Assembly: GCA_018666555.1 (NCBI GenBank)
Contig: JABIZD010000078.1
Location: forward strand, 1-61,351
Direction: 5' to 3'
DNA from: Gammaproteobacteria bacterium
GTDB lineage: Bacteria > Pseudomonadota > Gammaproteobacteria > Pseudomonadales > Azotimanducaceae
DNA length: 61,351 nt
The number at the start of each line of letters is the position of its first letter. Position 1 is the stretch's first letter. A model generated the notes under the pieces. That model saw only the letters and a program-made list of their open reading frames with translations, made no database searches and was not told where the DNA came from. This document shows, piece by piece, positions 1 to 61,351 of this stretch. Both the position numbers and the translations under genes were made by a program.

Positions 1-62
1 CAGACCCTGTTGATAAGGTCAGCCTCTGTCCTATTTAATACTAAATTTTTATTGCTAGACAT
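1..62 (-). CDS. possible start of an unidentified gene (partial)
   Basis: An ATG on the minus strand opens a frame that runs off the window edge after about 20 codons (MSSNKNLVLNRTEADLINRV). It lies downstream of pilZ on the same strand. In Pseudomonas the gene after pilZ encodes a TatD nuclease, but this N-terminus does not look like TatD. There is no clear Shine-Dalgarno sequence. The product is not recognised, and the frame could be open by chance. Confidence 0.3.
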   Translation of the reverse strand, partial: MSSNKNLVLNRTEADLINRV

Positions 63-130
63 TTTATTACTAGCTATTTTTTATTAGCTACTTTTTACTA
101 CATGCTTTTTACTACATGCTTTTTACTACA
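54..130. repeat. degenerate short tandem repeats downstream of pilZ
   Basis: The AT-rich spacer after the pilZ stop is made of about five related units of 14-17 bp. The last three are nearly identical 14-mers (core CTTTTTACTACAT on the plus strand) and the earlier ones are more diverged. The pattern is direct; its cause, such as replication slippage, is inferred. Confidence 0.7.
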
Positions 131-482
131 TTGTTGCAGTCACTGTTTGCGATTTTTTAGACCCGGCCAGATATTTTTCAATTTTATCTTTTGCCTCATT
201 GTCCGCATCAAGGAAATTAACACCAGAGCCGGCTTTATGAGGGTTTTTAACACCACTTCTGGCCACCCAGGCTACCTTTCCAGCAATGGGGATTTTGTCC
301 ACCTCATCCAGCAATTCGAGCAATATTAACACCTCATCGTCTAGTTCATATTCCGTTAAACCTTCAAGGAAAAGCCCACCATTCAACAAAAAAGGCATGT
401 AATACTGATACAACGTTGCCGTATCCTTGATGGTTACATGAACAAGATTCTTTTTAGTCGTGTCTCGTTTTAAGTTAGGCAC
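126..482 (-). CDS. pilZ: type IV pilus protein PilZ
   Basis: A small PilZ-fold protein of 118 residues, named for its need in type IV pilus assembly in Pseudomonas and Xanthomonas. It is cytoplasmic and is known to work with the pilus regulator FimX and the ATPase PilB. The sequence lacks the RxxxR and D/NxSxxG c-di-GMP-binding motifs, as expected for this original PilZ family, which does not bind the ligand. It follows holB on the same strand, and tmk-holB-pilZ is a conserved gene order. The lysine- and threonine-rich tail is not conserved as far as I can tell. Confidence 0.85.
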   Translation of the reverse strand: MPNLKRDTTKKNLVHVTIKDTATLYQYYMPFLLNGGLFLEGLTEYELDDEVLILLELLDEVDKIPIAGKVAWVARSGVKNPHKAGSGVNFLDADNEAKDKIEKYLAGSKKSQTVTATM

Positions 483-528
483 ATGATTACCATATTGTTT
501 CGCCTCGAAAATTGTGCATGATCAACAC

Positions 529-1569
529 TCATTCTACAAGTGTTGCTGCAGCCGGTTTGTGTGCCTCTTCAAATAACAGTATCAGCAGTGATTCGAGCAA
601 CTGCAACAGATTCGGGTTTCCGGTCCCTGTTAATAATCGTCTGGCGGAAATCACCTGGTCATTCATTAACAGCAACTGCTTTACGGAAAACACCTGCACG
701 AATGCAGCAATAGACTCTTCCAGAGCCCGTGAAAGCCTGGGCCTGGCAGAATCATACAGGTAATGCCTTAGTGCTTCGGAAAAAAGCCAATAGAGTAAAT
801 CATAGATATCTAAAGGGTGCGTTTTATCCAGTGCCTGGGCTGCTGCCTTGACGGGGTTTACCCTGCCGTTTATCAACTGAATAAGCAGCTCAAGCATTTC
901 AACCTGGATCCGGCTACGTCCTTCAAGCAAAAAATGGTAAGCGCTCAGGGGGCTCCCGGCAGCCAGATGCAGAGCTGTATGCAGCTCGCCTTCATCGGTG
1001 TCAGGCAAGACCTCATTTAGCCACAGCAGCGCTTGATCCTGCTCCGGTCGCAAGGTGGGTACCTGCTGGCAGCGACTTCGTATGGTAGCAAGAAGGCCCA
1101 TTGGCATTGCACTGACCAAGATAAAGAAGGTATCGCTCGCAGGTTCCTCGAGGATTTTCAATAATGCGTTAGCCGCAGCCAGGTTCATTCGCTCCGCTGG
1201 CTCTAGTATAGCGACCTTAAGCCCGCCTTGTTGCGAAGTCTGATTTGCCCAGCTAACCAACTGCCTGATTTGATCTATCCTGATTTGCTGCGAATCCTCG
1301 GGATGAACCCAGCGAAGGTCCGAATGAGAGCCAGCCAGAACGAGTCTACAACTACTGCAGTGACCGCAGGCTACAGCACCTTTTTGTCTGCAGAGTAGAG
1401 CAAATGCCAATGATTTAGCCAGATGAACCTTACCAATACCGGCTGGGCCACCGACCAGCAAACTGTGCGCCAGACCCTCGGTAATTTTCAGGTGAACCAG
1501 CTTGGCCTGCAATTCCTGGTACCAGGGAAGCGGCTCTCTATTTTCAACAAAGGCCTCAACTGGCATCAT
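529..1569 (-). CDS. holB: DNA polymerase III subunit delta prime
   Basis: The delta prime subunit of the clamp loader, which helps load the beta sliding clamp onto primed DNA. The 346-residue protein has the AAA+ fold, a four-cysteine zinc module (C-x8-C-x2-C-x2-C, roughly residues 60-75) and a P-loop-like GGPAGIGKV. Delta prime does not hydrolyse ATP, so the missing Thr/Ser after the lysine is normal. The later SRC-like motif (IRSRCQQV) is the arginine-finger region. It overlaps the tmk 3' end by 14 bases, which implies coupled translation, and pilZ follows. Confidence 0.93.
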   Translation of the reverse strand: MMPVEAFVENREPLPWYQELQAKLVHLKITEGLAHSLLVGGPAGIGKVHLAKSLAFALLCRQKGAVACGHCSSCRLVLAGSHSDLRWVHPEDSQQIRIDQIRQLVSWANQTSQQGGLKVAILEPAERMNLAAANALLKILEEPASDTFFILVSAMPMGLLATIRSRCQQVPTLRPEQDQALLWLNEVLPDTDEGELHTALHLAAGSPLSAYHFLLEGRSRIQVEMLELLIQLINGRVNPVKAAAQALDKTHPLDIYDLLYWLFSEALRHYLYDSARPRLSRALEESIAAFVQVFSVKQLLLMNDQVISARRLLTGTGNPNLLQLLESLLILLFEEAHKPAAATLVE

Positions 1570-2188
1570 TCACTCCCATAGTCGCCAGCCAAACCCTGAT
1601 TTGTGCCTGAACTTCCTGCAGTGGAGGGGCAGCGCTGATTACTGTGGTTCGCGTTGACTGCCCTGCCCGTTCAAGAAAAGTCGATCTGACCCGATCGAAG
1701 AAAGCCACATTTTCAGATTCAAATCGATCTTTTTCTCCGACGTTAGCGGCTCGATTCAAGCCCTCTGCAACATCCAGATCAAGTAGTAAAGTGTAATCAG
1801 GGCGAAATCCATCTAATGTCAGCGCTTCTACAGCAGCGATTAGCTGCATCGATAATTGCCTTCCCCCGCCTTGATAAGCGTAGGTCGAATCAGTAAACCG
1901 GTCGCAGACAACCCAAGATCCTTTATCCAGCGCGGGTTTAATTACTTCATAAACGTGTTGGGCCCTGGCTGCGAACAACAAGCTCAATTCAGCCACAGGT
2001 GATAAATCAAGGACTCTTTTGTCAAGCAGGATTTCACGAATCCGCTCACCACAAAAAGTGCCGCCAGGCTCCCGTGTGGTCACGGTGGGAATGTGATTAC
2101 GTTCAAGCAAGTCACAGATAAAATCCATATTTGATGACTTGCCAACCCCTTCTACCCCTTCAACTGTCAGGAATTTACCCTTAGTCAA
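1556..2188 (-). CDS. tmk: thymidylate kinase
   Basis: Phosphorylates dTMP to dTDP with ATP, an essential step in dTTP synthesis in the cytoplasm. At 210 residues it has the usual length. The P-loop is EGVEGVGKSS near the N-terminus, followed by the TREPGGT substrate motif and the DRFTDSTYAYQGGGR segment typical of Tmk. It sits between mltG (15-base gap) and holB (overlap) in the conserved mltG-tmk-holB-pilZ order. Confidence 0.95.
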   Translation of the reverse strand: MTKGKFLTVEGVEGVGKSSNMDFICDLLERNHIPTVTTREPGGTFCGERIREILLDKRVLDLSPVAELSLLFAARAQHVYEVIKPALDKGSWVVCDRFTDSTYAYQGGGRQLSMQLIAAVEALTLDGFRPDYTLLLDLDVAEGLNRAANVGEKDRFESENVAFFDRVRSTFLERAGQSTRTTVISAAPPLQEVQAQIRVWLATMGVNDAS

Positions 2189-2203
2189 AATTCCTCCTCA
2201 TCT

Positions 2204-3208
2204 TCAGTTGTTGATCTGGTATCGTCGTACCGCTCGATTGTGGGCTTTTAAGGTCATAGAAAACTCACTCGAACCATCACCCCGGGCAACAAAATACAGG
2301 AAATCTACCTGGGCCGGATTCATAACCGAATCAATCGAAGACTTTCCAGGCATGCAGATTGGTGTGGGTGGTAGTCCCTTGCGTACGTATGTATTGTGTG
2401 CAGTATCACCTATAAGGTCCGCTCTCACCAAATTGCCATCAAATTTGTCACCCATCCCATATATAACGGTCGGATCTGATTGCAAGCGCATGCCCTGCCG
2501 TAATCGATTGAGGAACACCGCTGCAATCTTGTTGCGATCAGAGGAATGGCCTGATTCTTTTTCTACCATCGACGCAAGAATCAAGACCTCGTAGCGATCT
2601 AATTGCGTATCTTCATGGTGTTGTACTCCGGCTGCCTGCAGTTGTCGCAGCATGGCCCTATGCGCACGCCGTAATATCTCCAGGTCAGAGTCTCCCGCCG
2701 AATAAAAATAGGTATCCGGGAAAAACCAACCTTCTGGGCTTGTTTGCGTAACTGATCCAGCATGTCCGACTCGTTGCATCACCTCTTGACCCGTCAATAC
2801 TGCCGAATCCTGGCCGATATGCTGCTGTTCACTTAAATGGGCCCGCCATTGAGAAAACGTCCAGCCTTCGACAAAGGTAACGGCTCTCTGAATGGTGACG
2901 CCTTTTCGCAAAAGCATTAGTAATTCCAGCGAATTAAGTTCACTGTGAACGGCATACTCTCCAGCTAGAATAGGACCTTGATATGACGTGACCCGAGCCA
3001 GAAGCAAAAACAACCAACTCGGTATCTGCAGATGAGTCTCGTTTAAGGTTCGAGCAAGGCCGTACAAGGTGGTTCCAGGGGAAACTAGAAACGACGCTGT
3101 ATTACTGAAGTCCAGTGGCCTGTAAGCAGCCCTTGCCACTCCCAGGACAGTGAGGGAGAACACCACCACAATAACGAGGAGGAATCGATATGTTTTCGAT
3201 TTATTCAT
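2204..3208 (-). CDS. mltG: endolytic murein transglycosylase MltG
   Basis: Membrane-anchored YceG-family lytic transglycosylase that cuts nascent peptidoglycan strands and so sets glycan chain length. One N-terminal membrane helix (about residues 8-25) is followed by a LysM-like region and the catalytic domain, with the active-site glutamate in ASMVEKESG and the LQSDPTVIYG motif. I chose the ATG at 3208, preceded by GAGG, which gives 334 residues, close to E. coli MltG. The frame stays open upstream to 3259. Only 23 bases separate it from fabF; the pabC gene that often lies between them is missing. Confidence 0.9.
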   Translation of the reverse strand: MNKSKTYRFLLVIVVVFSLTVLGVARAAYRPLDFSNTASFLVSPGTTLYGLARTLNETHLQIPSWLFLLLARVTSYQGPILAGEYAVHSELNSLELLMLLRKGVTIQRAVTFVEGWTFSQWRAHLSEQQHIGQDSAVLTGQEVMQRVGHAGSVTQTSPEGWFFPDTYFYSAGDSDLEILRRAHRAMLRQLQAAGVQHHEDTQLDRYEVLILASMVEKESGHSSDRNKIAAVFLNRLRQGMRLQSDPTVIYGMGDKFDGNLVRADLIGDTAHNTYVRKGLPPTPICMPGKSSIDSVMNPAQVDFLYFVARGDGSSEFSMTLKAHNRAVRRYQINN

Positions 3209-3282
3209 GAGCCTCAGACTAAGATAGATACAGGACCCCATCATACTGCAAGCCAGCATCCCAAGAACGATAAACGATAAAT

Positions 3283-4524
3283 TTAACCCGGCTTTTTGAA
3301 GATCAGCGAACCGTTAGTGCCGCCGAACCCAAACGAGTTGCTCAAGGCATAATCGATCTCTACTTCCTGCGCATGGTGGGGCACGTAATCCAGGTCGCAA
3401 CCCTCACCTGGATGGTCAAGGTTTATGGTAGGAGGCGCAACATTATCACCGAGCGCCAAAATCGATATAACTGCTTCTATAGCGCCTGCTGCACCAAGAG
3501 CGTGCCCGATCATCGACTTGGTAGAACTGATCTTAATAGCACTCGAATACGGGCCAAATAACTGCTTTATCGCCATGGTTTCTGCAATATCACCCAGTGG
3601 GGTCGATGTTCCATGGGCATTGATATAGCCAATCTCTGATGGATTTAATTGCGCATCCTGCAAAGCATTGCGCATCGCACGCATAGCCCCATCCCCGTTT
3701 TCAGCCGGAGAAGTCATATGACTGGCATCTGCAGACATACCAAAGCCGACAATTTCACAATAGATGTTCGCGCCTCTGCTACGAGCAGCCTCATATTCTT
3801 CGAGAACCAACACTGCCGCACCATCGCTCAGCACAAAACCGTCGCGGTCCTTGTCCCATGGTCGGCTAGCTGCCTGGCAATCATCGTTTCTGGTCGATAG
3901 CGCCCTCATCGACGCGAATCCTGCCAGCGTCGTTGGGGCAGTCGACTTCTCTGCTCCTCCTGCCAGCATCACGTCTGCGTCGCCGTAGGAGATCATTCTT
4001 GCAGCCAGACCGATATTATGAGCACCGGTTGTACATGCCGTAGTCACAGCGATATTAGGGCCTTGCAAGCCATATTTTATGGATAGGTGACCGGATATCA
4101 TATTAATAATGCTGGACGGAACAAAGAAAGGAGACACTTTAGCCGGACCTCGCTTCAGCAGAACTTCATGGCAGGTTTCGATGGTAATAATACCGCCTAT
4201 ACCCGAACCGACTGCCACGCCGGCCCTGTGCCTATTCTGATCGGTAATCTCAATACCCGAGTCGACCATAGCTTGTATTCCGGCGACCATTCCATACTGA
4301 ATGAACCCATCCATACGCCTGGCCTCTTTGCGGGGCAAATAGGCATCCAGATCGAAATCAGGCACAGCACCACCAAACCGAACTGAATAATCTTCAGCAT
4401 CAAATGCTGAAATCGGGGCGATACCACTCTTTGAAGCTAGCAGACCTGACCAGGTTGACTGTACCGAGGACCCCAAACAAGTCAACATCCCAAGACCGGT
4501 TACAACTACTCTGCGCTTAGCCAC
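3283..4524 (-). CDS. fabF: beta-ketoacyl-ACP synthase II
   Basis: Condenses malonyl-ACP with acyl-ACP in fatty-acid chain elongation. The 413-residue protein has the full Cys-His-His catalytic triad: Cys164 in TACTTGAH, His304 in [11 protein letters not shown] and His341 in [14 protein letters not shown]. The C-terminal [13 protein letters not shown] motif is intact. It follows acpP, from which it is separated by a probable terminator that may lower its expression relative to acpP. Confidence 0.96.
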
Positions 4525-4575
4525 ACATCAATTCCTCAGAGAATTTCGACAGTACTTCAATTATGTCAACACGAC

Positions 4576-4610
4576 ATAAAACGGCCGCAGATGGAAGATC
4601 CAATGCGGCC
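4576..4610 (-). terminator. terminator-like hairpin between acpP and fabF
   Basis: Read on the minus strand, GGCCGCA and TGCGGCC form a 7-bp GC-rich stem around a 14-base loop, followed directly by GTTTTAT. This resembles an intrinsic terminator or attenuator after acpP. ACP is needed in far larger amounts than FabF, so partial termination here would make sense (inference). Confidence 0.6.
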
Positions 4611-4631
4611 TGCTTCTGTGGAGAATTTAGT

Positions 4632-4865
4632 TTAAGTATGCGCTTCTATATAATCTACAGCTTCCTTTACGGTCGTGATTTTCTCAGCTTCCTCATCTGG
4701 AATTTCTGTTTCAAATTCCTCTTCGAGCGCCATGACCAGTTCCACTGTGTCGAGAGAATCAGCACCCAGGTCTTCTACAAAGGATGCCTCGGAAGTGACT
4801 TCATCCTCCTTTACTCCTAATTGTTCGCATACTAGTTTAGTTACTCTTTCAACTATTGTACTCAT
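4632..4865 (-). CDS. acpP: acyl carrier protein
   Basis: Carries growing acyl chains on a 4'-phosphopantetheine arm for fatty-acid and lipid A synthesis. It is a 77-residue acidic protein with the invariant DSL motif ([11 protein letters not shown]); Ser37 is the attachment site. It lies in the conserved fabD-fabG-acpP-fabF order. A strong AGGAG lies 11 bases before the ATG. Confidence 0.97.
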
Positions 4866-4905
4866 ATTAAGGTACTCTCCTACAGATTTTTAATCACACC
4901 TGGTC

Positions 4906-4934
4906 AGTTTAATGAATTGCCAGCCTGCTTCCAA
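4906..4934 (-). promoter_or_regulatory. candidate promoter upstream of acpP
   Basis: On the minus strand TTGGAA and TAAACT are spaced by 17 bases within the 123-base fabG-acpP gap. Each hexamer matches four of six sigma-70 consensus positions. A separate acpP promoter is common in this cluster, but this match is only moderate. Confidence 0.35.
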
Positions 4935-4988
4935 GTTTATTTACCACTATCAACTTAAGGCAGAATGACATACTTGGGTAGTTCACAC

Positions 4989-5708
4989 TTAACCCATATA
5001 CAGGCCGCCATTAATGTGAATCGTCTCACCATTAATGTATGCCGCTTGCTCACTAGCTAGGTAATCCACAAGGCTGGCGACTTCCTCTGGATTACCAAGG
5101 CGCCCTGCGGGCACTCGCTCTAATAATTTTGTCTGCTGTGACTCAGCTAATTTTTTCGTCATATCGGTATCGATGAAACCCGGCGCCACTGCATTAACCG
5201 TAATGTTACGGCTAGCTACCTCTGCCGCTAAGGCTCTACAGAAGCCTTCCATGCCTGCTTTGGCAGCGGCATAATTGATCTGGCCAGGATTCCCCATGCT
5301 GCCAACAACGGAGCTGATGTTAATAATTCTCCCCCACCTGGCTTTGGTCATTCCGCGAAGCAAACCTTTGGAAAGATGAAACACGCTGGAAAGATTAGTA
5401 TCGATCACGCTCTGCCATTCTTCCGCCTTCATTCGCAAGGCGATATTATCTTGTGTAATTCCAGCATTATTAATCAGGATTGTCGGCACAAGTTGCTGCT
5501 GCTTGAGCTCATCGAGAAAATCATTGATGGTTTGCTGCGAACTAATATCCAGGACGCAACCTCTACCACCTACTCCCAACAGCTCAGTCACTGCATCAGC
5601 GCCTGGCTGAGTTGTCGCTGTACCTAAAACTTCATGCCCGCTAGCAATCAACCGCTGGGCGATTGCTTTGCCTATACCCCTGGATGCGCCAGTCACTAAA
5701 GCTAGCAT
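4989..5708 (-). CDS. fabG: 3-oxoacyl-ACP reductase
   Basis: NADPH-dependent reduction of 3-oxoacyl-ACP in fatty-acid elongation. This 239-residue short-chain dehydrogenase has TGASRGIG near the N-terminus, NNAG, and the Ser-Tyr-Lys active site (INISS ... YAAAK). The N-terminus is only about four residues ahead of the nucleotide-binding strand, slightly shorter than E. coli FabG. Its ATG overlaps the fabD stop (TGATG), so the two are probably translationally coupled. Confidence 0.95.
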   Translation of the reverse strand: MLALVTGASRGIGKAIAQRLIASGHEVLGTATTQPGADAVTELLGVGGRGCVLDISSQQTINDFLDELKQQQLVPTILINNAGITQDNIALRMKAEEWQSVIDTNLSSVFHLSKGLLRGMTKARWGRIINISSVVGSMGNPGQINYAAAKAGMEGFCRALAAEVASRNITVNAVAPGFIDTDMTKKLAESQQTKLLERVPAGRLGNPEEVASLVDYLASEQAAYINGETIHINGGLYMG

Positions 5709-6625
5709 CAGAGCCCTTCCTGAAGCGTTAAGATATCGGCTTCAGATGCCAGGTTATGTGTCTTTAAATCTCTTGAGATTCGACGACTGAGGCCGGTAAG
5801 CACCTTCCCTGGTCCACACTCGATCATGCTTGCAACACCCAATGCAATCATCTCCTGGACACATTCGGTCCAACGTACCGCTGCGTACATCTGCTTGACA
5901 AGATTTTGTTTTATATCCGCAGGATCAGCACAAACTCGAGCGGAAACGTTCTGAATAACGGGAATCTGTGGCACCGCAAATTCGATACAATTTAATGCCT
6001 CTTGCAGTCGCTCTGCAGCAGGCGCCATTAATGAACAATGAAAAGGCGCGCTTACTGGCAGTACAACAACTCGTTTGGCGCCAGCCTGCTTACATGCTTC
6101 TGCTGCGACTGCAACTGCTTCATTACTTCCTGAGATGACAACTTGCCCGGGTGCATTAAAATTAGCGGCTTCAACGGTGCCGCTATCAACCTGTCGACAG
6201 ATTTCAGCTATTTGGTCATCGTCGAGGCCCATGATAACTGTCATGCCGCCTTCGCCAACGGGAACAGCAGACTGCATTAGCTGACCACGCAGACGAACAA
6301 GGCTCACAGCATCCTGGAGGGTTAATACGTCACTGGCCACCAATGCAGCATATTCACCAAGGCTATGCCCGGCCAGATAATCGGCTGTTCCACCGGTGTT
6401 TTGCCATAGCCGCCAAAGAGCAACTGAAGCGGTCAATAACGCAGGTTGGGTATACTCAGTCTGGTTCAACTGAGTTTCGGGACCATCCTGTATCAAGCCC
6501 CATAAATCGTAATCGAGCACCTCAGAGGCTGAATTAAAGGTCTCCGCAACGGCCTGCTTCGATTCAAGCAGCATGCCGACTCGCTGCGAGCCTTGACCCG
6601 GAAACACAAAAGCTGTCATGTTCAT
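5708..6625 (-). CDS. fabD: malonyl-CoA:ACP transacylase
   Basis: Transfers malonyl from CoA to ACP, supplying the extender unit for fatty-acid synthesis. The 305-residue protein starts with FVFPGQGSQ and has the nucleophile serine in GHSLGEYAAL, with the histidine in PVSAPFHCSLM. The start is uncertain: ATG at 6625, or two codons later at 6619, with no good Shine-Dalgarno for either. Both lie beside a 20-bp tandem duplication. Upstream comes rpmF rather than the usual fabH and plsX. Confidence 0.94.
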   Translation of the reverse strand: MNMTAFVFPGQGSQRVGMLLESKQAVAETFNSASEVLDYDLWGLIQDGPETQLNQTEYTQPALLTASVALWRLWQNTGGTADYLAGHSLGEYAALVASDVLTLQDAVSLVRLRGQLMQSAVPVGEGGMTVIMGLDDDQIAEICRQVDSGTVEAANFNAPGQVVISGSNEAVAVAAEACKQAGAKRVVVLPVSAPFHCSLMAPAAERLQEALNCIEFAVPQIPVIQNVSARVCADPADIKQNLVKQMYAAVRWTECVQEMIALGVASMIECGPGKVLTGLSRRISRDLKTHNLASEADILTLQEGL

Positions 6626-6660
6626 GAGTAAGTATTCATTTTCATGAGTAAGTATTCAGC
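6621..6660. repeat. 20-bp tandem duplication at the fabD start
   Basis: Two adjacent 20-bp units share 18 identical bases (TTCATGAGTAAGTATTCA on the plus strand). The fabD start codon lies in the first copy. The second copy carries an out-of-frame ATG that opens a 7-codon frame whose TGA overlaps the fabD ATG. Just upstream, a 9-bp sequence TTTATCTGG is also repeated at 6689 and 6699. Confidence 0.8.
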
Positions 6661-6722
6661 GGCTCAGATAACAGCTGTGTGAGCCATCTTTATCTGGGTT
6701 TATCTGGCCCACCTTCAATACT

Positions 6723-6908
6723 CTATTCTTCGGTATCTTTTGCGTGTACCACTTTGGACCCTTTATAGAATCCATCAGCAGAAACATGGTGGCGTCGATG
6801 TGTTTCACCAGTGGTAGGGTCTTCTGAAAGGGTTGGCCCCTTCAGCGAATCATGCGACCTGCGCATACCTCGGCGAGCACGCGTCACCTTACTTTTTTGA
6901 ACCGCCAT
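6723..6908 (-). CDS. rpmF: 50S ribosomal protein L32
   Basis: Small basic protein (61 residues) of the large ribosomal subunit. The N-terminus [20 protein letters not shown] and the [15 protein letters not shown] segment are diagnostic. It follows yceD with a 3-base gap, the standard yceD-rpmF pairing. The plsX gene, which normally follows rpmF, is not present here. Confidence 0.96.
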
Positions 6909-6911
6909 GGG

Positions 6912-7541
6912 TTACTCCTTAACTAATCCGGTTATTTTCTTTAGGTCTGCGAAAGGATGGTGTCGATCCCCTTTAACATCCAATTGCCGATTACCTTCCT
7001 GTTCGGTTGCTTCCAGTTCAGAAGAATTAACGTCGTCTTTCCCGTTTTTCACTGAGGTGTTTTCTCCTGATGCTGGAATCAGGTCATTATCAGTGCAGCT
7101 ACTATGTTTGGGTGACATCGGCAACTCTAAAATCAGACTGTCCTCAAGCAGTTCAACTAAATCCAGATAATCGCTGGACTCTACTTGCCCATCCTCATTT
7201 TCATCCAATCCATCCATTTCCTCGTCTGTGCGAACAATAGTGGTCATGACAGATGAAATCAACTCCAAGCGCACAGCTTGCAAGCAGCGTTGGCAGGGTA
7301 CTTCAAGATACCACTTAGCCCAGCCTTTCACCTTGGATCTGGCGTCATCGCCCCGATAAAACTCAAGTTGAGCGGTAACGCTATTTTTCGCTTCCAGCCT
7401 TAAACCTGCCTCCTGCCCCTGCTCCAGCACAATCGCATTGAGACGTATAAATGAGCTCAGGTCTATACTACCTGTCAAAATCGTTTGCTTCGCCACTAAA
7501 TTAGCGAAGCGTACGCGCTTTGGCAGTGGCTCTGATAACAT
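6912..7541 (-). CDS. yceD: YceD family (DUF177) protein
   Basis: A conserved protein nearly always encoded before rpmF. It has been linked to 23S rRNA accumulation, but its biochemical role is not settled. The family's Cys pair is present (PCQRC), as are the acidic stretch and the C-terminal HHPFADLKKI motif. At 209 residues it is longer than the usual 170 or so because of an extra hydrophilic linker of about 35 residues before the C-terminal motif. It is transcribed away from maf, from a 61-base gap. Confidence 0.88.
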   Translation of the reverse strand: MLSEPLPKRVRFANLVAKQTILTGSIDLSSFIRLNAIVLEQGQEAGLRLEAKNSVTAQLEFYRGDDARSKVKGWAKWYLEVPCQRCLQAVRLELISSVMTTIVRTDEEMDGLDENEDGQVESSDYLDLVELLEDSLILELPMSPKHSSCTDNDLIPASGENTSVKNGKDDVNSSELEATEQEGNRQLDVKGDRHHPFADLKKITGLVKE

Positions 7542-7626
7542 AACGGGCGCATCTTAGGCAGGTTAATCGCCCCTGTCAAAGTAAAATTGAGTTAATCTAA
7601 ACGTGATGCTACCGTTAAATCCGACT

Positions 7627-8235
7627 ATGACAGCGCAATTCATACTAGCATCCACCTCTCCTTATCGAGCTAAATTACTCGACTTGGTTCATATTCCCTA
7701 TAAAACGGTTTCTCCTGAGTATGATGAACTGCCGCTGGCAGGAGAATCTCCGCAGGACAGATCCAACCGCCACGCAGAAGGCAAGGCAAAGAGTGTCGCT
7801 ACAATGAACAGCGAATTAGTCCCCTCAGAGTGCATCGTTATCGGTTCAGATCAGGTCGCCTTTATGGAACAAACGATGTTCGGAAAACCTTTAACTCAGC
7901 AAGCCGCAATCAATCAGCTAACGTCGGCATCCGGTCAATGGCTGGCTTTTGTTACTGCGATCTGTCTTTATCGTGACCAGCAGCTCATCTGGCAAGGCCA
8001 GGACCGATACGACATCAAATTCAGACAGCTCTCCAGTAAAAAAATTAGATGGTATGTAGATCAAGATCGCCCTTTAGACTGCGCCGGCAGCATCAAGGCG
8101 GAAGGACTCGGTCTTAGCCTGATTGAACAAATGCAAGGGCGAGACATCAATACGCTCTACGGATTACCTGTTCTACTGCTGTTGGATGCTCTGGAAGAGC
8201 TTGGTATAGAGCTAGAGGATCTGTCGCAGGGCTGA
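7627..8235 (+). CDS. Maf family nucleotide pyrophosphatase
   Basis: House-cleaning enzyme that hydrolyses non-canonical nucleoside triphosphates to monophosphates. Maf motifs are visible: ILASTSPYR at the N-terminus, RHAEGKA, IVIGSDQVA and GSIKAEGLG. The YceF subfamily (m7GTP pyrophosphatase) is most likely, given the position next to yceD-rpmF. I chose the ATG at 7627, four residues before the ILAS strand. Open frame extends to GTG 7603 and ATG 7606, so those starts are possible. Confidence 0.88.
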   Translation: MTAQFILASTSPYRAKLLDLVHIPYKTVSPEYDELPLAGESPQDRSNRHAEGKAKSVATMNSELVPSECIVIGSDQVAFMEQTMFGKPLTQQAAINQLTSASGQWLAFVTAICLYRDQQLIWQGQDRYDIKFRQLSSKKIRWYVDQDRPLDCAGSIKAEGLGLSLIEQMQGRDINTLYGLPVLLLLDALEELGIELEDLSQG

Positions 8236-8286
8236 TTGCTTAGCACAGGTCAGCAGATCATACTATTTACAGAAACCCGGAGGGAC

Positions 8287-9252
8287 TCAATCGAAATGTA
8301 GCTTCGCGAACTTCGCCATCCTGCCATCCTGGCCTGCTTCGACCCAGAAACCTTCCAGGTTATTAGCCTCTTCCTGCTCCCCTGTTATTGCTTTTAAGCC
8401 CAGACTACTGGCATGCAGCATCATTCGGGGCACCTTCAAGGCTTTATCCCCGACCGGATCACCATACTTGTTGTCGCCAATCACCGGATAGCCCTGGTGA
8501 GCACAGTGAACTCGAATCTGATGGGTACGTCCGGTAATCGGCTGTGCCCGCAACCAACTGACCCCATCGCCCTGAGATAGGACAGAAAACTTGGTTTTGC
8601 AGTCTTTACCATTCACCGAAACACGGCTGATACGCTCTCCACTTTGTAAAGTATTCTTCATTAGCGGTACAGTTACTTCTTTTACGGTCGAAGGCCAGGT
8701 TCCATGCACGAATACATCGTAGTATTTACGTAGCCGGGATTTACCATGCAGCTCGAGTTGTATCTTCTTCAGGAAAGCTCTCTTTTTTGCCACCAACAAA
8801 CATCCTGAAGTTGCGCGGTCGAGCCGGTGCGCCAACTCAAGAAATGCCTGCTTTGGCCTGGCTGAACGCAGTGCTTCTATAGCTCCAAAGGACAGCCCGC
8901 TACCACCATGAACGGCCATGCCGGCAGGCTTATTTATAATGAGCATGTGCTTATCCTCATAAATAATCGTTTTTTCGATTTCGAGGAATTCAAAGTTACC
9001 CTCTGGACCCTGACTGGCCATACGCACTGGGGGGATTCGAATAGCATCACCGTCATTAACCCGACTTTCCGGTTTCGCCCTGCCACCATTGATTCTTACT
9101 TCCCCTTTCCTGATCATCCGGTAAATACGCGTTTTCGGGACCCCTTTAAGGTGAGTAATAAGGAAGTTATCAATCCTCTGGCCGGAATAATCCACAGGAA
9201 CTGATACGATCTGCGCCTTAGGTGGGTCTAACTGCTTTATTATCTGACTCAT
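8287..9252 (-). CDS. rluC: 23S rRNA pseudouridine synthase RluC
   Basis: Makes pseudouridines in 23S rRNA (positions 955, 2504 and 2580 in E. coli). The N-terminal S4 RNA-binding domain (GQRIDNFLITHL ... RIYRMIRKGEVRING) precedes the RluA-type catalytic domain, with the catalytic Asp in HRLDRATSG. The protein has 321 residues, normal for the family. It is divergent from rne across a 469-base spacer, as in E. coli and Pseudomonas. Confidence 0.92.
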   Translation of the reverse strand: MSQIIKQLDPPKAQIVSVPVDYSGQRIDNFLITHLKGVPKTRIYRMIRKGEVRINGGRAKPESRVNDGDAIRIPPVRMASQGPEGNFEFLEIEKTIIYEDKHMLIINKPAGMAVHGGSGLSFGAIEALRSARPKQAFLELAHRLDRATSGCLLVAKKRAFLKKIQLELHGKSRLRKYYDVFVHGTWPSTVKEVTVPLMKNTLQSGERISRVSVNGKDCKTKFSVLSQGDGVSWLRAQPITGRTHQIRVHCAHQGYPVIGDNKYGDPVGDKALKVPRMMLHASSLGLKAITGEQEEANNLEGFWVEAGQDGRMAKFAKLHFD

Positions 9253-9721
9253 AATTTTTGTACCCTGGCACGATTTCCTGCTATTATGCGCAACCAGACG
9301 AGGTCAAAACAGTAATATTATCCTCGTCACTAAAAAAATGGGGTCAATCCAAGTGTATGAGACCCGACGATTAAATCGTAAGAATTGTATTATATATTGA
9401 CACTAAGCATGCGACAGCAAAAATAAAGTCGCTAAAATTAACGCGCGAAAAGAGTCGTGACGTGTATCGTCAAATTGATTTTCGAGACAACAGAATTATT
9501 GCCCATCCTGGCCTACCAGGTGAGGCGACCTAAAAGTTGACCATATCTAATTCACCCGTTCAAAAACATCGAAGAAATATGAGCAACATTTTAAACTATG
9601 CACTGTTGCAGAGGAAAAGCGAATATGGGAAGCCTGCTTCGCTATAAATGACAGTAAGAGGCTGATCAGTTGATTTGCCGATACCATGTCGCGCCGTGAG
9701 CGCAAACTAACTGGTATCGTA
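9253..9721 (+). promoter_or_regulatory. rluC-rne spacer with probable long rne leader
   Basis: No gene is visible in these 469 bases. In E. coli the rne mRNA has a long structured 5' leader through which RNase E regulates its own message. Here I see small hairpins: ACGATT-A-AATCGT (9368-9380), TGACG-TGTAT-CGTCA (9458-9472) and CCTGG-CCTA-CCAGG (9507-9520). A TTGACA hexamer at 9397-9402 could be a -35 element but lacks a convincing -10 at proper spacing. The autoregulatory role is inferred from family knowledge. Confidence 0.45.
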
Positions 9722-12247
9722 ATGAAAAGAATGTTAATCAACGCAACTCATACAGAGGAGTTGCGGGTCGCTCTGGCAGATGGGCAGCATCTATATGACT
9801 TAGATATAGAAAGCCTTGCTAGAGACCAAAAAAAATCCAATATCTACAAAGGCAAAATAACCCGAGTAGAACCGAGCCTGGAAGCTGCTTTTGTAGACTT
9901 TGGCGGCAATCGCCATGGCTTTCTCCCCTTAAAGGAAATATCAAGAGAATATTTTTCCAAGTCCCCTGCCAATTCAAAGGGGCGGATTAATATTGCTGAC
10001 GTTCTCAAAGAAGGTCAGGAAATCATCGTTCAAGTGGATAAAGAAGAACGAGGTACCAAGGGTGCAGCACTGACCACTTTTTATAGCCTAGCAGGCCGTT
10101 ACCTCGTCCTTATGCCGAACAATCCAAGAGCCGGAGGGATATCGCGGCGAATAGAGGGTGATGAACGTGATGACCTGAAAGATGCGCTGGCTACCCTGGA
10201 TATTCCCAAGGACATGGGCGCCATTGTACGCACAGCCGGCGTCGGCAGAGCAGCAGAGGAATTACAATGGGATCTTAAATATCTACTGCAGTTAGCTGAG
10301 GCCATTAAAATAGCTGTTGGTGACCGTAAAGCACCCTTTCTGGTCTATCAGGAAGGGGATGTTATCACTCGTGCTGTCAGAGACTATATGCGGGATGATA
10401 TCGGTGAAGTCCTAATCGATACAGATGAAGCATTTGAGCAAGCTCAATCATTTGTAAATCAGGTTATGCCCCATCTGGCTTCAAAGATTAAACGCTACTC
10501 CAGTGACGTACCTCTTTTTAATCGTTATCAAATTGAAGGACAGATCGAATCAGCCTTTCAACGCGAAGTCAGGTTACCGTCCGGTGGATCTGTTGTCATA
10601 GACCCAACCGAGGCGCTGGTGTCTATTGATATCAACTCTGCCAGGGCAACCCGGGGCGCGGATATAGAAGAAACTGCCTTGAATACTAACCTGGAAGCCG
10701 CCGACGAGATCTGCCGGCAACTTCGGTTAAGAGATATTGGTGGCCTGATTGTCATTGATTTCATTGATATGAACCCAACAAAAAACCAAAGGGCAGTAGA
10801 AAATCGTATGCGCGATGCCTTGGAGGTTGACAGGGCAAGAATTCAAGTGGGTCGAATCTCAAGGTTCGGTTTACTTGAAATGAGTCGCCAGAGATTACGC
10901 CCATCCTTACGAGAAACTAGCCATATCATGTGTCCTCGCTGTGAGGGCCTGGGTACGATTCGCGATATAGAGTCCAGCGCTCTAGCGGTACTCAGACTCA
11001 TACAGGAAGAAGCCCTAAAACAGACCAGCTCAGAAATCAGAGCCTTTCTTCCGGTTACCGTAGCCTCCTTCGTGTTAAACGAAAAACGAGAAATGATTAC
11101 AGATATAGAGACACAAAACAGTGTCAGGGTCGTTATTGTCACTGAAGTAGAAATGCAGACACCTCATTATCGAGTAGAAAGACTCCGCTCTGCTGACGTA
11201 GAGGAAGAACAGGCTAGCTATGACATGCAACCAGTAGAAAAACTCGAAGAGGCCGAATCTACCATCGAATTAAGGCCAGTCGTACGCGAGTCAGCAGCAG
11301 TAACCGTGATTCGCAGCGATGCCCCGGTTATCACTGATAAAACAAGCACGACTCAAAGTAAAGCGAAAAAGCCAAGCCAACAACAAAGACAACAGCAAGA
11401 CAAAAGCAAACCAGCGAAAGCGGCAGACTCAAGTATCTTTGCTAAGTTGTTCGGCTTTCTCAAAACACCGGAGGCTCCCGCTGCTGTCAAAAAAGCACCT
11501 GCTCGGGCGAGAAAATCTGCAACGAGCGACAACGCCGACCCTGCCAAGAAAAGAAGGACCAGAAGGCCAAACCGGTCCAGCGATAAAAAACCCCAGGAAA
11601 ATCCCGTTAAGGAAAACCAAAGAGAATCTAGCAAGTCAACCCAGGATGGGAGTGCAAAAGAAAGTACTGCACGCAATGCGAAGGAAACAAGCAATGCTAA
11701 AAGAAACACTCGCGGACCGAGAAAAGCCCGTGATGCAGATGAATCCACAACAACACACGCAGAGAAGCCTAGTAACGGGGCTGTATCAACAAACCAGCAG
11801 GACCTAGCACCTCAGGTGACTGAGGATCAGCCAGGCGCCGATAAAAGGGTTCGTGGTAACAGAGAAAAAACCCAGCGAAGGCGTCGAAGCAATAGCGCCG
11901 ATGCAACCTCGTCAACAGAAAACACGAACCATCAAGATACAGACAAAAATGCAGTTAGTGCAGATCAGGAAAATCAACCCAGTGAATCTGCGCCAAAGCC
12001 AAAGGTTAATGTTTCTGTGGTCATGCCAAGTGAGACTGTCTCAGTCATCACTCAGGTCAGAGCCTCACAGTGGGGACAGGCGGGTAATGATCCCAGAGTA
12101 GCGCCTCAACTACTGCCACCAGGGCCAGTCTTAAACGTAGCTCCCGAAAAAGTTCCAGGAGAGTATTTGCCCTCACTGGAGAGACAGCTCGGAGAAGATC
12201 ATTCAAGCCACTGGCTGCGTGCAGACAACGACCCCAGGGTTTCGTAA
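9722..12247 (+). CDS. rne: ribonuclease E
   Basis: Essential endoribonuclease for mRNA decay and rRNA/tRNA processing, and scaffold of the degradosome. I start it at MKRMLINAT (9722), which matches E. coli exactly and gives 841 residues. The N-terminal half has the S1 region, the catalytic Asp motifs ([19 protein letters not shown]) and the zinc-link CPRCEGLGT. After about residue 510 comes a disordered Arg/Lys/Gln-rich scaffold. It contains a probable amphipathic membrane anchor ([12 protein letters not shown], near residue 570) and two NDPRV motifs, near residue 789 and at the very C-terminus. Confidence 0.96.
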
Positions 12248-12272
12248 GCTAACCAAAAAGCATAGACAGGAC

Positions 12273-12301
12273 GCGTGGAAGGTTCTATCAGCCTTCTGCG
12301 C
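12273..12301. terminator. hairpin between convergent rne and murB
   Basis: GCGTGGAAGG and CCTTCTGCGC can pair as a 10-bp stem with two G-U wobbles around a 9-base loop. There is no T-tract on either side, so it may be an RNA-stabilising or Rho-assisted end rather than a classical intrinsic terminator. Confidence 0.4.
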
Positions 12302-12326
12302 ACTGAAATGCCAGCCTGCGTTGCTG

Positions 12327-13358
12327 TCAACTAATCGGGTCCCCATTGAAAAACACGGGCTCAGGTTGCAGTGAAATATAGAATTTTTCCATAACTGCCT
12401 GCTGCACCTTCCTGGTTAAGGCTAAAATGTCATCAAAACTGGCCCAACCTGCGTTTTCTATCACCAAAGCATGTTGATTAGATACTTGCGCTCCACCTAC
12501 CCGAAAACCCTTTAAACCTAATTGATCTATCAGCCAGGCGGCGGACAATTTACGAAAACTTCCCTCTATATGGTTGGGAACAGGACCAATTTTTTTGATA
12601 AGGCTATTATAAGCACTCAGATTTATAACCGGATTCTTAAAAAAACTTCCTACATTAGGCTGCATTACAGGGTCAGGTAATTTGCTATAGCGCAACTGTA
12701 AAACAGCTTCCCTGATGGCCTGCGGGGAATGACTGTCCTGCCCGCCTGCAACTGCATTTCGCAGATCGGCATAGTCAAGGCAAGGCTTAAACGCTTGAAT
12801 CTGGGGCAGCGCTATTTCTACTTCGGTAATAATATACTGAGCTGGCGCAGGATGCTTAAAAACACTATTTCGATAACTGAACTGGCAAGCTGCTGCATCA
12901 AACTGGTGGCGCTCATGAGTTTTCAGATTAATGGCTACCAGCCCTCCGAAACAGTCTGAAAGTTCAACTCCATAGGCACCAATATTCTGGATAGGGGCTG
13001 CGCCTACGGTACCGGGTATCCCTGATAAATTCTCCAGCCCAGCTAAGCCGAAGCGCTCTATGGATTCTTTAACTAAATCATCCCAGAGGACACCTGCTGA
13101 CACCTGCAATCGATCTCCTCGCTTTACAATGCCCTGCATACCTGGACTAATCACCAGTCCAGATATTTTCTCTGGCAGCACGACGTTACTGCCTGACGCG
13201 ATAATTTTGATGGCAACGCCCTGTTCGCGCGCAAATAATAACGCCTGCATCAACATTTCCTGTGTCAACGCGGCACAAAAATACTCGGCACGCGAAGGTA
13301 AAGCCAGGAAGTTATTGGCGCTCAAGTCAAAATCACGTTTAATTAAATCATCATCCAT
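12327..13358 (-). CDS. murB: UDP-N-acetylenolpyruvoylglucosamine reductase
   Basis: FAD- and NADPH-dependent reduction that forms UDP-MurNAc for peptidoglycan. The 343-residue protein is the E. coli type I form, with the FAD-binding IIASGSNVVLP and IPGTVGAAPIQNIGAYG motifs. Catalytic residues are visible: Tyr and Arg in SYRNSVF, Ser in NVGSFFKNP and Glu in LQPEPVFF. It is convergent with rne, a common arrangement. The protein phosphatase gene often found between murB and kdsB is replaced here by other genes. Confidence 0.94.
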   Translation of the reverse strand: MDDDLIKRDFDLSANNFLALPSRAEYFCAALTQEMLMQALLFAREQGVAIKIIASGSNVVLPEKISGLVISPGMQGIVKRGDRLQVSAGVLWDDLVKESIERFGLAGLENLSGIPGTVGAAPIQNIGAYGVELSDCFGGLVAINLKTHERHQFDAAACQFSYRNSVFKHPAPAQYIITEVEIALPQIQAFKPCLDYADLRNAVAGGQDSHSPQAIREAVLQLRYSKLPDPVMQPNVGSFFKNPVINLSAYNSLIKKIGPVPNHIEGSFRKLSAAWLIDQLGLKGFRVGGAQVSNQHALVIENAGWASFDDILALTRKVQQAVMEKFYISLQPEPVFFNGDPIS

Positions 13359-13458
13359 ACAAACGATTATACCGACAAACTGGGTCCGTAATGTCCTTCA
13401 GGGACAGAGAAGTGTGTATAATTTTAATTATAATTTTAATAGAGAGGTTGATAAGTAG

Positions 13459-14229
13459 ATGCAATTAAAAGATAAAGTAGCTTTCATCACTGGTGGGGCT
13501 TCAGGGTTAGGCCGCGCCACCGCAGAAAAATTTATCGCTTCGGGTGCGAAGGTGATGTTGTTTGACCTCAATGAAGAAAACGCCTCAAAAACAGCTGAGG
13601 AACTTGGAGAGCATGCGAGTTTCTCTGCTGGAGACGTAGCCGATGAGGCCGCTGTCAGTGCCGCAATTGAAAAAACCCTGAGTCAATTCGGTAGCATCCA
13701 TATTAATATAAACAGCGCCGGCATTGGTGCGGCATCTAGAACCCTGGGTCGTGACGGGCCCATGGAACTGAAAATGTTTGAATTCATCATCAGGGTCAAT
13801 CTCATTGGTACTTTCAATTGTTTAAGACTCTGTGCTGATGCAATGCAGAAAAATGACCCAGTCACCGAGGATGATGAACGTGGCGTGATTGTCAACGTCG
13901 CCTCGGTCGCAGCCTTTGATGGTCAGATAGGCCAGGCCGCTTATAGCGCCAGTAAAAGTGGTGTGGCAGGCATGACCCTACCGATTGCCCGGGATTTGAG
14001 TCGCTCTGGCATCAGAGTCGCTGCGATTGCCCCAGGAATCTTTGAAACGCCAATGATGCAGTTCGCACCACCACAGGTTCGACAGCCCTTAATCGATATG
14101 ACCCAGTTTCCCAAACGATTAGGAAACCCATCGGAGTTTGCGCAGACAGCTGCTTATATCGTCGAATGTGGCTATATCAACGGCGAAGTTATCCGTCTGG
14201 ATAGCAGTATCCGAATGGCACCTAAATAA
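13459..14229 (+). CDS. short-chain dehydrogenase, 3-hydroxyacyl-CoA dehydrogenase type 2-like
   Basis: NAD-dependent oxidoreductase of the classical SDR family. The 256-residue protein has the cofactor loop TGGASGLG, an acidic Asp at the end of the second strand (LFDLNEE) that favours NAD, and the Ser-Tyr-Lys site (NVASVAA ... YSASKSG). The ending GYINGEVIRLDSSIRM and the overall pattern resemble the HSD10 group acting on 3-hydroxyacyl-CoA. It stands alone and ends in a strong terminator. The exact substrate is unknown. Confidence 0.8.
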   Translation: MQLKDKVAFITGGASGLGRATAEKFIASGAKVMLFDLNEENASKTAEELGEHASFSAGDVADEAAVSAAIEKTLSQFGSIHININSAGIGAASRTLGRDGPMELKMFEFIIRVNLIGTFNCLRLCADAMQKNDPVTEDDERGVIVNVASVAAFDGQIGQAAYSASKSGVAGMTLPIARDLSRSGIRVAAIAPGIFETPMMQFAPPQVRQPLIDMTQFPKRLGNPSEFAQTAAYIVECGYINGEVIRLDSSIRMAPK

Positions 14230-14265
14230 TCCGACGAAACCCTGCCTAGTGTGGAATCTACAGAG

Positions 14266-14300
14266 TCAGGCTGGTACTTGCCAGCCTGATTCTAATTTTA
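14266..14300 (+). terminator. intrinsic terminator after the SDR gene
   Basis: TCAGGCTGG and CCAGCCTGA form a perfect 9-bp stem with a 6-base loop, followed by TTCTAATTTT. This is a textbook Rho-independent terminator 37 bases after the stop codon. Confidence 0.85.
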
Positions 14301-14339
14301 GTAATTCCAGTGTTATAAAAAAATGATTGATGGCTTTAG

Positions 14340-14711
14340 TTAGCTGCCAAGTTGTTTTACAAACTCAACAATATCTGCCTTGGAAAACGGTTTTGATAGC
14401 GTTTTCAAATCCCTTAGACACTCCAGGCTCCTATCTATCAGGCCATCAGACAAGCCTGAAATCAGTCCGCATTGCGTATTCGGATAGTGTTTCTGAACAT
14501 GCAGAATCAAATCCACCCCGGTCATTGTACCAGGCATTATCATATCAGTTATCAATACATCGAATGATTGACTGGACAATATCTTCAGGGCGTTATCAGC
14601 ATCATCGGCAACTTCAACGGCAAAACCTGCATTGATGAGGAACAACCTGGCAATCTTTCTAACTGCCAGGTTGTCATCAACCAAGAGAACTTTCGTTTCT
14701 GCGTTATCCAT
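14340..14711 (-). CDS. single-domain response regulator (CheY-like)
   Basis: A 123-residue stand-alone receiver domain. The acidic pair is in LLVDDN, the phospho-acceptor Asp in LITDMIMPG, and the conserved Thr/Ser and Lys regions (LISG, LSKPF) are present. There is no output domain, so it must act through protein contacts or phosphotransfer. It lies 100 bases after the selenoprotein gene on the same strand. No histidine kinase is nearby, so its partner cannot be named. Confidence 0.85.
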   Translation of the reverse strand: MDNAETKVLLVDDNLAVRKIARLFLINAGFAVEVADDADNALKILSSQSFDVLITDMIMPGTMTGVDLILHVQKHYPNTQCGLISGLSDGLIDRSLECLRDLKTLSKPFSKADIVEFVKQLGS

Positions 14712-14811
14712 TCAGTCGGTTCCATTAAAAACACAATCTATTGGTAGCCCGTTGACTGATCATCGCCACCGGGGACTAAAAGCCAGGAATGCGCCAGCTC
14801 CATGTAAAGGT

Positions 14812-15342
14812 TTAGGGAACTGCTTCGCCAGATTCCTCCAATAATGCCAGTATCTCGAGAAATGCACCCTCAGCAATCGCTTTCATCTCCGCGTCAGTCT
14901 TGTTCTGTATCGGATGGGGTACAAATGCTCTAAAGGGACTAAAGCCCAATGACTTAGCTTGACTGTCAGCGGCTTCAACAAACTCTTCCGAGGCGATAAA
15001 TGCACCGGCAACACCCCGGCGATCAAGATCTAATATGTCATGCAAACTGCACGACGTGCACGAGCCTCAGTCAGCTAACGCTTCAAGTACCAGATCGCAC
15101 TCAGCAGCAATTTGCTGAGTCAACTCAATCGGTGCAACTCGCGTGAAAGTGGGTTTCCTATATCTGACTGTCTTGGCTCCCTTTTGCTTGAGCAAATCCT
15201 CTATCCTATCGATGAATATATCACCTTTTGGTTTGGCTATATCGAGCAAGCCAACTGTCTTACCAAAAACGGATTTCGGCCGGGCCCGAGGCAGTCGCCC
15301 TTCGGGATTCAACTCCGCGGTTGGGTCTAATAATTCCATCAT
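14812..15342 (-). CDS. UGSC-family selenoprotein (in-frame UGA = selenocysteine)
   Basis: A 176-residue protein if the in-frame TGA at 15069-15067 is read as selenocysteine (residue 92). The TGA sits exactly where the family motif U-G-S-C-T-S-C-S is expected (GSCTSCS follows it). The reading frame continues with conserved-looking sequence (LHDILDLDRRGVAGAF) to a normal stop. The N-terminal half has the family pattern VGLLDIAKPKG and ends CDLVLEALAD before Sec. A SECIS-like hairpin follows the UGA. An AGGAAGG precedes the start. It follows the thioredoxin-fused gene by 26 bases at the end of the lipid A operon. UGSC proteins are known from marine metagenome selenoproteome surveys; their reaction is not established. 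Confidence 0.88.
15037..15055 (-). promoter_or_regulatory. bacterial SECIS-like hairpin for the UGSC gene
   Basis: On the mRNA, GTCGTGCA and TGCATGAC form an 8-bp stem (one G-U) around a GTT loop. The loop starts 20 bases after the UGA and has G in its first position. Both fit the bacterial SECIS rules as I know them: apical loop about 16-37 bases after UGA, with a G among its first two bases. SelB should bind it. Confidence 0.75.
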
Positions 15343-15368
15343 CCTTCCTCTGTCATCACTAATACTGG

Positions 15369-16784
15369 TTACACTATAATCTTTTTTGTCACCGGGATAC
15401 TACCCATTGGTCCGCTGGCAGCCCAACCTGCGATGATCGCCGAAAACAGACCAGCTGCGCCCCCGGCTCTGACCACCGACAGCCCGCCTTCCCTGAATTT
15501 AGGCAGCACCTTGTCAACCGCAGTTTGTGGTAATCCTTCTGTTATACCTCCAGCACCAGCGACTAACTCAGTACCAGGAATCATCAACAGTTCTGCTAAT
15601 CGATCCTTCAGGTCCTGTTTACTCCAATCTGCTTCCCTGTATACACGCTCATGTTCAGGAGACACCACCAAAAATGCATCGGAAGACATTACCAATTTAG
15701 GATGGGCAACAACCCTTAAAGCAGCGGCAAAGGAGCGTGTCAATGAATCCGGGTCCTTTGATTTCTGGTCAACAATTCCCTGCACACCATCGGCAGCAAA
15801 CAGCGTAACGGTCGAATCCTCTGCCGCGAAACCCTTTTCCTCAGCCAACGATTGCCAGCAGGAGCCAGCCTCATCTTCAGCAAAACAGAAAGTATACTTC
15901 CCTGGATTACCAAGCGCAGAACGATCCACCTGTCGTGGTCTACCGCCGCCAATATTGCGGATCACAAGTTGCAAGGCTCTGCCTATGGTCGCATTAGCAC
16001 GATTACCCTGGCCAAGTGCATTACCTTTCGCATTCATACCGATTGATCGCGCAAGAGGCCCGTTAACAATCACCATTGGTCCAGAAAAGTAGGTGGTTGC
16101 AAGCAGTCCATGCATGCAAAACTCATCTTCCAGCGCAGCCTCGACCGCGGTAATAACCACTGGCAAGTACTCAGGTTTACAACCCGCCAAAACGGCATTT
16201 AACGCTATTTTTTCGATGGTACAGCGACCTAAATCAGGAGGCACAGCGCCAATATACTCCTGAGGGTCGCGCTTTGTACCTGACAGCATGCGCATCAGTC
16301 TGACCTTAGTTGGCGGCACAACAGGCAAGCCATCTGACCAACCCTGGTCAAAACATGCCTCTATATCATCGTCGGCTGTAAATTCAAGAACTCTGGATTG
16401 CAGCTTGTCGGCCTCAAATCTGGCAGCCAGTTTTTCGGGCATACCTGGATCCAGGGTTTTAGAACCACAACCTGGCTGAAACAAGGGTAATTTAATAGTG
16501 AACTGCAGCCCAGTTATTTCCTGCCAGGCTGCTTTGTCCCAGCCATAAATACGACTCACCTCGCCACTGTCATGTTCCTTAATAAGAGTCGGAACAATTT
16601 CAATGTTGGCTCTGTAGCTACGCTCCAGGCTTTCGTCAAACGTCACTGCGTACCCCTCAGGAAAGTCAGCATCATCCTGGCTCACCAGTTCTACATCCAA
16701 TTGATTTAATATTTCCGGCAAAAGTGGCTCAATCAGCTTACAGGTACCACAAGACTCCTTTACGAATAACTGATATTTGCTCAT
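15369..16784 (-). CDS. thioredoxin-fold protein fused to a UGSC-associated domain
   Basis: A 471-residue cytoplasmic protein. Residues 1-90 look like a thioredoxin/glutaredoxin fold with a CGTC redox motif (Cys12, Cys15) and a cis-Pro-like IVPTL. From about residue 130 a large unfamiliar domain follows, with motifs QGWSDGLPVVPPT, NAVLAGCKPEY, GNALGQGNRANATIGRA and NIGGGRPRQVDR. I associate this domain with UGSC-family gene pairs, but its function is unknown to me. The ATG overlaps the kdsB stop (ATGA) and the UGSC selenoprotein follows 26 bases later, so the pair probably works together. Electron transfer from CGTC to the Sec/Cys centre is my inference. Confidence 0.7.
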   Translation of the reverse strand: MSKYQLFVKESCGTCKLIEPLLPEILNQLDVELVSQDDADFPEGYAVTFDESLERSYRANIEIVPTLIKEHDSGEVSRIYGWDKAAWQEITGLQFTIKLPLFQPGCGSKTLDPGMPEKLAARFEADKLQSRVLEFTADDDIEACFDQGWSDGLPVVPPTKVRLMRMLSGTKRDPQEYIGAVPPDLGRCTIEKIALNAVLAGCKPEYLPVVITAVEAALEDEFCMHGLLATTYFSGPMVIVNGPLARSIGMNAKGNALGQGNRANATIGRALQLVIRNIGGGRPRQVDRSALGNPGKYTFCFAEDEAGSCWQSLAEEKGFAAEDSTVTLFAADGVQGIVDQKSKDPDSLTRSFAAALRVVAHPKLVMSSDAFLVVSPEHERVYREADWSKQDLKDRLAELLMIPGTELVAGAGGITEGLPQTAVDKVLPKFREGGLSVVRAGGAAGLFSAIIAGWAASGPMGSIPVTKKIIV

Positions 16785-17545
16785 GCGGGATCCCTTTTAG
16801 CAATAAGTTCTCTGACCTGCATCAAGTCATGGTGTGTGTCGATTCCAGGTGGTATCGCGACTTCGGCTACCGAAGCGCTGATCCGAGCCCCATGGAACAG
16901 GGCCCTTAGTTGCTCCAATTTTTCGGTTTCTTCTAACTCACAGGATCCCCAGCCAACAAATTCATTCAAAAACCTGACCGAATAGGCATAAATGCCTACA
17001 TGCCGGTAACAACCCCTTATTACACTAGCAATATCCTGCCCAGGGGCCCTGCCGCGATCAAATGGGATTCCGGCACGACTGAAGTACAATGCCTGTTCAA
17101 GTCGATTCCTAGTCAATTTAACAACATTAGGATCTAGCCAGTGGCTTAAGTCTGTTAAAGGCTGGCAAAGCGTTGCCATTTCACATCCTGATTTTTCCAG
17201 ATCCCTGGCTACCTGGTTGATGCAGGCTGGTGGAATCAATGGCTCGTCTCCCTGAACATTCACAATAGTCACATCACTCGAAATCCCAAGGGTACTACAA
17301 GCCTCAGCCGCACGATCGGTGCCCGATGTATGATGACTTGATGTCATCACTACTTCACCACCAAAACTAGAAACACAATCAAAAATTACCGAGTCTTCAG
17401 TCGCCACCACAACCCGGCCGGCATCACTTAACTGAGCTTGTTCGAACACTCTCTGAATCATGGGCTTGCCATGGATTTCTGCAAGCGGTTTGCCGGGTAG
17501 CCGTTGGCTATTCATTCTAGCGGGGATAAGTACAACGTAAGACAT
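16781..17545 (-). CDS. kdsB: 3-deoxy-manno-octulosonate cytidylyltransferase
   Basis: Activates Kdo as CMP-Kdo for the inner core of LPS. The 254-residue protein has the nucleotide-binding N-terminus IPARMNSQRLPGKPL, the VQGDEPLI motif and the C-terminal IPPGIDTHHDL. It lies 12 bases after the Trm112-like gene, matching the lpxK-ycaR-kdsB order of enterics and pseudomonads. Its stop codon overlaps the start of the thioredoxin-fused gene. Confidence 0.96.
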   Translation of the reverse strand: MSYVVLIPARMNSQRLPGKPLAEIHGKPMIQRVFEQAQLSDAGRVVVATEDSVIFDCVSSFGGEVVMTSSHHTSGTDRAAEACSTLGISSDVTIVNVQGDEPLIPPACINQVARDLEKSGCEMATLCQPLTDLSHWLDPNVVKLTRNRLEQALYFSRAGIPFDRGRAPGQDIASVIRGCYRHVGIYAYSVRFLNEFVGWGSCELEETEKLEQLRALFHGARISASVAEVAIPPGIDTHHDLMQVRELIAKRDPA

Positions 17546-17557
17546 GGCTGACCCTGG

Positions 17558-17734
17558 TTAATTCGAATCCAGTGCTCGCGCTTCGGTCGGCAACATCACA
17601 GGTATATCATCTCGAATCGGATATGCCAACCGATCAACCGGACAGGTCAGTTCATTTGCACTGCGATCATAGTCCAGCCTACCTTTGCAAATAGGACAAA
17701 CCAGAATCATTAATAGTTTATTGTCTATGGCCAT
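17558..17734 (-). CDS. Trm112 family protein (YcaR/UPF0434)
   Basis: A 58-residue protein, [20 protein letters not shown] onward. It has the CPxCKGxL knuckle and a second Cys-Pro ([20 protein letters not shown]), diagnostic of the YcaR/Trm112-like family. Eukaryotic Trm112 activates methyltransferases; the bacterial role is not settled. Only two to three cysteines remain, so zinc binding is uncertain. It is nested between lpxK and kdsB as in E. coli. An AGG lies just before the ATG. Confidence 0.9.
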
Positions 17735-17762
17735 GGGCCTCCCTTGGTGCTTTTCAAAAAAA

Positions 17763-20642
17763 TCAGATTTGCACCGACAGTTTAAGTTTATCCAGAATAC
17801 TTGTCATCAATGTACTGGGAATTTGCACGCCAACGGATAAAACCCATACTTCACCGAGAATGTCAGAAAGATCAATAGAGCGGCACTTAATAGCATCTTT
17901 TTCAGTAATGATAATCGGCAGGTCATCACCAAACACAAAATCTTCTTGGGTGAACATATAATGGTCTGGAAAGGGATGTTCGATTACTTTTAGACCTGAT
18001 TGTTGCAAGGTAGAAAAAAATCGGTTTGGATTGCCGATCCCAGCCAGGCCATGTACCGGCCTCTCACTGAGCTCATCCATACTCTGTTGCTTACCCGTAA
18101 TCAGGTGGGTTAGTAGTTGCGGCACCAACTTCATCTGTATCGCATTTGCCGGGGCCACGCCCCTTTTATCTTCACCATTGACGATTACCCAGTCGACCTC
18201 TGCCATCCTCGATTTAGGTTCTCTCATTGGTCCCGCAGGTAGCGAACGCTCATTACCGAAACCGCGTTGACCATCAATTACCATAAGCTCCGCATCCCGG
18301 TGCATGCGATAGTGTTGCAATCCATCATCACTGATAATGACATCACAGGCCGCTGAATGCAGTAACGCCTGAATTGCAGCAACCCTATCAGCGCCGATTA
18401 CCACCGGGCATCCTGCCTTAGTTGCGATAAGCACTGACTCGTCGCCAACCACTTCTGGATCGCTATTGGCTGTCACCAGCCCAGGCCTTCGCTGGCTACC
18501 CCCATAACCTCTAGAGATAACGCCTGGCTTAAACCCTAAAGCGACAAGCTGGCTGGCCAACTCTATCACCAGGGGCGTTTTGCCGGTGCCACCTACGGTG
18601 AGATTACCAATAACTAAGACCGGCACAGGAGGCCGAAACTTCAAGGCCCGTCGCAGGCGTTTGCGTCTGAAAAATGCAATTCCTTGAAAGACCCAACTCA
18701 GGGGTGCCAGGAGCGCTAACCAGGCAGCATTTTCATACCATGCTTCTGGCAACCTGACCAGATTCTGAATCGCCAAACGGTTGCGAACGGGTACAGTTGC
18801 AAGGTTAAATGAACGCTCTGAAAGTTCTGATGCGGTATCAACTGCAGTTTCACGCTGATCAGCATTTTCATACAAATTAGCGTAGTAGTCGCCTAACTCT
18901 AATAATTCAAGATGGGTGCCCTGCTCAACGATGCGTCCCTCATCCAAAACAAGGATTTTATCAGCTCGTTCAATGGTACTTAGCCGATGGGCAATAACCA
19001 CCGTCGTTCGACCTGAAACGATGGTTTCAAGTCCTGATTGAATTGCTCTCTCGGATTCGGTATCTAAGGCTGAAGTCGCCTCGTCCAGTATTAAAACCGG
19101 GGCATCCTTCAGCAATGCCCTGGCAATTGCCAGGCGTTGTCTCTGTCCACCCGACAGCAGTATGCCGTTATCTCCCACGACAGTGGATAAACCGTCTGCT
19201 AATCCTTCGATGAAGTCCCAGGCATGAGCATCCTTGGCTGCCTCAATAACCGCTTCTCGGTCTGCGGAAGCTAAAGCCCCATAGGCAATATTACGCTCCA
19301 CTGAGTCATTAAATAAGGTCACCTCCTGACTGACCAAAGCCAGATGCTGCCTTAAATTAGCAAGAGAAAATTCCTCGATCGGATGACCATCTAACAAAAT
19401 ACGGCCTTCGGTCGGGTTGTAAAAACGCGAGACTAACGCCGCCAGGGTCGACTTCCCTCCACCGGACCGGCCAACCAAAGCAACTGTTTCGCCAGGCATA
19501 ACAGTAAAATTAAGGTCCTTTAGTACATACTCCTGGTCATCGCTATAGCGAAAGCTTACGTTATCAAATTCGAGTTTACCTTCGACGGTCTGCAATTCCA
19601 GGCTACCGCTGTCGTCTTCCTCTGGCTCATCTAATAATTCAAAAATATCACTTGCAGCAGCAATTCCCCGCTGAATGATAGATATGACTTCAGTTAATTG
19701 GCGAATGGGCTTGGCAAGCAGTCCGCCCGTGGTAATAAAGGCGACCACATCTCCAGTACTCATTCCTGCTCTCGCGCCGGGCAACAGAATCAACCAAACC
19801 AATCCAGCCAACACCGTCGCCACTATAAGTTGGATCAGCGGCGTGGCTATCGATGATGTCAGAACCATTTTCATGGATTGCCTTCGATTGGTCTGGCTTA
19901 CCTGGTCAAATCGGTCACGTTCATAAGCATTGCCACCATAGGTACGAACTTCACGATAGCCCTGGACTGCCTCTGATGCGACATGCGTCACATCACCCAT
20001 CGAATCCTGTATGCGTTCACTTATTTTCCTGAAACGCCGGCCTGCTATCCGGGCCAACAAGCCAATAAGAGGTGCTACAACTGCAAACACCAGCGTCAGT
20101 TGCCAGTTTAGATAAAGAAGAAAGCCCAGATAACCAGCCACTGTGAAACCCTCTCGAAACAGGACTTTGATCGCATCTGTCGCAGCCCCTGTAACTTGAG
20201 TAACGTGAAAGGTCAGTTTAGCGACCAGCCTTCCGAAAGCATGCTGGTCATAAAACTGACTAGGCAGTTTGAGAAGTTGTTCAAATAAATCGCGACGCAG
20301 ATTATAAATCATGGTAGTTGCCGCAAAATTAATGAAATAGTTACCCAGAAAGGTGCCTATGCCACGAATAAAAACGATGACAATAATAGCTGCTGGAACA
20401 AAGATCTGGTTATTAATGTCGCTGATACCAAACCAGCCCATCATGGATTCAACCGCAGTTGAGGGCCCAGTTGAAGCACTCTCCAGGGAATCAACCAGAT
20501 AGGATACAAGCTGTACAACACTCACATTACCGGCCGAATACAACAGAAACCCTATGATACTTACGGCAAATGCGGCCCAGGGCGTATACGACAGTAACCG
20601 ACGATAAATGCTTAGATCAGAGACTGGGGTAGCTTCAGTCAC
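17763..20642 (-). CDS. msbA-lpxK: fused lipid A flippase MsbA - tetraacyldisaccharide 4'-kinase LpxK
   Basis: One frame encodes a complete MsbA-type ABC exporter followed by a complete LpxK. With the GTG start at 20642 it has 959 residues. About 1-345 are the transmembrane domain. About 355-590 are the nucleotide-binding domain, with GRSGGGKST at 391, LSGGQ at 497 and Walker [13 protein letters not shown] 40-residue linker leads to LpxK from about 632, with [18 protein letters not shown] and DDGLQHYR intact. There is no stop and no in-frame ATG across the junction. I prefer GTG 20642, which overlaps the exbD end and has GGAG 11 bases upstream; the frame is open to 20705. MsbA flips lipid A across the inner membrane, and LpxK adds the 4'-phosphate just before that step. 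Confidence 0.88.
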
Positions 20643-21060
20643 GACTGACTTCTCCGCTCTGAGTGCTAATGCTGACCTGTTCAAACCCCAATTGACCCGC
20701 CACATCTAATATCGTCACGACCGACTGATGTGGGGCTTGCCCGTCAGCAATTAACACCAATTGCCGATCATTGCCGCCTTCACTGACGGCGACAAGGGCA
20801 CCACGCAGTGTTTCAATGGATTGATTGAGTAATACTTGCTCATTTACTGCATAAAGACCTGTTCTACCAACAGTCACTGTCACAGCCTTAGCCGAATCAC
20901 TGGAGGCAACCCCCTCTGCCGACGGCAGTTCAACCATTAATTGGGTTTCCATGGTAAATGAGGTAGAGACCATAAAGAAAATAAGCAGCAGAAACACCAC
21001 GTCAATAAGAGGCGTTAAATTAACTTCGGGAGGTTCTATGTTTCGTCGAGCGAATTTCAT
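20635..21060 (-). CDS. exbD: ExbD/TolR family biopolymer transport protein
   Basis: Inner-membrane partner of ExbB in a proton-driven motor that energises outer-membrane processes. The 141-residue protein has the family N-terminus EPPEVNLTPLIDVVFLLLIF, with the essential Asp in the single membrane helix, and a periplasmic domain. It overlaps exbB by 4 bases and msbA by 8. The exbB-exbD-lpxK region beside comEC is conserved in Pseudomonas, where the pair is not tied to a TonB gene. Confidence 0.93.
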   Translation of the reverse strand: MKFARRNIEPPEVNLTPLIDVVFLLLIFFMVSTSFTMETQLMVELPSAEGVASSDSAKAVTVTVGRTGLYAVNEQVLLNQSIETLRGALVAVSEGGNDRQLVLIADGQAPHQSVVTILDVAGQLGFEQVSISTQSGEVSRD

Positions 21061-21710
21061 CCCCGTTGGAGTTCCGAATTCGATATGCTCTGATTCTGGC
21101 CAGAAGCGGGCGTGACACTGAGCACCTCAACCAGCTTAAGTGCATCCTGCTCCATCTCCATGACCAGTTCATCAACTCTGCGCTGAAAGAATCTATAAAA
21201 AAACAAACTTGGAATTGCCACTGTCAGCCCAGCAGCGGTGGTTATAAGTGCTTCGGATATCCCGCCCGCCAAGACAGCAGCGTTACCCACGCCTTCGAGT
21301 TGAATCGCGCTAAAAACCTTTATCATGCCAATAACCGTACCTAGCAGGCCAATTAAAGGACTCACTGCGGCGACTGTACCCAGAGTTGACAGATAGCGCT
21401 CCAGTTCATGTATCACCTGCCCGGAAGCTTCCTCTATACTCTGCTTCATCTGCTCACGACCGCGGTGGTGATTGCCAATACCTGTTGCGAGTATAACTCC
21501 CAAGGGAGATTGTGCCCGGATCTGCTTGATGCGTTGAGGCGTCATCTGGTTTTGCTGAATCCACTGCCAGACCTCAGTAAGAAGTGCTTTTGGTACCACC
21601 TGAGAGCCCCTCAGGGTCCAGAAACGTTCGATACAGATAGCGGCCGAGATAACCGAACAAATCAAGATCGGAACCATTAACCAACCACCCGCCTTCACTA
21701 GTTCAAACAA
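21057..21710 (-). CDS. exbB: ExbB/TolQ family proton channel
   Basis: MotA/TolQ/ExbB-type membrane protein of 217 residues. It has three membrane helices (about residues 10-28, 112-132 and 150-172) and the conserved GLLGTVIGMIKVF and GISEALITTAAGL motifs that form the ion path with ExbD. The start appears to be TTG at 21710, preceded by GGAG at a good distance. It is the first gene of the operon running through exbD, msbA-lpxK and kdsB to the selenoprotein. Confidence 0.92.
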   Translation of the reverse strand: MFELVKAGGWLMVPILICSVISAAICIERFWTLRGSQVVPKALLTEVWQWIQQNQMTPQRIKQIRAQSPLGVILATGIGNHHRGREQMKQSIEEASGQVIHELERYLSTLGTVAAVSPLIGLLGTVIGMIKVFSAIQLEGVGNAAVLAGGISEALITTAAGLTVAIPSLFFYRFFQRRVDELVMEMEQDALKLVEVLSVTPASGQNQSISNSELQRG

Positions 21711-21757
21711 GTCAATCTCCGATCTCTATATGAGCCTAAATCCTACCACAAGATTGC

Positions 21758-21781
21758 CGCATCAAAGCTTGCTTTGATGCG
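21758..21781. repeat. perfect 11-bp inverted repeat
   Basis: CGCATCAAAGC and GCTTTGATGCG flank a 2-base centre, a near-perfect 24-bp palindrome. It lies between the end of the CoA-transferase gene and the exbB start, 48 bases upstream of exbB. With no T-tract it could be a transcript end, a repressor site for the exbB operon, or both. No choice can be made from sequence alone. Confidence 0.6.
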
Positions 21782-21819
21782 CTCATGCTGACATCGCCTG
21801 AGCGAAGCAGATACTTTTT

Positions 21820-23034
21820 TCATGCGACAATTTTAGCATCGTGCAACCTGCCAATTTCCGCACCGCTCAAGCCAAGTTCCTCTGCCAGAATCTGGTCTGT
21901 ATGCTCACCAAGGACAGGTGATTTCAGAGAGGGTAAATTCGCTGACTCAGAGAAACGAATGGGCGAAGAAGGGACAAGATAAGATCCAATACCAGGCTGT
22001 TCAAGACTCTGGAATAAAGGATTATCACTCGAACAATCCGGATCTTCCTCCACCATTTCCTGAAAACTACGATAGGGCCCGTAGCACACACTGGCCTGGT
22101 TAAATTTCTCCTCAATAAAAGCATAATCATGCTTGCCGAACCAGGGTTCAAGAACTGCCGCAATTTCCTGGCGGTTGGCGAACCTATTGCCTTCTGTATC
22201 AGTATGAATACCTTTTTGCGTCAGTGCCTCGAACTGCTGGCCTGTATCCGTGGCTACCTGTATAGCGCCCCATTGCTTTCCCGTTAAGCCAACAATCATA
22301 CAGCGGTGTCCATCTTTGCTGACGAAGTCACGGCCAAAAGCTCCGTAAAGGTAATTTCCCACCCGCTCCCTGTCATGTTTGTTGATCATCACCTCCGAGA
22401 TATTGCCCAGATGTCCGGCCGTGGCTAAGGCAACATCTTTCAAGGCAATTCGAACTATTTGACCCTGACCACTTCGTTGACGATACCGCTCTGCTGCCAG
22501 GAGCGCGGTTGCCGCCATTTGACCGGTAATATTGTCCCATGCTGGCAACAAATAATTGGTTGGGTGATCACTGTTTTCTGGACCTGTTGCATTGGTAAAA
22601 CCAACGGCACAATTGACGGTATAATCAAGTGCAGAACCGCCCTTTCGGTCGCCAAGCACGTTTACATAAATCAGATCCTTACGAACCTTGCTCAACTCAT
22701 CAAAGGCCAGCCAGCCTCTTTCTGGGAAATTAGTCAAAAACAATCCCGCTTCGGGATCGGGCCTGGATAACAAAGCAGTGATGATTTCTCTACCTTCGGG
22801 TTTTCGTATATCCAACTGAATTGATTGCTTGCCTTTGTTCATTCCCGCCCAGAAAAGGCTGGTTCCGGAAGCAGTAATCGGCCATCTCCGGTAATCCAAG
22901 CCACCGCCGATGGGATCAAATCGAATGACCTTGGCACCTAGCTGTGCCAAGGTCATACCACCTAAAGGAGCAGCGATAAATGCGCTACCTTCGACGACAG
23001 TCATTCCTGATAATATTCCTTCCATATTAGACAC
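21820..23034 (-). CDS. CaiB/BaiF family (class III) CoA-transferase
   Basis: Moves CoA between carboxylic acids. The 404-residue protein has the class III N-terminus (GMTVVEGSAFIAAPLGGMTLAQLGAKVIRFD), WAGMNKGKQSIQLD, and the catalytic region DYTVNCAVGFTNATG. The conserved Asp is replaced by a nearby Asp/Tyr context that I cannot align with certainty. It is last in an apparent five-gene operon with a MaoC hydratase and a PLP enzyme. The CaiB plus MaoC pairing recalls mesaconyl-CoA enzymes, but the substrate is unknown. Confidence 0.82.
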   Translation of the reverse strand: MSNMEGILSGMTVVEGSAFIAAPLGGMTLAQLGAKVIRFDPIGGGLDYRRWPITASGTSLFWAGMNKGKQSIQLDIRKPEGREIITALLSRPDPEAGLFLTNFPERGWLAFDELSKVRKDLIYVNVLGDRKGGSALDYTVNCAVGFTNATGPENSDHPTNYLLPAWDNITGQMAATALLAAERYRQRSGQGQIVRIALKDVALATAGHLGNISEVMINKHDRERVGNYLYGAFGRDFVSKDGHRCMIVGLTGKQWGAIQVATDTGQQFEALTQKGIHTDTEGNRFANRQEIAAVLEPWFGKHDYAFIEEKFNQASVCYGPYRSFQEMVEEDPDCSSDNPLFQSLEQPGIGSYLVPSSPIRFSESANLPSLKSPVLGEHTDQILAEELGLSGAEIGRLHDAKIVA

Positions 23035-23058
23035 TTATAGCAGTTAATTAATATTCAA

Positions 23059-24069
23059 CTATGCAGTCAGGCAGGCTAACCGCCAATCAAGCACTTTTGC
23101 TGACTGCATCTCGGCTGGTGCTTCGGAGCCTCGCTGTGCGGTCACCTCGACGTGCAGCTTTAAGATTCCGCCCTGCTGCAGAGATAGCGTGTCCTCAATG
23201 GTGACCCGAGTAGAGAGTATGTCCTGTTCAAACACAGGCCCCGTATGATCGCACTGGTACCAGGCAAGAATAGAACACAGATTCGGTATCAACCTGGTAA
23301 TCTGGGAGCTGGCAACGGCAATGGTGTGGCCTCCGTATACCAAGCGCTTACCATAGACACTCCGGCTTGCATCAGTATGAGTCATCGCCATGTTTAAGGT
23401 CATCCGGACTAATTCAGGCGCACAGGTGACGGTGTCAGCAGCTTCAATATCAATAATAGTGCCGATTTCAAAGTCTGCGAACTTAGTTCCCTTAGCCAGC
23501 CGACCAAAGTGATCCAACGACCAGTCAGGCAGGTGTTTCAGCAACTCCTGATCGCTGATGCTAGCTGGCATACTTTCAAAGGAATCGGCTTGCCTGGTTT
23601 CTGCCTCAGGATCCCGGCACGGTAACATCGGACACCGCCAGAACAGCATTACAGTCTGATCATGTTGATTAGTCACATGCATCTGTAGCGCTACCATGCC
23701 GGTCGCTGCCCTACCCGCTTTGATGGTGTTCTGCCGGAGAGCAATCACAGAGGTTTGAGTGGTTAAGGTATCACCAAGGAAAACCGCATTTTTAAGATGC
23801 AGACCTCTGTAAAACAGATTACCCAGCACACGTTGAGATGGTATCGTACTCTGGCCAATGGCGAGGTTACAAACTAATGCGTTATTCGCCAGCAAGCCGG
23901 CCCTGCCCGTCACCTTTCGGCATAATTCTACATCAAGAGACAATTTGCTCCGATCGCCAAACAGCGCTTGGTGAATCGCCGCCATACCTTCCGTAACGGT
24001 GATTGCCGGCACATCTGAAAGATCATCACCAACAGAGAAATCTTCAAAAAAAGGCACATAAACTGTCAT
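23059..24069 (-). CDS. MaoC-like (double hot-dog) dehydratase
   Basis: Probable enoyl-CoA or mesaconyl-CoA-type hydratase with two hot-dog domains in 336 residues. The first domain has LVCNLAIGQSTIP and FYRGLHLKNAVFLGDTL; the second has MTHTDASRSVYGKRLVYGGHTIAVASS, matching MaoC catalytic segments. I chose the ATG at 24069: it overlaps the upstream stop (ATGA) and is preceded by GAGGA. It lies between the PLP enzyme and CoA-transferase genes. It probably handles a CoA ester made by the neighbouring transferase (inference). Confidence 0.78.
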   Translation of the reverse strand: MTVYVPFFEDFSVGDDLSDVPAITVTEGMAAIHQALFGDRSKLSLDVELCRKVTGRAGLLANNALVCNLAIGQSTIPSQRVLGNLFYRGLHLKNAVFLGDTLTTQTSVIALRQNTIKAGRAATGMVALQMHVTNQHDQTVMLFWRCPMLPCRDPEAETRQADSFESMPASISDQELLKHLPDWSLDHFGRLAKGTKFADFEIGTIIDIEAADTVTCAPELVRMTLNMAMTHTDASRSVYGKRLVYGGHTIAVASSQITRLIPNLCSILAWYQCDHTGPVFEQDILSTRVTIEDTLSLQQGGILKLHVEVTAQRGSEAPAEMQSAKVLDWRLACLTA

Positions 24070-25244
24070 CTGGAAAGTCCTCGAGTAGAAATGGGCCAAA
24101 GTTCATGTACCAGACCATCACGAACAACAAAATAGAAATCATGGAGGTTAACTGTCGGGTCGCAATGCGGAGTCAGCAATTCGAGTTTATCCCCTAAAGC
24201 AACCTGCCGTGAGGGGTTATTCAATTGCACGATACCGTGCTCATCGCCACCCCAATGATAGCGCAATCCTTCTATGTCTTTAAATTCCGGTGCCATCTTA
24301 TCCGACGCAATTGACTTGAAGCCGGCATCAACGGTAATCAACGTCGACTGGGGTTGACTGATAGCAGTTACCAACAGATGCAACGCGACTTCAAAATCCT
24401 CAAACAGCGGTTTATCCACGCCACCAATATCGCGGTATTCAATATCCATAAAAGCAAACGAGCCTGCCTGTAATTCGGTGATCACACCCAGAGCTCTTTC
24501 AAGATCATAGGTCCCGGTACCACCGCCGGACACCTTATTGACCTGAATGCCTGACGCCTCAATCATATCCCGAGTATCTGAACCCTTTTCCATGACCTTG
24601 AAGTACTTCTTGCGGCGCTCTGAATGGCCAGAAATATGCATGCAATTACCTGCATACATCTGCAGCCCTAAGAATTTGAGGTTAGGGCAACGTTCCACTA
24701 TGTGAACCACGAGGTCAAAAGCGGGTCTACCTGCCTGGATGCCGGTGCGCCCCATACCAGGGTCAATATCAACCAAAATCCCTAAATCAAGGTCATTTTC
24801 GCAAAGCATTTCCTGCAGTTGATCGGCAGTCTGCTGACAATCAATAACCATCTGCAACTCTTCATTGTGGTTAGCCAGCTTTACCACCCGGCGCAGACTG
24901 TCCGGGCTGATTACAGGGGAAGTAATCAATATGGGTTTGATGCCGGCCAGTTGCATTACTTCAGCTTCCGAGACCTTCGCACAGCAAATCCCGACTGCAC
25001 CTGCCGCTAGCTGTTTCCGTGCGACTACGGGTGATTTGTGCATTTTTGCATGCGTTCGCAGGGATAACCCTGAGGTTTTAACATGGTGAGCCATACGTTC
25101 CAGATTTCGCTGGAATCCCGCTTCATCTATCAACAAAGCTGGCGTAGGCACCTTATCCAGAGGCACTGGTGTATCCAGTAATATAGCCTCAACCGGGCGG
25201 CTTTGTAGCTGGCTTTCGAAAATATCATCTAGTGTTACTGGCAT
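24066..25244 (-). CDS. DSD1 family PLP-dependent enzyme (D-3-hydroxyamino acid aldolase/dehydratase type)
   Basis: A fold-III (alanine racemase-like) enzyme of 392 residues. The PLP lysine lies in LRTHAKMHKSP. GLQMYAGNCMH, KVSGGGTGTYD and the C-terminal metal site LLTPHCDPTVNLHD (His-x-Cys) match D-threonine aldolase and D-serine dehydratase/3-hydroxyaspartate aldolase relatives. Such enzymes cleave or dehydrate D-3-hydroxy amino acids and need a divalent metal. It shares a 1-base TAATG overlap with the CDF metal transporter and an ATGA with the MaoC gene. Confidence 0.82.
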   Translation of the reverse strand: MPVTLDDIFESQLQSRPVEAILLDTPVPLDKVPTPALLIDEAGFQRNLERMAHHVKTSGLSLRTHAKMHKSPVVARKQLAAGAVGICCAKVSEAEVMQLAGIKPILITSPVISPDSLRRVVKLANHNEELQMVIDCQQTADQLQEMLCENDLDLGILVDIDPGMGRTGIQAGRPAFDLVVHIVERCPNLKFLGLQMYAGNCMHISGHSERRKKYFKVMEKGSDTRDMIEASGIQVNKVSGGGTGTYDLERALGVITELQAGSFAFMDIEYRDIGGVDKPLFEDFEVALHLLVTAISQPQSTLITVDAGFKSIASDKMAPEFKDIEGLRYHWGGDEHGIVQLNNPSRQVALGDKLELLTPHCDPTVNLHDFYFVVRDGLVHELWPISTRGLSR

Positions 25245-26164
25245 TAGTCTACCTCGTCACAATCCTGAGTCTGACAATCGGGATCCTTTTCTATCTGTAA
25301 GGTCACGTGGTGGATAGCAAAATTTTCTCGTAACATCGTCCCCACTTTCGAATATCCATCCGTCTGGTCCCACAGGGTATGTTCAGGCATCACCAGGTGG
25401 GCCGTTAAACAGTTTTCCTGCGTACTCATCGCCCATATATGCACATCGTGAACCTGGGTTACTCCTGGCAAGGCCGATAAATAGGAGACGATACCCTGAC
25501 GATCGATGCCCTGAGGTACCGCATCCAGAATTAGATTGATGGAATCACGAAGCAAAGCCCATGTACCGTAAACAATCACTGCAGTAATTAACAACCCCAT
25601 CAGGGGGTCAACCCACAGCCAACCCGTGAACAGGATTACCACCCCCCCGACTACAACACCAGCGCTGATAAGAGCATCATAGGCCAAATGCAGAAAAGCG
25701 CCTTTCAAATTCAAGTCACCTTTACTGCTTTTCATGAAAAGCAGAGCGGTTCCACCATTGACAGCTATGCCAACCAAAGCAACCAAAATAATCAATGTTT
25801 CAGAAGGGGCAACGGGGTTATAAAATTTTTCCAGGGATTGTACTGCGATGTAACCCGCAGCCAACAACAGTAGCATCGCATTCAATAACGCCGCCAGAAT
25901 AGTCGTTCGCCTGTAACCGTAGCTATAATCGCGTCCACTGGCGCGACTCACCAGGTAAGTTGCGCCCCAAGCCAACAATAGCCCCAGCACATCACTGAAA
26001 TTATGGCCAGCATCGCCCAGCAAACTAGCAGAATTAGCTTCGAGAGCCAATATGGCTTCAGCCAGGGTAAAAAGCAGGTTCGCACTAACTGCTATTGCGA
26101 AGCTCATATTCATCGTCACAGGAATTGCCGGTGCGTGATGATGATGGTGATGGTGCTCGCTCAC
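25244..26164 (-). CDS. cation diffusion facilitator (Zn/Co/Cd exporter)
   Basis: Inner-membrane proton antiporter that exports divalent metals. The 306-residue protein has six membrane helices. Metal-site motifs are SLLGDAGHNFSD (helix 2, HxxxD) and HLAYDALISAGVV (helix 5, HxxxD), with a C-terminal cytoplasmic domain (VHDVHIWAMS). The N-terminus has an unusual run of seven histidines right after MSE, probably metal-binding. Translation is coupled to the downstream PLP enzyme, which belongs to a metal-dependent family. Confidence 0.92.
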   Translation of the reverse strand: MSEHHHHHHHAPAIPVTMNMSFAIAVSANLLFTLAEAILALEANSASLLGDAGHNFSDVLGLLLAWGATYLVSRASGRDYSYGYRRTTILAALLNAMLLLLAAGYIAVQSLEKFYNPVAPSETLIILVALVGIAVNGGTALLFMKSSKGDLNLKGAFLHLAYDALISAGVVVGGVVILFTGWLWVDPLMGLLITAVIVYGTWALLRDSINLILDAVPQGIDRQGIVSYLSALPGVTQVHDVHIWAMSTQENCLTAHLVMPEHTLWDQTDGYSKVGTMLRENFAIHHVTLQIEKDPDCQTQDCDEVD

Positions 26165-26223
26165 GTGCTGACTCCTATCAGGCTTTTATTCTCAGCTCAA
26201 TTGTCCATTCTGAAGCCATTCAT

Positions 26224-27354
26224 TCAAGCTTCATTACCTATCAATAACAGCCTGGCGACATAGTCTGCAATGGCCAGTGATGATGTCAGGCCTGGCGACT
26301 CAATACCAAACAGGTTTATAAGATTCGGCAGGCCAAAGTCTATCCCATTTTGAACGCAAAAATCCTTTGCTATGTCTGCTGGACCCTGCAATTTTGGCCT
26401 GATGCCACTATAACCTGGTTGTAAAGCATCTTCCTGTAGCGCTGGATAATACCGCCGGATGGCTTTATAGAAATCACCCCTTCGATCCGGCGAAACCTCA
26501 TAATCCAATGAATTTATATACTCAACATCTGGACCAAACTTAACCTGTCCTCCCAGATCAAGCGTCGCATGCACACCCAGTCCGGCGCCGTTTTTCTCGG
26601 GTACTGGATAAATCAGATGGTTAAACGGTGAACTTCCGCTCAAAGTAAAATAGCTGCCCTTGCACAAAAACAAACTCGGAATAGACCGATCCTCCAGGTC
26701 ATTGAGTGTGGCTGCAACAAGCTGGGCATCTAAACCAGCTGAATTAATGACAACATTGCTTTGCAGGCTATATGATTGATTATCGACACCGACACCGACA
26801 TCGATCTGATAATGGGACTGTAATGGCCTAATACCCGTCACAGGACTGTTGACCGCCAAGACACCTCCAGCATTTTCAAAATCTGCCAGAAAAGCGGTCA
26901 TTAACTGATGAGCACTGACAATACCTGTCGACGGCGATAAAAGGCCTGCGACTCCTAGCAGTTCTGGCTCCATTGCCTGCAATTCACCTTGGGAAAGACG
27001 GACTAAATCAGTAACGCCATTAGCCTTAGCCCTGGATTCTATCTCTGTTAATATTGCTGTTTCATCTGCTGAACAAGCGACAATTATTTTGCCACAACGC
27101 TCATGTTCGACATGATGAGAAGCACAATAATCATATAGCTGACGCTTGCCGAGAACACACATCTGCGCCTTTAAGGAATTTTGTGGGTAATAAATCCCGG
27201 CATGTATTACTTCACTATTGCGGCTACTGATTCCTTGACCATAGTGGTTTTCTGCTTCTAGCAGCAAGCACTCTCTACCAGCTAAAGCCAACATTCTGGC
27301 AATGGCGAGCCCAATGACTCCCGCTCCGATAACGACACAGTCAACTTTATCCAA
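26224..27354 (-). CDS. lhgO: FAD-dependent oxidoreductase, L-2-hydroxyglutarate dehydrogenase-like
   Basis: A DAO-superfamily flavoenzyme of 376 residues. The N-terminal dinucleotide site is VVIGAGVIGLAIARML, followed by the LhgO-type segment SSRNSEVIHAGIYYP and a C-terminal FGIESPGLTSSLAIADYVA motif. LhgO enzymes oxidise L-2-hydroxyglutarate to 2-oxoglutarate and pass electrons to the quinone pool. It is first in the same-strand set of five genes and 59 bases ahead of the CDF gene. Related 2-hydroxyacid or amino-acid oxidases cannot be excluded. Confidence 0.75.
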   Translation of the reverse strand: MDKVDCVVIGAGVIGLAIARMLALAGRECLLLEAENHYGQGISSRNSEVIHAGIYYPQNSLKAQMCVLGKRQLYDYCASHHVEHERCGKIIVACSADETAILTEIESRAKANGVTDLVRLSQGELQAMEPELLGVAGLLSPSTGIVSAHQLMTAFLADFENAGGVLAVNSPVTGIRPLQSHYQIDVGVGVDNQSYSLQSNVVINSAGLDAQLVAATLNDLEDRSIPSLFLCKGSYFTLSGSSPFNHLIYPVPEKNGAGLGVHATLDLGGQVKFGPDVEYINSLDYEVSPDRRGDFYKAIRRYYPALQEDALQPGYSGIRPKLQGPADIAKDFCVQNGIDFGLPNLINLFGIESPGLTSSLAIADYVARLLLIGNEA

Positions 27355-27505
27355 TCCACCTACCCCAGCCTAAGCCTAATTATTGCGTGCCCTTGCAGAT
27401 CACAGAAGAAGCTCTAAAAAGGGTACTTAAACCAATTATTCCATGGACTGACCTGAGAACCAAATAAGCGACTACAGCAACGCAGCTTCTGCCAACTCAA
27501 AAAGA

Positions 27506-28096
27506 TTAAATGGGCAGGAAGCACTGCGCCAAGGGCTCATTGACTGAGACCGCACGATGAGTGAGTGTAGCTTGACGAAAGCTCGGACTTGTAGATGAGA
27601 TGGGCGAATTCAACATCATGCAGAGATGCTGGCAGACTAAATGACTTGTCTTGCGTTTATTTTTACTGGCTTTGATCCTCTTTGCGGCGCGCATGGCAAG
27701 CTCAGAATGTTCTCTAACCAGTTGTTTAATAGCTGGTTTTGTCTGAGGGGATGTCCCCAGTAACGTTTTTGGGTTAGCTGCTTTACCCGCCACACTTTTA
27801 CTCCCAGAAGAGACAGCATTGACATCTGTCAGGTGGGCTGATTCACCCTTGTTTACCTTGTTTACCTTGTTTACCTTGTTTACCTTGTTTACCTTGTTTA
27901 CCTTGTTTACCTTGCTTACCTTGCTTACCTTGCTTACCGGGGTTACGTTGGGGTTATTCAGTTTTCTTTTGCCTGCTTTACGACCTTTACTATTATCCGC
28001 CTGGCTAAGAGCCGGCTTTTTCGCGGACGCTGACAGCGTTAAGTCACGTCGCATGGTGCGGTTTTCATCAACTCGTTTAGTATTCCTGTTACTCAT
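27506..28096 (-). CDS. Lys-rich repeat protein of unknown function
   Basis: A 196-residue, strongly basic, low-complexity frame. It contains ten tandem V-(S/N)-K tripeptides around residues 54-83, encoded by a 9-bp repeat. A perfect AGGAGG lies five bases before the ATG, which supports real translation. The segment EHSELAMRAAKRIKASKNKRK looks helical and basic; the last 45 residues look unlike a conserved domain. It may bind nucleic acid in the manner of histone H1-like bacterial proteins (inference). Two LexA-like boxes lie just upstream. I do not recognise a family. Confidence 0.5.
   Translation of the reverse strand: MSNRNTKRVDENRTMRRDLTLSASAKKPALSQADNSKGRKAGKRKLNNPNVTPVSKVSKVSKVNKVNKVNKVNKVNKVNKVNKGESAHLTDVNAVSSGSKSVAGKAANPKTLLGTSPQTKPAIKQLVREHSELAMRAAKRIKASKNKRKTSHLVCQHLCMMLNSPISSTSPSFRQATLTHRAVSVNEPLAQCFLPI
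27848..27937. repeat. ten copies of a 9-bp tandem repeat
   Basis: Seven exact copies of CTTGTTTAC are followed by three of CTTGCTTAC (plus strand), with no spacers. Being a multiple of three, copy-number change would leave the Lys-rich frame open. This is a minisatellite, not a CRISPR array. Confidence 0.95.
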
Positions 28097-28139
28097 ATCA
28101 TCCTCCTAGGCAGATGGCCTGCTCCTAGCACTAAATAGA

Positions 28140-28186
28140 TACTGGTTATATATACAGTATACGTAAATATGTATATATGTACAGTA
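28140..28186. promoter_or_regulatory. two LexA-like (SOS) boxes
   Basis: Site 1 (28140-28159), TACTGGTTATATATACAGTA, matches 18 of 20 positions of the E. coli LexA consensus. Site 2 (28167-28186), ATATGTATATATGTACAGTA, matches 16 of 20. Each keeps seven of the eight core CTGT-N8-ACAG bases. They lie between clpB and the Lys-rich repeat ORF, in the promoter position of that ORF. AT-richness makes chance matches easier, so this is a candidate only. Confidence 0.5.
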
Positions 28187-30766
28187 CTATTTTCCCGAGA
28201 TGAGACAGACCTCATCGCCCTGCATTACTGCAGACACAATCGAGTTCTGATAAATCTCGCCGGAAAGGATACCCTGTGATAACGGATTTTCTAGCTTCTG
28301 CTGAATCACCCGCTTCAACGGTCGTGCTCCATACAGCGGGTCAAACCCCAGTTCAGCAACATAATCCAACACCTCACCTTTGACATCAAGCGTGATCCCG
28401 TTTTCAGACACTCGTTTTGTCAGGCGTTCTAGCTGAATCTCAGCAATTGACCTGATGTCTTCAGGTCTGAGACCACGGAATACGATGACATCATCAATCC
28501 GATTGAGAAATTCAGGTCGGAAATGCTGGCTTACAACGGTCATTACCGAATCTTTTATATTCTCATGAGCACTGTTGCCCGCCATATTCTGTATGAGCTC
28601 GGAACCCAGATTTGAGGTCATCACCAACACTGTATTCTTAAAGTCGACCGTCCTGCCATGACTATCCGTCAATCTACCGTCATCCAGCACCTGCAACAGC
28701 ACGTTAAATACTTCTGGATGCGCTTTTTCAATTTCATCGAGCAATATAACCGAATAAGGCTTTCGTCTGACCTGTTCGGTAAGATAGCCACCTTCTTCAT
28801 AACCAATATAACCGGGTGGCGCGCCAATTAGACGTGCCACGGAATGTTTTTCCATATATTCAGACATATCCAAACGAATCAGAGCTGTTTCGGAATCGAA
28901 AAGATTCGCCGCCAGGGCCTTACAAAGCTCGGTTTTGCCAACGCCAGTAGGTCCAAGAAACAGGAACGAGCCATTTGGCTGGTCTGGGTCAGCAATACCT
29001 GCTCGAGCGCGTCGAACAGCATTTGCAACCACCTCCAGAGCTTCATCCTGGCCTACAACTCGAGTACCTAAAGAGGCTTCCAGTTCAAGCAATCTGACTT
29101 TCTCACCCGAAAGCATCTTAGCTAAAGGAATCCCAGTCCATTTACATACCACCTCAGCAATCTCCTCCTCGGTGACTTTGTTACGAAACAACTTTGTTTG
29201 GCTGCCCTCGTTATCCGAAACCGCTGCTGCACGTTTTACAAGATCGGGGATGGTCCCATACTGAAGTTCCGACATTCTGGTCAAGTCACCCTCTCTCCGC
29301 GCAAATTCAAGGTCTTGACGGGCTTGCTCGAGATCTTCCTTCACGGTTTGCGAACCTTGCAGGGCTAATTTTTCCTCAGCCCAGACTTCCTCCAAATCAT
29401 TAAACTCCCTATCCAAATCATTGATATTATTGCTTAATTCAACTAAACGCGTCTTTGAACCAGCATCTGTTTCTTTGAGCAAGGCTTCTCTTTCAATTTT
29501 TAATTGAATCAGCTTCCTTTCCAGACGATCCATTTCTTCCGGTTTGGAATCAATTTCCATACGAATAACACTACCTGCCTCGTCTATCAGATCTATGGCT
29601 TTATCGGGCAACTGACGGTCGGTGATATACCGGTTCGATAATCTGGCGGCTGCAATAATCGCCGGATCGGTAATATCTACGCCGTGGTGTAACTCGTAAC
29701 GCTCCTTAAGGCCTCGGAGTATGGCGATGGTATCGCTGACATCTGGCTCATCTACCTGGACTTTCTGAAACCGTCGTTCAAGTGCTTTATCCGATTCCAC
29801 AAAGGTCCTGTATTCATCTATTGTAGTCGCACCAACACAATGAAGGTCGCCCCTAGCCAGTGCCGGTTTCAACATATTGCCGGCGTCCATAGCGCCTTCT
29901 GCCTTGCCTGCTCCAACCATGGTATGAAGTTCATCAATAAACAAGACAATTGAACCATCACCATTTCCAAGTTCGTGCAGTACGGCCTTCAGCCGCTCCT
30001 CGAATTCTCCCCTGAATTTCGTTCCGGCAATCAGTGCTGCCATATCTAACGCCAGAATGCGTTTTCCTTTTAAGCCTTCAGGCACTTCATTGTTGATAAT
30101 TCTCTGCGCCAGTCCTTCAACGATCGCTGTTTTGCCGACGCCCGGTTGACCAATTAACACTGGATTATTTTTGGTACGACGCTGCAGAACCTGAATGGTT
30201 CGGCGGATTTCATCGTCTCGGCCAATCACCGGATCCAACTTACCGTTGACAGCCCGTTCCGTTAGATCAACCGTATACTTATCAAGGCTCTGACGATGGT
30301 CTTCGGCATTGGCATCAGTCACTTTTCCTCCACCACGCAACTGGACAATCACTCGCTCAAGAACAGCGCTCTTGACATCATAACGATTGAGTATGCGACC
30401 TAGAGCCCCCGGATCCTGGGTAGCAGCCAAGAGGACACATTCACTGGATATGAACTCATCACCGTGTTGTTGCGCTTGCTTATCTGCAAGGTTAAACAAC
30501 CGCGCTAATTCCGGCGAGACAACGATACTGCCATCGACCTCAGTCACCTTTGGGAGGTTCTCAACCGTGTCTGCCAGCTCTTTCGACAGGCCTTCCATAT
30601 CCACCCCGATCTGCAGCAACAGTTGATAGACAGAGCCTGCTTTTTCCTGAATCAGAGCCTGCATCAGATGCACTGGCAGAATCTGACTGTGATCCCTACC
30701 TGCCGCTAACGATTGCGCATCAGCCAATGCCGTCTGCAATTTACCCGTTAATTTTTCCAATCTCAT
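28187..30766 (-). CDS. clpB: ATP-dependent chaperone ClpB
   Basis: Hsp100 disaggregase that works with DnaK to dissolve protein aggregates. The 859-residue protein has the N-terminal double Clp repeat, the first AAA+ module with GQPGVGKT near residue 206, the coiled-coil middle domain (about 405-525) and a second AAA+ module with GPTGVGKT near residue 606. The pore-loop tyrosine motif (GYIGYEEGG) and sensor residues are intact. Length and order are normal. It is preceded by a 464-base spacer with only a weak heat-shock promoter candidate. Confidence 0.97.
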
Positions 30767-31230
30767 AGCAGGTCTTCTCCGGTTCGCCTTATCCTCACGG
30801 CGATTGGTTCAATCGTCGTTGTCTACTCATTCAATAAGCTCGATTTTTGTTTTTTCAAGTGCCAAGCAAAAGATTGGCCAGTTAACAGCACGCCTTCTTT
30901 GTAACAGATAGAGTTCGGTCACGCTCGACGATATTAGCAAATTATTGCGACGCTCGTGTTGCCTTAACAGCTAACGCCAGCTGCACCGAGCACCTTTGTA
31001 CCTTGCAAAAACCCAGATGGCACCTGCGAATCCTCTGCCATTTTGGGATGATGGTTCTATAAGTATGGAATAAACAGGAATTAGTTTTGCCCAGGGTTGT
31101 GGGAACACCCTGTCATTCAGGCATCCTCAAGCGCTTAAGGTACTAACATCAGCCTGACCTCCTTGTCTTTTTTAGGGACGAAATTTCCAGTAAACTTAGA
31201 TCTGCCTCAGACTACCGAAACTTCAGCGCT
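30767..31230. other. clpB-greB divergent spacer
   Basis: No gene is visible in these 464 bases. Toward clpB, CTTGAAA (30853-30859, minus strand) matches the sigma-32 -35 element. The sequence 14 bases downstream, CTTATTGA (30831-30838), is a poor -10, so a heat-shock promoter is possible but weak. CAGGGT and ACCCTG form a 6-bp hairpin within 31091-31111. I see no clear promoter for greB. Confidence 0.35.
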
Positions 31231-31722
31231 ATGAGCGATAAAATCTATATCACACCAGCGGGTGCGTCGGCGCTTCGTTCCGAACTCAAATACCTTTGGA
31301 AAGAAAAACGACCCGCAGTCACTCAAAAGGTATCCGCCGCAGCTGCCTTGGGTGATCGATCTGAAAATGCCGATTACATCTACGGTAAAAAGCAGCTACG
31401 TGAAATTGATAGCAGAATTCGGTACCTGGAGAAAAGACTGGATAATCTCGTAGTCGTTGATCGCATACCCAGTAACCACGATAAGATATTCTTCGGTGCC
31501 TGGGTGCAGTTGGAATCAGAAAGTGGCGAGTCACAACGCCTGAGAATTGTAGGTAGTGACGAATTCGATATGAAAAAGGGCTGGATCAGCATGAATTCAC
31601 CTATAGCGAAGAGCCTCCTTGGCAAAGGTATAGGCGATATCGTTACAGTTGAGGTCCCTGCCGGTAAGCTTGAACTAGAAATACAGCAAATCAGTTACCA
31701 GGAATCTACAACCGATGCCTAA
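31231..31722 (+). CDS. greB: transcription elongation factor GreB
   Basis: Rescues backtracked RNA polymerase by stimulating cleavage of the RNA 3' end. The 163-residue protein has the N-terminal coiled coil with the acidic tip region (AAALGDRSENADYIYGKKQLREID) and the C-terminal FKBP-like domain. The sequence YIYGKKQLREIDSRIRYL fits GreB better than GreA, which usually has YHAAKEEQ here. Its 3' end overlaps hisC by 8 bases. Confidence 0.92.
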   Translation: MSDKIYITPAGASALRSELKYLWKEKRPAVTQKVSAAAALGDRSENADYIYGKKQLREIDSRIRYLEKRLDNLVVVDRIPSNHDKIFFGAWVQLESESGESQRLRIVGSDEFDMKKGWISMNSPIAKSLLGKGIGDIVTVEVPAGKLELEIQQISYQESTTDA

Positions 31723-32809
31723 TTCCCGCTCGTTCCAGAGACAAAACATTCTAAACATGGACGGTTATGAATCCGGGGAACAACCGGATCAGCCAGGGAT
31801 CATCAAGCTCAACACTAATGAGAACCCCTATCCGCCATCACCGAACGTCGCCGAAGTACTGAAAAATTTTGATACGCACCGATTACGAAGATATCCCTCC
31901 CCCCGGGCAGATCATTTCAGGGATTGTGCTGCCCAGGTACACCAGATCAATCGTAATAATATTGTCGCAACTCGGGGCGGTGACGAACTGCTACGGCTAC
32001 TCCTGACCACTTTTGTCGATCCCGGTGATTTTATTGGCATGACCGACCCGACCTATTCGCTATATCCTGTGCTAACAGCCATTCAGGACGCGCGTTGCAA
32101 GGCGGTGGCACTGAAAGATAATTGGTCACTTCCAAGCTCTTTTGCAGATCAGCTGAACCAATCGAATTGCAAACTAACGTTCCTCGTTAATCCCCATGCA
32201 CCCAGTGGCGGCTTATTGTCCCCAGAGGAGATCAGTCAAATAGCTACTGCTTTAACCGGTCTTTTAGTCGTAGATGAAGCCTATATCGACTTCATTAACT
32301 CACCGGGCTATGACCTCACTCAAGTCGCGATACATTCTGACAATATCATCCTTCTACGGACCTTGAGTAAAGGATATGCCCTGGCAGGTTTGCGCTTTGG
32401 CTACGGTATCGGCCCGGAACACCTGATAGACCCTATCGTGAATAAGACTAAAGACAGCTATAATCTGGACGCCATCAGCCAGGAACTGGCTGCAGCAGCG
32501 ATATCCGACCAGGCTTATGCACGCAACACCTGGGCTAAGGTGAGCCAACAGCGTCAATTCCTGCAGGAAGAATTGTCAAAACTTGGTTTCTACAGCCCAG
32601 TATCACACACTAACTTTCTGCTGGTCACTGTGCCCTCCACCAGCAGACGCAATGCCCAGCAGCTCTATCAGGCTCTCAAGTTGGAAAACATATTGGTGCG
32701 ATACTTTCCAGAGCAACGCCTGAGTGACAAACTGCGCATTACCATCGGTACCGCAGCTGAGAATGCCAGCCTCCTTTCGGCAATAAAAACCCTGCAGAAG
32801 CCAGGCTAA
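31715..32809 (+). CDS. hisC: histidinol-phosphate aminotransferase
   Basis: PLP-dependent fold-I aminotransferase; in histidine synthesis it makes histidinol phosphate. The 364-residue protein has KLNTNENPYPPSP, the Asp of VDEAYIDF and the PLP lysine in RTLSKGYALAGLRFGYG. Outside a his operon, HisC paralogues can also act on aromatic amino acids, so the substrate is not certain. It overlaps greB, which suggests co-transcription rather than pathway linkage. Confidence 0.82.
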   Translation: MPNSRSFQRQNILNMDGYESGEQPDQPGIIKLNTNENPYPPSPNVAEVLKNFDTHRLRRYPSPRADHFRDCAAQVHQINRNNIVATRGGDELLRLLLTTFVDPGDFIGMTDPTYSLYPVLTAIQDARCKAVALKDNWSLPSSFADQLNQSNCKLTFLVNPHAPSGGLLSPEEISQIATALTGLLVVDEAYIDFINSPGYDLTQVAIHSDNIILLRTLSKGYALAGLRFGYGIGPEHLIDPIVNKTKDSYNLDAISQELAAAAISDQAYARNTWAKVSQQRQFLQEELSKLGFYSPVSHTNFLLVTVPSTSRRNAQQLYQALKLENILVRYFPEQRLSDKLRITIGTAAENASLLSAIKTLQKPG

Positions 32810-32860
32810 GTATTGGCAAGCTGGTGAGGATCTACCGGCAAAGCAACTGCGCTGACACAG

Positions 32861-35107
32861 TCAACGTTGATATCGCCAGAACCTTCGCTGCAGAGGTAAT
32901 TCCTGGCTGACTAACACAACACCTCCCACACCGGCTGTGAAGGAAAGTGCACCACTGGTGGCTGTGTTCAACACAACAATAGATCTTGCCTTATAGCGCT
33001 CAACCACCCGCGCATCCGGATGCCCAAAGGGATTCTTGTAACCACTGGCAATGACCGCCTGAGCAGGCATCAAGTGATTCAACAGGGCCGGACTTGATGA
33101 TGATCGACTGCCATGATGCGGTACGGTTATCAGGTCCAGAGATCGACGCTGCTGAGTCACTAGTTCATACTCTGCATCCGCTTCAATATCCCCTGTAATC
33201 AACAAAGTAAAATGCTTACCCGTTATCAACAGCAGGCAAGAATTGTTGTTGTCACTGTTGGTTTTCATCACCTGAAACACTCGAAATTTAACGTTGTCGG
33301 CTTCGAATAGCCGTGCTGGTGTACAGCCACCGAAACCAGCACCGATCACTGCCCGAACCGAAATTCCCTTAAGTATCGACTGGGCGCCCCCAATATGATC
33401 ATTATCGGAATGAGAAAGGATCATCTTGTCCAGCTTATTTACGCCTAACAGACGTAGTGCCGGCAGGATCACTGATTGACCTTTATCGGAACCAGACAGG
33501 CTCCTGCTGCCCGTGTCATACAAAATATCTTGGCTTTGTGTCTGGAGGTGGATACTCAAACCCTGTCCCACGTCAAACACGCTTAAGGAAAGCTCCCCAG
33601 GTGGAGGGCGGCTTGGATTGAAGTTAGCTAACGGCAGTACACTCAACAGCAATAACCAGTTAGATGACAGCCTTAGTGGCAGAATAAATATTACAATAGC
33701 CAGCAACGCTGCCCCACTGGCGAGCAGTTCGATATTACCAAACGCATAGGCCGGGCTCATCTCCGCAGAAAATTCAAGAAACCACCACAACATACCGGCA
33801 AGCTGCTCGGACAACTGCAGCAGGCGGTCTAGTCCACCGGTAATAAACTCGTTTTCCAGGCCTCCTATGATCAGTCTGGCTGAAACCACCATTAGAAGCA
33901 GTGGCACCACCAGCAGTGTTAGCCAGGGAATCGCTGCCAGGTTTACAATCACAGATAGCAGTGGCAGTTGACCAGATAGACCTAGAATCAGCGGCGCAAG
34001 ACCAATAAATATGCATCCCTGAGTCCTGAACCTAACTATCAGCCCAAGCCATTTCTGCTTGCTCGCCCAGCCCACCTCACCGAACTGGGACAGCAACAAA
34101 ATAGCTACAGCCGAAAAGGAGAACCAAAACCCTCTGTCACCGGTGGCGAGCGGATTGAAAACCAGCACCAGTGCCAAGGCAATGCTGAAGCCGGCATAGC
34201 TAGCCGCGCTTCTCCTAAACAAGGCAAGCACCAGGTAGCAAGCGAGCATCAGCAAGGCTCGCTGAACAGATAAACTCAAGCCAGCTAATGCTGCAAAGGC
34301 AAAGCTACAACCGAAGGCGCCTAGCAGTCGATAATGATAGGAAAAACCCATGTGATGAAATAGCCAGGTGCAGGCCCACGCAAATAGACCGATATGTAAC
34401 CCTGACACCACGAACAAGTGTTGGGTACCTGTTGCTGCGAGGATCCGGCGGTGTCGGTAGGTTAACTGGCTACTGTCACCTATTGCTAAAGCGACCAATA
34501 ATGGCCGGGTAGATGCATTAGTTACCGTCTCACTTATCCAGCTTTTTAGGTCAGATCGAAAGCAATCGATCTGATGCCACGAACACTGGTTTTCGACAAA
34601 ATGAAAATCCTTCACTATCGCGGTACCTTGGATGCCTCTATAAAACAACTGGTCTTCATAATTACTGAGCCCTTTGTTAAAACTTGCTTTGATGGGCGTT
34701 AACAAAAGCTTTAATCGAAGATAATCACCTGCTTCTATTTGCGCAGTCGGTCGGTACCAGTGGACTCTCAGCATCCGCGCCTGGGAGTTAGCCACCCCCG
34801 GCGCATCCAATTTGAACATGAAACCCGCGTATTTTGGGGAGTTCACAGGTAGACCAAGGACCGATCCAGATACCGCTACGGTTGACCCGATCAGTCCGGC
34901 AGGCATGAGCGCCTGGGCGGAACGATCGACATAGGAGAAGAAATAGATTGTCACAATTACCGCAGCTCCCAGAAGCCACATCTTTTTTGAAGACAAAAGA
35001 AAAAAGCCCATGGGAAATGTCGCCATCAACCATTGCCATTGCGGCAGTACCGGCAAGGATAAAACACAGAATTCAATAAATAATGCAACCAAAGCAAATC
35101 TGAGCAT
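32861..35107 (-). CDS. comEC: DNA internalisation protein ComEC/Rec2
   Basis: Polytopic inner-membrane channel for uptake of single-stranded DNA in natural transformation. The 748-residue protein has an N-terminal DUF4131/OB-like region, the Competence domain with many helices (GTQHLFVVSGLHIGLFAW is diagnostic), and a C-terminal metallo-beta-lactamase-like domain (SHSDNDHIGG, VPHHGSRSS). Length is normal. In Pseudomonas it adjoins exbB; here about 11 kb separates them. It is divergent from the DUF2062 gene. Confidence 0.93.
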   Translation of the reverse strand: MLRFALVALFIEFCVLSLPVLPQWQWLMATFPMGFFLLSSKKMWLLGAAVIVTIYFFSYVDRSAQALMPAGLIGSTVAVSGSVLGLPVNSPKYAGFMFKLDAPGVANSQARMLRVHWYRPTAQIEAGDYLRLKLLLTPIKASFNKGLSNYEDQLFYRGIQGTAIVKDFHFVENQCSWHQIDCFRSDLKSWISETVTNASTRPLLVALAIGDSSQLTYRHRRILAATGTQHLFVVSGLHIGLFAWACTWLFHHMGFSYHYRLLGAFGCSFAFAALAGLSLSVQRALLMLACYLVLALFRRSAASYAGFSIALALVLVFNPLATGDRGFWFSFSAVAILLLSQFGEVGWASKQKWLGLIVRFRTQGCIFIGLAPLILGLSGQLPLLSVIVNLAAIPWLTLLVVPLLLMVVSARLIIGGLENEFITGGLDRLLQLSEQLAGMLWWFLEFSAEMSPAYAFGNIELLASGAALLAIVIFILPLRLSSNWLLLLSVLPLANFNPSRPPPGELSLSVFDVGQGLSIHLQTQSQDILYDTGSRSLSGSDKGQSVILPALRLLGVNKLDKMILSHSDNDHIGGAQSILKGISVRAVIGAGFGGCTPARLFEADNVKFRVFQVMKTNSDNNNSCLLLITGKHFTLLITGDIEADAEYELVTQQRRSLDLITVPHHGSRSSSSPALLNHLMPAQAVIASGYKNPFGHPDARVVERYKARSIVVLNTATSGALSFTAGVGGVVLVSQELPLQRRFWRYQR

Positions 35108-35245
35108 GGCTTATTGTTGCAATGATGCGGTTGCCCGGCTGTGAGCTTTGTCCCCGAATCAATGCCAGTAGTAACTTATTTAGGCCTGTCTGTTTGATTC
35201 CAGGACAGAGATATAGATAATATGCACCCCGAGCGAGGTTCTAAT

Positions 35246-35761
35246 ATGTGGCTGCAAAAATATTTACCCAATAGATCAAAGCTGAAACGATATCGGGTTC
35301 TCAGCATCCTGGGTGATATCATCTTCGAACCTAATCTTTGGCACATGAATCGCTATTCCGTCTCCCACGGTGTTTTGATCGGATCTATCTGCTGCTTCCT
35401 TCCCATGCCCTTTCAGATGCTGCCCTGTGCAGTTTTGTGCGCTCATCGCAAATGTAATATTCCTATAGCTATCGCTATTGTGTGGATCAGCAATCCCGTC
35501 ACAATGGCCCCGATGATGTATTTCGCCTATCGAGTCGGCGCCTGGTTGACCGGTTCTGAAACTGACCTGGGAAACATAGAACTCAGTTTTCACTGGCTCG
35601 GCCTGAGTCTGGCAGAAATCTGGCAACCATTAATATTAGGCTGTTTAATCTGCGGGTTAAGCATGGGCTTGACTGGGTTTATGCTGGTTAGAATATACTG
35701 GCGAGTGAAAATTAATCGTTACCAAACATCCCGGAGACTAAGGCGAAAAAAAACTAACTGA
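35246..35761 (+). CDS. DUF2062 membrane protein
   Basis: A 171-residue inner-membrane protein with about three hydrophobic segments. DUF2062 features include the N-terminal LKRYRVLSILGDIIFEPNLWHMNRYSV, the FCCFLPMPFQM-like proline motif, and ISNPVTMAPMMYFAYRVG. Its function is unknown. It sits next to comEC and the lol genes in many Gammaproteobacteria. I chose the ATG at 35246 because GAGG lies 8 bases upstream; an earlier ATG at 35222 is possible. The 3' end overlaps lolE by 8 bases on the opposite strand. Confidence 0.88.
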   Translation: MWLQKYLPNRSKLKRYRVLSILGDIIFEPNLWHMNRYSVSHGVLIGSICCFLPMPFQMLPCAVLCAHRKCNIPIAIAIVWISNPVTMAPMMYFAYRVGAWLTGSETDLGNIELSFHWLGLSLAEIWQPLILGCLICGLSMGLTGFMLVRIYWRVKINRYQTSRRLRRKKTN

Positions 35762-36995
35762 GCACAGTTCCGGAAGAGGTTTTCCCTGCATAGACAGCCT
35801 GTGGCAATATTGCGCTCATACTGACAAAAATCGCACCGACGCAAATCACCGCCATATCAGAAAACCTAAGCTCTGTTGGTACCTCATTGAAATAGCTTCC
35901 TGCCAGCAAATTGAACCCAAATACGGTTTCGATCAGACTCATCACCTCCGGTAGATACAAAGTCAGCGGGATGCCCAGCATGACACCTAAAGAAATACCC
36001 GAAAGACTCAAAACCAGCCCCTGAAACAGGAAAATTATGGTCATATGATGGCGAGCCATGCCGATGGCAAGCAGTAACGCGAGAGCGGTTTTTTTCTCTC
36101 GAACCATAATCCCCATACTAGCAACCAGGCTCAATGATGCAATCACGACGATCATGGATAACAGCAGGAACATCAATACTTTTTCCATCTGCACGGCAGT
36201 AAAAAAATCTCCATGGGTATCGGTCCAACTATCTACGCTGACCGCCAAATTATTTTCAAGCGTTTCCTGTACCGTACTTGCTGAGAGCGGTTTGCTCAAC
36301 TGCAAGCGTGTAAATACCTGCGGCAGGCGCAGCCTCTTTTGTAGGGCTTTGACATCAGTGAAAGCCATAAGGTAATCAGGTTCCGCGCCCAGTTCGAATG
36401 TGCCGGTTAGAATAAATGATAAAGTCCTCGGAACCAGTTGCCCCGTGGTTGTTTGTATTTCAGGTATCACCAGCAGCATTCGATCACCCAGGCGTAATCC
36501 CTTGGATTCTGCCAACCTCCGCCCGACTATGATTGCGGTTTCATTTGACGCTAGCTGATCCCACGACCCAGACACCAGGCTATCGAATAAAAATGGATTA
36601 TAATCTTTCTGTGGTGTCTGGATACCCTGAAGACTGAGTAACTGGCTGCCTTCGTCAACCACTAGCAAAGCCGATTTTTCAATAAATGCCTCCGCTGCGA
36701 CCAGACCTTGCAGATCCTTGCCGTTGCTGGCTTTGCTTGATTGCAGAATCTGTTCCAGGTCCGATTCGATGGGTAGGACTATATGTGGAACCACACTGAG
36801 CAGACGCGACTGCAATTCCCGGTCAAATCCATTCATGACCGATACCACCACGGTCAGCGCTGTAATACCCAGCGCCATCCCAAGCACTGAGGAAACCGCG
36901 ATAAACCTTAAGTAGCGATTGTGTCCCTTCCCCAAAATACCCGCTGCGAGAAATCGCAAACCAATCAGTATCGCCAGGGTATTCATCCCAGTCAT
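35754..36995 (-). CDS. lolE: lipoprotein-releasing ABC transporter permease LolE
   Basis: FtsX-like permease of the LolCDE complex, which extracts mature lipoproteins from the inner membrane and passes them to LolA. The 413-residue protein has an N-terminal helix (TVVVSVMNGFDRELQSRLL), a large periplasmic MacB-like domain and three C-terminal helices. The start overlaps the lolD stop (ATGA). It is the third gene of the lolC-lolD-lolE operon, which is why I call it LolE; LolC and LolE are close paralogues. Confidence 0.9.
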   Translation of the reverse strand: MTGMNTLAILIGLRFLAAGILGKGHNRYLRFIAVSSVLGMALGITALTVVVSVMNGFDRELQSRLLSVVPHIVLPIESDLEQILQSSKASNGKDLQGLVAAEAFIEKSALLVVDEGSQLLSLQGIQTPQKDYNPFLFDSLVSGSWDQLASNETAIIVGRRLAESKGLRLGDRMLLVIPEIQTTTGQLVPRTLSFILTGTFELGAEPDYLMAFTDVKALQKRLRLPQVFTRLQLSKPLSASTVQETLENNLAVSVDSWTDTHGDFFTAVQMEKVLMFLLLSMIVVIASLSLVASMGIMVREKKTALALLLAIGMARHHMTIIFLFQGLVLSLSGISLGVMLGIPLTLYLPEVMSLIETVFGFNLLAGSYFNEVPTELRFSDMAVICVGAIFVSMSAILPQAVYAGKTSSGTVLS

Positions 36996-37705
36996 GACGA
37001 TAATAAACCGTTGCTGCCTGTTAATAACCCGTTACTGAGTGTTAATTGACGACTTGCTCGGTTTGCCAGGTCGCGATTATGGGTCACTAGAACCAGTGCA
37101 ATATCATGCTTATTACTGAGTTCGAACAGAAGATCACTGACTTCATCAGCTGTCACTTCATCAAGATTGCCGGTCGGTTCATCTGCCAGCACGTACCGTG
37201 GCAAATGAACCAGCGCCCTGGCAATCGCCACTCTTTGTCTCTCGCCACCTGAGAGTTGGCTAGGATAATGCTTGGCTCTATCTGCCAGGCCGACCGACGT
37301 CAACATGCTGTAAGCCGCAGTTTGCGCCTGCGAGATTTTCAAACCGGCGACCCGTAAAGGCAAAGCTACGTTTTCTAGCGCATTGAATTCCTTTAAAAGA
37401 TGATGAGACTGGTAAATGAACCCAAGCTTCTGGTTACGGACCAGGCAACGTTGAGCTTCATCGAGATCAAACATTGAAAGGCCATCAATGATGACACTGC
37501 CAGCATCCGGACCATCAAGGCCAGCTAATAGATGCAACAATGTGCTTTTACCACTGCCAGATGCCCCTGTTATTGCTACCGTCTGCCCTGAATCAATCTG
37601 TATACTGACATCAGTCAGAACGGTAACGGGATGCTGATCCTGGCCATCGACGCCATACCGCTTGGTCAGATTCGATGCACGCAGAAACAAATTGTCAGTC
37701 GACAT
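36992..37705 (-). CDS. lolD: lipoprotein-releasing ABC transporter ATPase LolD
   Basis: ATPase that powers LolCDE. The 237-residue protein has all the expected motifs: Walker A GASGSGKST, signature LSGGERQR, Walker B YVLADEP and the H-loop VTHNRD. It overlaps lolC by 11 bases and lolE by 4, indicating coupled translation of the three subunits. Confidence 0.96.
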   Translation of the reverse strand: MSTDNLFLRASNLTKRYGVDGQDQHPVTVLTDVSIQIDSGQTVAITGASGSGKSTLLHLLAGLDGPDAGSVIIDGLSMFDLDEAQRCLVRNQKLGFIYQSHHLLKEFNALENVALPLRVAGLKISQAQTAAYSMLTSVGLADRAKHYPSQLSGGERQRVAIARALVHLPRYVLADEPTGNLDEVTADEVSDLLFELSNKHDIALVLVTHNRDLANRASRQLTLSNGLLTGSNGLLSS

Positions 37706-38933
37706 CTAAAGCCTCCACTGGATGAATGAGACTGGCCCTTGTGGCTGGATAGATGCCAGTAAGGACACAGATCAAAAAGGAACTAAGGCCAACATAAACT
37801 ATATCTGCTGGCAGTATCTGTACCGGTAGATACTGTACAAAATATTCCTGCAACAGGTTCAGTTCAAATTGACGGTCTAAAGCCTGGTATAAGGGTTGAA
37901 CCAAATAAGCGAAAACCACTCCCAGGGTAAGGCCCAGGATGACACCGAGGCTACCCACTAGCCCACCACAGAAGACAAAGATTTGGCGAATATGTCGAGG
38001 CGTGCAGCCGAGTGTTCTCAGTATGGCAATATCAGCCCGTTTTTCCTCAACAGAAATCACCAGACCAGACATGACGTTAAAAGCCGCGACTGCAATCAAC
38101 ATGGATAGCAGCACAAACATGGTTCTTTTCTGCAAAGCGATAGCATCATACAAATTGCCCTGCCGATAAGTCCAACTGTAGCCCATCAGGCCTGCATCTG
38201 GGCGCATATAGTAGAGTTGCTGAAGAACCTCTGGCGCCAGAAAAAGATCCGCTAGACGCAATCGGAGGCCAACCCGGTGGTCGGCACCAAACAGGCGACG
38301 GGCATCCTCAAGATGCAGATAAACCATGGACTGATCAACATCAGCATTCGTTTCAAATACAGCCGCAATGGTAAAACGCTTCAGTCTTGGACTGACGCCG
38401 GCGAGCGTCATGCGCATGTGTGGTAATACCAGGGTGACCACATCGCCAATTCCAACTGCTAGTGAGTCCGCAAGGCCTGCACCGAGTGCAATCCGGTAGG
38501 AGCCTGCGCGCAGATCAGCAAAATCTCCCTTGACTATGTAGGATCCTATTTCACTGACCTCACGCTCAGCAATCGGGTCTATTGCTGATAACTGTATACC
38601 CTCGATGGCGGTCCCAGATTGCAGCAATCCGGTACCTTCGAGCAGCGGTGCCACGGCCAAGACAGAAGCATTACGCCTGACTAAGCTGACCAGACTGCTG
38701 TCCATGACCTGCTGGTCCTGGAAAACAACAGCGTGAGGCACCACTGATAGAACTCTTTCGCGCATAGCCTGGTCAAATCCGTTGATAACCGATAAGACCA
38801 GAATCAGTATAGCCACTCCAAGTGAAAGGCCTAACAAAGACAGCAGAGCATTAAACGACGGTAATCGCCTGGAGCCATTCTGGAAACTATAGCGGAGAGC
38901 AATCGAAAACCGCCAATCTAATAACATCGCCAA
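37695..38933 (-). CDS. lolC: lipoprotein-releasing ABC transporter permease LolC
   Basis: First gene of lolCDE. The 412-residue FtsX-type permease has the family N-terminus (ALLSLLGLSLGVAILILVLSVINGFDQAMRERVL), a periplasmic domain and three further helices. In E. coli LolC recruits LolA through a hook in the periplasmic domain. A good sigma-70-like promoter lies just upstream. The gene is divergent from the PilZ gene, as in Pseudomonas. Confidence 0.91.
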   Translation of the reverse strand: MAMLLDWRFSIALRYSFQNGSRRLPSFNALLSLLGLSLGVAILILVLSVINGFDQAMRERVLSVVPHAVVFQDQQVMDSSLVSLVRRNASVLAVAPLLEGTGLLQSGTAIEGIQLSAIDPIAEREVSEIGSYIVKGDFADLRAGSYRIALGAGLADSLAVGIGDVVTLVLPHMRMTLAGVSPRLKRFTIAAVFETNADVDQSMVYLHLEDARRLFGADHRVGLRLRLADLFLAPEVLQQLYYMRPDAGLMGYSWTYRQGNLYDAIALQKRTMFVLLSMLIAVAAFNVMSGLVISVEEKRADIAILRTLGCTPRHIRQIFVFCGGLVGSLGVILGLTLGVVFAYLVQPLYQALDRQFELNLLQEYFVQYLPVQILPADIVYVGLSSFLICVLTGIYPATRASLIHPVEALDVD

Positions 38934-38944
38934 GCTCCACGTGG

Positions 38945-38972
38945 TTTATACCTTGATCCACACCCTTGTAAA
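38945..38972 (-). promoter_or_regulatory. sigma-70-like promoter for lolCDE
   Basis: On the minus strand TTTACA (5 of 6) and TATAAA (5 of 6) are spaced by 16 bases, 12 bases before the lolC ATG region. Transcripts from it would have a very short leader. Confidence 0.55.
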
Positions 38973-39085
38973 ACAAACCCAGACTGTTTAAATAGTTGAG
39001 CCTAATTCAACGCCTTAACGGATCCAACAAGGTTCTGCGCTGAGAGAACCGTTGAGTTACAATGTGCAGACATAGGGAATCTATA

Positions 39086-39700
39086 ATGAATAATATCGAC
39101 AATCGAGACTATTTTCGCCTATCTGACAAGATTGATGCACAGTATAAGCTGATATCACCAGACCAGGTTAGCTCTGAAAAAGCCGATCAGCACTTTGCGG
39201 ATGCGGCGGAATTGAGTGTATTCAAGGAATTATACGCCCTGGACATGGAAAACCAGGAAATTCTCAGAGAACTGGATAGCCAGAATCACTTACTGGGAAA
39301 ATTTCTGGCCAACATCAGCCAGCGGGTCGACCTCATCAGCCAGAAAGTCATACTCAATGACTACTGGGATGCAAATGCCCTGTCACCGAATATTATCGAC
39401 ATCAGTGAAGGCGGCGCGTCATTTAAAGACCATCAGTATCTAGCGGACGGCACGCAGCTTGCCCTGAGACTGATATTCACGGAGGCCATGCTGGGTATAT
39501 TCTGTTATGCCCAGGTAAGGAATTGCCAAAAAGAGGAAGACAGCGAAGCGTATCGGACCGGGGTAGAGTTTATCGGCCTTAATCCCATGGACAGGAAAAT
39601 TGTAGCCCGCCATATTCTGCGCCAACAATCCGAAGCACGCCGCCATCAATTGCACAGCCAACCCGATATTTCACCTATGAAAACGAGTAAAGAACCATGA
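39086..39700 (+). CDS. PilZ-domain c-di-GMP-binding protein
   Basis: Probable c-di-GMP receptor of 204 residues. Both ligand motifs are present: RDYFR (RxxxR) near the N-terminus and DISEGG (D/NxSxxG) near residue 110. It corresponds in position to the PilZ gene beside lolC in Pseudomonas. I chose the ATG at 39086, with AGGGAA upstream; ATG 39062 is less likely. Its TGA overlaps the DAHP synthase start (ATGA), so the two are co-translated. The target process is unknown. Confidence 0.82.
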   Translation: MNNIDNRDYFRLSDKIDAQYKLISPDQVSSEKADQHFADAAELSVFKELYALDMENQEILRELDSQNHLLGKFLANISQRVDLISQKVILNDYWDANALSPNIIDISEGGASFKDHQYLADGTQLALRLIFTEAMLGIFCYAQVRNCQKEEDSEAYRTGVEFIGLNPMDRKIVARHILRQQSEARRHQLHSQPDISPMKTSKEP

Positions 39701-40803
39701 TCATTGTGTTAAAACCAAATATCGACTCGACTTCATCGGGCTACCAGCAGATTACAGATTATCTGGATCGTTTCTCAGAAGTACAGATCCAAACCCATCA
39801 GGTGCAGGGCCATCAACAAATACTGACTGAGCTTTACCTGCTCGGTAATACCAAACAATTGGATCAAGATGAAATCTCCGGCCTCGAAGGGGTTGACCGA
39901 GTAATACGAATATCAGAAGAATATCGTATTCTCGGCCGTCATCAAGACCAGCAAAGATTGGCTGGTTTTTCATATAACGGCATCGATTTTTCCCAGGATA
40001 ATTTCCATGTTTTCGCTGGCCTATGCGCTGTGGATAACCGAGAAAATGTAGCCACGACAATGCGCGCGCTTCAGTCCCACGGTCAGATCTGTACTCGCAT
40101 GGGCGCTTATAAACCAAGAACAAATCCTTATTCTTTTCAGGGACATGGGAAAGAATGCTTGCCTTGGGTGTTCGAATTAGCTGGCCAGCATGGCATTAAG
40201 GTCATTGCCATGGAAATCACCCACGAAGACCAGATCATTGAAATCCAAACCGCACTCAAGGAAACCGGTTATCCTACTGGGGTTATGCTTCAGATTGGCA
40301 CCCGTAACACCCAGAACTTCGAACTGCTGAAAGCCGTCGGCAGGCAGACTGAATTACCTGTGCTATTCAAACGCGGTTACGGGGTAAGCTTAAATGAATC
40401 GCTTAATGCAGCTGAATACCTCGCCAGTGAAGGCAACTCCAGTGTTATTTTCTGCCTCAGAGGCATGAAGGGAGAAGGCGGTGCGCCGCATCGTAACCTG
40501 GTTGATTTCGCCCAGGTGCCTCTCATCAAGAGACTCACCAGAATGCCTGTGTGTGTAGACCCCTCCCATTCCGTTGGTGGTCGCGGACGGGCGCCGGACG
40601 GTATTCTTGAATGCGTTCATGCAGCAGCCCAGGGGATTGTTGCTGGTGCTAATATGGTATTAGTAGATTTTCACCCTAACCCGAGCGCTGCTTTGGTGGA
40701 CGGTCCCCAGGCTATGCTGATGGACGAGTTACCCCGATTTCTTGACGATATGGCCGCCTGTCATGAATTTTACAAGAGTAGAATTACCACCTGGTCAGAA
40801 TAA
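39697..40803 (+). CDS. 3-deoxy-7-phosphoheptulonate synthase (class I beta)
   Basis: Joins phosphoenolpyruvate and erythrose 4-phosphate at the entry to aromatic biosynthesis. The 368-residue protein has an N-terminal ferredoxin-like extension (about residues 1-70) as in the Thermotoga/Bacillus-like Ibeta enzymes, then the barrel with GAYKPRTNPYSFQG, LQIGTRN, LFKRGYG, FCLRG and CVDPSHS metal and substrate motifs. It is coupled to the PilZ gene by a 4-base overlap. aroG/aroF-type naming is ambiguous for this class, so no symbol is given. Confidence 0.92.
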   Translation: MIIVLKPNIDSTSSGYQQITDYLDRFSEVQIQTHQVQGHQQILTELYLLGNTKQLDQDEISGLEGVDRVIRISEEYRILGRHQDQQRLAGFSYNGIDFSQDNFHVFAGLCAVDNRENVATTMRALQSHGQICTRMGAYKPRTNPYSFQGHGKECLPWVFELAGQHGIKVIAMEITHEDQIIEIQTALKETGYPTGVMLQIGTRNTQNFELLKAVGRQTELPVLFKRGYGVSLNESLNAAEYLASEGNSSVIFCLRGMKGEGGAPHRNLVDFAQVPLIKRLTRMPVCVDPSHSVGGRGRAPDGILECVHAAAQGIVAGANMVLVDFHPNPSAALVDGPQAMLMDELPRFLDDMAACHEFYKSRITTWSE

Positions 40804-40810
40804 ACTGGCT

Positions 40811-41821
40811 TCAATATCCTGTGTAAGCCGCTAGCTTTTCCGACCTAATCGTCTCAAGGCCTGAAGCTGTCTCAATCATGGCGAGCACAGCCAATTGCTG
40901 GGCGTTAGCAAGCTGCATACCTTGCTCAAGGCCCAGGACTGAGATCGTCGTTGCCCAGCCATCAGCATACATAGCTGATGCTGCAATGACCGTAACAGAA
41001 ACCAATTGATGGTCAACCGGATAACCCGACCTGGGATCAATGGTGTGTGAGTATCGTTTACCGTTCCACTCAAAATAGTTACGGTAATCACCTGATGTTG
41101 CCATGGCCATATCCTGCAAGGGTAAGGTGGTTTGAATCGATCTGTTGTCTGCCTCTGGTGCTTCAATGGCGACCTGCCACTGCCGGTCCGATTTAATTCG
41201 GCCCGACGCAAATAGTTCGCCGCCAATTTCTACCAAGAAATCATCATGGCCACGGCGTCGTAACAAATCCCGAATCTGATCCACCGCAAAACCCTTGGCG
41301 ATGGACGAAAGGTCAACATGAAAAGCTTTCCTTCTTCGAACTCGATAGTTCTCCACGTCAATATCAAGGGCCTGGTAGCCTGCATTTCCCCGGGCCAAGC
41401 TGATTTCTGATTCAGAAGGTGGCTTACTATCTGCATAACCCGGACCGAAACCCCATAGATCGACGAGACTCCCCACCGTCACATCCATGGCGCCATCACT
41501 GAGCCTTGCTAGTTCCTGGCTGGCCTGTAGTACGTGATAAAGATCAGGGTGAACTGTAAAATATTTCCCAACTGGATGCGCATTCAGTTGAGACAACTGT
41601 GATGACTCATCGTAGGTCGACATCAGCTTGCTAATCCGGCCTAATTCCCTATCCACTTCAGCCTGCAGCGTTACTGGATCCACCTGCCGACCGCTTAGGG
41701 ACTGTGGCACGAGCACAACTGAATAGGTTGTACCCATGGTTTTGCCGGCAAATTGTAGCGTTGACTGACCGTATTCGCAGCCTGTCAAAAACAGTATTAG
41801 AAACAGGCAAAACAGTGGCAT
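40811..41821 (-). CDS. apbE: FAD:protein FMN transferase (ApbE family lipoprotein)
   Basis: Attaches FMN to Thr/Ser of flavoproteins such as Nqr and Rnf subunits, in the periplasm. The 336-residue precursor has a lipobox LTGC near residue 14. Family motifs are KTMGTTYSV, LSSIAKGFAVD, LVEIGGELFASG and YSHTIDPRSGYPV, with the metal-binding Asp. It stands alone here, convergent with the DAHP synthase gene; no Nqr or Rnf genes lie in the window. Confidence 0.92.
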   Translation of the reverse strand: MPLFCLFLILFLTGCEYGQSTLQFAGKTMGTTYSVVLVPQSLSGRQVDPVTLQAEVDRELGRISKLMSTYDESSQLSQLNAHPVGKYFTVHPDLYHVLQASQELARLSDGAMDVTVGSLVDLWGFGPGYADSKPPSESEISLARGNAGYQALDIDVENYRVRRRKAFHVDLSSIAKGFAVDQIRDLLRRRGHDDFLVEIGGELFASGRIKSDRQWQVAIEAPEADNRSIQTTLPLQDMAMATSGDYRNYFEWNGKRYSHTIDPRSGYPVDHQLVSVTVIAASAMYADGWATTISVLGLEQGMQLANAQQLAVLAMIETASGLETIRSEKLAAYTGY

Positions 41822-42170
41822 CGAGAACCTTTCCGTCCATACAATGAGGCAATCATAAACGATCGTGGCAACCCTGATGACACTATATTTGATTTCGCTG
41901 GCAATGCCTTGCTATACAATTTTTGATGACGGCATCATCACGGATTCAGTCACGCAACGCCAAACCGGCTACCCTCTCGCTTTGGTTAAACTCCTGTTAG
42001 CATAAAAATTGTAACCAGCAGTATACAAAGGCATGGGTACAGAACCGTTGTTTGGGAAATCACAGTTACCTTATAAAAACACGGTCACCTTAAAAAGACA
42101 CCGTTATCTGCAAGCAATCACAGTTATTTGGAAGACAATGATAAGTCAGCGATAATCATTAATTGGATCA
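41822..42170. other. apbE-desulfhydrase spacer with degenerate repeats
   Basis: A 349-base gap without a gene. Positions 42046-42137 consist of about five imperfect 18-20-base units ending in CAC, such as AGTTACCTTATAAAAACAC followed by GGTCACCTTAAAAAGACAC. They look like decayed tandem duplications. I see no convincing promoter or tRNA in the rest. Confidence 0.6.
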
Positions 42171-43187
42171 ATGAAACAGAAACAACAAATCATGAAAACT
42201 CCTGAAAAGTTAACCCTGGCTAGACTACCTACCCCATTGGAGCCTTTGGATCGCCTTTCTAATAAGCTCCGCGGACCCCGAATCTGGGTAAAAAGAGATG
42301 ACCTGACCGAATCCACAGGTTCTGGTAACAAGATCCGAAAACTCGAATATGTCATGGCAGATGCACTGCGAACTGGTGCATCGGTGGTCATCACCAGTGG
42401 TGGAATTCAATCTAACCATTGCCGTGCGACTGCCTTCGCTGCTGCAAAACTAGGTATTTCATGCCATTTGATCCTACGTGGTCGACCTCCCGCTTCCCTT
42501 GATGGGAATTTGCTTCTCGATCGACTTTTAGGCGCAACGATTTCTTATGCCACCGCAGCAGAATTCGCTGACCTGGACAGTCTCTATAAACGAACTGAAA
42601 AATTGTATTCAGATCAAGGGATTAGCACCTACAGCATCCCAATTGGTGCCAGTAATGCTCTTGGTATGTGGGGTTATATCAATGCAGCTGTAGAACTCAA
42701 GGCAGATTTTCTCAGCCATAATATCCAGCCCGATCACATTTTTTCAGCGACTGGCTCAGGCGGGACCCTTGCTGGGCTGATCGTTGGCCAGCAACTGTTT
42801 CAACTACCCGGAAAGATTGCCGGTTTCAACGTGGCTGATGATGGAGAATTTTTTCGCACGAAGATAGCTGCCGATATTGATAACTGGGGCCGCCAATTTG
42901 GCGCAAACCTTCCCGCCCTTCCCATAAAAATAATAGAAGGCTATGTCGGCCCAGGCTATGGGCGTGCCGGCCCGGAGGTGTTTAGCTGTATAGACCTTGT
43001 AGCAAAGCTGGAGGGCCTGATTCTCGATCCGGTCTACACAGGCAAGGCATTTCATGGCATGCTTGAAAGTATCCGTCGTGGGCAGCTAAAAAATAGCAGT
43101 GATATTGTTTTCCTGCATACGGGTGGAATCTTCGGGCTCTTCCCACACAGAGCCTCCTTCACGGGACCTGATTCACCTCCAGTCTGA
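42171..43187 (+). CDS. D-cysteine desulfhydrase / ACC deaminase family protein
   Basis: PLP-dependent fold-II enzyme of 338 residues. The PLP lysine is in SGNKIRKLE, with TSGGIQSNHCRATAFAA and SATGSGGTLAGL phosphate-loop motifs. The family includes DcyD (D-cysteine to pyruvate, sulfide and ammonia) and ACC deaminase; the overall pattern fits DcyD better. The start is uncertain: ATG 42171 or ATG 42192, neither with a strong ribosome site. The Cys in RATAFAAAK is not informative for substrate. Confidence 0.82.
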   Translation: MKQKQQIMKTPEKLTLARLPTPLEPLDRLSNKLRGPRIWVKRDDLTESTGSGNKIRKLEYVMADALRTGASVVITSGGIQSNHCRATAFAAAKLGISCHLILRGRPPASLDGNLLLDRLLGATISYATAAEFADLDSLYKRTEKLYSDQGISTYSIPIGASNALGMWGYINAAVELKADFLSHNIQPDHIFSATGSGGTLAGLIVGQQLFQLPGKIAGFNVADDGEFFRTKIAADIDNWGRQFGANLPALPIKIIEGYVGPGYGRAGPEVFSCIDLVAKLEGLILDPVYTGKAFHGMLESIRRGQLKNSSDIVFLHTGGIFGLFPHRASFTGPDSPPV

Positions 43188-43224
43188 TTTATGATTGAAT
43201 AAACAGCTCTATAAGGTATGTTTT

Positions 43225-44130
43225 ATGAAAAGCTTAAAAAATTATATTGCCCTTTGCAGTGTCATAACGATTTCCGGTTGCAGTTGGTTTGGTGGCGGAT
43301 CGTGCGATCCAAGCAGAGATCCTGCATGCAATGCACCTAAAGCAGACAGCGCCTACTCGCAGCAGGTAAGGTGGTATTGCGCGGGTAATTTTGAATCGCG
43401 GGCATGGGCTTGCAGCCATGAACCCCCCTATGCACAAATCCTGAAAGTACCCACTACAAAACTACTCGCTAAAAACGAATTCAATGCTTCCAGTGCGCAG
43501 CAACCAAAGCAGAAAAACACGGCCTGGTCGAGCGTGGTTGCTGCTAACGATAAACCTTCGCCAGCAGTGACAGTAAGACCTCGCAGCAACAGCAGTCGCG
43601 CCACTGAGACCACCGTAGCGGAGCCGCCAGTTGCCAGTTCAATTGCGGCCATTGCTGAAATTCCAGCAGCCCAACCCAAATTTGGCTTGCCTAACCTGGT
43701 CGCGGCTGAACCACCAGCAACGGTCGCTGTTGGCGTCGCCAGGCAGCAGCCAGGCGCAGGCGAAGCTGCGATTTCTGCCACCAGCAAGGCCGACAACGAA
43801 GCCCAATGGACCTCAACAGGAGACCTGGCTTATGATCGTTTCATGGATTTGCCCGGCGGTGACTTCGCCATTCAACTGTTAGCGAGCAAAACAGTACACG
43901 CCATCAAAGCGTTCGCTGACCAGGTAAATCTGTCAAACCCAACCATTTTGAAGATTGAAGTCTATGCCAGCTCACTATTTGTACTTATTCTAGATACCTT
44001 CAGCTCCTATCAGCAGGCTGAGGAAACGAAAACAGCCTGGACCACAAAACATGGTGATGATGTTGATCCGTGGATAAGAACAGTCGGATCGCTACAAGAG
44101 TCAATGCAACCGATAGGACCGTCAGAATAA
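43225..44130 (+). CDS. SPOR-domain lipoprotein
   Basis: A 301-residue putative lipoprotein. The signal peptide ends in the lipobox ITISGC. A Cys-rich head (six further cysteines within the first 70 residues) is followed by a long Ala/Pro/Thr-rich linker and a C-terminal SPOR-like domain (FAIQLLASKTVHAIKAF ... VLILDTFSSYQQAEE), which in other proteins binds denuded septal peptidoglycan. I chose the ATG at 43225, with AAGG upstream. The gene ends one base before the selA start. Confidence 0.75.
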   Translation: MKSLKNYIALCSVITISGCSWFGGGSCDPSRDPACNAPKADSAYSQQVRWYCAGNFESRAWACSHEPPYAQILKVPTTKLLAKNEFNASSAQQPKQKNTAWSSVVAANDKPSPAVTVRPRSNSSRATETTVAEPPVASSIAAIAEIPAAQPKFGLPNLVAAEPPATVAVGVARQQPGAGEAAISATSKADNEAQWTSTGDLAYDRFMDLPGGDFAIQLLASKTVHAIKAFADQVNLSNPTILKIEVYASSLFVLILDTFSSYQQAEETKTAWTTKHGDDVDPWIRTVGSLQESMQPIGPSE

Positions 44131-44131
44131 A

Positions 44132-45529
44132 TTGGCTACAGAGCATCCTGCCAGGAAACTACCGGGTGTCGATCAATTATTGCAGCAGGCTGAAGCTGCT
44201 GAATTGATCCGTATCTTTGGTCGCACGGCCCTAACCAAGTCGATCCGGCTCGTCCTGGACCAATGGCGCAATAGCAATGACCTAACCGTAAAAGCGCCCT
44301 CCCAGACTATCATTCTAGAGCAGGCTGCTGAGCATCTCGGTAAACATGATGTCGGCCTTAAACGGCTTATAAACCTCACGGGCACGATGATTCACACCAA
44401 TCTCGGCAGGGCAGCATTACCCGAAACTGCAATTCAGGCCATGTTAACGGTTGCCAGCAATCCAACCGACCTCGAATACGACTTGGAAACCGGGCAGCGA
44501 GGTGACCGTGACCATCACATTGAGTCATTAATCACGGAAATCACCGGTGCCGAGGCCGCCACAGTCGTTAATAATAACGCAGCTGCCGTAATGCTCGTCC
44601 TTAACACACTGGCCTATGGTAGGCAGGTCCCGGTCTCGAGGGGCGAGCTGGTCGAAATAGGCGGTTCCTTCAGGGTCCCAGAAATCATGACCCAGTCAGG
44701 ATGTAGTTTGGTTGAAGTTGGTTCTACAAACCGGACTCATAGTCGGGATTTCAAGCAAGCTATCGGCCCTGATACGGCCATGCTGATGAAAGTTCATACC
44801 AGTAATTACCAAATTCAGGGCTTTACTAAGAGCGTTCCTGAGGAGGAGCTAGCCCGGTTGGCTACTGAAAATGGCCTCCCTTTGATGAGTGACCTGGGTA
44901 GTGGCACGCTGGTCGATCTCAGGAAATATAACCTGCCTTATGAACCAACAGTACAGGAAGCCGTTTTAAGTGGGGCACACATCATCACTTTCAGTGGTGA
45001 TAAACTACTCGGTGGTCCACAGGCAGGTATTATTATCGGCCGTAAGGAGCTAATAGCCAGAATCAAAGCCAACCCAATGAAGCGTGCTCTGAGAGTCGAT
45101 AAAGTGACCCTGGCTGCCTTGTGCGAAGTACTGAAACTATACCGCAATCCTGATCAACTGAGCCATGCTCTACCAACCTTGAAGTTACTTTCCAGAAGTC
45201 CTCAAGACATTGAACAAATGGCGGATATACTGCTTCCAGAATTCAGACAATATCTGGAAAAAGCCCAATACCAAGTTAATAAAATTCAACTCAAAAGCCA
45301 GATTGGCAGTGGTTCGATGCCGCTGGATCTTCTTGCCAGTTGGGGCCTGAGCATTTCCACAGAGGCCAACAAGGGTGCAGACCAGAAACTACGAACCCTT
45401 GCAGAGGCGTTTCGTCGCTTACCTGTTCCGATAATAGGAAGAATCCACCGTGGCCATTTACTATTTGACCTCAGAACGATCTTCGAGCCAACAGAAATCC
45501 GCCAGCAGCTGAGTCTTCTCACTATATGA
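44132..45529 (+). CDS. selA: L-seryl-tRNA(Sec) selenium transferase
   Basis: PLP enzyme that converts seryl-tRNA(Sec) to selenocysteyl-tRNA(Sec) using selenophosphate. The 465-residue protein aligns with E. coli SelA from LPGVDQLLQQ onward. It has NLTGTMIHTNLGRA, VNNNAAAV, RGELVEIGGSFR, the HTSNYQIQGFTK segment and the PLP lysine in SFSGDKLLGGPQAG. The start must be TTG 44132, since TAG at 44114 closes the frame upstream and no nearby ATG fits. It overlaps selB by 4 bases. Confidence 0.95.
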   Translation: MATEHPARKLPGVDQLLQQAEAAELIRIFGRTALTKSIRLVLDQWRNSNDLTVKAPSQTIILEQAAEHLGKHDVGLKRLINLTGTMIHTNLGRAALPETAIQAMLTVASNPTDLEYDLETGQRGDRDHHIESLITEITGAEAATVVNNNAAAVMLVLNTLAYGRQVPVSRGELVEIGGSFRVPEIMTQSGCSLVEVGSTNRTHSRDFKQAIGPDTAMLMKVHTSNYQIQGFTKSVPEEELARLATENGLPLMSDLGSGTLVDLRKYNLPYEPTVQEAVLSGAHIITFSGDKLLGGPQAGIIIGRKELIARIKANPMKRALRVDKVTLAALCEVLKLYRNPDQLSHALPTLKLLSRSPQDIEQMADILLPEFRQYLEKAQYQVNKIQLKSQIGSGSMPLDLLASWGLSISTEANKGADQKLRTLAEAFRRLPVPIIGRIHRGHLLFDLRTIFEPTEIRQQLSLLTI

Positions 45530-47409
45530 TCATCGCCACTGCAGGTCATGTTGACCATGGCAAAACACTTCTGGTAAAAGCACTGACCGGCATCAGCACT
45601 GATAAACTTTCGGAAGAAATAAGCAGAGGCCTGACCATCGAACTGGGTTTCGCTTACAAGAATTTTGGAACGCACCGGCTCGGCTTCGTTGACGTTCCTG
45701 GCCATATTCGCTTTATCCATAACATGCTCGCTGGTGTTGGCGCAGTCGACTATGTGCTTCTGGTGATTGCGGCTGACGATGGGCCGATGCCACAGACTAT
45801 TGAGCATCTGGCTATCATCAACGAGTTAGGTATCAGCCGCGGTGCAATTGCCCTGACAAAAATTGACAGGGTCTCCTCTGCCAGATTAACAGAAGTCAAA
45901 AGGCAAATTGGCGAGCTGGTCTCAGGGACATTCCTCGCCGAGGCAGCTATCCTGCCTTGCTCGGGTATCAACCTGGACGGAATAGAAGCACTAAAGGCCC
46001 ACCTGACTGGCGCCGCAGCTAGCCTACAATCAAAACTAGAGCCCGGACACTTCCGGCTGGCCATTGACCGAATCTTTACAGTCAAAGGTGCAGGTCTGGT
46101 AGTAACTGGAGCCGTTACCAGCGGTCGCGTTGCGATTGGCGATGAACTGACCTTATTAGCTCAGGGAAAAACAGTCAGAGTTCGTCAGATACACCGCCAG
46201 AATGTTAACAGCGACAGCGCCCAGGCCGGTGATCGCTGCGCTCTTAACCTTGCCTCGGTTAATCTCTCGCGCCAGGATGTGCACCGCGGTGACTGGTTAA
46301 CAAGCAACCCATCCCTGACCGGGTCGCATCGCGTTGATGTTCAGGTTCGAGTGCTCAAGGCTGAACGAACTGCCTTAAAACACTGGACGCCCGTTCATAT
46401 CCACAGCGCCGCAAAACATGCTCTGGGGCGAATCGCTACCCTGCAGGATTCTAAAATCAACCCTGGTGAGACAGGTTTTGTGCAGATGGTCTCGGACGAA
46501 CCACTGTTCCTGTGCGCTGGTGATCGATTAATACTGCGAGACCAGGGAGCCAACAGAACCATCGCCGGTGGCCTGGTGATTCAAATGCACTCGCCGCAAC
46601 GAGGTCGAAACGCACCTCTGCGAGTGGCACACCTGCAAAAACAAGTTCTAGCGGTAAGCCTGACGGAAAAAATAGCGGCGCTGCTTGAAAGCACGGATCA
46701 TGGCATTCTACTGAGCAGCCTGGAAGCCCAGTTAAATAGATCTATCAGCGAGCTAACAGCGCTGATCAAGGAAAATACCGATTGGGTTACCATCAACCAG
46801 ACCCTCATCACTAAAAAGCAATTAGCGGCCCTAGGACAGAGTCTGATTACTCAACTTCGCCACTGGCACAGCCAACACCCAAACCAATACGGTATCGAAG
46901 TGAATCGAGCTGTTGGCTTTCTGCCCAGGCAGATCAACTTCGCCAATGATCTGTTGGATATACTGGCAAAGCAGAAAATCCTTAAAAAAACCGGTGCACT
47001 CGTGGCAGTAAAGGATTTTAATATCCGGTTATCAGATGCAGCCCAGGTAGCGCTGGATAAAGTATTACCACTGCTCAGCCAAGAACCAAGCAAACCTCCT
47101 GTCCTACATGATCTCGCCAAAATCACTCAAATTGACCCCCGGCAACTGGAAAAAATCCTCATGGAGTGTGTCAAAGCAGGTCGTTTAGTTCGCCCTGTGG
47201 CTAATCGGTTTTACCGACCCGATGCCATCAACTCCTTAAAGGACCTGATTATTGATAATTTCAGTGATCGTGACTTTACTGTTCAGGAATATCGAGATGC
47301 TGCAGGTATTGGCCGCAACCTGGCCATTGAACTACTTGAGCACTTCGACCGGCAGGGTTTTACCAGAAGAAACGGGAATTTTCGCCAGGCTTTACCATCA
47401 AAGACCTAA
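45526..47409 (+). CDS. selB: selenocysteine-specific elongation factor SelB
   Basis: GTPase that delivers Sec-tRNA(Sec) to UGA codons marked by a SECIS hairpin. The 627-residue protein starts with GHVDHGKT, followed by DVPGH and LTKID (G3 and G4). EF-Tu-like domains II and III and a C-terminal array of winged helices for SECIS binding (about residues 390-627) follow. The ATG overlaps the selA TGA. Two SECIS-like hairpins in this window are its likely targets. selC and selD are not in the window. Confidence 0.96.
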   Translation: MIIATAGHVDHGKTLLVKALTGISTDKLSEEISRGLTIELGFAYKNFGTHRLGFVDVPGHIRFIHNMLAGVGAVDYVLLVIAADDGPMPQTIEHLAIINELGISRGAIALTKIDRVSSARLTEVKRQIGELVSGTFLAEAAILPCSGINLDGIEALKAHLTGAAASLQSKLEPGHFRLAIDRIFTVKGAGLVVTGAVTSGRVAIGDELTLLAQGKTVRVRQIHRQNVNSDSAQAGDRCALNLASVNLSRQDVHRGDWLTSNPSLTGSHRVDVQVRVLKAERTALKHWTPVHIHSAAKHALGRIATLQDSKINPGETGFVQMVSDEPLFLCAGDRLILRDQGANRTIAGGLVIQMHSPQRGRNAPLRVAHLQKQVLAVSLTEKIAALLESTDHGILLSSLEAQLNRSISELTALIKENTDWVTINQTLITKKQLAALGQSLITQLRHWHSQHPNQYGIEVNRAVGFLPRQINFANDLLDILAKQKILKKTGALVAVKDFNIRLSDAAQVALDKVLPLLSQEPSKPPVLHDLAKITQIDPRQLEKILMECVKAGRLVRPVANRFYRPDAINSLKDLIIDNFSDRDFTVQEYRDAAGIGRNLAIELLEHFDRQGFTRRNGNFRQALPSKT

Positions 47410-47793
47410 TGGTCTATGCCTTACGTGGCAACCAAAGGCCGACCAACTAAAGATCTACCAGCCAATACCGACTAACAAAAGGCCTATCCGCCAATACCGA
47501 CCACATTAGGCCTATCCATGACCAGCTTAAATCCATCAATCCTTGGTATTACCGGTCATCATGACCCACCAGACATAATAGCTCGATCATATTACTGACT
47601 GATTTAAGCTGATTTCTGACGAAACAATCAGTAACAGGGATAATTAAACTTTTTATGTCGGTTTTTCAATGTTATAACAATAGAAACAAACAACTGGACT
47701 ATCCAATCACCGTCTTAAGCCTGAATTTTGAACGTTGCACCGGCTACCATGCAGATATTTAAGCCGACAGATAAAATGTATGGCGGAGCGGGC
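47410..47793. other. selB-TPR gene spacer with tandem repeats
   Basis: A 384-base gap. Positions 47461-47489 and 47490-47517 are two adjacent 28-29-base copies sharing GCCAATACCGAC at one end and GGCCTATCC at the other. A third, weaker copy of 23 bases lies at 47439-47461. Downstream is an AT-rich stretch with TATAAC (near 47675) that could be a -10 element for the following operon, without a good -35. No tRNA(Sec) is visible. Confidence 0.6.
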
Positions 47794-48852
47794 ATGATAA
47801 ACAGGTACCTACAGCAGCCTAACCTCGTCGGAACCCTAACTCTCTTGCTTAGCCTAGGACTATGGCAATTACTTACGGTTGTAATGACCCATGCCGAATC
47901 TGTTGTACCCGCTCAAATGGAGATGGCCGCCATTACAGGGGAAATCACCGGGGCTATGAGTAAAACCGAAACAGACCTGCTAATAGCAAGGGGTCAGGCG
48001 CTGGCAAGGGAAGGCCAACGACGCCAGGCGATATCCCTGCTGCAACCGGTAGCTGCCGAAAACCCAGAAAACCAAGTCTTGGAAAAGCAACTGATACTAC
48101 TGCTAATCGAGCACAACAACATTGCCAAAGCAGTCAGTATCATCGAGGTATCGCCTTCGCCAGATGCAGCCCTGGCATTGCTACGAACAAAAATCGAATC
48201 CAAGTTAGAAAAGCTACTCATCAGTGATAAGTTGGTCACGGTTGTTGTCCAGAAACGCATGGACCTGCACGACTTCGATACCGCCATCCTTATTCTGGAT
48301 AGAGCTCTGAGCCGGTTTCCAGAAAGACGTGCAGATTTTTTTACGCTCAAGGGAGAAGCACTTTATAAGCAGAACCGCCTAGAGCTGGCGGAAGAAGAAT
48401 TCATGAAAGCCTTAAATATCAACCCTCTGAACCCGGTTGCAAAAGGGTATGTTACAGAGATTCGTACTACCCTGGAAGCACAGACCAGCACGTCACTGGC
48501 CGAATGGATCAGTATCGCAAAGGATAAACTCGGCGACTTTATTGTCACCTTCCTGGCGCTGTTTACCGCCTTTGCCGTTAATTCCCTAGTTGCACCGATT
48601 TCAATGAAAATCCGTCTGATGCAGGCACGCAGATCTTTTGAAACTGGCGATTATGATGATTTTGCCGATCTGCTCGAAATGCTGCTGGATCAGGAAGATT
48701 TCAAGCCGCTGCGTCAAAATTGCCGGCTACTATTGCGAACAGTCGAATATGAGGAAATACGCGCTATCTTTGAAAAGCACATTATGACCCTCGAGCGACT
48801 CCCCACTCTCCTGCGAATACTGGAAAGGGAAAATGAGAAGTTACTGGAATAA
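47794..48852 (+). CDS. exported/membrane TPR protein
   Basis: A 352-residue protein from ATG 47794 (GGAGCGGG upstream; the frame is open to 47728). A signal-type helix (TLTLLLSLGLWQLLTVVMTHA) starts it. TPR-like helices follow: RGQALAREGQRRQAISLLQPVAAENPEN, and ALYKQNRLELAEEEFMKALNINPLNP. Then comes one membrane helix (FIVTFLALFTAFAVNSLVAPI) and a charged C-terminal domain. It is first in the Mla-like operon and may assemble or anchor the complex (inference). No named family is recognised. Confidence 0.72.
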   Translation: MINRYLQQPNLVGTLTLLLSLGLWQLLTVVMTHAESVVPAQMEMAAITGEITGAMSKTETDLLIARGQALAREGQRRQAISLLQPVAAENPENQVLEKQLILLLIEHNNIAKAVSIIEVSPSPDAALALLRTKIESKLEKLLISDKLVTVVVQKRMDLHDFDTAILILDRALSRFPERRADFFTLKGEALYKQNRLELAEEEFMKALNINPLNPVAKGYVTEIRTTLEAQTSTSLAEWISIAKDKLGDFIVTFLALFTAFAVNSLVAPISMKIRLMQARRSFETGDYDDFADLLEMLLDQEDFKPLRQNCRLLLRTVEYEEIRAIFEKHIMTLERLPTLLRILERENEKLLE

Positions 48853-48912
48853 ATTCGTTAGGTCCTGTCACTGCCTGATTATTTCAGACTACAAACAAGA
48901 ACCGGACAAGGC

Positions 48913-49761
48913 ATGCTAGACCAACAGTCAGATAATCTCAAAATACCGGAAGAAACTCTTTCCTGGTCTGGCACCGGCAAGGCGATCCTAAATCCTTTCG
49001 CCAATTTCTACCATGTTTCCATGGAAATTATCGGGCTCATATCGGTTGCTCTCAAAGCCAGCACCCTGCTCCTCAATAAAAGACGCCGGCAGTTGTTCTA
49101 TGCTCTTTTCCAGCGCCAGGTTTATAACGCTGGTGTGTCTGCACTCTATGTCAACGGCGTGATCGGATTTCTAATCGGTACCCTACTCATTTCCAGACTG
49201 TTCGATTATCTACCCCGGCAGATAATAGAAGATCAGTTCGGACAAATTTTCATGGTGGTGGTTTTCAGAGAACTGGGGCCATTAATATCAGGCATCATCC
49301 TAATAGCCAGATCTGCCACTGCAATTACCTCAGAAATCGGGTATCTGCGCTTACAAAGAGAGTTCCAGGTTCTCAATGGCCTGGGTATCAATCCTGTTTT
49401 CTTGTTCCTTCTACCGGTTTTTTTTGCTTTCCCAGTATCGTTGTTTCTGATGTTCATCTATTTTGATGTCATCGTTTTTCTTTCGAGTTTCGCGGTCGTA
49501 TGGATCTCCGACCCGAGTATTAGTTTTACCGGTTTGCTGGCTAATATCCTCAGTCAGATTACGCTCAATGAAATCGCCATAAATGCTGTCAAGGCCATTT
49601 TGGGAGGCATGCTGATCGGTATCATATCCATTTACTTTGGTGCTAAGGTAGTAGACAGTTTTACCGAGGTAACTGAGTCCATATCGAAAGCCACAACGGC
49701 CCAGTTGCTAGTGTTTTTTATTATTAACGTGCTTCTTTCATTGCTTGCTTACACACAGTAG
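48913..49761 (+). CDS. MlaE-like ABC transporter permease
   Basis: Inner-membrane lipid transporter permease of the MlaE/TGD1 family, 282 residues. An N-terminal amphipathic segment precedes five membrane helices. Family features include GVSALYVNGVIGFLIGTLL, FRELGPLISGIILIARSATAITSEIG (the most diagnostic block) and the EIAINAVKAILGGMLIGII segment. Canonical MlaE couples to MlaF ATPase and MlaD to move phospholipids between membranes. Its ATPase partner here is degenerate. Confidence 0.88.
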   Translation: MLDQQSDNLKIPEETLSWSGTGKAILNPFANFYHVSMEIIGLISVALKASTLLLNKRRRQLFYALFQRQVYNAGVSALYVNGVIGFLIGTLLISRLFDYLPRQIIEDQFGQIFMVVVFRELGPLISGIILIARSATAITSEIGYLRLQREFQVLNGLGINPVFLFLLPVFFAFPVSLFLMFIYFDVIVFLSSFAVVWISDPSISFTGLLANILSQITLNEIAINAVKAILGGMLIGIISIYFGAKVVDSFTEVTESISKATTAQLLVFFIINVLLSLLAYTQ

Positions 49762-49767
49762 GTCGCC

Positions 49768-50424
49768 ATGCCACTCCTCGTCAAAAACCTGAATATCGAA
49801 TACCCGGGCAAGGTGCTGTTCAAAGACCTGCAGGTAGAGATTGAGGACCAGAAAATCGTCGCCGTCAGGACCGAGGTCCTGGACGGCGGTACTACCTTGT
49901 TAAAAGGGTTGGCTGGTATGTTAGATGGCATCGATGGTGAGGTTCGTCTAGATGGCATCGATTTGCTTCACATGGACCCGGCGCAAAGGGCTCTGAAGGT
50001 CGGTTACGTTTATGAACAACAAGGCCTGGTAAGCCTGTACGACTGCTTCCAGAATATTGCTCTGCCTCTGCAATTTCATACCACCACAGGAAATGAGCTT
50101 GTCGAATCAAGGATATTCTCGTTATGCGAAAAGTTTAATGTCGACAGGCAGATACTTAATGAATACCCACATGCCTTGAACGATGTCCAATGCAGAATGA
50201 TCAACCTGCTTAGAGCACTGGTGATAGAACCGAAACTGCTGCTCATAGACGAACTGGAGGGTGGGATGTCAGAAAGGGTTTTAGGGGATACAATCGATAC
50301 CTTAAGGGAAGAACAGAAGAATAACGCCATGATTGTGATCATCACCACCGCTGACGATTTACTCCTCGATCAAGCCGATTACTCTTATCAGATTGAAAAT
50401 AATAAATTGCGTGAGTGTCACTAA
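49768..50424 (+). CDS. MlaF-like ABC protein with degenerate ATPase motifs
   Basis: A 218-residue ABC-fold protein between MlaE- and MlaD-like genes. Compared with MlaF (GPSGIGKTT), the P-loop region at residues 34-44 reads RTEVLDGGTTL, so the catalytic lysine is a glycine. The signature LSGG is LNDVQ (137-141), and the H-loop His is lost (TTADD, 193-197). Walker B LLLIDE (157-162) remains. The fold and flanking sequence (TTLLKGLAG, DGEVRLDGIDL) are otherwise well kept, so this is a maintained pseudo-ATPase rather than a decayed gene. ATP hydrolysis seems unlikely. Confidence 0.85.
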   Translation: MPLLVKNLNIEYPGKVLFKDLQVEIEDQKIVAVRTEVLDGGTTLLKGLAGMLDGIDGEVRLDGIDLLHMDPAQRALKVGYVYEQQGLVSLYDCFQNIALPLQFHTTTGNELVESRIFSLCEKFNVDRQILNEYPHALNDVQCRMINLLRALVIEPKLLLIDELEGGMSERVLGDTIDTLREEQKNNAMIVIITTADDLLLDQADYSYQIENNKLRECH

Positions 50425-51461
50425 TGCCGACCACTGCTTATCGACCATTCGAGGTTAGTTCAAAGGACAAAATCGTTGGTCTTTTCGTAATAGGCGCTTT
50501 TTTAATCCTACTGCTGGGGTTTATTATCCCTTTGATTAAAGATCTTGCTGTAGATAACCGGTTATCCTTTCACACGATTATCGAGCGAACTTACGGCATA
50601 GCACCTGAAGCAACCGTTAGCCTCCGCGGGGTGAATATCGGCTCGGTTACCAAAGTAGAGCTGAATGAAGAAGGCATGGTGAGAGTCGAACTGGCACTAT
50701 CCGAGCAATACCTGAGCTTCTATACACGAACCAGTCGATTGAGTGTTGATAGTGAATTAGGCGTCAATTCGATACTGACCGGCAGTGGGTTGATTCTACA
50801 TCCCGGCAGACCCGGTGAATCCACCCTGACCGAAGCCGCCTTTATTCCAACTGATATTCCCCAGGGATTCAGTTCCATGCTGGAAGAGCTCGACCTGACC
50901 CAACTGGCCGATCAAATCAGCACCATTGTAAATTCACTCGAATCCATATCCATGGGTTTTGTGGACAATCAGGATAAGCTTTACCGGAGCCTGGAAAACT
51001 TTGAAATGGCGACTCAAAGGCTGGCAGAAGTTTCTGAGGAAATGCCACAAATTTTTACGGCCATTGAAGCCAGCCTGGCAAGTCTGGAATCAACCTTACA
51101 GGGTATCAATCTGATTGTAGACAACTCAAGCGATGACCTGGCGCTGACTATCAGCAACACTGCCAAGCTAACACAACAGGCCACCATCACGCTTCGCGAA
51201 GCCAAGGAACTGCTGGAAACGGGTCAACCGGCGCTTGAATTACTACCTTTTGTCCTGGAAACAACAGACAATACCCTCAGGAGTGTCGATCAGTTAAGTG
51301 AGCAGATGAGTCGGTCCTGGCTGTTTGGCGCAAGGAAAAACAACAAGGACGAACCCGAAATCGTCGAAGACGATATTATGACACGCGTGGAAAAGGCCAG
51401 AGCGAAACGCAATAGCGAAAACTCACAGAGCACACAGAGCACTACGGAGGACGTACCATGA
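50424..51461 (+). CDS. MlaD-like MCE-domain protein
   Basis: A 345-residue protein with one N-terminal membrane helix (IVGLFVIGAFLILLLGFIIPL) and a periplasmic MCE domain (about residues 45-130: YGIAPEATVSLRGVNIGSVTKVEL ... GLILHPGRPG). A long helical region follows (about 150-300). MCE proteins form hexameric rings or tunnels for lipids. The charged tail is longer than in E. coli MlaD. The ATG overlaps the stop of the ABC gene (TAATG). Confidence 0.85.
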   Translation: MPTTAYRPFEVSSKDKIVGLFVIGAFLILLLGFIIPLIKDLAVDNRLSFHTIIERTYGIAPEATVSLRGVNIGSVTKVELNEEGMVRVELALSEQYLSFYTRTSRLSVDSELGVNSILTGSGLILHPGRPGESTLTEAAFIPTDIPQGFSSMLEELDLTQLADQISTIVNSLESISMGFVDNQDKLYRSLENFEMATQRLAEVSEEMPQIFTAIEASLASLESTLQGINLIVDNSSDDLALTISNTAKLTQQATITLREAKELLETGQPALELLPFVLETTDNTLRSVDQLSEQMSRSWLFGARKNNKDEPEIVEDDIMTRVEKARAKRNSENSQSTQSTTEDVP

Positions 51462-53317
51462 AAACCATCAGACTGACCTTTTTGCTGTCCATCTCAATAA
51501 TGACAGGATGCGCCGTACAAACTGATTCAGGGATAATGGCAGGACCCGCTCTAACTACCGAGACTGCCAGCAGCGAAATACAAACGGATCCAAATCTGCC
51601 CAGTACGATCGCCGTTCTTCCATTCAGCAACCAAACTGACAGTGACCTTGCCATCTCAGTCGTCCGGAAGACTCTAATCAATCATTTCTCGTCGAAGAAC
51701 TATCGCATCCTGCACAGCGCTGAAGTCGATGAAAGGCTTAATATGGCGGGTCTGGATAACCCGGAAAAAGTCACTAGCGCTCCTGCTTCGCAAATCCGCG
51801 AACTTCTTGGTGTGGATGGCCTTATCTTCGGTGCAGTCACTCATTATGAAAAGCGCTTTGCAGGTATCGGCGCCCAGATTTCGGTCGGCGTTGAACTGGA
51901 ATTCCGCAATCAGTCCGATCAAGTTATCTGGTCTGTTAAAGACGTCAGGAAATCCTACGCTGGAGGCGTATCTACTTCGCCAGTAGGACTAATTCTTAAT
52001 GCCCTGGCAGCAGCAAAACACCTCTACGGTGATATTAACCTGTTCAGGGCAGCTGATGACCTTGGCCGCGCACTAGCCGAGCAGATGCCCGCGCCTGAAT
52101 TTCTCGCAGGCAAGGCCCTGCCCTTGATAACCAATGTAGTTCATTCCGGTGCAGGACAGTCCCTTCGCTATGGCGATGTTTTAGAGATTGGTATTGAAGG
52201 TGAAGCCGGCCTAACAGCGGTTGCCAGTATAGAAGGAGCCGGTCTGATTGAACTCAGCGAGGTGGAACCAGGCCAGTACATCGGTCGACTGAGTATTAGT
52301 AATACGCTGAACATCAATAACGTTAATCTGGTCGGTCGACTCAGGAATAGCACCGGGCAATATTCTTCCTGGGTGTCGCCCTACGGCCTGGTCAATATCG
52401 ATAATCAACCGCCCGGTGCAATTAGTCAGCTAACCCTTAAATCGAACGACGGCCAGATCAAACTGAACTGGGAACCGACTGATGCAGACGTCATCAAATA
52501 TCAGCTTACAATGACTGACCCGAACACCCTGGAACAGCAGCGATTTACAATTGCAAATACCGCCTACGAATGGCTGAATCTGGAAAACTTTAAGCCTTTT
52601 GAGCTTAGTATTCTGGCTATTGATGCTGCAGGTAACCTGGGAATGGAAACCACTACTTCCGCCATGGCAGCACCTGATCCCCGGTTTTCTTCCGCTGAGG
52701 ATATGATCAGCACTGTTCCTCAAGTCATTCATGGCACCTTCAGAATGCTGGCAGAAAACAATCCTTTTATACTCAATTCAGAAACAACCATCGCTACTGA
52801 CGGGATACTCCTGGTTGGTCCCGGCGTCAACATCAATGTAAGTCCCAATGCCAGACTGTTGGTGCTCGGCGAAATACATAGCTTCGGCAGCAAGCAAAGA
52901 CCCGTCAGAACCCGCTCCACTAATGGCCAAAATTTCCAGAACTTCCTGATACTGAAATCCACCCAGAATATTTCGCTGCAGGGCTTATGGATTGATAATG
53001 CTAACCTCCCAATAGAAATACTGGCGGGCACGCCGACGATTTCAGGAGCCGCTTTACTGGGTGCATTCAACGCAATCACCATCTCTGGTTCGGCTAGACC
53101 CTTGATCAAAGACAGCCTGGTTAGTGGCGCGCAGGCAAGTGGCGTTATCATCAGTGGTCAGGCACAACCCATTTTGAAGGGTAACCAATTTGCCAATAAT
53201 GAACCCTTTCACCTGCAAAATGGATCGAATTATGAAGTTGACGTCCGAGACAATAAATTCAGCCCTGGTGCTTCAGCGACGACCCTGCTAGGTCAATTCA
53301 AATATGAGGAGCAGTAA
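51458..53317 (+). CDS. multidomain lipoprotein: GNA1162-like, FN3-like and beta-helix
   Basis: A 619-residue putative lipoprotein with lipobox IMTGC (Cys18). Residues about 48-215 resemble the GNA1162/DUF799 lipoprotein family (TIAVLPFSNQTDSDLAISVV, LLGVDGLIFGAVTHYEKRF, WSVKDVRKSYAGG). About 325-410 look like a fibronectin type III domain (PPGAISQLTLKSNDGQIKLNWEP). About 430-619 look like a right-handed parallel beta-helix (repeated ISGSARPLIKDSLVSGAQA, ISGQAQPILKGNQF). It starts 4 bases before the MCE gene ends. The role is unknown; it may be a lipid-system partner at the outer membrane. Confidence 0.72.
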   Translation: MKTIRLTFLLSISIMTGCAVQTDSGIMAGPALTTETASSEIQTDPNLPSTIAVLPFSNQTDSDLAISVVRKTLINHFSSKNYRILHSAEVDERLNMAGLDNPEKVTSAPASQIRELLGVDGLIFGAVTHYEKRFAGIGAQISVGVELEFRNQSDQVIWSVKDVRKSYAGGVSTSPVGLILNALAAAKHLYGDINLFRAADDLGRALAEQMPAPEFLAGKALPLITNVVHSGAGQSLRYGDVLEIGIEGEAGLTAVASIEGAGLIELSEVEPGQYIGRLSISNTLNINNVNLVGRLRNSTGQYSSWVSPYGLVNIDNQPPGAISQLTLKSNDGQIKLNWEPTDADVIKYQLTMTDPNTLEQQRFTIANTAYEWLNLENFKPFELSILAIDAAGNLGMETTTSAMAAPDPRFSSAEDMISTVPQVIHGTFRMLAENNPFILNSETTIATDGILLVGPGVNINVSPNARLLVLGEIHSFGSKQRPVRTRSTNGQNFQNFLILKSTQNISLQGLWIDNANLPIEILAGTPTISGAALLGAFNAITISGSARPLIKDSLVSGAQASGVIISGQAQPILKGNQFANNEPFHLQNGSNYEVDVRDNKFSPGASATTLLGQFKYEEQ

Positions 53318-53318
53318 T

Positions 53319-54305
53319 ATGACCCTACTCAGACTGCTTGTAATCATCCTGCTAGCAACGACCAGCTTGACCCAGGCCCGAGCAGACAACTATATCGAAT
53401 GGGTAGGTGCTAACAGCGGCATCGACTGGACCCAGGGCAAAGCACAAGCAGACGGCGCTGGCCTGGCTAAGGAAGGCTCACCGCCGAGCCTGGCAAAATT
53501 GATGGCCTGTCGGGCTGCGGTAGTAGACGCTCAGCGAAACCTGCTCGAGTCAGTACAAGGGGTTCGAGTAGAGGGAATCACCGTGGTAGACAAGCTAATG
53601 GTCGACAGTGATATCATTAAGTCGAGTGTACAGGGGTTGCTGCGAGGTGCCGTTATCAGTGATCGGCGACCGCAGCCAGATGGAACCTGCGAGATCACCC
53701 TGACAGCGCCTCTGGCCGGCAATTTCACGAAACAAGTTTATACCGAAATATTTAACGAAAAAGCTGAAAACGATCTCACCGAGACCCTCCTGAGAGCTAG
53801 CGAGTGGCTGGCAGAGGGCCTCCGATCGATTAGTCTGAATCTGATAACACCTGCCCACGCCCAGGACACAGATCCATGGCAGGCGCCGCTTGACGCGCTG
53901 GCAGGGAGAATCAGCGCTCTTGAAACACTACTTTCAGCCAGACCAACCCTGGATATTAACAAAAGCTCAGAACCAACCGGCCTGGTCATTGATGCCAGAG
54001 GAAGTAATTTCATCCCGTCCATGTCACCCAAAATTCGCAAGTTGCGTGCCGGTGTCATCTACCCTGATGCGGACCATCAAAGAACACGTACAGATCGAGG
54101 CCAACTGGTTTCCTTGTTTACCAGGCAGCTCGAAACAGCCAGACAGCACCCTATAGTCGGCGAACGGCCCCTGGTGCTAAAGGCATTAAGAACCTGGGGA
54201 GCGACTCGTACCGAAATTGTGCTTGGTACAGAGTCTTCTGAAAGACTATCTAAACTGGTCTCAGCAGGACTGCTCGAAGACGCAGGCGTGATCATCGTAC
54301 TCTGA
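53319..54305 (+). CDS. exported LPP20-like protein
   Basis: A 328-residue exported protein with a cleavable signal peptide (LLVIILLATTSLTQARA). The N-terminal part has the pattern of LPP20/FlgT-N proteins (WTQGKAQADGAG ... KLMACRAAVVDAQRNLLESVQGVRVEG ... SSVQGLLRGAV), small domains common in bacterial envelope lipoproteins. The C-terminal half is not recognised. GAGGAG lies just before ATG 53319, which I chose over an earlier in-frame ATG inside the upstream gene. It is part of the Mla-like operon. Confidence 0.68.
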   Translation: MTLLRLLVIILLATTSLTQARADNYIEWVGANSGIDWTQGKAQADGAGLAKEGSPPSLAKLMACRAAVVDAQRNLLESVQGVRVEGITVVDKLMVDSDIIKSSVQGLLRGAVISDRRPQPDGTCEITLTAPLAGNFTKQVYTEIFNEKAENDLTETLLRASEWLAEGLRSISLNLITPAHAQDTDPWQAPLDALAGRISALETLLSARPTLDINKSSEPTGLVIDARGSNFIPSMSPKIRKLRAGVIYPDADHQRTRTDRGQLVSLFTRQLETARQHPIVGERPLVLKALRTWGATRTEIVLGTESSERLSKLVSAGLLEDAGVIIVL

Positions 54306-54316
54306 GGAAACTACCT

Positions 54317-55204
54317 ATGAAAATTATGACAATGGCTGCTTTATGCTTAATACCCTTGCTTGCAATAGCTGAACAGTCATCGATTACCGAGGCTGACGGC
54401 TATTCCTGTATGGGTATAGATTATTCTAAGAAGCAAACCGAAAATCTGGCCCTGCAAGATGCTAAACGTAAAGCCGTCGAATTTTCCCAGACCTTTATCC
54501 AAAGCACCACGGTGATGGAAAACTTTTCCCTCAAACAGGACCTGGTAGAAGCATTTGCAAGAGCAGACGTAAAAATACTCTCAGTACTCGACGAACTGTG
54601 GGATGATCCGGCAGTTGGAGATTGCTACAACATCAGAATCCAGGCGGAAGTGGTTCCTGTCGCCGAAGAAATGAACCGTGTCATGGTAGAAGGCAATCTC
54701 ACGGATGATCCGAGAGCCCCTTTAAATGTTCAACTGTGGGCTAACAGGGAAGTATTGAGAGAGGGGGATAATTTAAAGATCTACCTGAAGAGCAACAAAC
54801 CATTTTTTGGGAGATTGATCTATGTTGATGCATCAGGGACAAAGCTACAATTACTGCCCAACCCTTACCGCAGTGACGTTTACTTCCAGGGTGGTGTTAT
54901 CTACGAGGTTCCAGCAGGCACCGACCGCTTCGATATGACGGTAACCCCGCCATTCGGCGCGGAATCACTCACAGTGTATGCCAGCACTTCCCCCTTGGGT
55001 GACCTGTCCACCACAAACCTTGGACCGGTATTGGAGGTTCAGGAAGAAGTCCAGGCAATCGCAGTAAAAACACGCGGCATTAAAGTTTCAGCAAGACCAA
55101 TGAACAATGCAAAGCCGTTAACTTATGATAGTAGCGAGATAAGCGAATTTTCGGAAACCACCATCCATTTGCAGACTCAAGCGGCAATAGAAGAAAACCT
55201 GTAG
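54317..55204 (+). CDS. exported DUF4384-domain protein
   Basis: A 295-residue exported protein. The signal peptide (MAALCLIPLLAIAEQ) is followed by an LPP20/FlgT-N-like region (ALQDAKRKAVEFSQTFIQSTTVMENF) and, from about residue 135, a DUF4384-like beta domain (LWANREVLREGDNLKIYLKSNKPFFGRLIYVDASGTKLQLLPN). The last 60 residues are hydrophilic. GAGGAA precedes the ATG. DUF4384 is found in many envelope and signalling proteins without an assigned reaction. It ends just before the selenoperoxiredoxin gene. Confidence 0.72.
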   Translation: MKIMTMAALCLIPLLAIAEQSSITEADGYSCMGIDYSKKQTENLALQDAKRKAVEFSQTFIQSTTVMENFSLKQDLVEAFARADVKILSVLDELWDDPAVGDCYNIRIQAEVVPVAEEMNRVMVEGNLTDDPRAPLNVQLWANREVLREGDNLKIYLKSNKPFFGRLIYVDASGTKLQLLPNPYRSDVYFQGGVIYEVPAGTDRFDMTVTPPFGAESLTVYASTSPLGDLSTTNLGPVLEVQEEVQAIAVKTRGIKVSARPMNNAKPLTYDSSEISEFSETTIHLQTQAAIEENL

Positions 55205-55225
55205 ATGATAACGAGGTCACAGAAT

Positions 55226-55786
55226 ATGATAAAAAGCCATAGAACCCCAATAACCTATCCACTAAAGCGATTAAGCGTACTCCTGAGCGTCATACTGACG
55301 GGGCTACTTGTTGTGGGTAGCCTGGCTGCGAGAGCTGAGCTGATGGTCGGTGATCCCGCCCCTGAATTCTCGGTCATGGGATCAGACGGAAAATTGCACG
55401 CATTGTCCGATTCCAGGGGAAATAACCCGCTTGTGATCGCCTTTTTCCCTAAAGCTTTTACCGGTGGATGAACCCTGCAATGCAAATCGCTGCGTGACAG
55501 TGATAAAGAAATTCAGAACTTTAATATCACCTACTATATGGCGAGCACCGACAATCTCGAAAAAAATACCGCTTTTGCGGAGAAAAACTCGGCAACCTTC
55601 CCGATTCTTGCTGATCCGGACAAAAAAATGAGCAAGGCTTATGGCGTGCTTATGCCGGTTGGGCTCGCTAAACGCTGGACTTTTTACATTGACAAATCCG
55701 GGATTATCCAAAAAATTGACAAAAAAGTTAATGCTCGGACGGCAGGCGCTGACTTAGTTGAGCACTTGAAAGCATTGCATTTTTAA
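55226..55786 (+). CDS. periplasmic selenocysteine peroxiredoxin (in-frame UGA = Sec)
   Basis: An AhpC/TSA-type peroxiredoxin of 186 residues if the TGA at 55469-55471 is read as Sec82. The TGA occupies the peroxidatic site: FFPKAFTGG-U-TLQC, where homologues have Cys. Downstream the same frame encodes the rest of the fold (ILADPDKKMSKAYGV, AKRWTFYIDKSG) to a normal stop. A signal-type helix ends in AARA, which implies periplasmic action. Cys86 is the only cysteine left after cleavage and may resolve the selenenic acid. I chose ATG 55226 with GAGG upstream; ATG 55205 is possible. It is last in the Mla-like operon. Confidence 0.88.
55486..55504 (+). promoter_or_regulatory. bacterial SECIS-like hairpin for the peroxiredoxin gene
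   Basis: ATCGCTG and CAGTGAT form a 7-bp stem (one G-U) around the loop CGTGA. The loop begins 21 bases after the UGA and has G in its second position, matching bacterial SECIS rules. It lies within the coding sequence, as is normal for bacteria. Confidence 0.72.
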
Positions 55787-56005
55787 ACAACCTGGCCGCG
55801 CCGGGTAATAGCACTTGGAGTGAAACAAAAAACTTTTGTGCAGGAACCAGCCAGTCTTGTCCCTCGGGCTGCGAAATATTGACAATGATGACAGTACCTT
55901 CATTGCTTATCTGACATCTGCTGAATACAATTTGTATGCGCAGGCGCCTTCCTTTGATCGAGGTGGCTCCACAGCAGATCACCCCTAGCTCAGAAGGTCT
56001 AATAC

Positions 56006-57313
56006 ATGTCAGACAGCCCCTCTAAAACAGCCGCAGACCAACCGCCCTTATTCAGTCAGGGATATACTAATTATGTACTGGGCGTACTGGTCGTTGTTTA
56101 CGTTTTCAATTTCATTGATCGTCAGATCCTGGCCATACTGGCACCGGCTATAAAAACGGACCTGCTCCTCTCTGATACGCAAATCGGAGCGCTCAGTGGT
56201 GTCGCCTTCGGCATTTTCTATGCCACCCTTGGGATTCCTATTGCTCGACTGGCTGACCGCTATTCGCGGGTTAACGTTATTGCCATCAGTTTAACGATCT
56301 GGAGCCTCATGACCGCCTTATCTGGCCTGGCTGTAAATTACTGGCAGTTACTTATCGCCAGGATTGGAGTAGGCATTGGCGAAGCGGGCGGCAGTCCGCC
56401 TTCCCATTCTCTGCTTGCTGATTATTTTGAGCCCAGCAAGCGCGCGACTGCTTTAGGTATCTATGCACTGGGCATACCCATCGGTATTCTTTTCGGTAAT
56501 CTTGCCGGCGGCTGGATCAACGAATTTTTTGGCTGGCGAAGTGCTTTCTTTGTCGTTGGAATACCAGGAATTCTGCTTGCGATCCTGCTTCGACTTACTG
56601 TCAAAGAACCTCCTCGCGGCTATACTGAGCCTAACACGCAGTCCCTTGAACAGGTTCCTTTCGCTACCGTGGTTAAAACCATGTGGCAGAAGAAATCATT
56701 TCGGCACATGTCTCTTGGTGCCGCGACCCAGGCATTCGTAGGCTATGGCGCTATCGCCTGGATGCCCATGTTCCTGGTACGCTCTCATGATATGAGTAGT
56801 GGCGAGGTGGGTACCGCGCTGGGGCTGATTATCGGTCTATGTGGCGGCCTGGGCACCTTCCTCGGCGGTTATCTGGGAGACCGTCTCGGCAAACGGGATG
56901 TCAAGTGGTATATGTTGATCCCGGCTATGGGTTTCCTGATCTCGGTTCCTTTTGGATTTGTTGTTTTCTACACCGATAGCCTGGTTCTGGCACTGGCCTG
57001 CTACTGCCTGCCTGCCTTCATGGCCAATCTCTACACCGGGCCTACTTTTGGCATGACTCAGGGACTCGCGCCACTAGCCATGAGAGCAGCAGCAGCGGCA
57101 TTACTGCTATTTATCATAAACATAATAGGCCTGGTGTTCGGGCCGACCACGGTTGGTTTACTCAGTGACTGGTTCCAGTCAGGCTGGCAGCTAAACAATA
57201 CAGAATCGCTTCGTTTCGCGCTTTTGGTTTGTAATATGGTTTATATTCTCTCGTTTATAAATTACTACTTTGCCTCCCGGCATCTGGCAAACGACCTGGC
57301 CGGCAACCACTAA
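56006..57313 (+). CDS. MFS transporter, spinster-like
   Basis: A 435-residue inner-membrane carrier with twelve predicted helices. Major-facilitator motifs are visible: NFIDRQILAILAPAIKTDLLLSDTQIG in the first helix region, the GIPIARLADRYSRVNVI loop (motif A) and GEAGGSPPSHSLLADYF, typical of the spinster subgroup in Proteobacteria. The substrate is unknown. AGAAGG precedes the ATG. It converges on the patatin gene with a 4-base overlap. Confidence 0.85.
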   Translation: MSDSPSKTAADQPPLFSQGYTNYVLGVLVVVYVFNFIDRQILAILAPAIKTDLLLSDTQIGALSGVAFGIFYATLGIPIARLADRYSRVNVIAISLTIWSLMTALSGLAVNYWQLLIARIGVGIGEAGGSPPSHSLLADYFEPSKRATALGIYALGIPIGILFGNLAGGWINEFFGWRSAFFVVGIPGILLAILLRLTVKEPPRGYTEPNTQSLEQVPFATVVKTMWQKKSFRHMSLGAATQAFVGYGAIAWMPMFLVRSHDMSSGEVGTALGLIIGLCGGLGTFLGGYLGDRLGKRDVKWYMLIPAMGFLISVPFGFVVFYTDSLVLALACYCLPAFMANLYTGPTFGMTQGLAPLAMRAAAAALLLFIINIIGLVFGPTTVGLLSDWFQSGWQLNNTESLRFALLVCNMVYILSFINYYFASRHLANDLAGNH

Positions 57314-59463
57314 AAAACCCGGCCAATCCTTGAATAAATATTACTCTGGCCATCTCCAGTAAACGCGAAACCAAACTGCAGGGTCCCTATGGGTGTATCG
57401 GCACCAATAAATGCGCCCAGCGAGGTTTCCGCCGACTCAGAAGAAATGCTGTCTCGGCTGGACCAGGCCCCACCATATTCAAGCGTTAACCCTATTAATC
57501 CGTCTAGGACAGGGAAAGGTTCATATCGCTGATAATAAATAAGCGACGCCACACCCATGTAGTCACCTGCAAGCTGATGGCTGTTTAGCCCGGTCAATAA
57601 GCCGTAACCACCGACCCTAAACTGACTGTTGATGCTTGAGTTTCCGTTGGTCCCTCCCAGGTAAACGTTAAAACCAAAATTGTGTTGCTTACGCTCAAAA
57701 TAATGGCCAGCCCTGAGCTGCCACTGATTGAACGACTGATCAGAGCCCAGCGACTCAGTATATGAGGCGACATGAGCTTCAACGATTGAACCAGACGATG
57801 GGAAATCCACATCATCCCGTGTATCAAAAATGTATTGCAGGTTAATACTGGCTTCCTGAAAACTCTCACCGCCGACAAAATCTTGACCGGTCACTACGTG
57901 GGCACGACCACTGGTATGGTCGATGCCAAGCATGACTCGCCAATGGGAGCCATATTCATACCCGAAACCAAATCGTCCGGCAGTGGTCCTTAAAGCAGAG
58001 GTCGACACACGTCTGTCGCCTTCATAAGCATAAAGCGTCTCATCCTGATACCCTGCACTGGCATATAAAAACCAGTCGCGCTGTTGATTAAGCGGCGCAT
58101 AAAAGCCTGTCTGTAAACGAGGTTCATCACCAATGCCGGCTATTGTCATCCATTCCGCACCATTAGACGTCAACTCTTCCCGGGAATATCCCAGAAGAAA
58201 CGAAACCCTGGAATCGTGCTTGAATTCGCTTTCCAGGTTGAACCCAAAATGCAGATAGTCCGGGCCCCAGGATTTCCCATTAGCTGATATCTTCAGGTCA
58301 GCCTGACCCTCATCTTCTGTTAACTGGTAGGAAACCACTTCGAAATGACCCGTCCCATGAATCCGGTTCATATCATGAGAGACCTTTTCCAGGTTAAACA
58401 GGTCACCAATTCGAACATCAATCACAGACCGAATGACTTCATTATCGAGTCCGGATGTATTGTCCACGGTAATAGAGCGAATGGTTGGTTTTGCTGAAAC
58501 GGGCCTGGCAACGATTGGGTACTCGCCGGGCATAAGCACCAAAGCTTCTAGTTCAGCGCTTTTATCCAGGGCCTCCTGGTAGCCAATTTCGATAGCCTCA
58601 GCTGCCCCTGTGAATGCTGCAGCCGAAAACTCACCCAATGCCGGTATCAGGAGAATATCATCTGCCTGCATACGTTTTTTCTGCTGTTCTGTATTATTAA
58701 CAACCAGCAATCGCGTCAATTGATCTGTTATGGTTAGAATGTCACCGAGATGATCCCGGTCAAGCATAGGTGTAGTGATATCAACCACAATCAGGATATC
58801 TGCGCCCATATCTCGAGCTATATCAACGGGTAGATTGTTAGTCACACCGCCATCGACCAGTAACCTCCCTTCGACTTCTATCGGTGCAAAAACAGCCGGT
58901 ACCCCCATAGAGGCACGCATCGCCACGGCCAATTCGCCATGATCTAATACCACCATCTGGCCAGTAACGATATCCGTTGCAATCGCTTTAAAGGGCCTGG
59001 GTAAATCCGAGAATCGTCGTATATGGGAGACATGTTCGGTCATTTTCTGCATTTCAAGGATAACATTCTGCCCCTGGATAGCACCGCTTGGCATTTTCAG
59101 TTCTGCATTGCCATAACCGGGGGTACCCGGTATAGAAAAAATATCCTCCTTCCATTTGCGCTGAATTGAGCGGTCAGCCCTAGGGACATCATCATCCAGT
59201 GCTCGCTCCCAATCCATGTTCAACATCAATTCTTCAATCTCAACTGCGCTGAGTCCTGAGGCATACAAGCCACCGACGATGGCACCAAAACTAGTGCCGG
59301 TGACTAAATCTACCGGGATATTCTGTTCCTCTAAATACTTCAAGATACCGATATGGGCGGCACCTCGCGCGCCCCCACCAGCTAAAACCAGGCCGACTGT
59401 CGGTCTGGCATCTATATCCTGGGTAAACAAAAGTAAAGCAATAAGCGGAATCAGCCTGTACAT
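57310..59463 (-). CDS. patatin-like phospholipase autotransporter (type Vd, PlpD-like)
   Basis: A 717-residue outer-membrane protein. A signal peptide is followed by a patatin domain (about residues 22-320) with the oxyanion GGGARG, nucleophile Ser58 in GTSFG and the Asp of VDGGVTNNLP. A POTRA-like domain (about 335-390) and a C-terminal 16-strand-type beta-barrel follow, ending in Phe (IYSRIGRVF), a BAM-recognition feature. This layout matches Pseudomonas PlpD, a secreted lipolytic enzyme. It is expected to cleave phospholipids at or outside the outer membrane. Confidence 0.88.
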   Translation of the reverse strand: MYRLIPLIALLLFTQDIDARPTVGLVLAGGGARGAAHIGILKYLEEQNIPVDLVTGTSFGAIVGGLYASGLSAVEIEELMLNMDWERALDDDVPRADRSIQRKWKEDIFSIPGTPGYGNAELKMPSGAIQGQNVILEMQKMTEHVSHIRRFSDLPRPFKAIATDIVTGQMVVLDHGELAVAMRASMGVPAVFAPIEVEGRLLVDGGVTNNLPVDIARDMGADILIVVDITTPMLDRDHLGDILTITDQLTRLLVVNNTEQQKKRMQADDILLIPALGEFSAAAFTGAAEAIEIGYQEALDKSAELEALVLMPGEYPIVARPVSAKPTIRSITVDNTSGLDNEVIRSVIDVRIGDLFNLEKVSHDMNRIHGTGHFEVVSYQLTEDEGQADLKISANGKSWGPDYLHFGFNLESEFKHDSRVSFLLGYSREELTSNGAEWMTIAGIGDEPRLQTGFYAPLNQQRDWFLYASAGYQDETLYAYEGDRRVSTSALRTTAGRFGFGYEYGSHWRVMLGIDHTSGRAHVVTGQDFVGGESFQEASINLQYIFDTRDDVDFPSSGSIVEAHVASYTESLGSDQSFNQWQLRAGHYFERKQHNFGFNVYLGGTNGNSSINSQFRVGGYGLLTGLNSHQLAGDYMGVASLIYYQRYEPFPVLDGLIGLTLEYGGAWSSRDSISSESAETSLGAFIGADTPIGTLQFGFAFTGDGQSNIYSRIGRVF

Positions 59464-59614
59464 AAAAAGTCCTTAACGTTTGTCATCAAGCGCAACAGGT
59501 TGCGCTCATTTAATCGACACACCCTGAATCGGTACCTGCAATAAATCAATACCCGGTCTATTGAAGATCAATCCATTCACTGGAAAGGCCTTACTGGCAC
59601 TGTCATAAATGCGC

Positions 59615-61351
59615 TTACAACTCAATTTTCCGAAATACCCAGGTTGCCTCACCGCTGTGAACCGGCACCGCCAGAGCACCTCTGAGTGAGTCCAGATGGG
59701 CAAACTCACTGGGCAACCCATACTTCATATCAAATAGGTGTACTGCCAGAGGGCCTTGATGGTTTCGTACTAGTGAAATATCCACATCACGATGCTGAGT
59801 ACCCATTAACATCAGCACCCTGCTCCCTTTGAACAGGCCCCACCGGGCTAAAGGCACACGACCTGGTTGCCCTGCAATCGTAAAACTGACAGGTCCTTCA
59901 TCCTTGGCAAAAACCAGCCCTAAAGCATTGGCATTACGCGCAGTGGATAGTCTTAGCACCAGGTTTTCACCATGATCAGTGTCATGCCGGTCAACGATAT
60001 TCAATTCCGGCAGGGCCGGCACCTGCATTTCTACTTCCGCAGACACAGGATAGGCTGTATCCGTCCAGGGGAGCACTACCGATTCACGAGGCTCACCAAT
60101 CTGTTTGAGGTGTCCTGCTACAGGATTAGGAGAATCAACCGTGATCCAGGCTTGCTGGCTATCACCATCGACTAAAAAACGATAATTAACGTGCTGAGGT
60201 CGCTCCTTTGAGTATAGTGGCACCGCCAGATTCACCAGAAAACTCATCACCACGACGAGACTAAGCCCATACTTTAGGCTGCTTAAGCCAAGCCCATGGC
60301 AAAAGGGAAGTAAAAGCAAGGCGTACAGACCTAATGCCGGGAAGCTAGCCCAGATTAACCGGTATCCCTGACTTTCCTCCAATAGCAGCACCAGACCCAG
60401 TGATGCTGGAAGCGCGACAAAAAGGCTCATCAGCCTTCCCAGCAGTGCCACCTCGGACTTTAAAAAAGGTTGCAACAGCATAATGATTGCAGCTACTACC
60501 AGAGGCCCTAAAAACAGATTACTGGCTGCTGGCAACCAAAGGTAGGCAGCACATGCCAATAGCCACCAGCACCACCAGACACTATGGAACAGCACTTTTT
60601 CGCCAGTTCTCTGTCTTAAAAACTGGCCCAGGTAAAGCGTCGCTAACAGTGCCGAACCAAACAACCCGACTCGTAACGGAAAATCATGCGCTGGCCAGGC
60701 CACTACCGTTCCCCTCGCCAGCCCCAATAACCAGAAATATCCATAGGTAAAAGACAGTATTAAGGCCAATACAAAAGGCAGGATAAGTACCGTCCCAAGC
60801 AGATGCATCCGGGAGAAGCTCACTCTTACCAGAGCTAGAACCATTAACACGCCAGCAAGCAGCAATAAAGGTAAATTCCAGGATATGGGCCATTCCATCC
60901 ACCAACCATATAAAGCCCCATATACACGGGTGCCAGGCGTCCAGTTTTCAATGTCGTTGTTGGCCAGGTTTCGTATCAGCGGCCAGAGATTATCTCCATG
61001 GTGCTGCAAGGTTGACAGATCCAGATTAACTAGACTATCCAAGGGTGTGTGATAATGATTGCGCTCACCAGCAAAGGCAAAGTCGAGGCCCGGAACCTTG
61101 GCGCGCATAGACACAGAAAAATCAGTGTCATTCGGCATTCTCTTAAAAATTTCATCAATGAGCGACATACCCGACGGTGAATCCGTCGATGAACTGTAGG
61201 CCTCTAGCAGATCAGAATTATCTCCGTAAGAGCGTATTATCTGACTCAGCCCTGAAGACCCGGAGCCTTCAACATTAATCACAGCTGCAACCTGCTGACG
61301 TAATTCATGCTGCTTGAAAAAAGCCTCTGCGCCCAGTAATCCAGCCTCTTC
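59615..61351 (-). CDS. M28 family metallopeptidase with C-terminal membrane domain (5' end outside window)
   Basis: The frame is open to the window edge, so the N-terminus is missing. The visible start reads EEAGLLGAEAF, the M28 catalytic glutamate motif. It continues with INVEGSGSSG and the zinc-ligand segment ERNHYHTPLDS. About nine hydrophobic helices follow (window residues about 145-390), then a beta-rich C-terminal domain. This peptidase plus membrane layout recalls the ERMP1/FXNA-like subgroup. It is likely an envelope aminopeptidase facing the periplasm. A GTG at 61282 is not the true start. Confidence 0.8.
   Translation of the reverse strand, partial: EEAGLLGAEAFFKQHELRQQVAAVINVEGSGSSGLSQIIRSYGDNSDLLEAYSSSTDSPSGMSLIDEIFKRMPNDTDFSVSMRAKVPGLDFAFAGERNHYHTPLDSLVNLDLSTLQHHGDNLWPLIRNLANNDIENWTPGTRVYGALYGWWMEWPISWNLPLLLLAGVLMVLALVRVSFSRMHLLGTVLILPFVLALILSFTYGYFWLLGLARGTVVAWPAHDFPLRVGLFGSALLATLYLGQFLRQRTGEKVLFHSVWWCWWLLACAAYLWLPAASNLFLGPLVVAAIIMLLQPFLKSEVALLGRLMSLFVALPASLGLVLLLEESQGYRLIWASFPALGLYALLLLPFCHGLGLSSLKYGLSLVVVMSFLVNLAVPLYSKERPQHVNYRFLVDGDSQQAWITVDSPNPVAGHLKQIGEPRESVVLPWTDTAYPVSAEVEMQVPALPELNIVDRHDTDHGENLVLRLSTARNANALGLVFAKDEGPVSFTIAGQPGRVPLARWGLFKGSRVLMLMGTQHRDVDISLVRNHQGPLAVHLFDMKYGLPSEFAHLDSLRGALAVPVHSGEATWVFRKIEL

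Follow-up and report, generated by a model that had tools for sequence, protein, structure and literature searches.

The window, the whole stretch of 61,351 nucleotides that was analysed, carries on its minus strand a predicted selenoprotein gene of the UGSC family with a larger gene, here called the partner, directly upstream, and on its plus strand two genes for selenocysteine (Sec) insertion. The features are listed below.

14812 to 15342, minus strand: UGSC-family selenoprotein gene (predicted), 176 aa, Sec at residue 92, TAA stop at 14812-14814; 139.8 bits to NF041046 and 137.6 bits to PF24696.
15067 to 15069, minus strand: in-frame TGA, predicted Sec codon (the U of UGSCTSC); every one of the 112 loci examined has TGA here, and two Cys-form relatives have TGC.
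15037 to 15055, minus strand: putative SECIS hairpin with an 8-bp stem, a conserved 6-bp core (15039-15053) and the loop GUU from base +20 after the UGA.
15369 to 16784, minus strand: partner gene, 471 aa, with 26 bases between its end and the UGSC start codon; assigned by co-occurrence.
16506 to 16784, minus strand: thioredoxin domain of the partner, residues 1-93, with C12-G-T-C15.
15372 to 16400, minus strand: un-modelled domain of the partner, residues 129-471, found by alignment to be common to the partner of the paralogue on contig C135.
44132 to 45529, plus strand: selA, L-seryl-tRNA(Sec) selenium transferase; 571.1 bits to TIGR00474, cut-off 267.9.
45526 to 47409, plus strand: selB, Sec-specific elongation factor; 425.8 bits to TIGR00475, cut-off 242.25.

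Translation of the minus strand yields a product of 176 residues reading MMELLDPT...EALAD-U-GSCTSCSLHD...GEAVP, and the sole internal stop in this frame is the TGA at codon 92. The original prediction, that the frame is broken once and exactly at the U of UGSCTSC, was confirmed, and so was its claim that family-like sequence resumes after the TGA. When the full product was compared with the family, the match covered positions 2-146 of 147 in the NCBIfam profile NF041046 and 1-171 of 172 in the Pfam profile PF24696, with both scores above the respective cut-offs of 125 and 25 bits. It had also been expected that automated annotation would report two short ORFs or a pseudogene. This holds for a plain ORF caller, and our mechanical ORF list (at least 80 aa) contained only the 91-aa first part of the gene; it does not hold for NCBIfam, the library from which NCBI names proteins, which contains an equivalog model named "UGSC family (seleno)protein" that the window protein passes. 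The protein appears to be an ordinary member of this family, sharing with it the near whole-length match, the Sec codon in UGSC, the bacterial-type SECIS and the existence of Cys-form relatives. After the U it reads GSCTSC, compared to GSCTTC in 90 and GSCSTC in 20 of the 112 loci, and no tested feature places it outside the family.

The 112 UGSC loci, all of which have TGA at the U codon, comprise two from the source genome, the 30 best of a survey of the same bacterial family and the best 80 of 532 in genome_contigs. The UGSC domain was encountered in 173 of 200 same-family genomes, where the TGA was placed in the 30 best matches and the other matches were assessed by stop count only. Across the phylum survey, it was found in 5 of 398 genomes, the source genome included. 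Two of these (G338 and G510) have TGA at the motif and SelB above cut-off; another two, from other bacterial families (G342 and G476), have TGC at the motif and no SelB above cut-off. One of the two Cys-form genes, L161 of G476, has a further in-frame TGA and seems to be frame-shifted, which suggests a copy in decay or a fault in the assembly; the other is L162 of G342. Frameshifts or random stops in relatives had been named as evidence that would speak against a selenoprotein, and in the relatives examined this codon specifies Sec or Cys and is not a random stop.

The selA and selB genes overlap and share the window with the UGSC gene (44132-47409). Elsewhere in the source genome (4.17 Mb in 217 contigs), SelD was identified on contig C128 (251 bits, cut-off 125), and a tRNA-Sec with anticodon TCA was identified on contig C207 (49.8 bits against a gathering score of 47) and was also recovered by ARAGORN. 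A paralogous UGSC gene on contig C135 (L002 1495-2022, minus strand) has one TGA, located at the UGSC motif; its hairpin differs, and its partner lacks the thioredoxin domain. It was also noted that the same genome contains three GRDB-family (PF07355) matches, on contigs C29, C23 and C60. In the gene on C29 (L133 781-1959, minus strand), an in-frame TGA stands for the U of a PrdB-like motif, so further selenoproteins in this genome are likely.

The putative SECIS hairpin, GUCGUGCA-GUU-UGCAUGAC, has G as the first base of its loop, which begins at base +20 after the UGA, in agreement with the original prediction. Bacterial SECIS elements are described, in passages of PMC1088965, as lying directly downstream of the UGA with a G in a small apical loop, and the window hairpin fits this description in both position and loop. 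Taken alone, neither this hairpin nor that of the paralogue L002 folds better than shuffled sequences. For the window hairpin, z was -1.33 over 40 nt (equalled by 21 of 200 shuffles), -0.53 over 50 nt including the UGA (65 of 200) and -0.54 over 66 nt, and an Rfam scan of the window gave no match at gathering score. The hairpin stands above chance because it is conserved, not by its own fold: all 65 distinct sequences retain every pair of the six-pair core (standard pairs in 390 of 390 cells), and codon +7 is frozen. One core pair varies as G-C, G-U and A-U; the paralogue L002, with its different hairpin, was left out of this alignment. Over the 112 loci, codon +7 is the Ser codon AGT in 111, codon +6 is TGC in 111, codon +10 is GAC in 108 and codon +5 is ACG in 106, and all six Ser codons are used for the Ser at codon +2. 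This pattern argues that the hairpin is maintained at the cost of free codon choice, with a few compensatory changes. The covariation shuffle control (32 of 500) was weak in the 65-sequence set because the set is so conserved. We also used a hand-picked set of 26, consisting of 23 of the 65 and three relatives from other families (L159, L160 and L163). Here the covariation score of the real alignment was reached by 0 of 500 shuffles, and its number of pairs changed on both sides by 20 of 500. In L163, a C-G pair of the stem has become G-C by compensatory change, and the protein there has Trp and Phe compared to the usual Cys and Leu/Val. The Cys form L162 has two of the six core pairs broken and TCG in place of the frozen AGT.

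Because the TGA is conserved, the Sec machinery is encoded, the hairpin is kept and Cys forms occur in genomes without SelB above cut-off, the window gene is almost certainly a true UGSC-family selenoprotein, and the family cut-offs likewise support this reading from the original prediction. As a finding, the gene itself is ordinary, being another member of a known family; the useful part of the result is its link to GrdB and its near-obligate partner. Three points go beyond the original prediction: the existing catalogue entries for the family, the partner gene immediately upstream and the likeness of the Sec domain to GrdB/PrdB.

A homologue of the partner was found in 110 of the 112 UGSC loci, and none was encountered within the short stretch around each of the other two (L019 and L040). 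In 106 of 112 loci, including all 80 from genome_contigs (the best 80 of 532), the homologue is encoded upstream of the UGSC gene in the same orientation; in L002 it is downstream of the UGSC gene, and in L020-L022 it is on the opposite strand. The match ran from residue 10 or earlier to residue 450 or later in 82 of 112 loci, thioredoxin domain included, and some partners lack that domain, the C135 paralogue's among them. With thresholds of E 1e-10 for the partner and 1e-3 for UGSC, both genes were counted in 173 of the 200 same-family genomes, the partner alone in 2 and neither in 25; every UGSC-positive genome thus had the partner. Copy numbers of the two genes were equal in 172 of 200 genomes (147 of the 173 with both; Spearman 0.92). 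Conserved Cys residues of the partner outside the thioredoxin domain include C106, present in 56 of 56 alignment rows, and C202, present in 50 of the 57 rows that have a residue at that position. More than one partner domain (two or three) was seen in 14 loci: eight Chloroflexota loci (L075, L078, L083, L088, L091, L092, L094 and L100) showed three partner-domain matches around one UGSC gene, and six more loci showed two. A fusion of UGSC with a domain called "Unknown_1" is mentioned in a 2008 paper (PMC2398784).

The 343-residue domain of the partner had no Pfam or NCBIfam match, and several candidate identities were considered. Class I fumarase was rejected: the top Foldseek hit was a Leishmania fumarase at E 5.6e-5, but with a TM score of 0.25 and an rmsd of 16, and the profile compared with the fumarase of the same genome (one sequence) gave E 0.52. 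No sequence signal was obtained for a relative of GrdG, GrdI or PrdA (E 0.51) or of GrdB (E 0.45). GrdE, GrdG, GrdI and PrdA are pyruvoyl-type partner subunits.

The UGSC proteins were also compared with the Sec domain of the GrdB/GrdF/GrdH and PrdB selenoproteins (PF07355, TIGR01918 and TIGR04483). A profile of 57 UGSC proteins aligned with 13 GrdB/PrdB-like proteins at E 4.5e-6 (probability 86.6). After seven proteins were added (unannotated GrdB-like genes of Acetoanaerobium and Photobacterium, Peptoclostridium GrdF, Enterococcus GrdH and three PrdB), the comparison gave E 4e-7 (probability 92.8) over 102 columns, with Sec on Sec and the alignment extending to UGSC residue 174 of 176. The 13 were taken from 16 proteins, leaving out L135 (unknown residues), L143 (wrong coordinates) and L148 (truncated start), and L132 and L140-L142 were not recovered from the locus set of 20. 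Among the controls, the best E was 0.04 for 50 other families (51 run, one being UGSC itself, with some antisense ORFs among them), 0.11 for 40 column shuffles and 0.073 for reversed profiles. The NCBI UGSC model also matches the GrdB of a relative (L129) at its Sec domain, residues 352-413, at E 6.1e-5 and 23.1 bits against the cut-off of 125, and BLASTP of the window protein against the same GrdB gave E 2e-5 with 24 of 84 positions identical. In these alignments, UGTCTRC in the C-terminal domain of GrdB falls on UGSCTSC, and the HPLG of GrdB, which is YPLG in GrdF/GrdH and VPMG in PrdB, meets the HPI of UGSC. A separate partner subunit encoded adjacently is a further shared feature; GrdB differs in having an N-terminal part that UGSC lacks.

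It was noted that PF07355 gave no match at E of 10 or below for the window protein (P0001) or the 57 members, where HMMER filters drop most matches above about 0.1, and that the UGSC profile matched 12 marine PrdB-like proteins alone only weakly (E 0.0028, probability 10.9). For these reasons we claim only that the UGSC Sec domain is a distant homologue of the GrdB/PrdB Sec domain, and not that UGSC is a member of the GrdB family. A search of 150 phylum genomes for full GrdB at E 1e-60 found none, but the control genomes had no match either, so this result carries no weight. In the portions of the open-licence PubMed Central literature that treat both families, no link between UGSC and GrdB/PrdB was found, and the likeness and the constant partner both appear to be new.

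Taken as a whole, these observations are probably best explained by a Sec-decoded UGSC protein that acts with its partner as a two-gene reductase resembling GrdB/PrdB. By analogy, UGSC most likely serves as the selenocatalytic subunit of this reductase and works in the manner of GrdB/PrdB, an assignment that we regard as about evenly balanced. More tentatively, and with somewhat less confidence than that, the pair may form a separate class of Sec reductase, in which a minimal GrdB-type catalytic domain has had its pyruvoyl subunit swapped for a new substrate subunit, often with a built-in thioredoxin, and which would cleave carbon-heteroatom bonds of dissolved organic compounds in Gammaproteobacteria, Alphaproteobacteria and Chloroflexota.

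In the glycine reductase system, GrdB binds the substrate and ammonia is released, and GrdA is thought to interact with the UxxCxxC motif of GrdB (PMC13188914). For the UGSC pair, SelB and tRNA-Sec would decode the UGA as Sec at the hairpin directly downstream, and the UGSC protein and its partner would form a physical complex with the substrate sitting between them. The proposed attacking group is Sec92, which heads a helix in an alpha/beta domain; it would react with a carbon atom of the small substrate and displace the leaving group. Cys95 would then resolve the selenium adduct by forming a Se-S bond, to be reduced in turn by C12/C15 in the thioredoxin domain of the partner. The un-modelled domain of the partner may take over substrate holding from the pyruvoyl subunit, to which it shows no sequence resemblance. 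What the sequence shows directly is the Sec codon with its conserved hairpin, the genes of the Sec machinery, the partner's near-obligate presence and the profile likeness to GrdB/PrdB. Decoding as Sec in vivo, assembly of the complex, its chemistry and the route of the electrons are inferred, the mechanism by homology. The partners without a thioredoxin domain, including that of the C135 paralogue, count against this explanation, and so may the service of glycine reductase in certain anaerobes (PMC13188914). Since the partner shows no likeness to the alpha subunits GrdG, GrdI and PrdA, the amine-specific mechanism may not carry over. The neighbourhoods of the UGSC loci gave no consistent clue to the substrate: the gene following downstream was in the opposite orientation or distant in 46 of 73 loci, as was the upstream one in 43 of 73. 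Acyl-CoA-dehydrogenase-like genes were encountered near 30 of 80 loci and CoA-transferase-like genes near 20 of 80 (names read from the sequences), and these were not used as a substrate clue because there was no background rate.

A different reading of the strict pairing is that UGSC reduces only the un-modelled domain of the partner, which would be the seat of a different chemistry, and that the GrdB likeness reflects ancestry without a shared mechanism. The conserved partner residues C106 and C202 would suit such a client, but the partner already has a thioredoxin domain fused to it in 82 of 112 loci, which would leave no need there for another reductant, and we consider this reading unlikely. 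It is less probable still that UGSC is a general thiol-disulfide oxidoreductase of thioredoxin-like fold, as the literature groups the family, with the partner as its redox client. The UxxC redox motif, which UGSC has in common with thioredoxin-fold selenoproteins, is consistent with that role, whereas the predicted structure gives little sign of it. In the AF2 model (pLDDT 89.2), ten elements follow one another as alternating strands and helices, and Sec92 falls between the strand at 84-90 and the helix at 93-108. Among the 50 matches listed in either fold list there was no thioredoxin, other alpha/beta folds being present, although such an absence is not decisive. The UGSC profile also gave only E 0.12 against the neighbouring thioredoxin domain of the partner, compared to 4e-7 for GrdB/PrdB, and UGSC, as judged by profile, appears closer to GrdB/PrdB than to thioredoxin. 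That the gene is a pseudogene or a sequencing error with TGA as a real stop is extremely improbable and already contradicted, for although a single stop in a single draft assembly and a hairpin no better than shuffles would allow it, the TGA recurs in every locus examined and at the same place in the paralogue, the SECIS codons are frozen, the full Sec machinery is encoded and Cys forms accompany the lack of SelB above cut-off.

The UGSC family is credited to a 2007 paper (reference 60 of PMC13188914). It comprised 255 selenoproteins and 21 Cys homologues in the Global Ocean Sampling table, ranking fifth by selenoprotein number (PMC2398784), and it is still placed among the families of uncharacterised function in a passage of a 2026 review (PMC13188914), with which the original prediction agrees in calling the enzymatic role not established. 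Together, the GrdB/PrdB link and the near-obligate partner for the reductase proposed here turn the open function of UGSC into a defined experiment.

Other genes of the window were also noted. On the minus strand, a 980-aa ORF at 17763-20705 combines MsbA (residues 33-613, TIGR02203, 709 bits) with LpxK (residues 671-964, TIGR00682, 243 bits), so that a lipid A exporter and a tetraacyldisaccharide 4'-kinase form one chain. Further along the same strand, the region 21820-24099 encodes a CoA-transferase like 2-methylfumaryl-CoA isomerase (554.5 bits, below the cut-off of 725) and an adjoining protein that resembles RipB/Ich hydratase (55.8 bits, cut-off 340), a gene pair suggesting a mesaconyl-CoA-type route.
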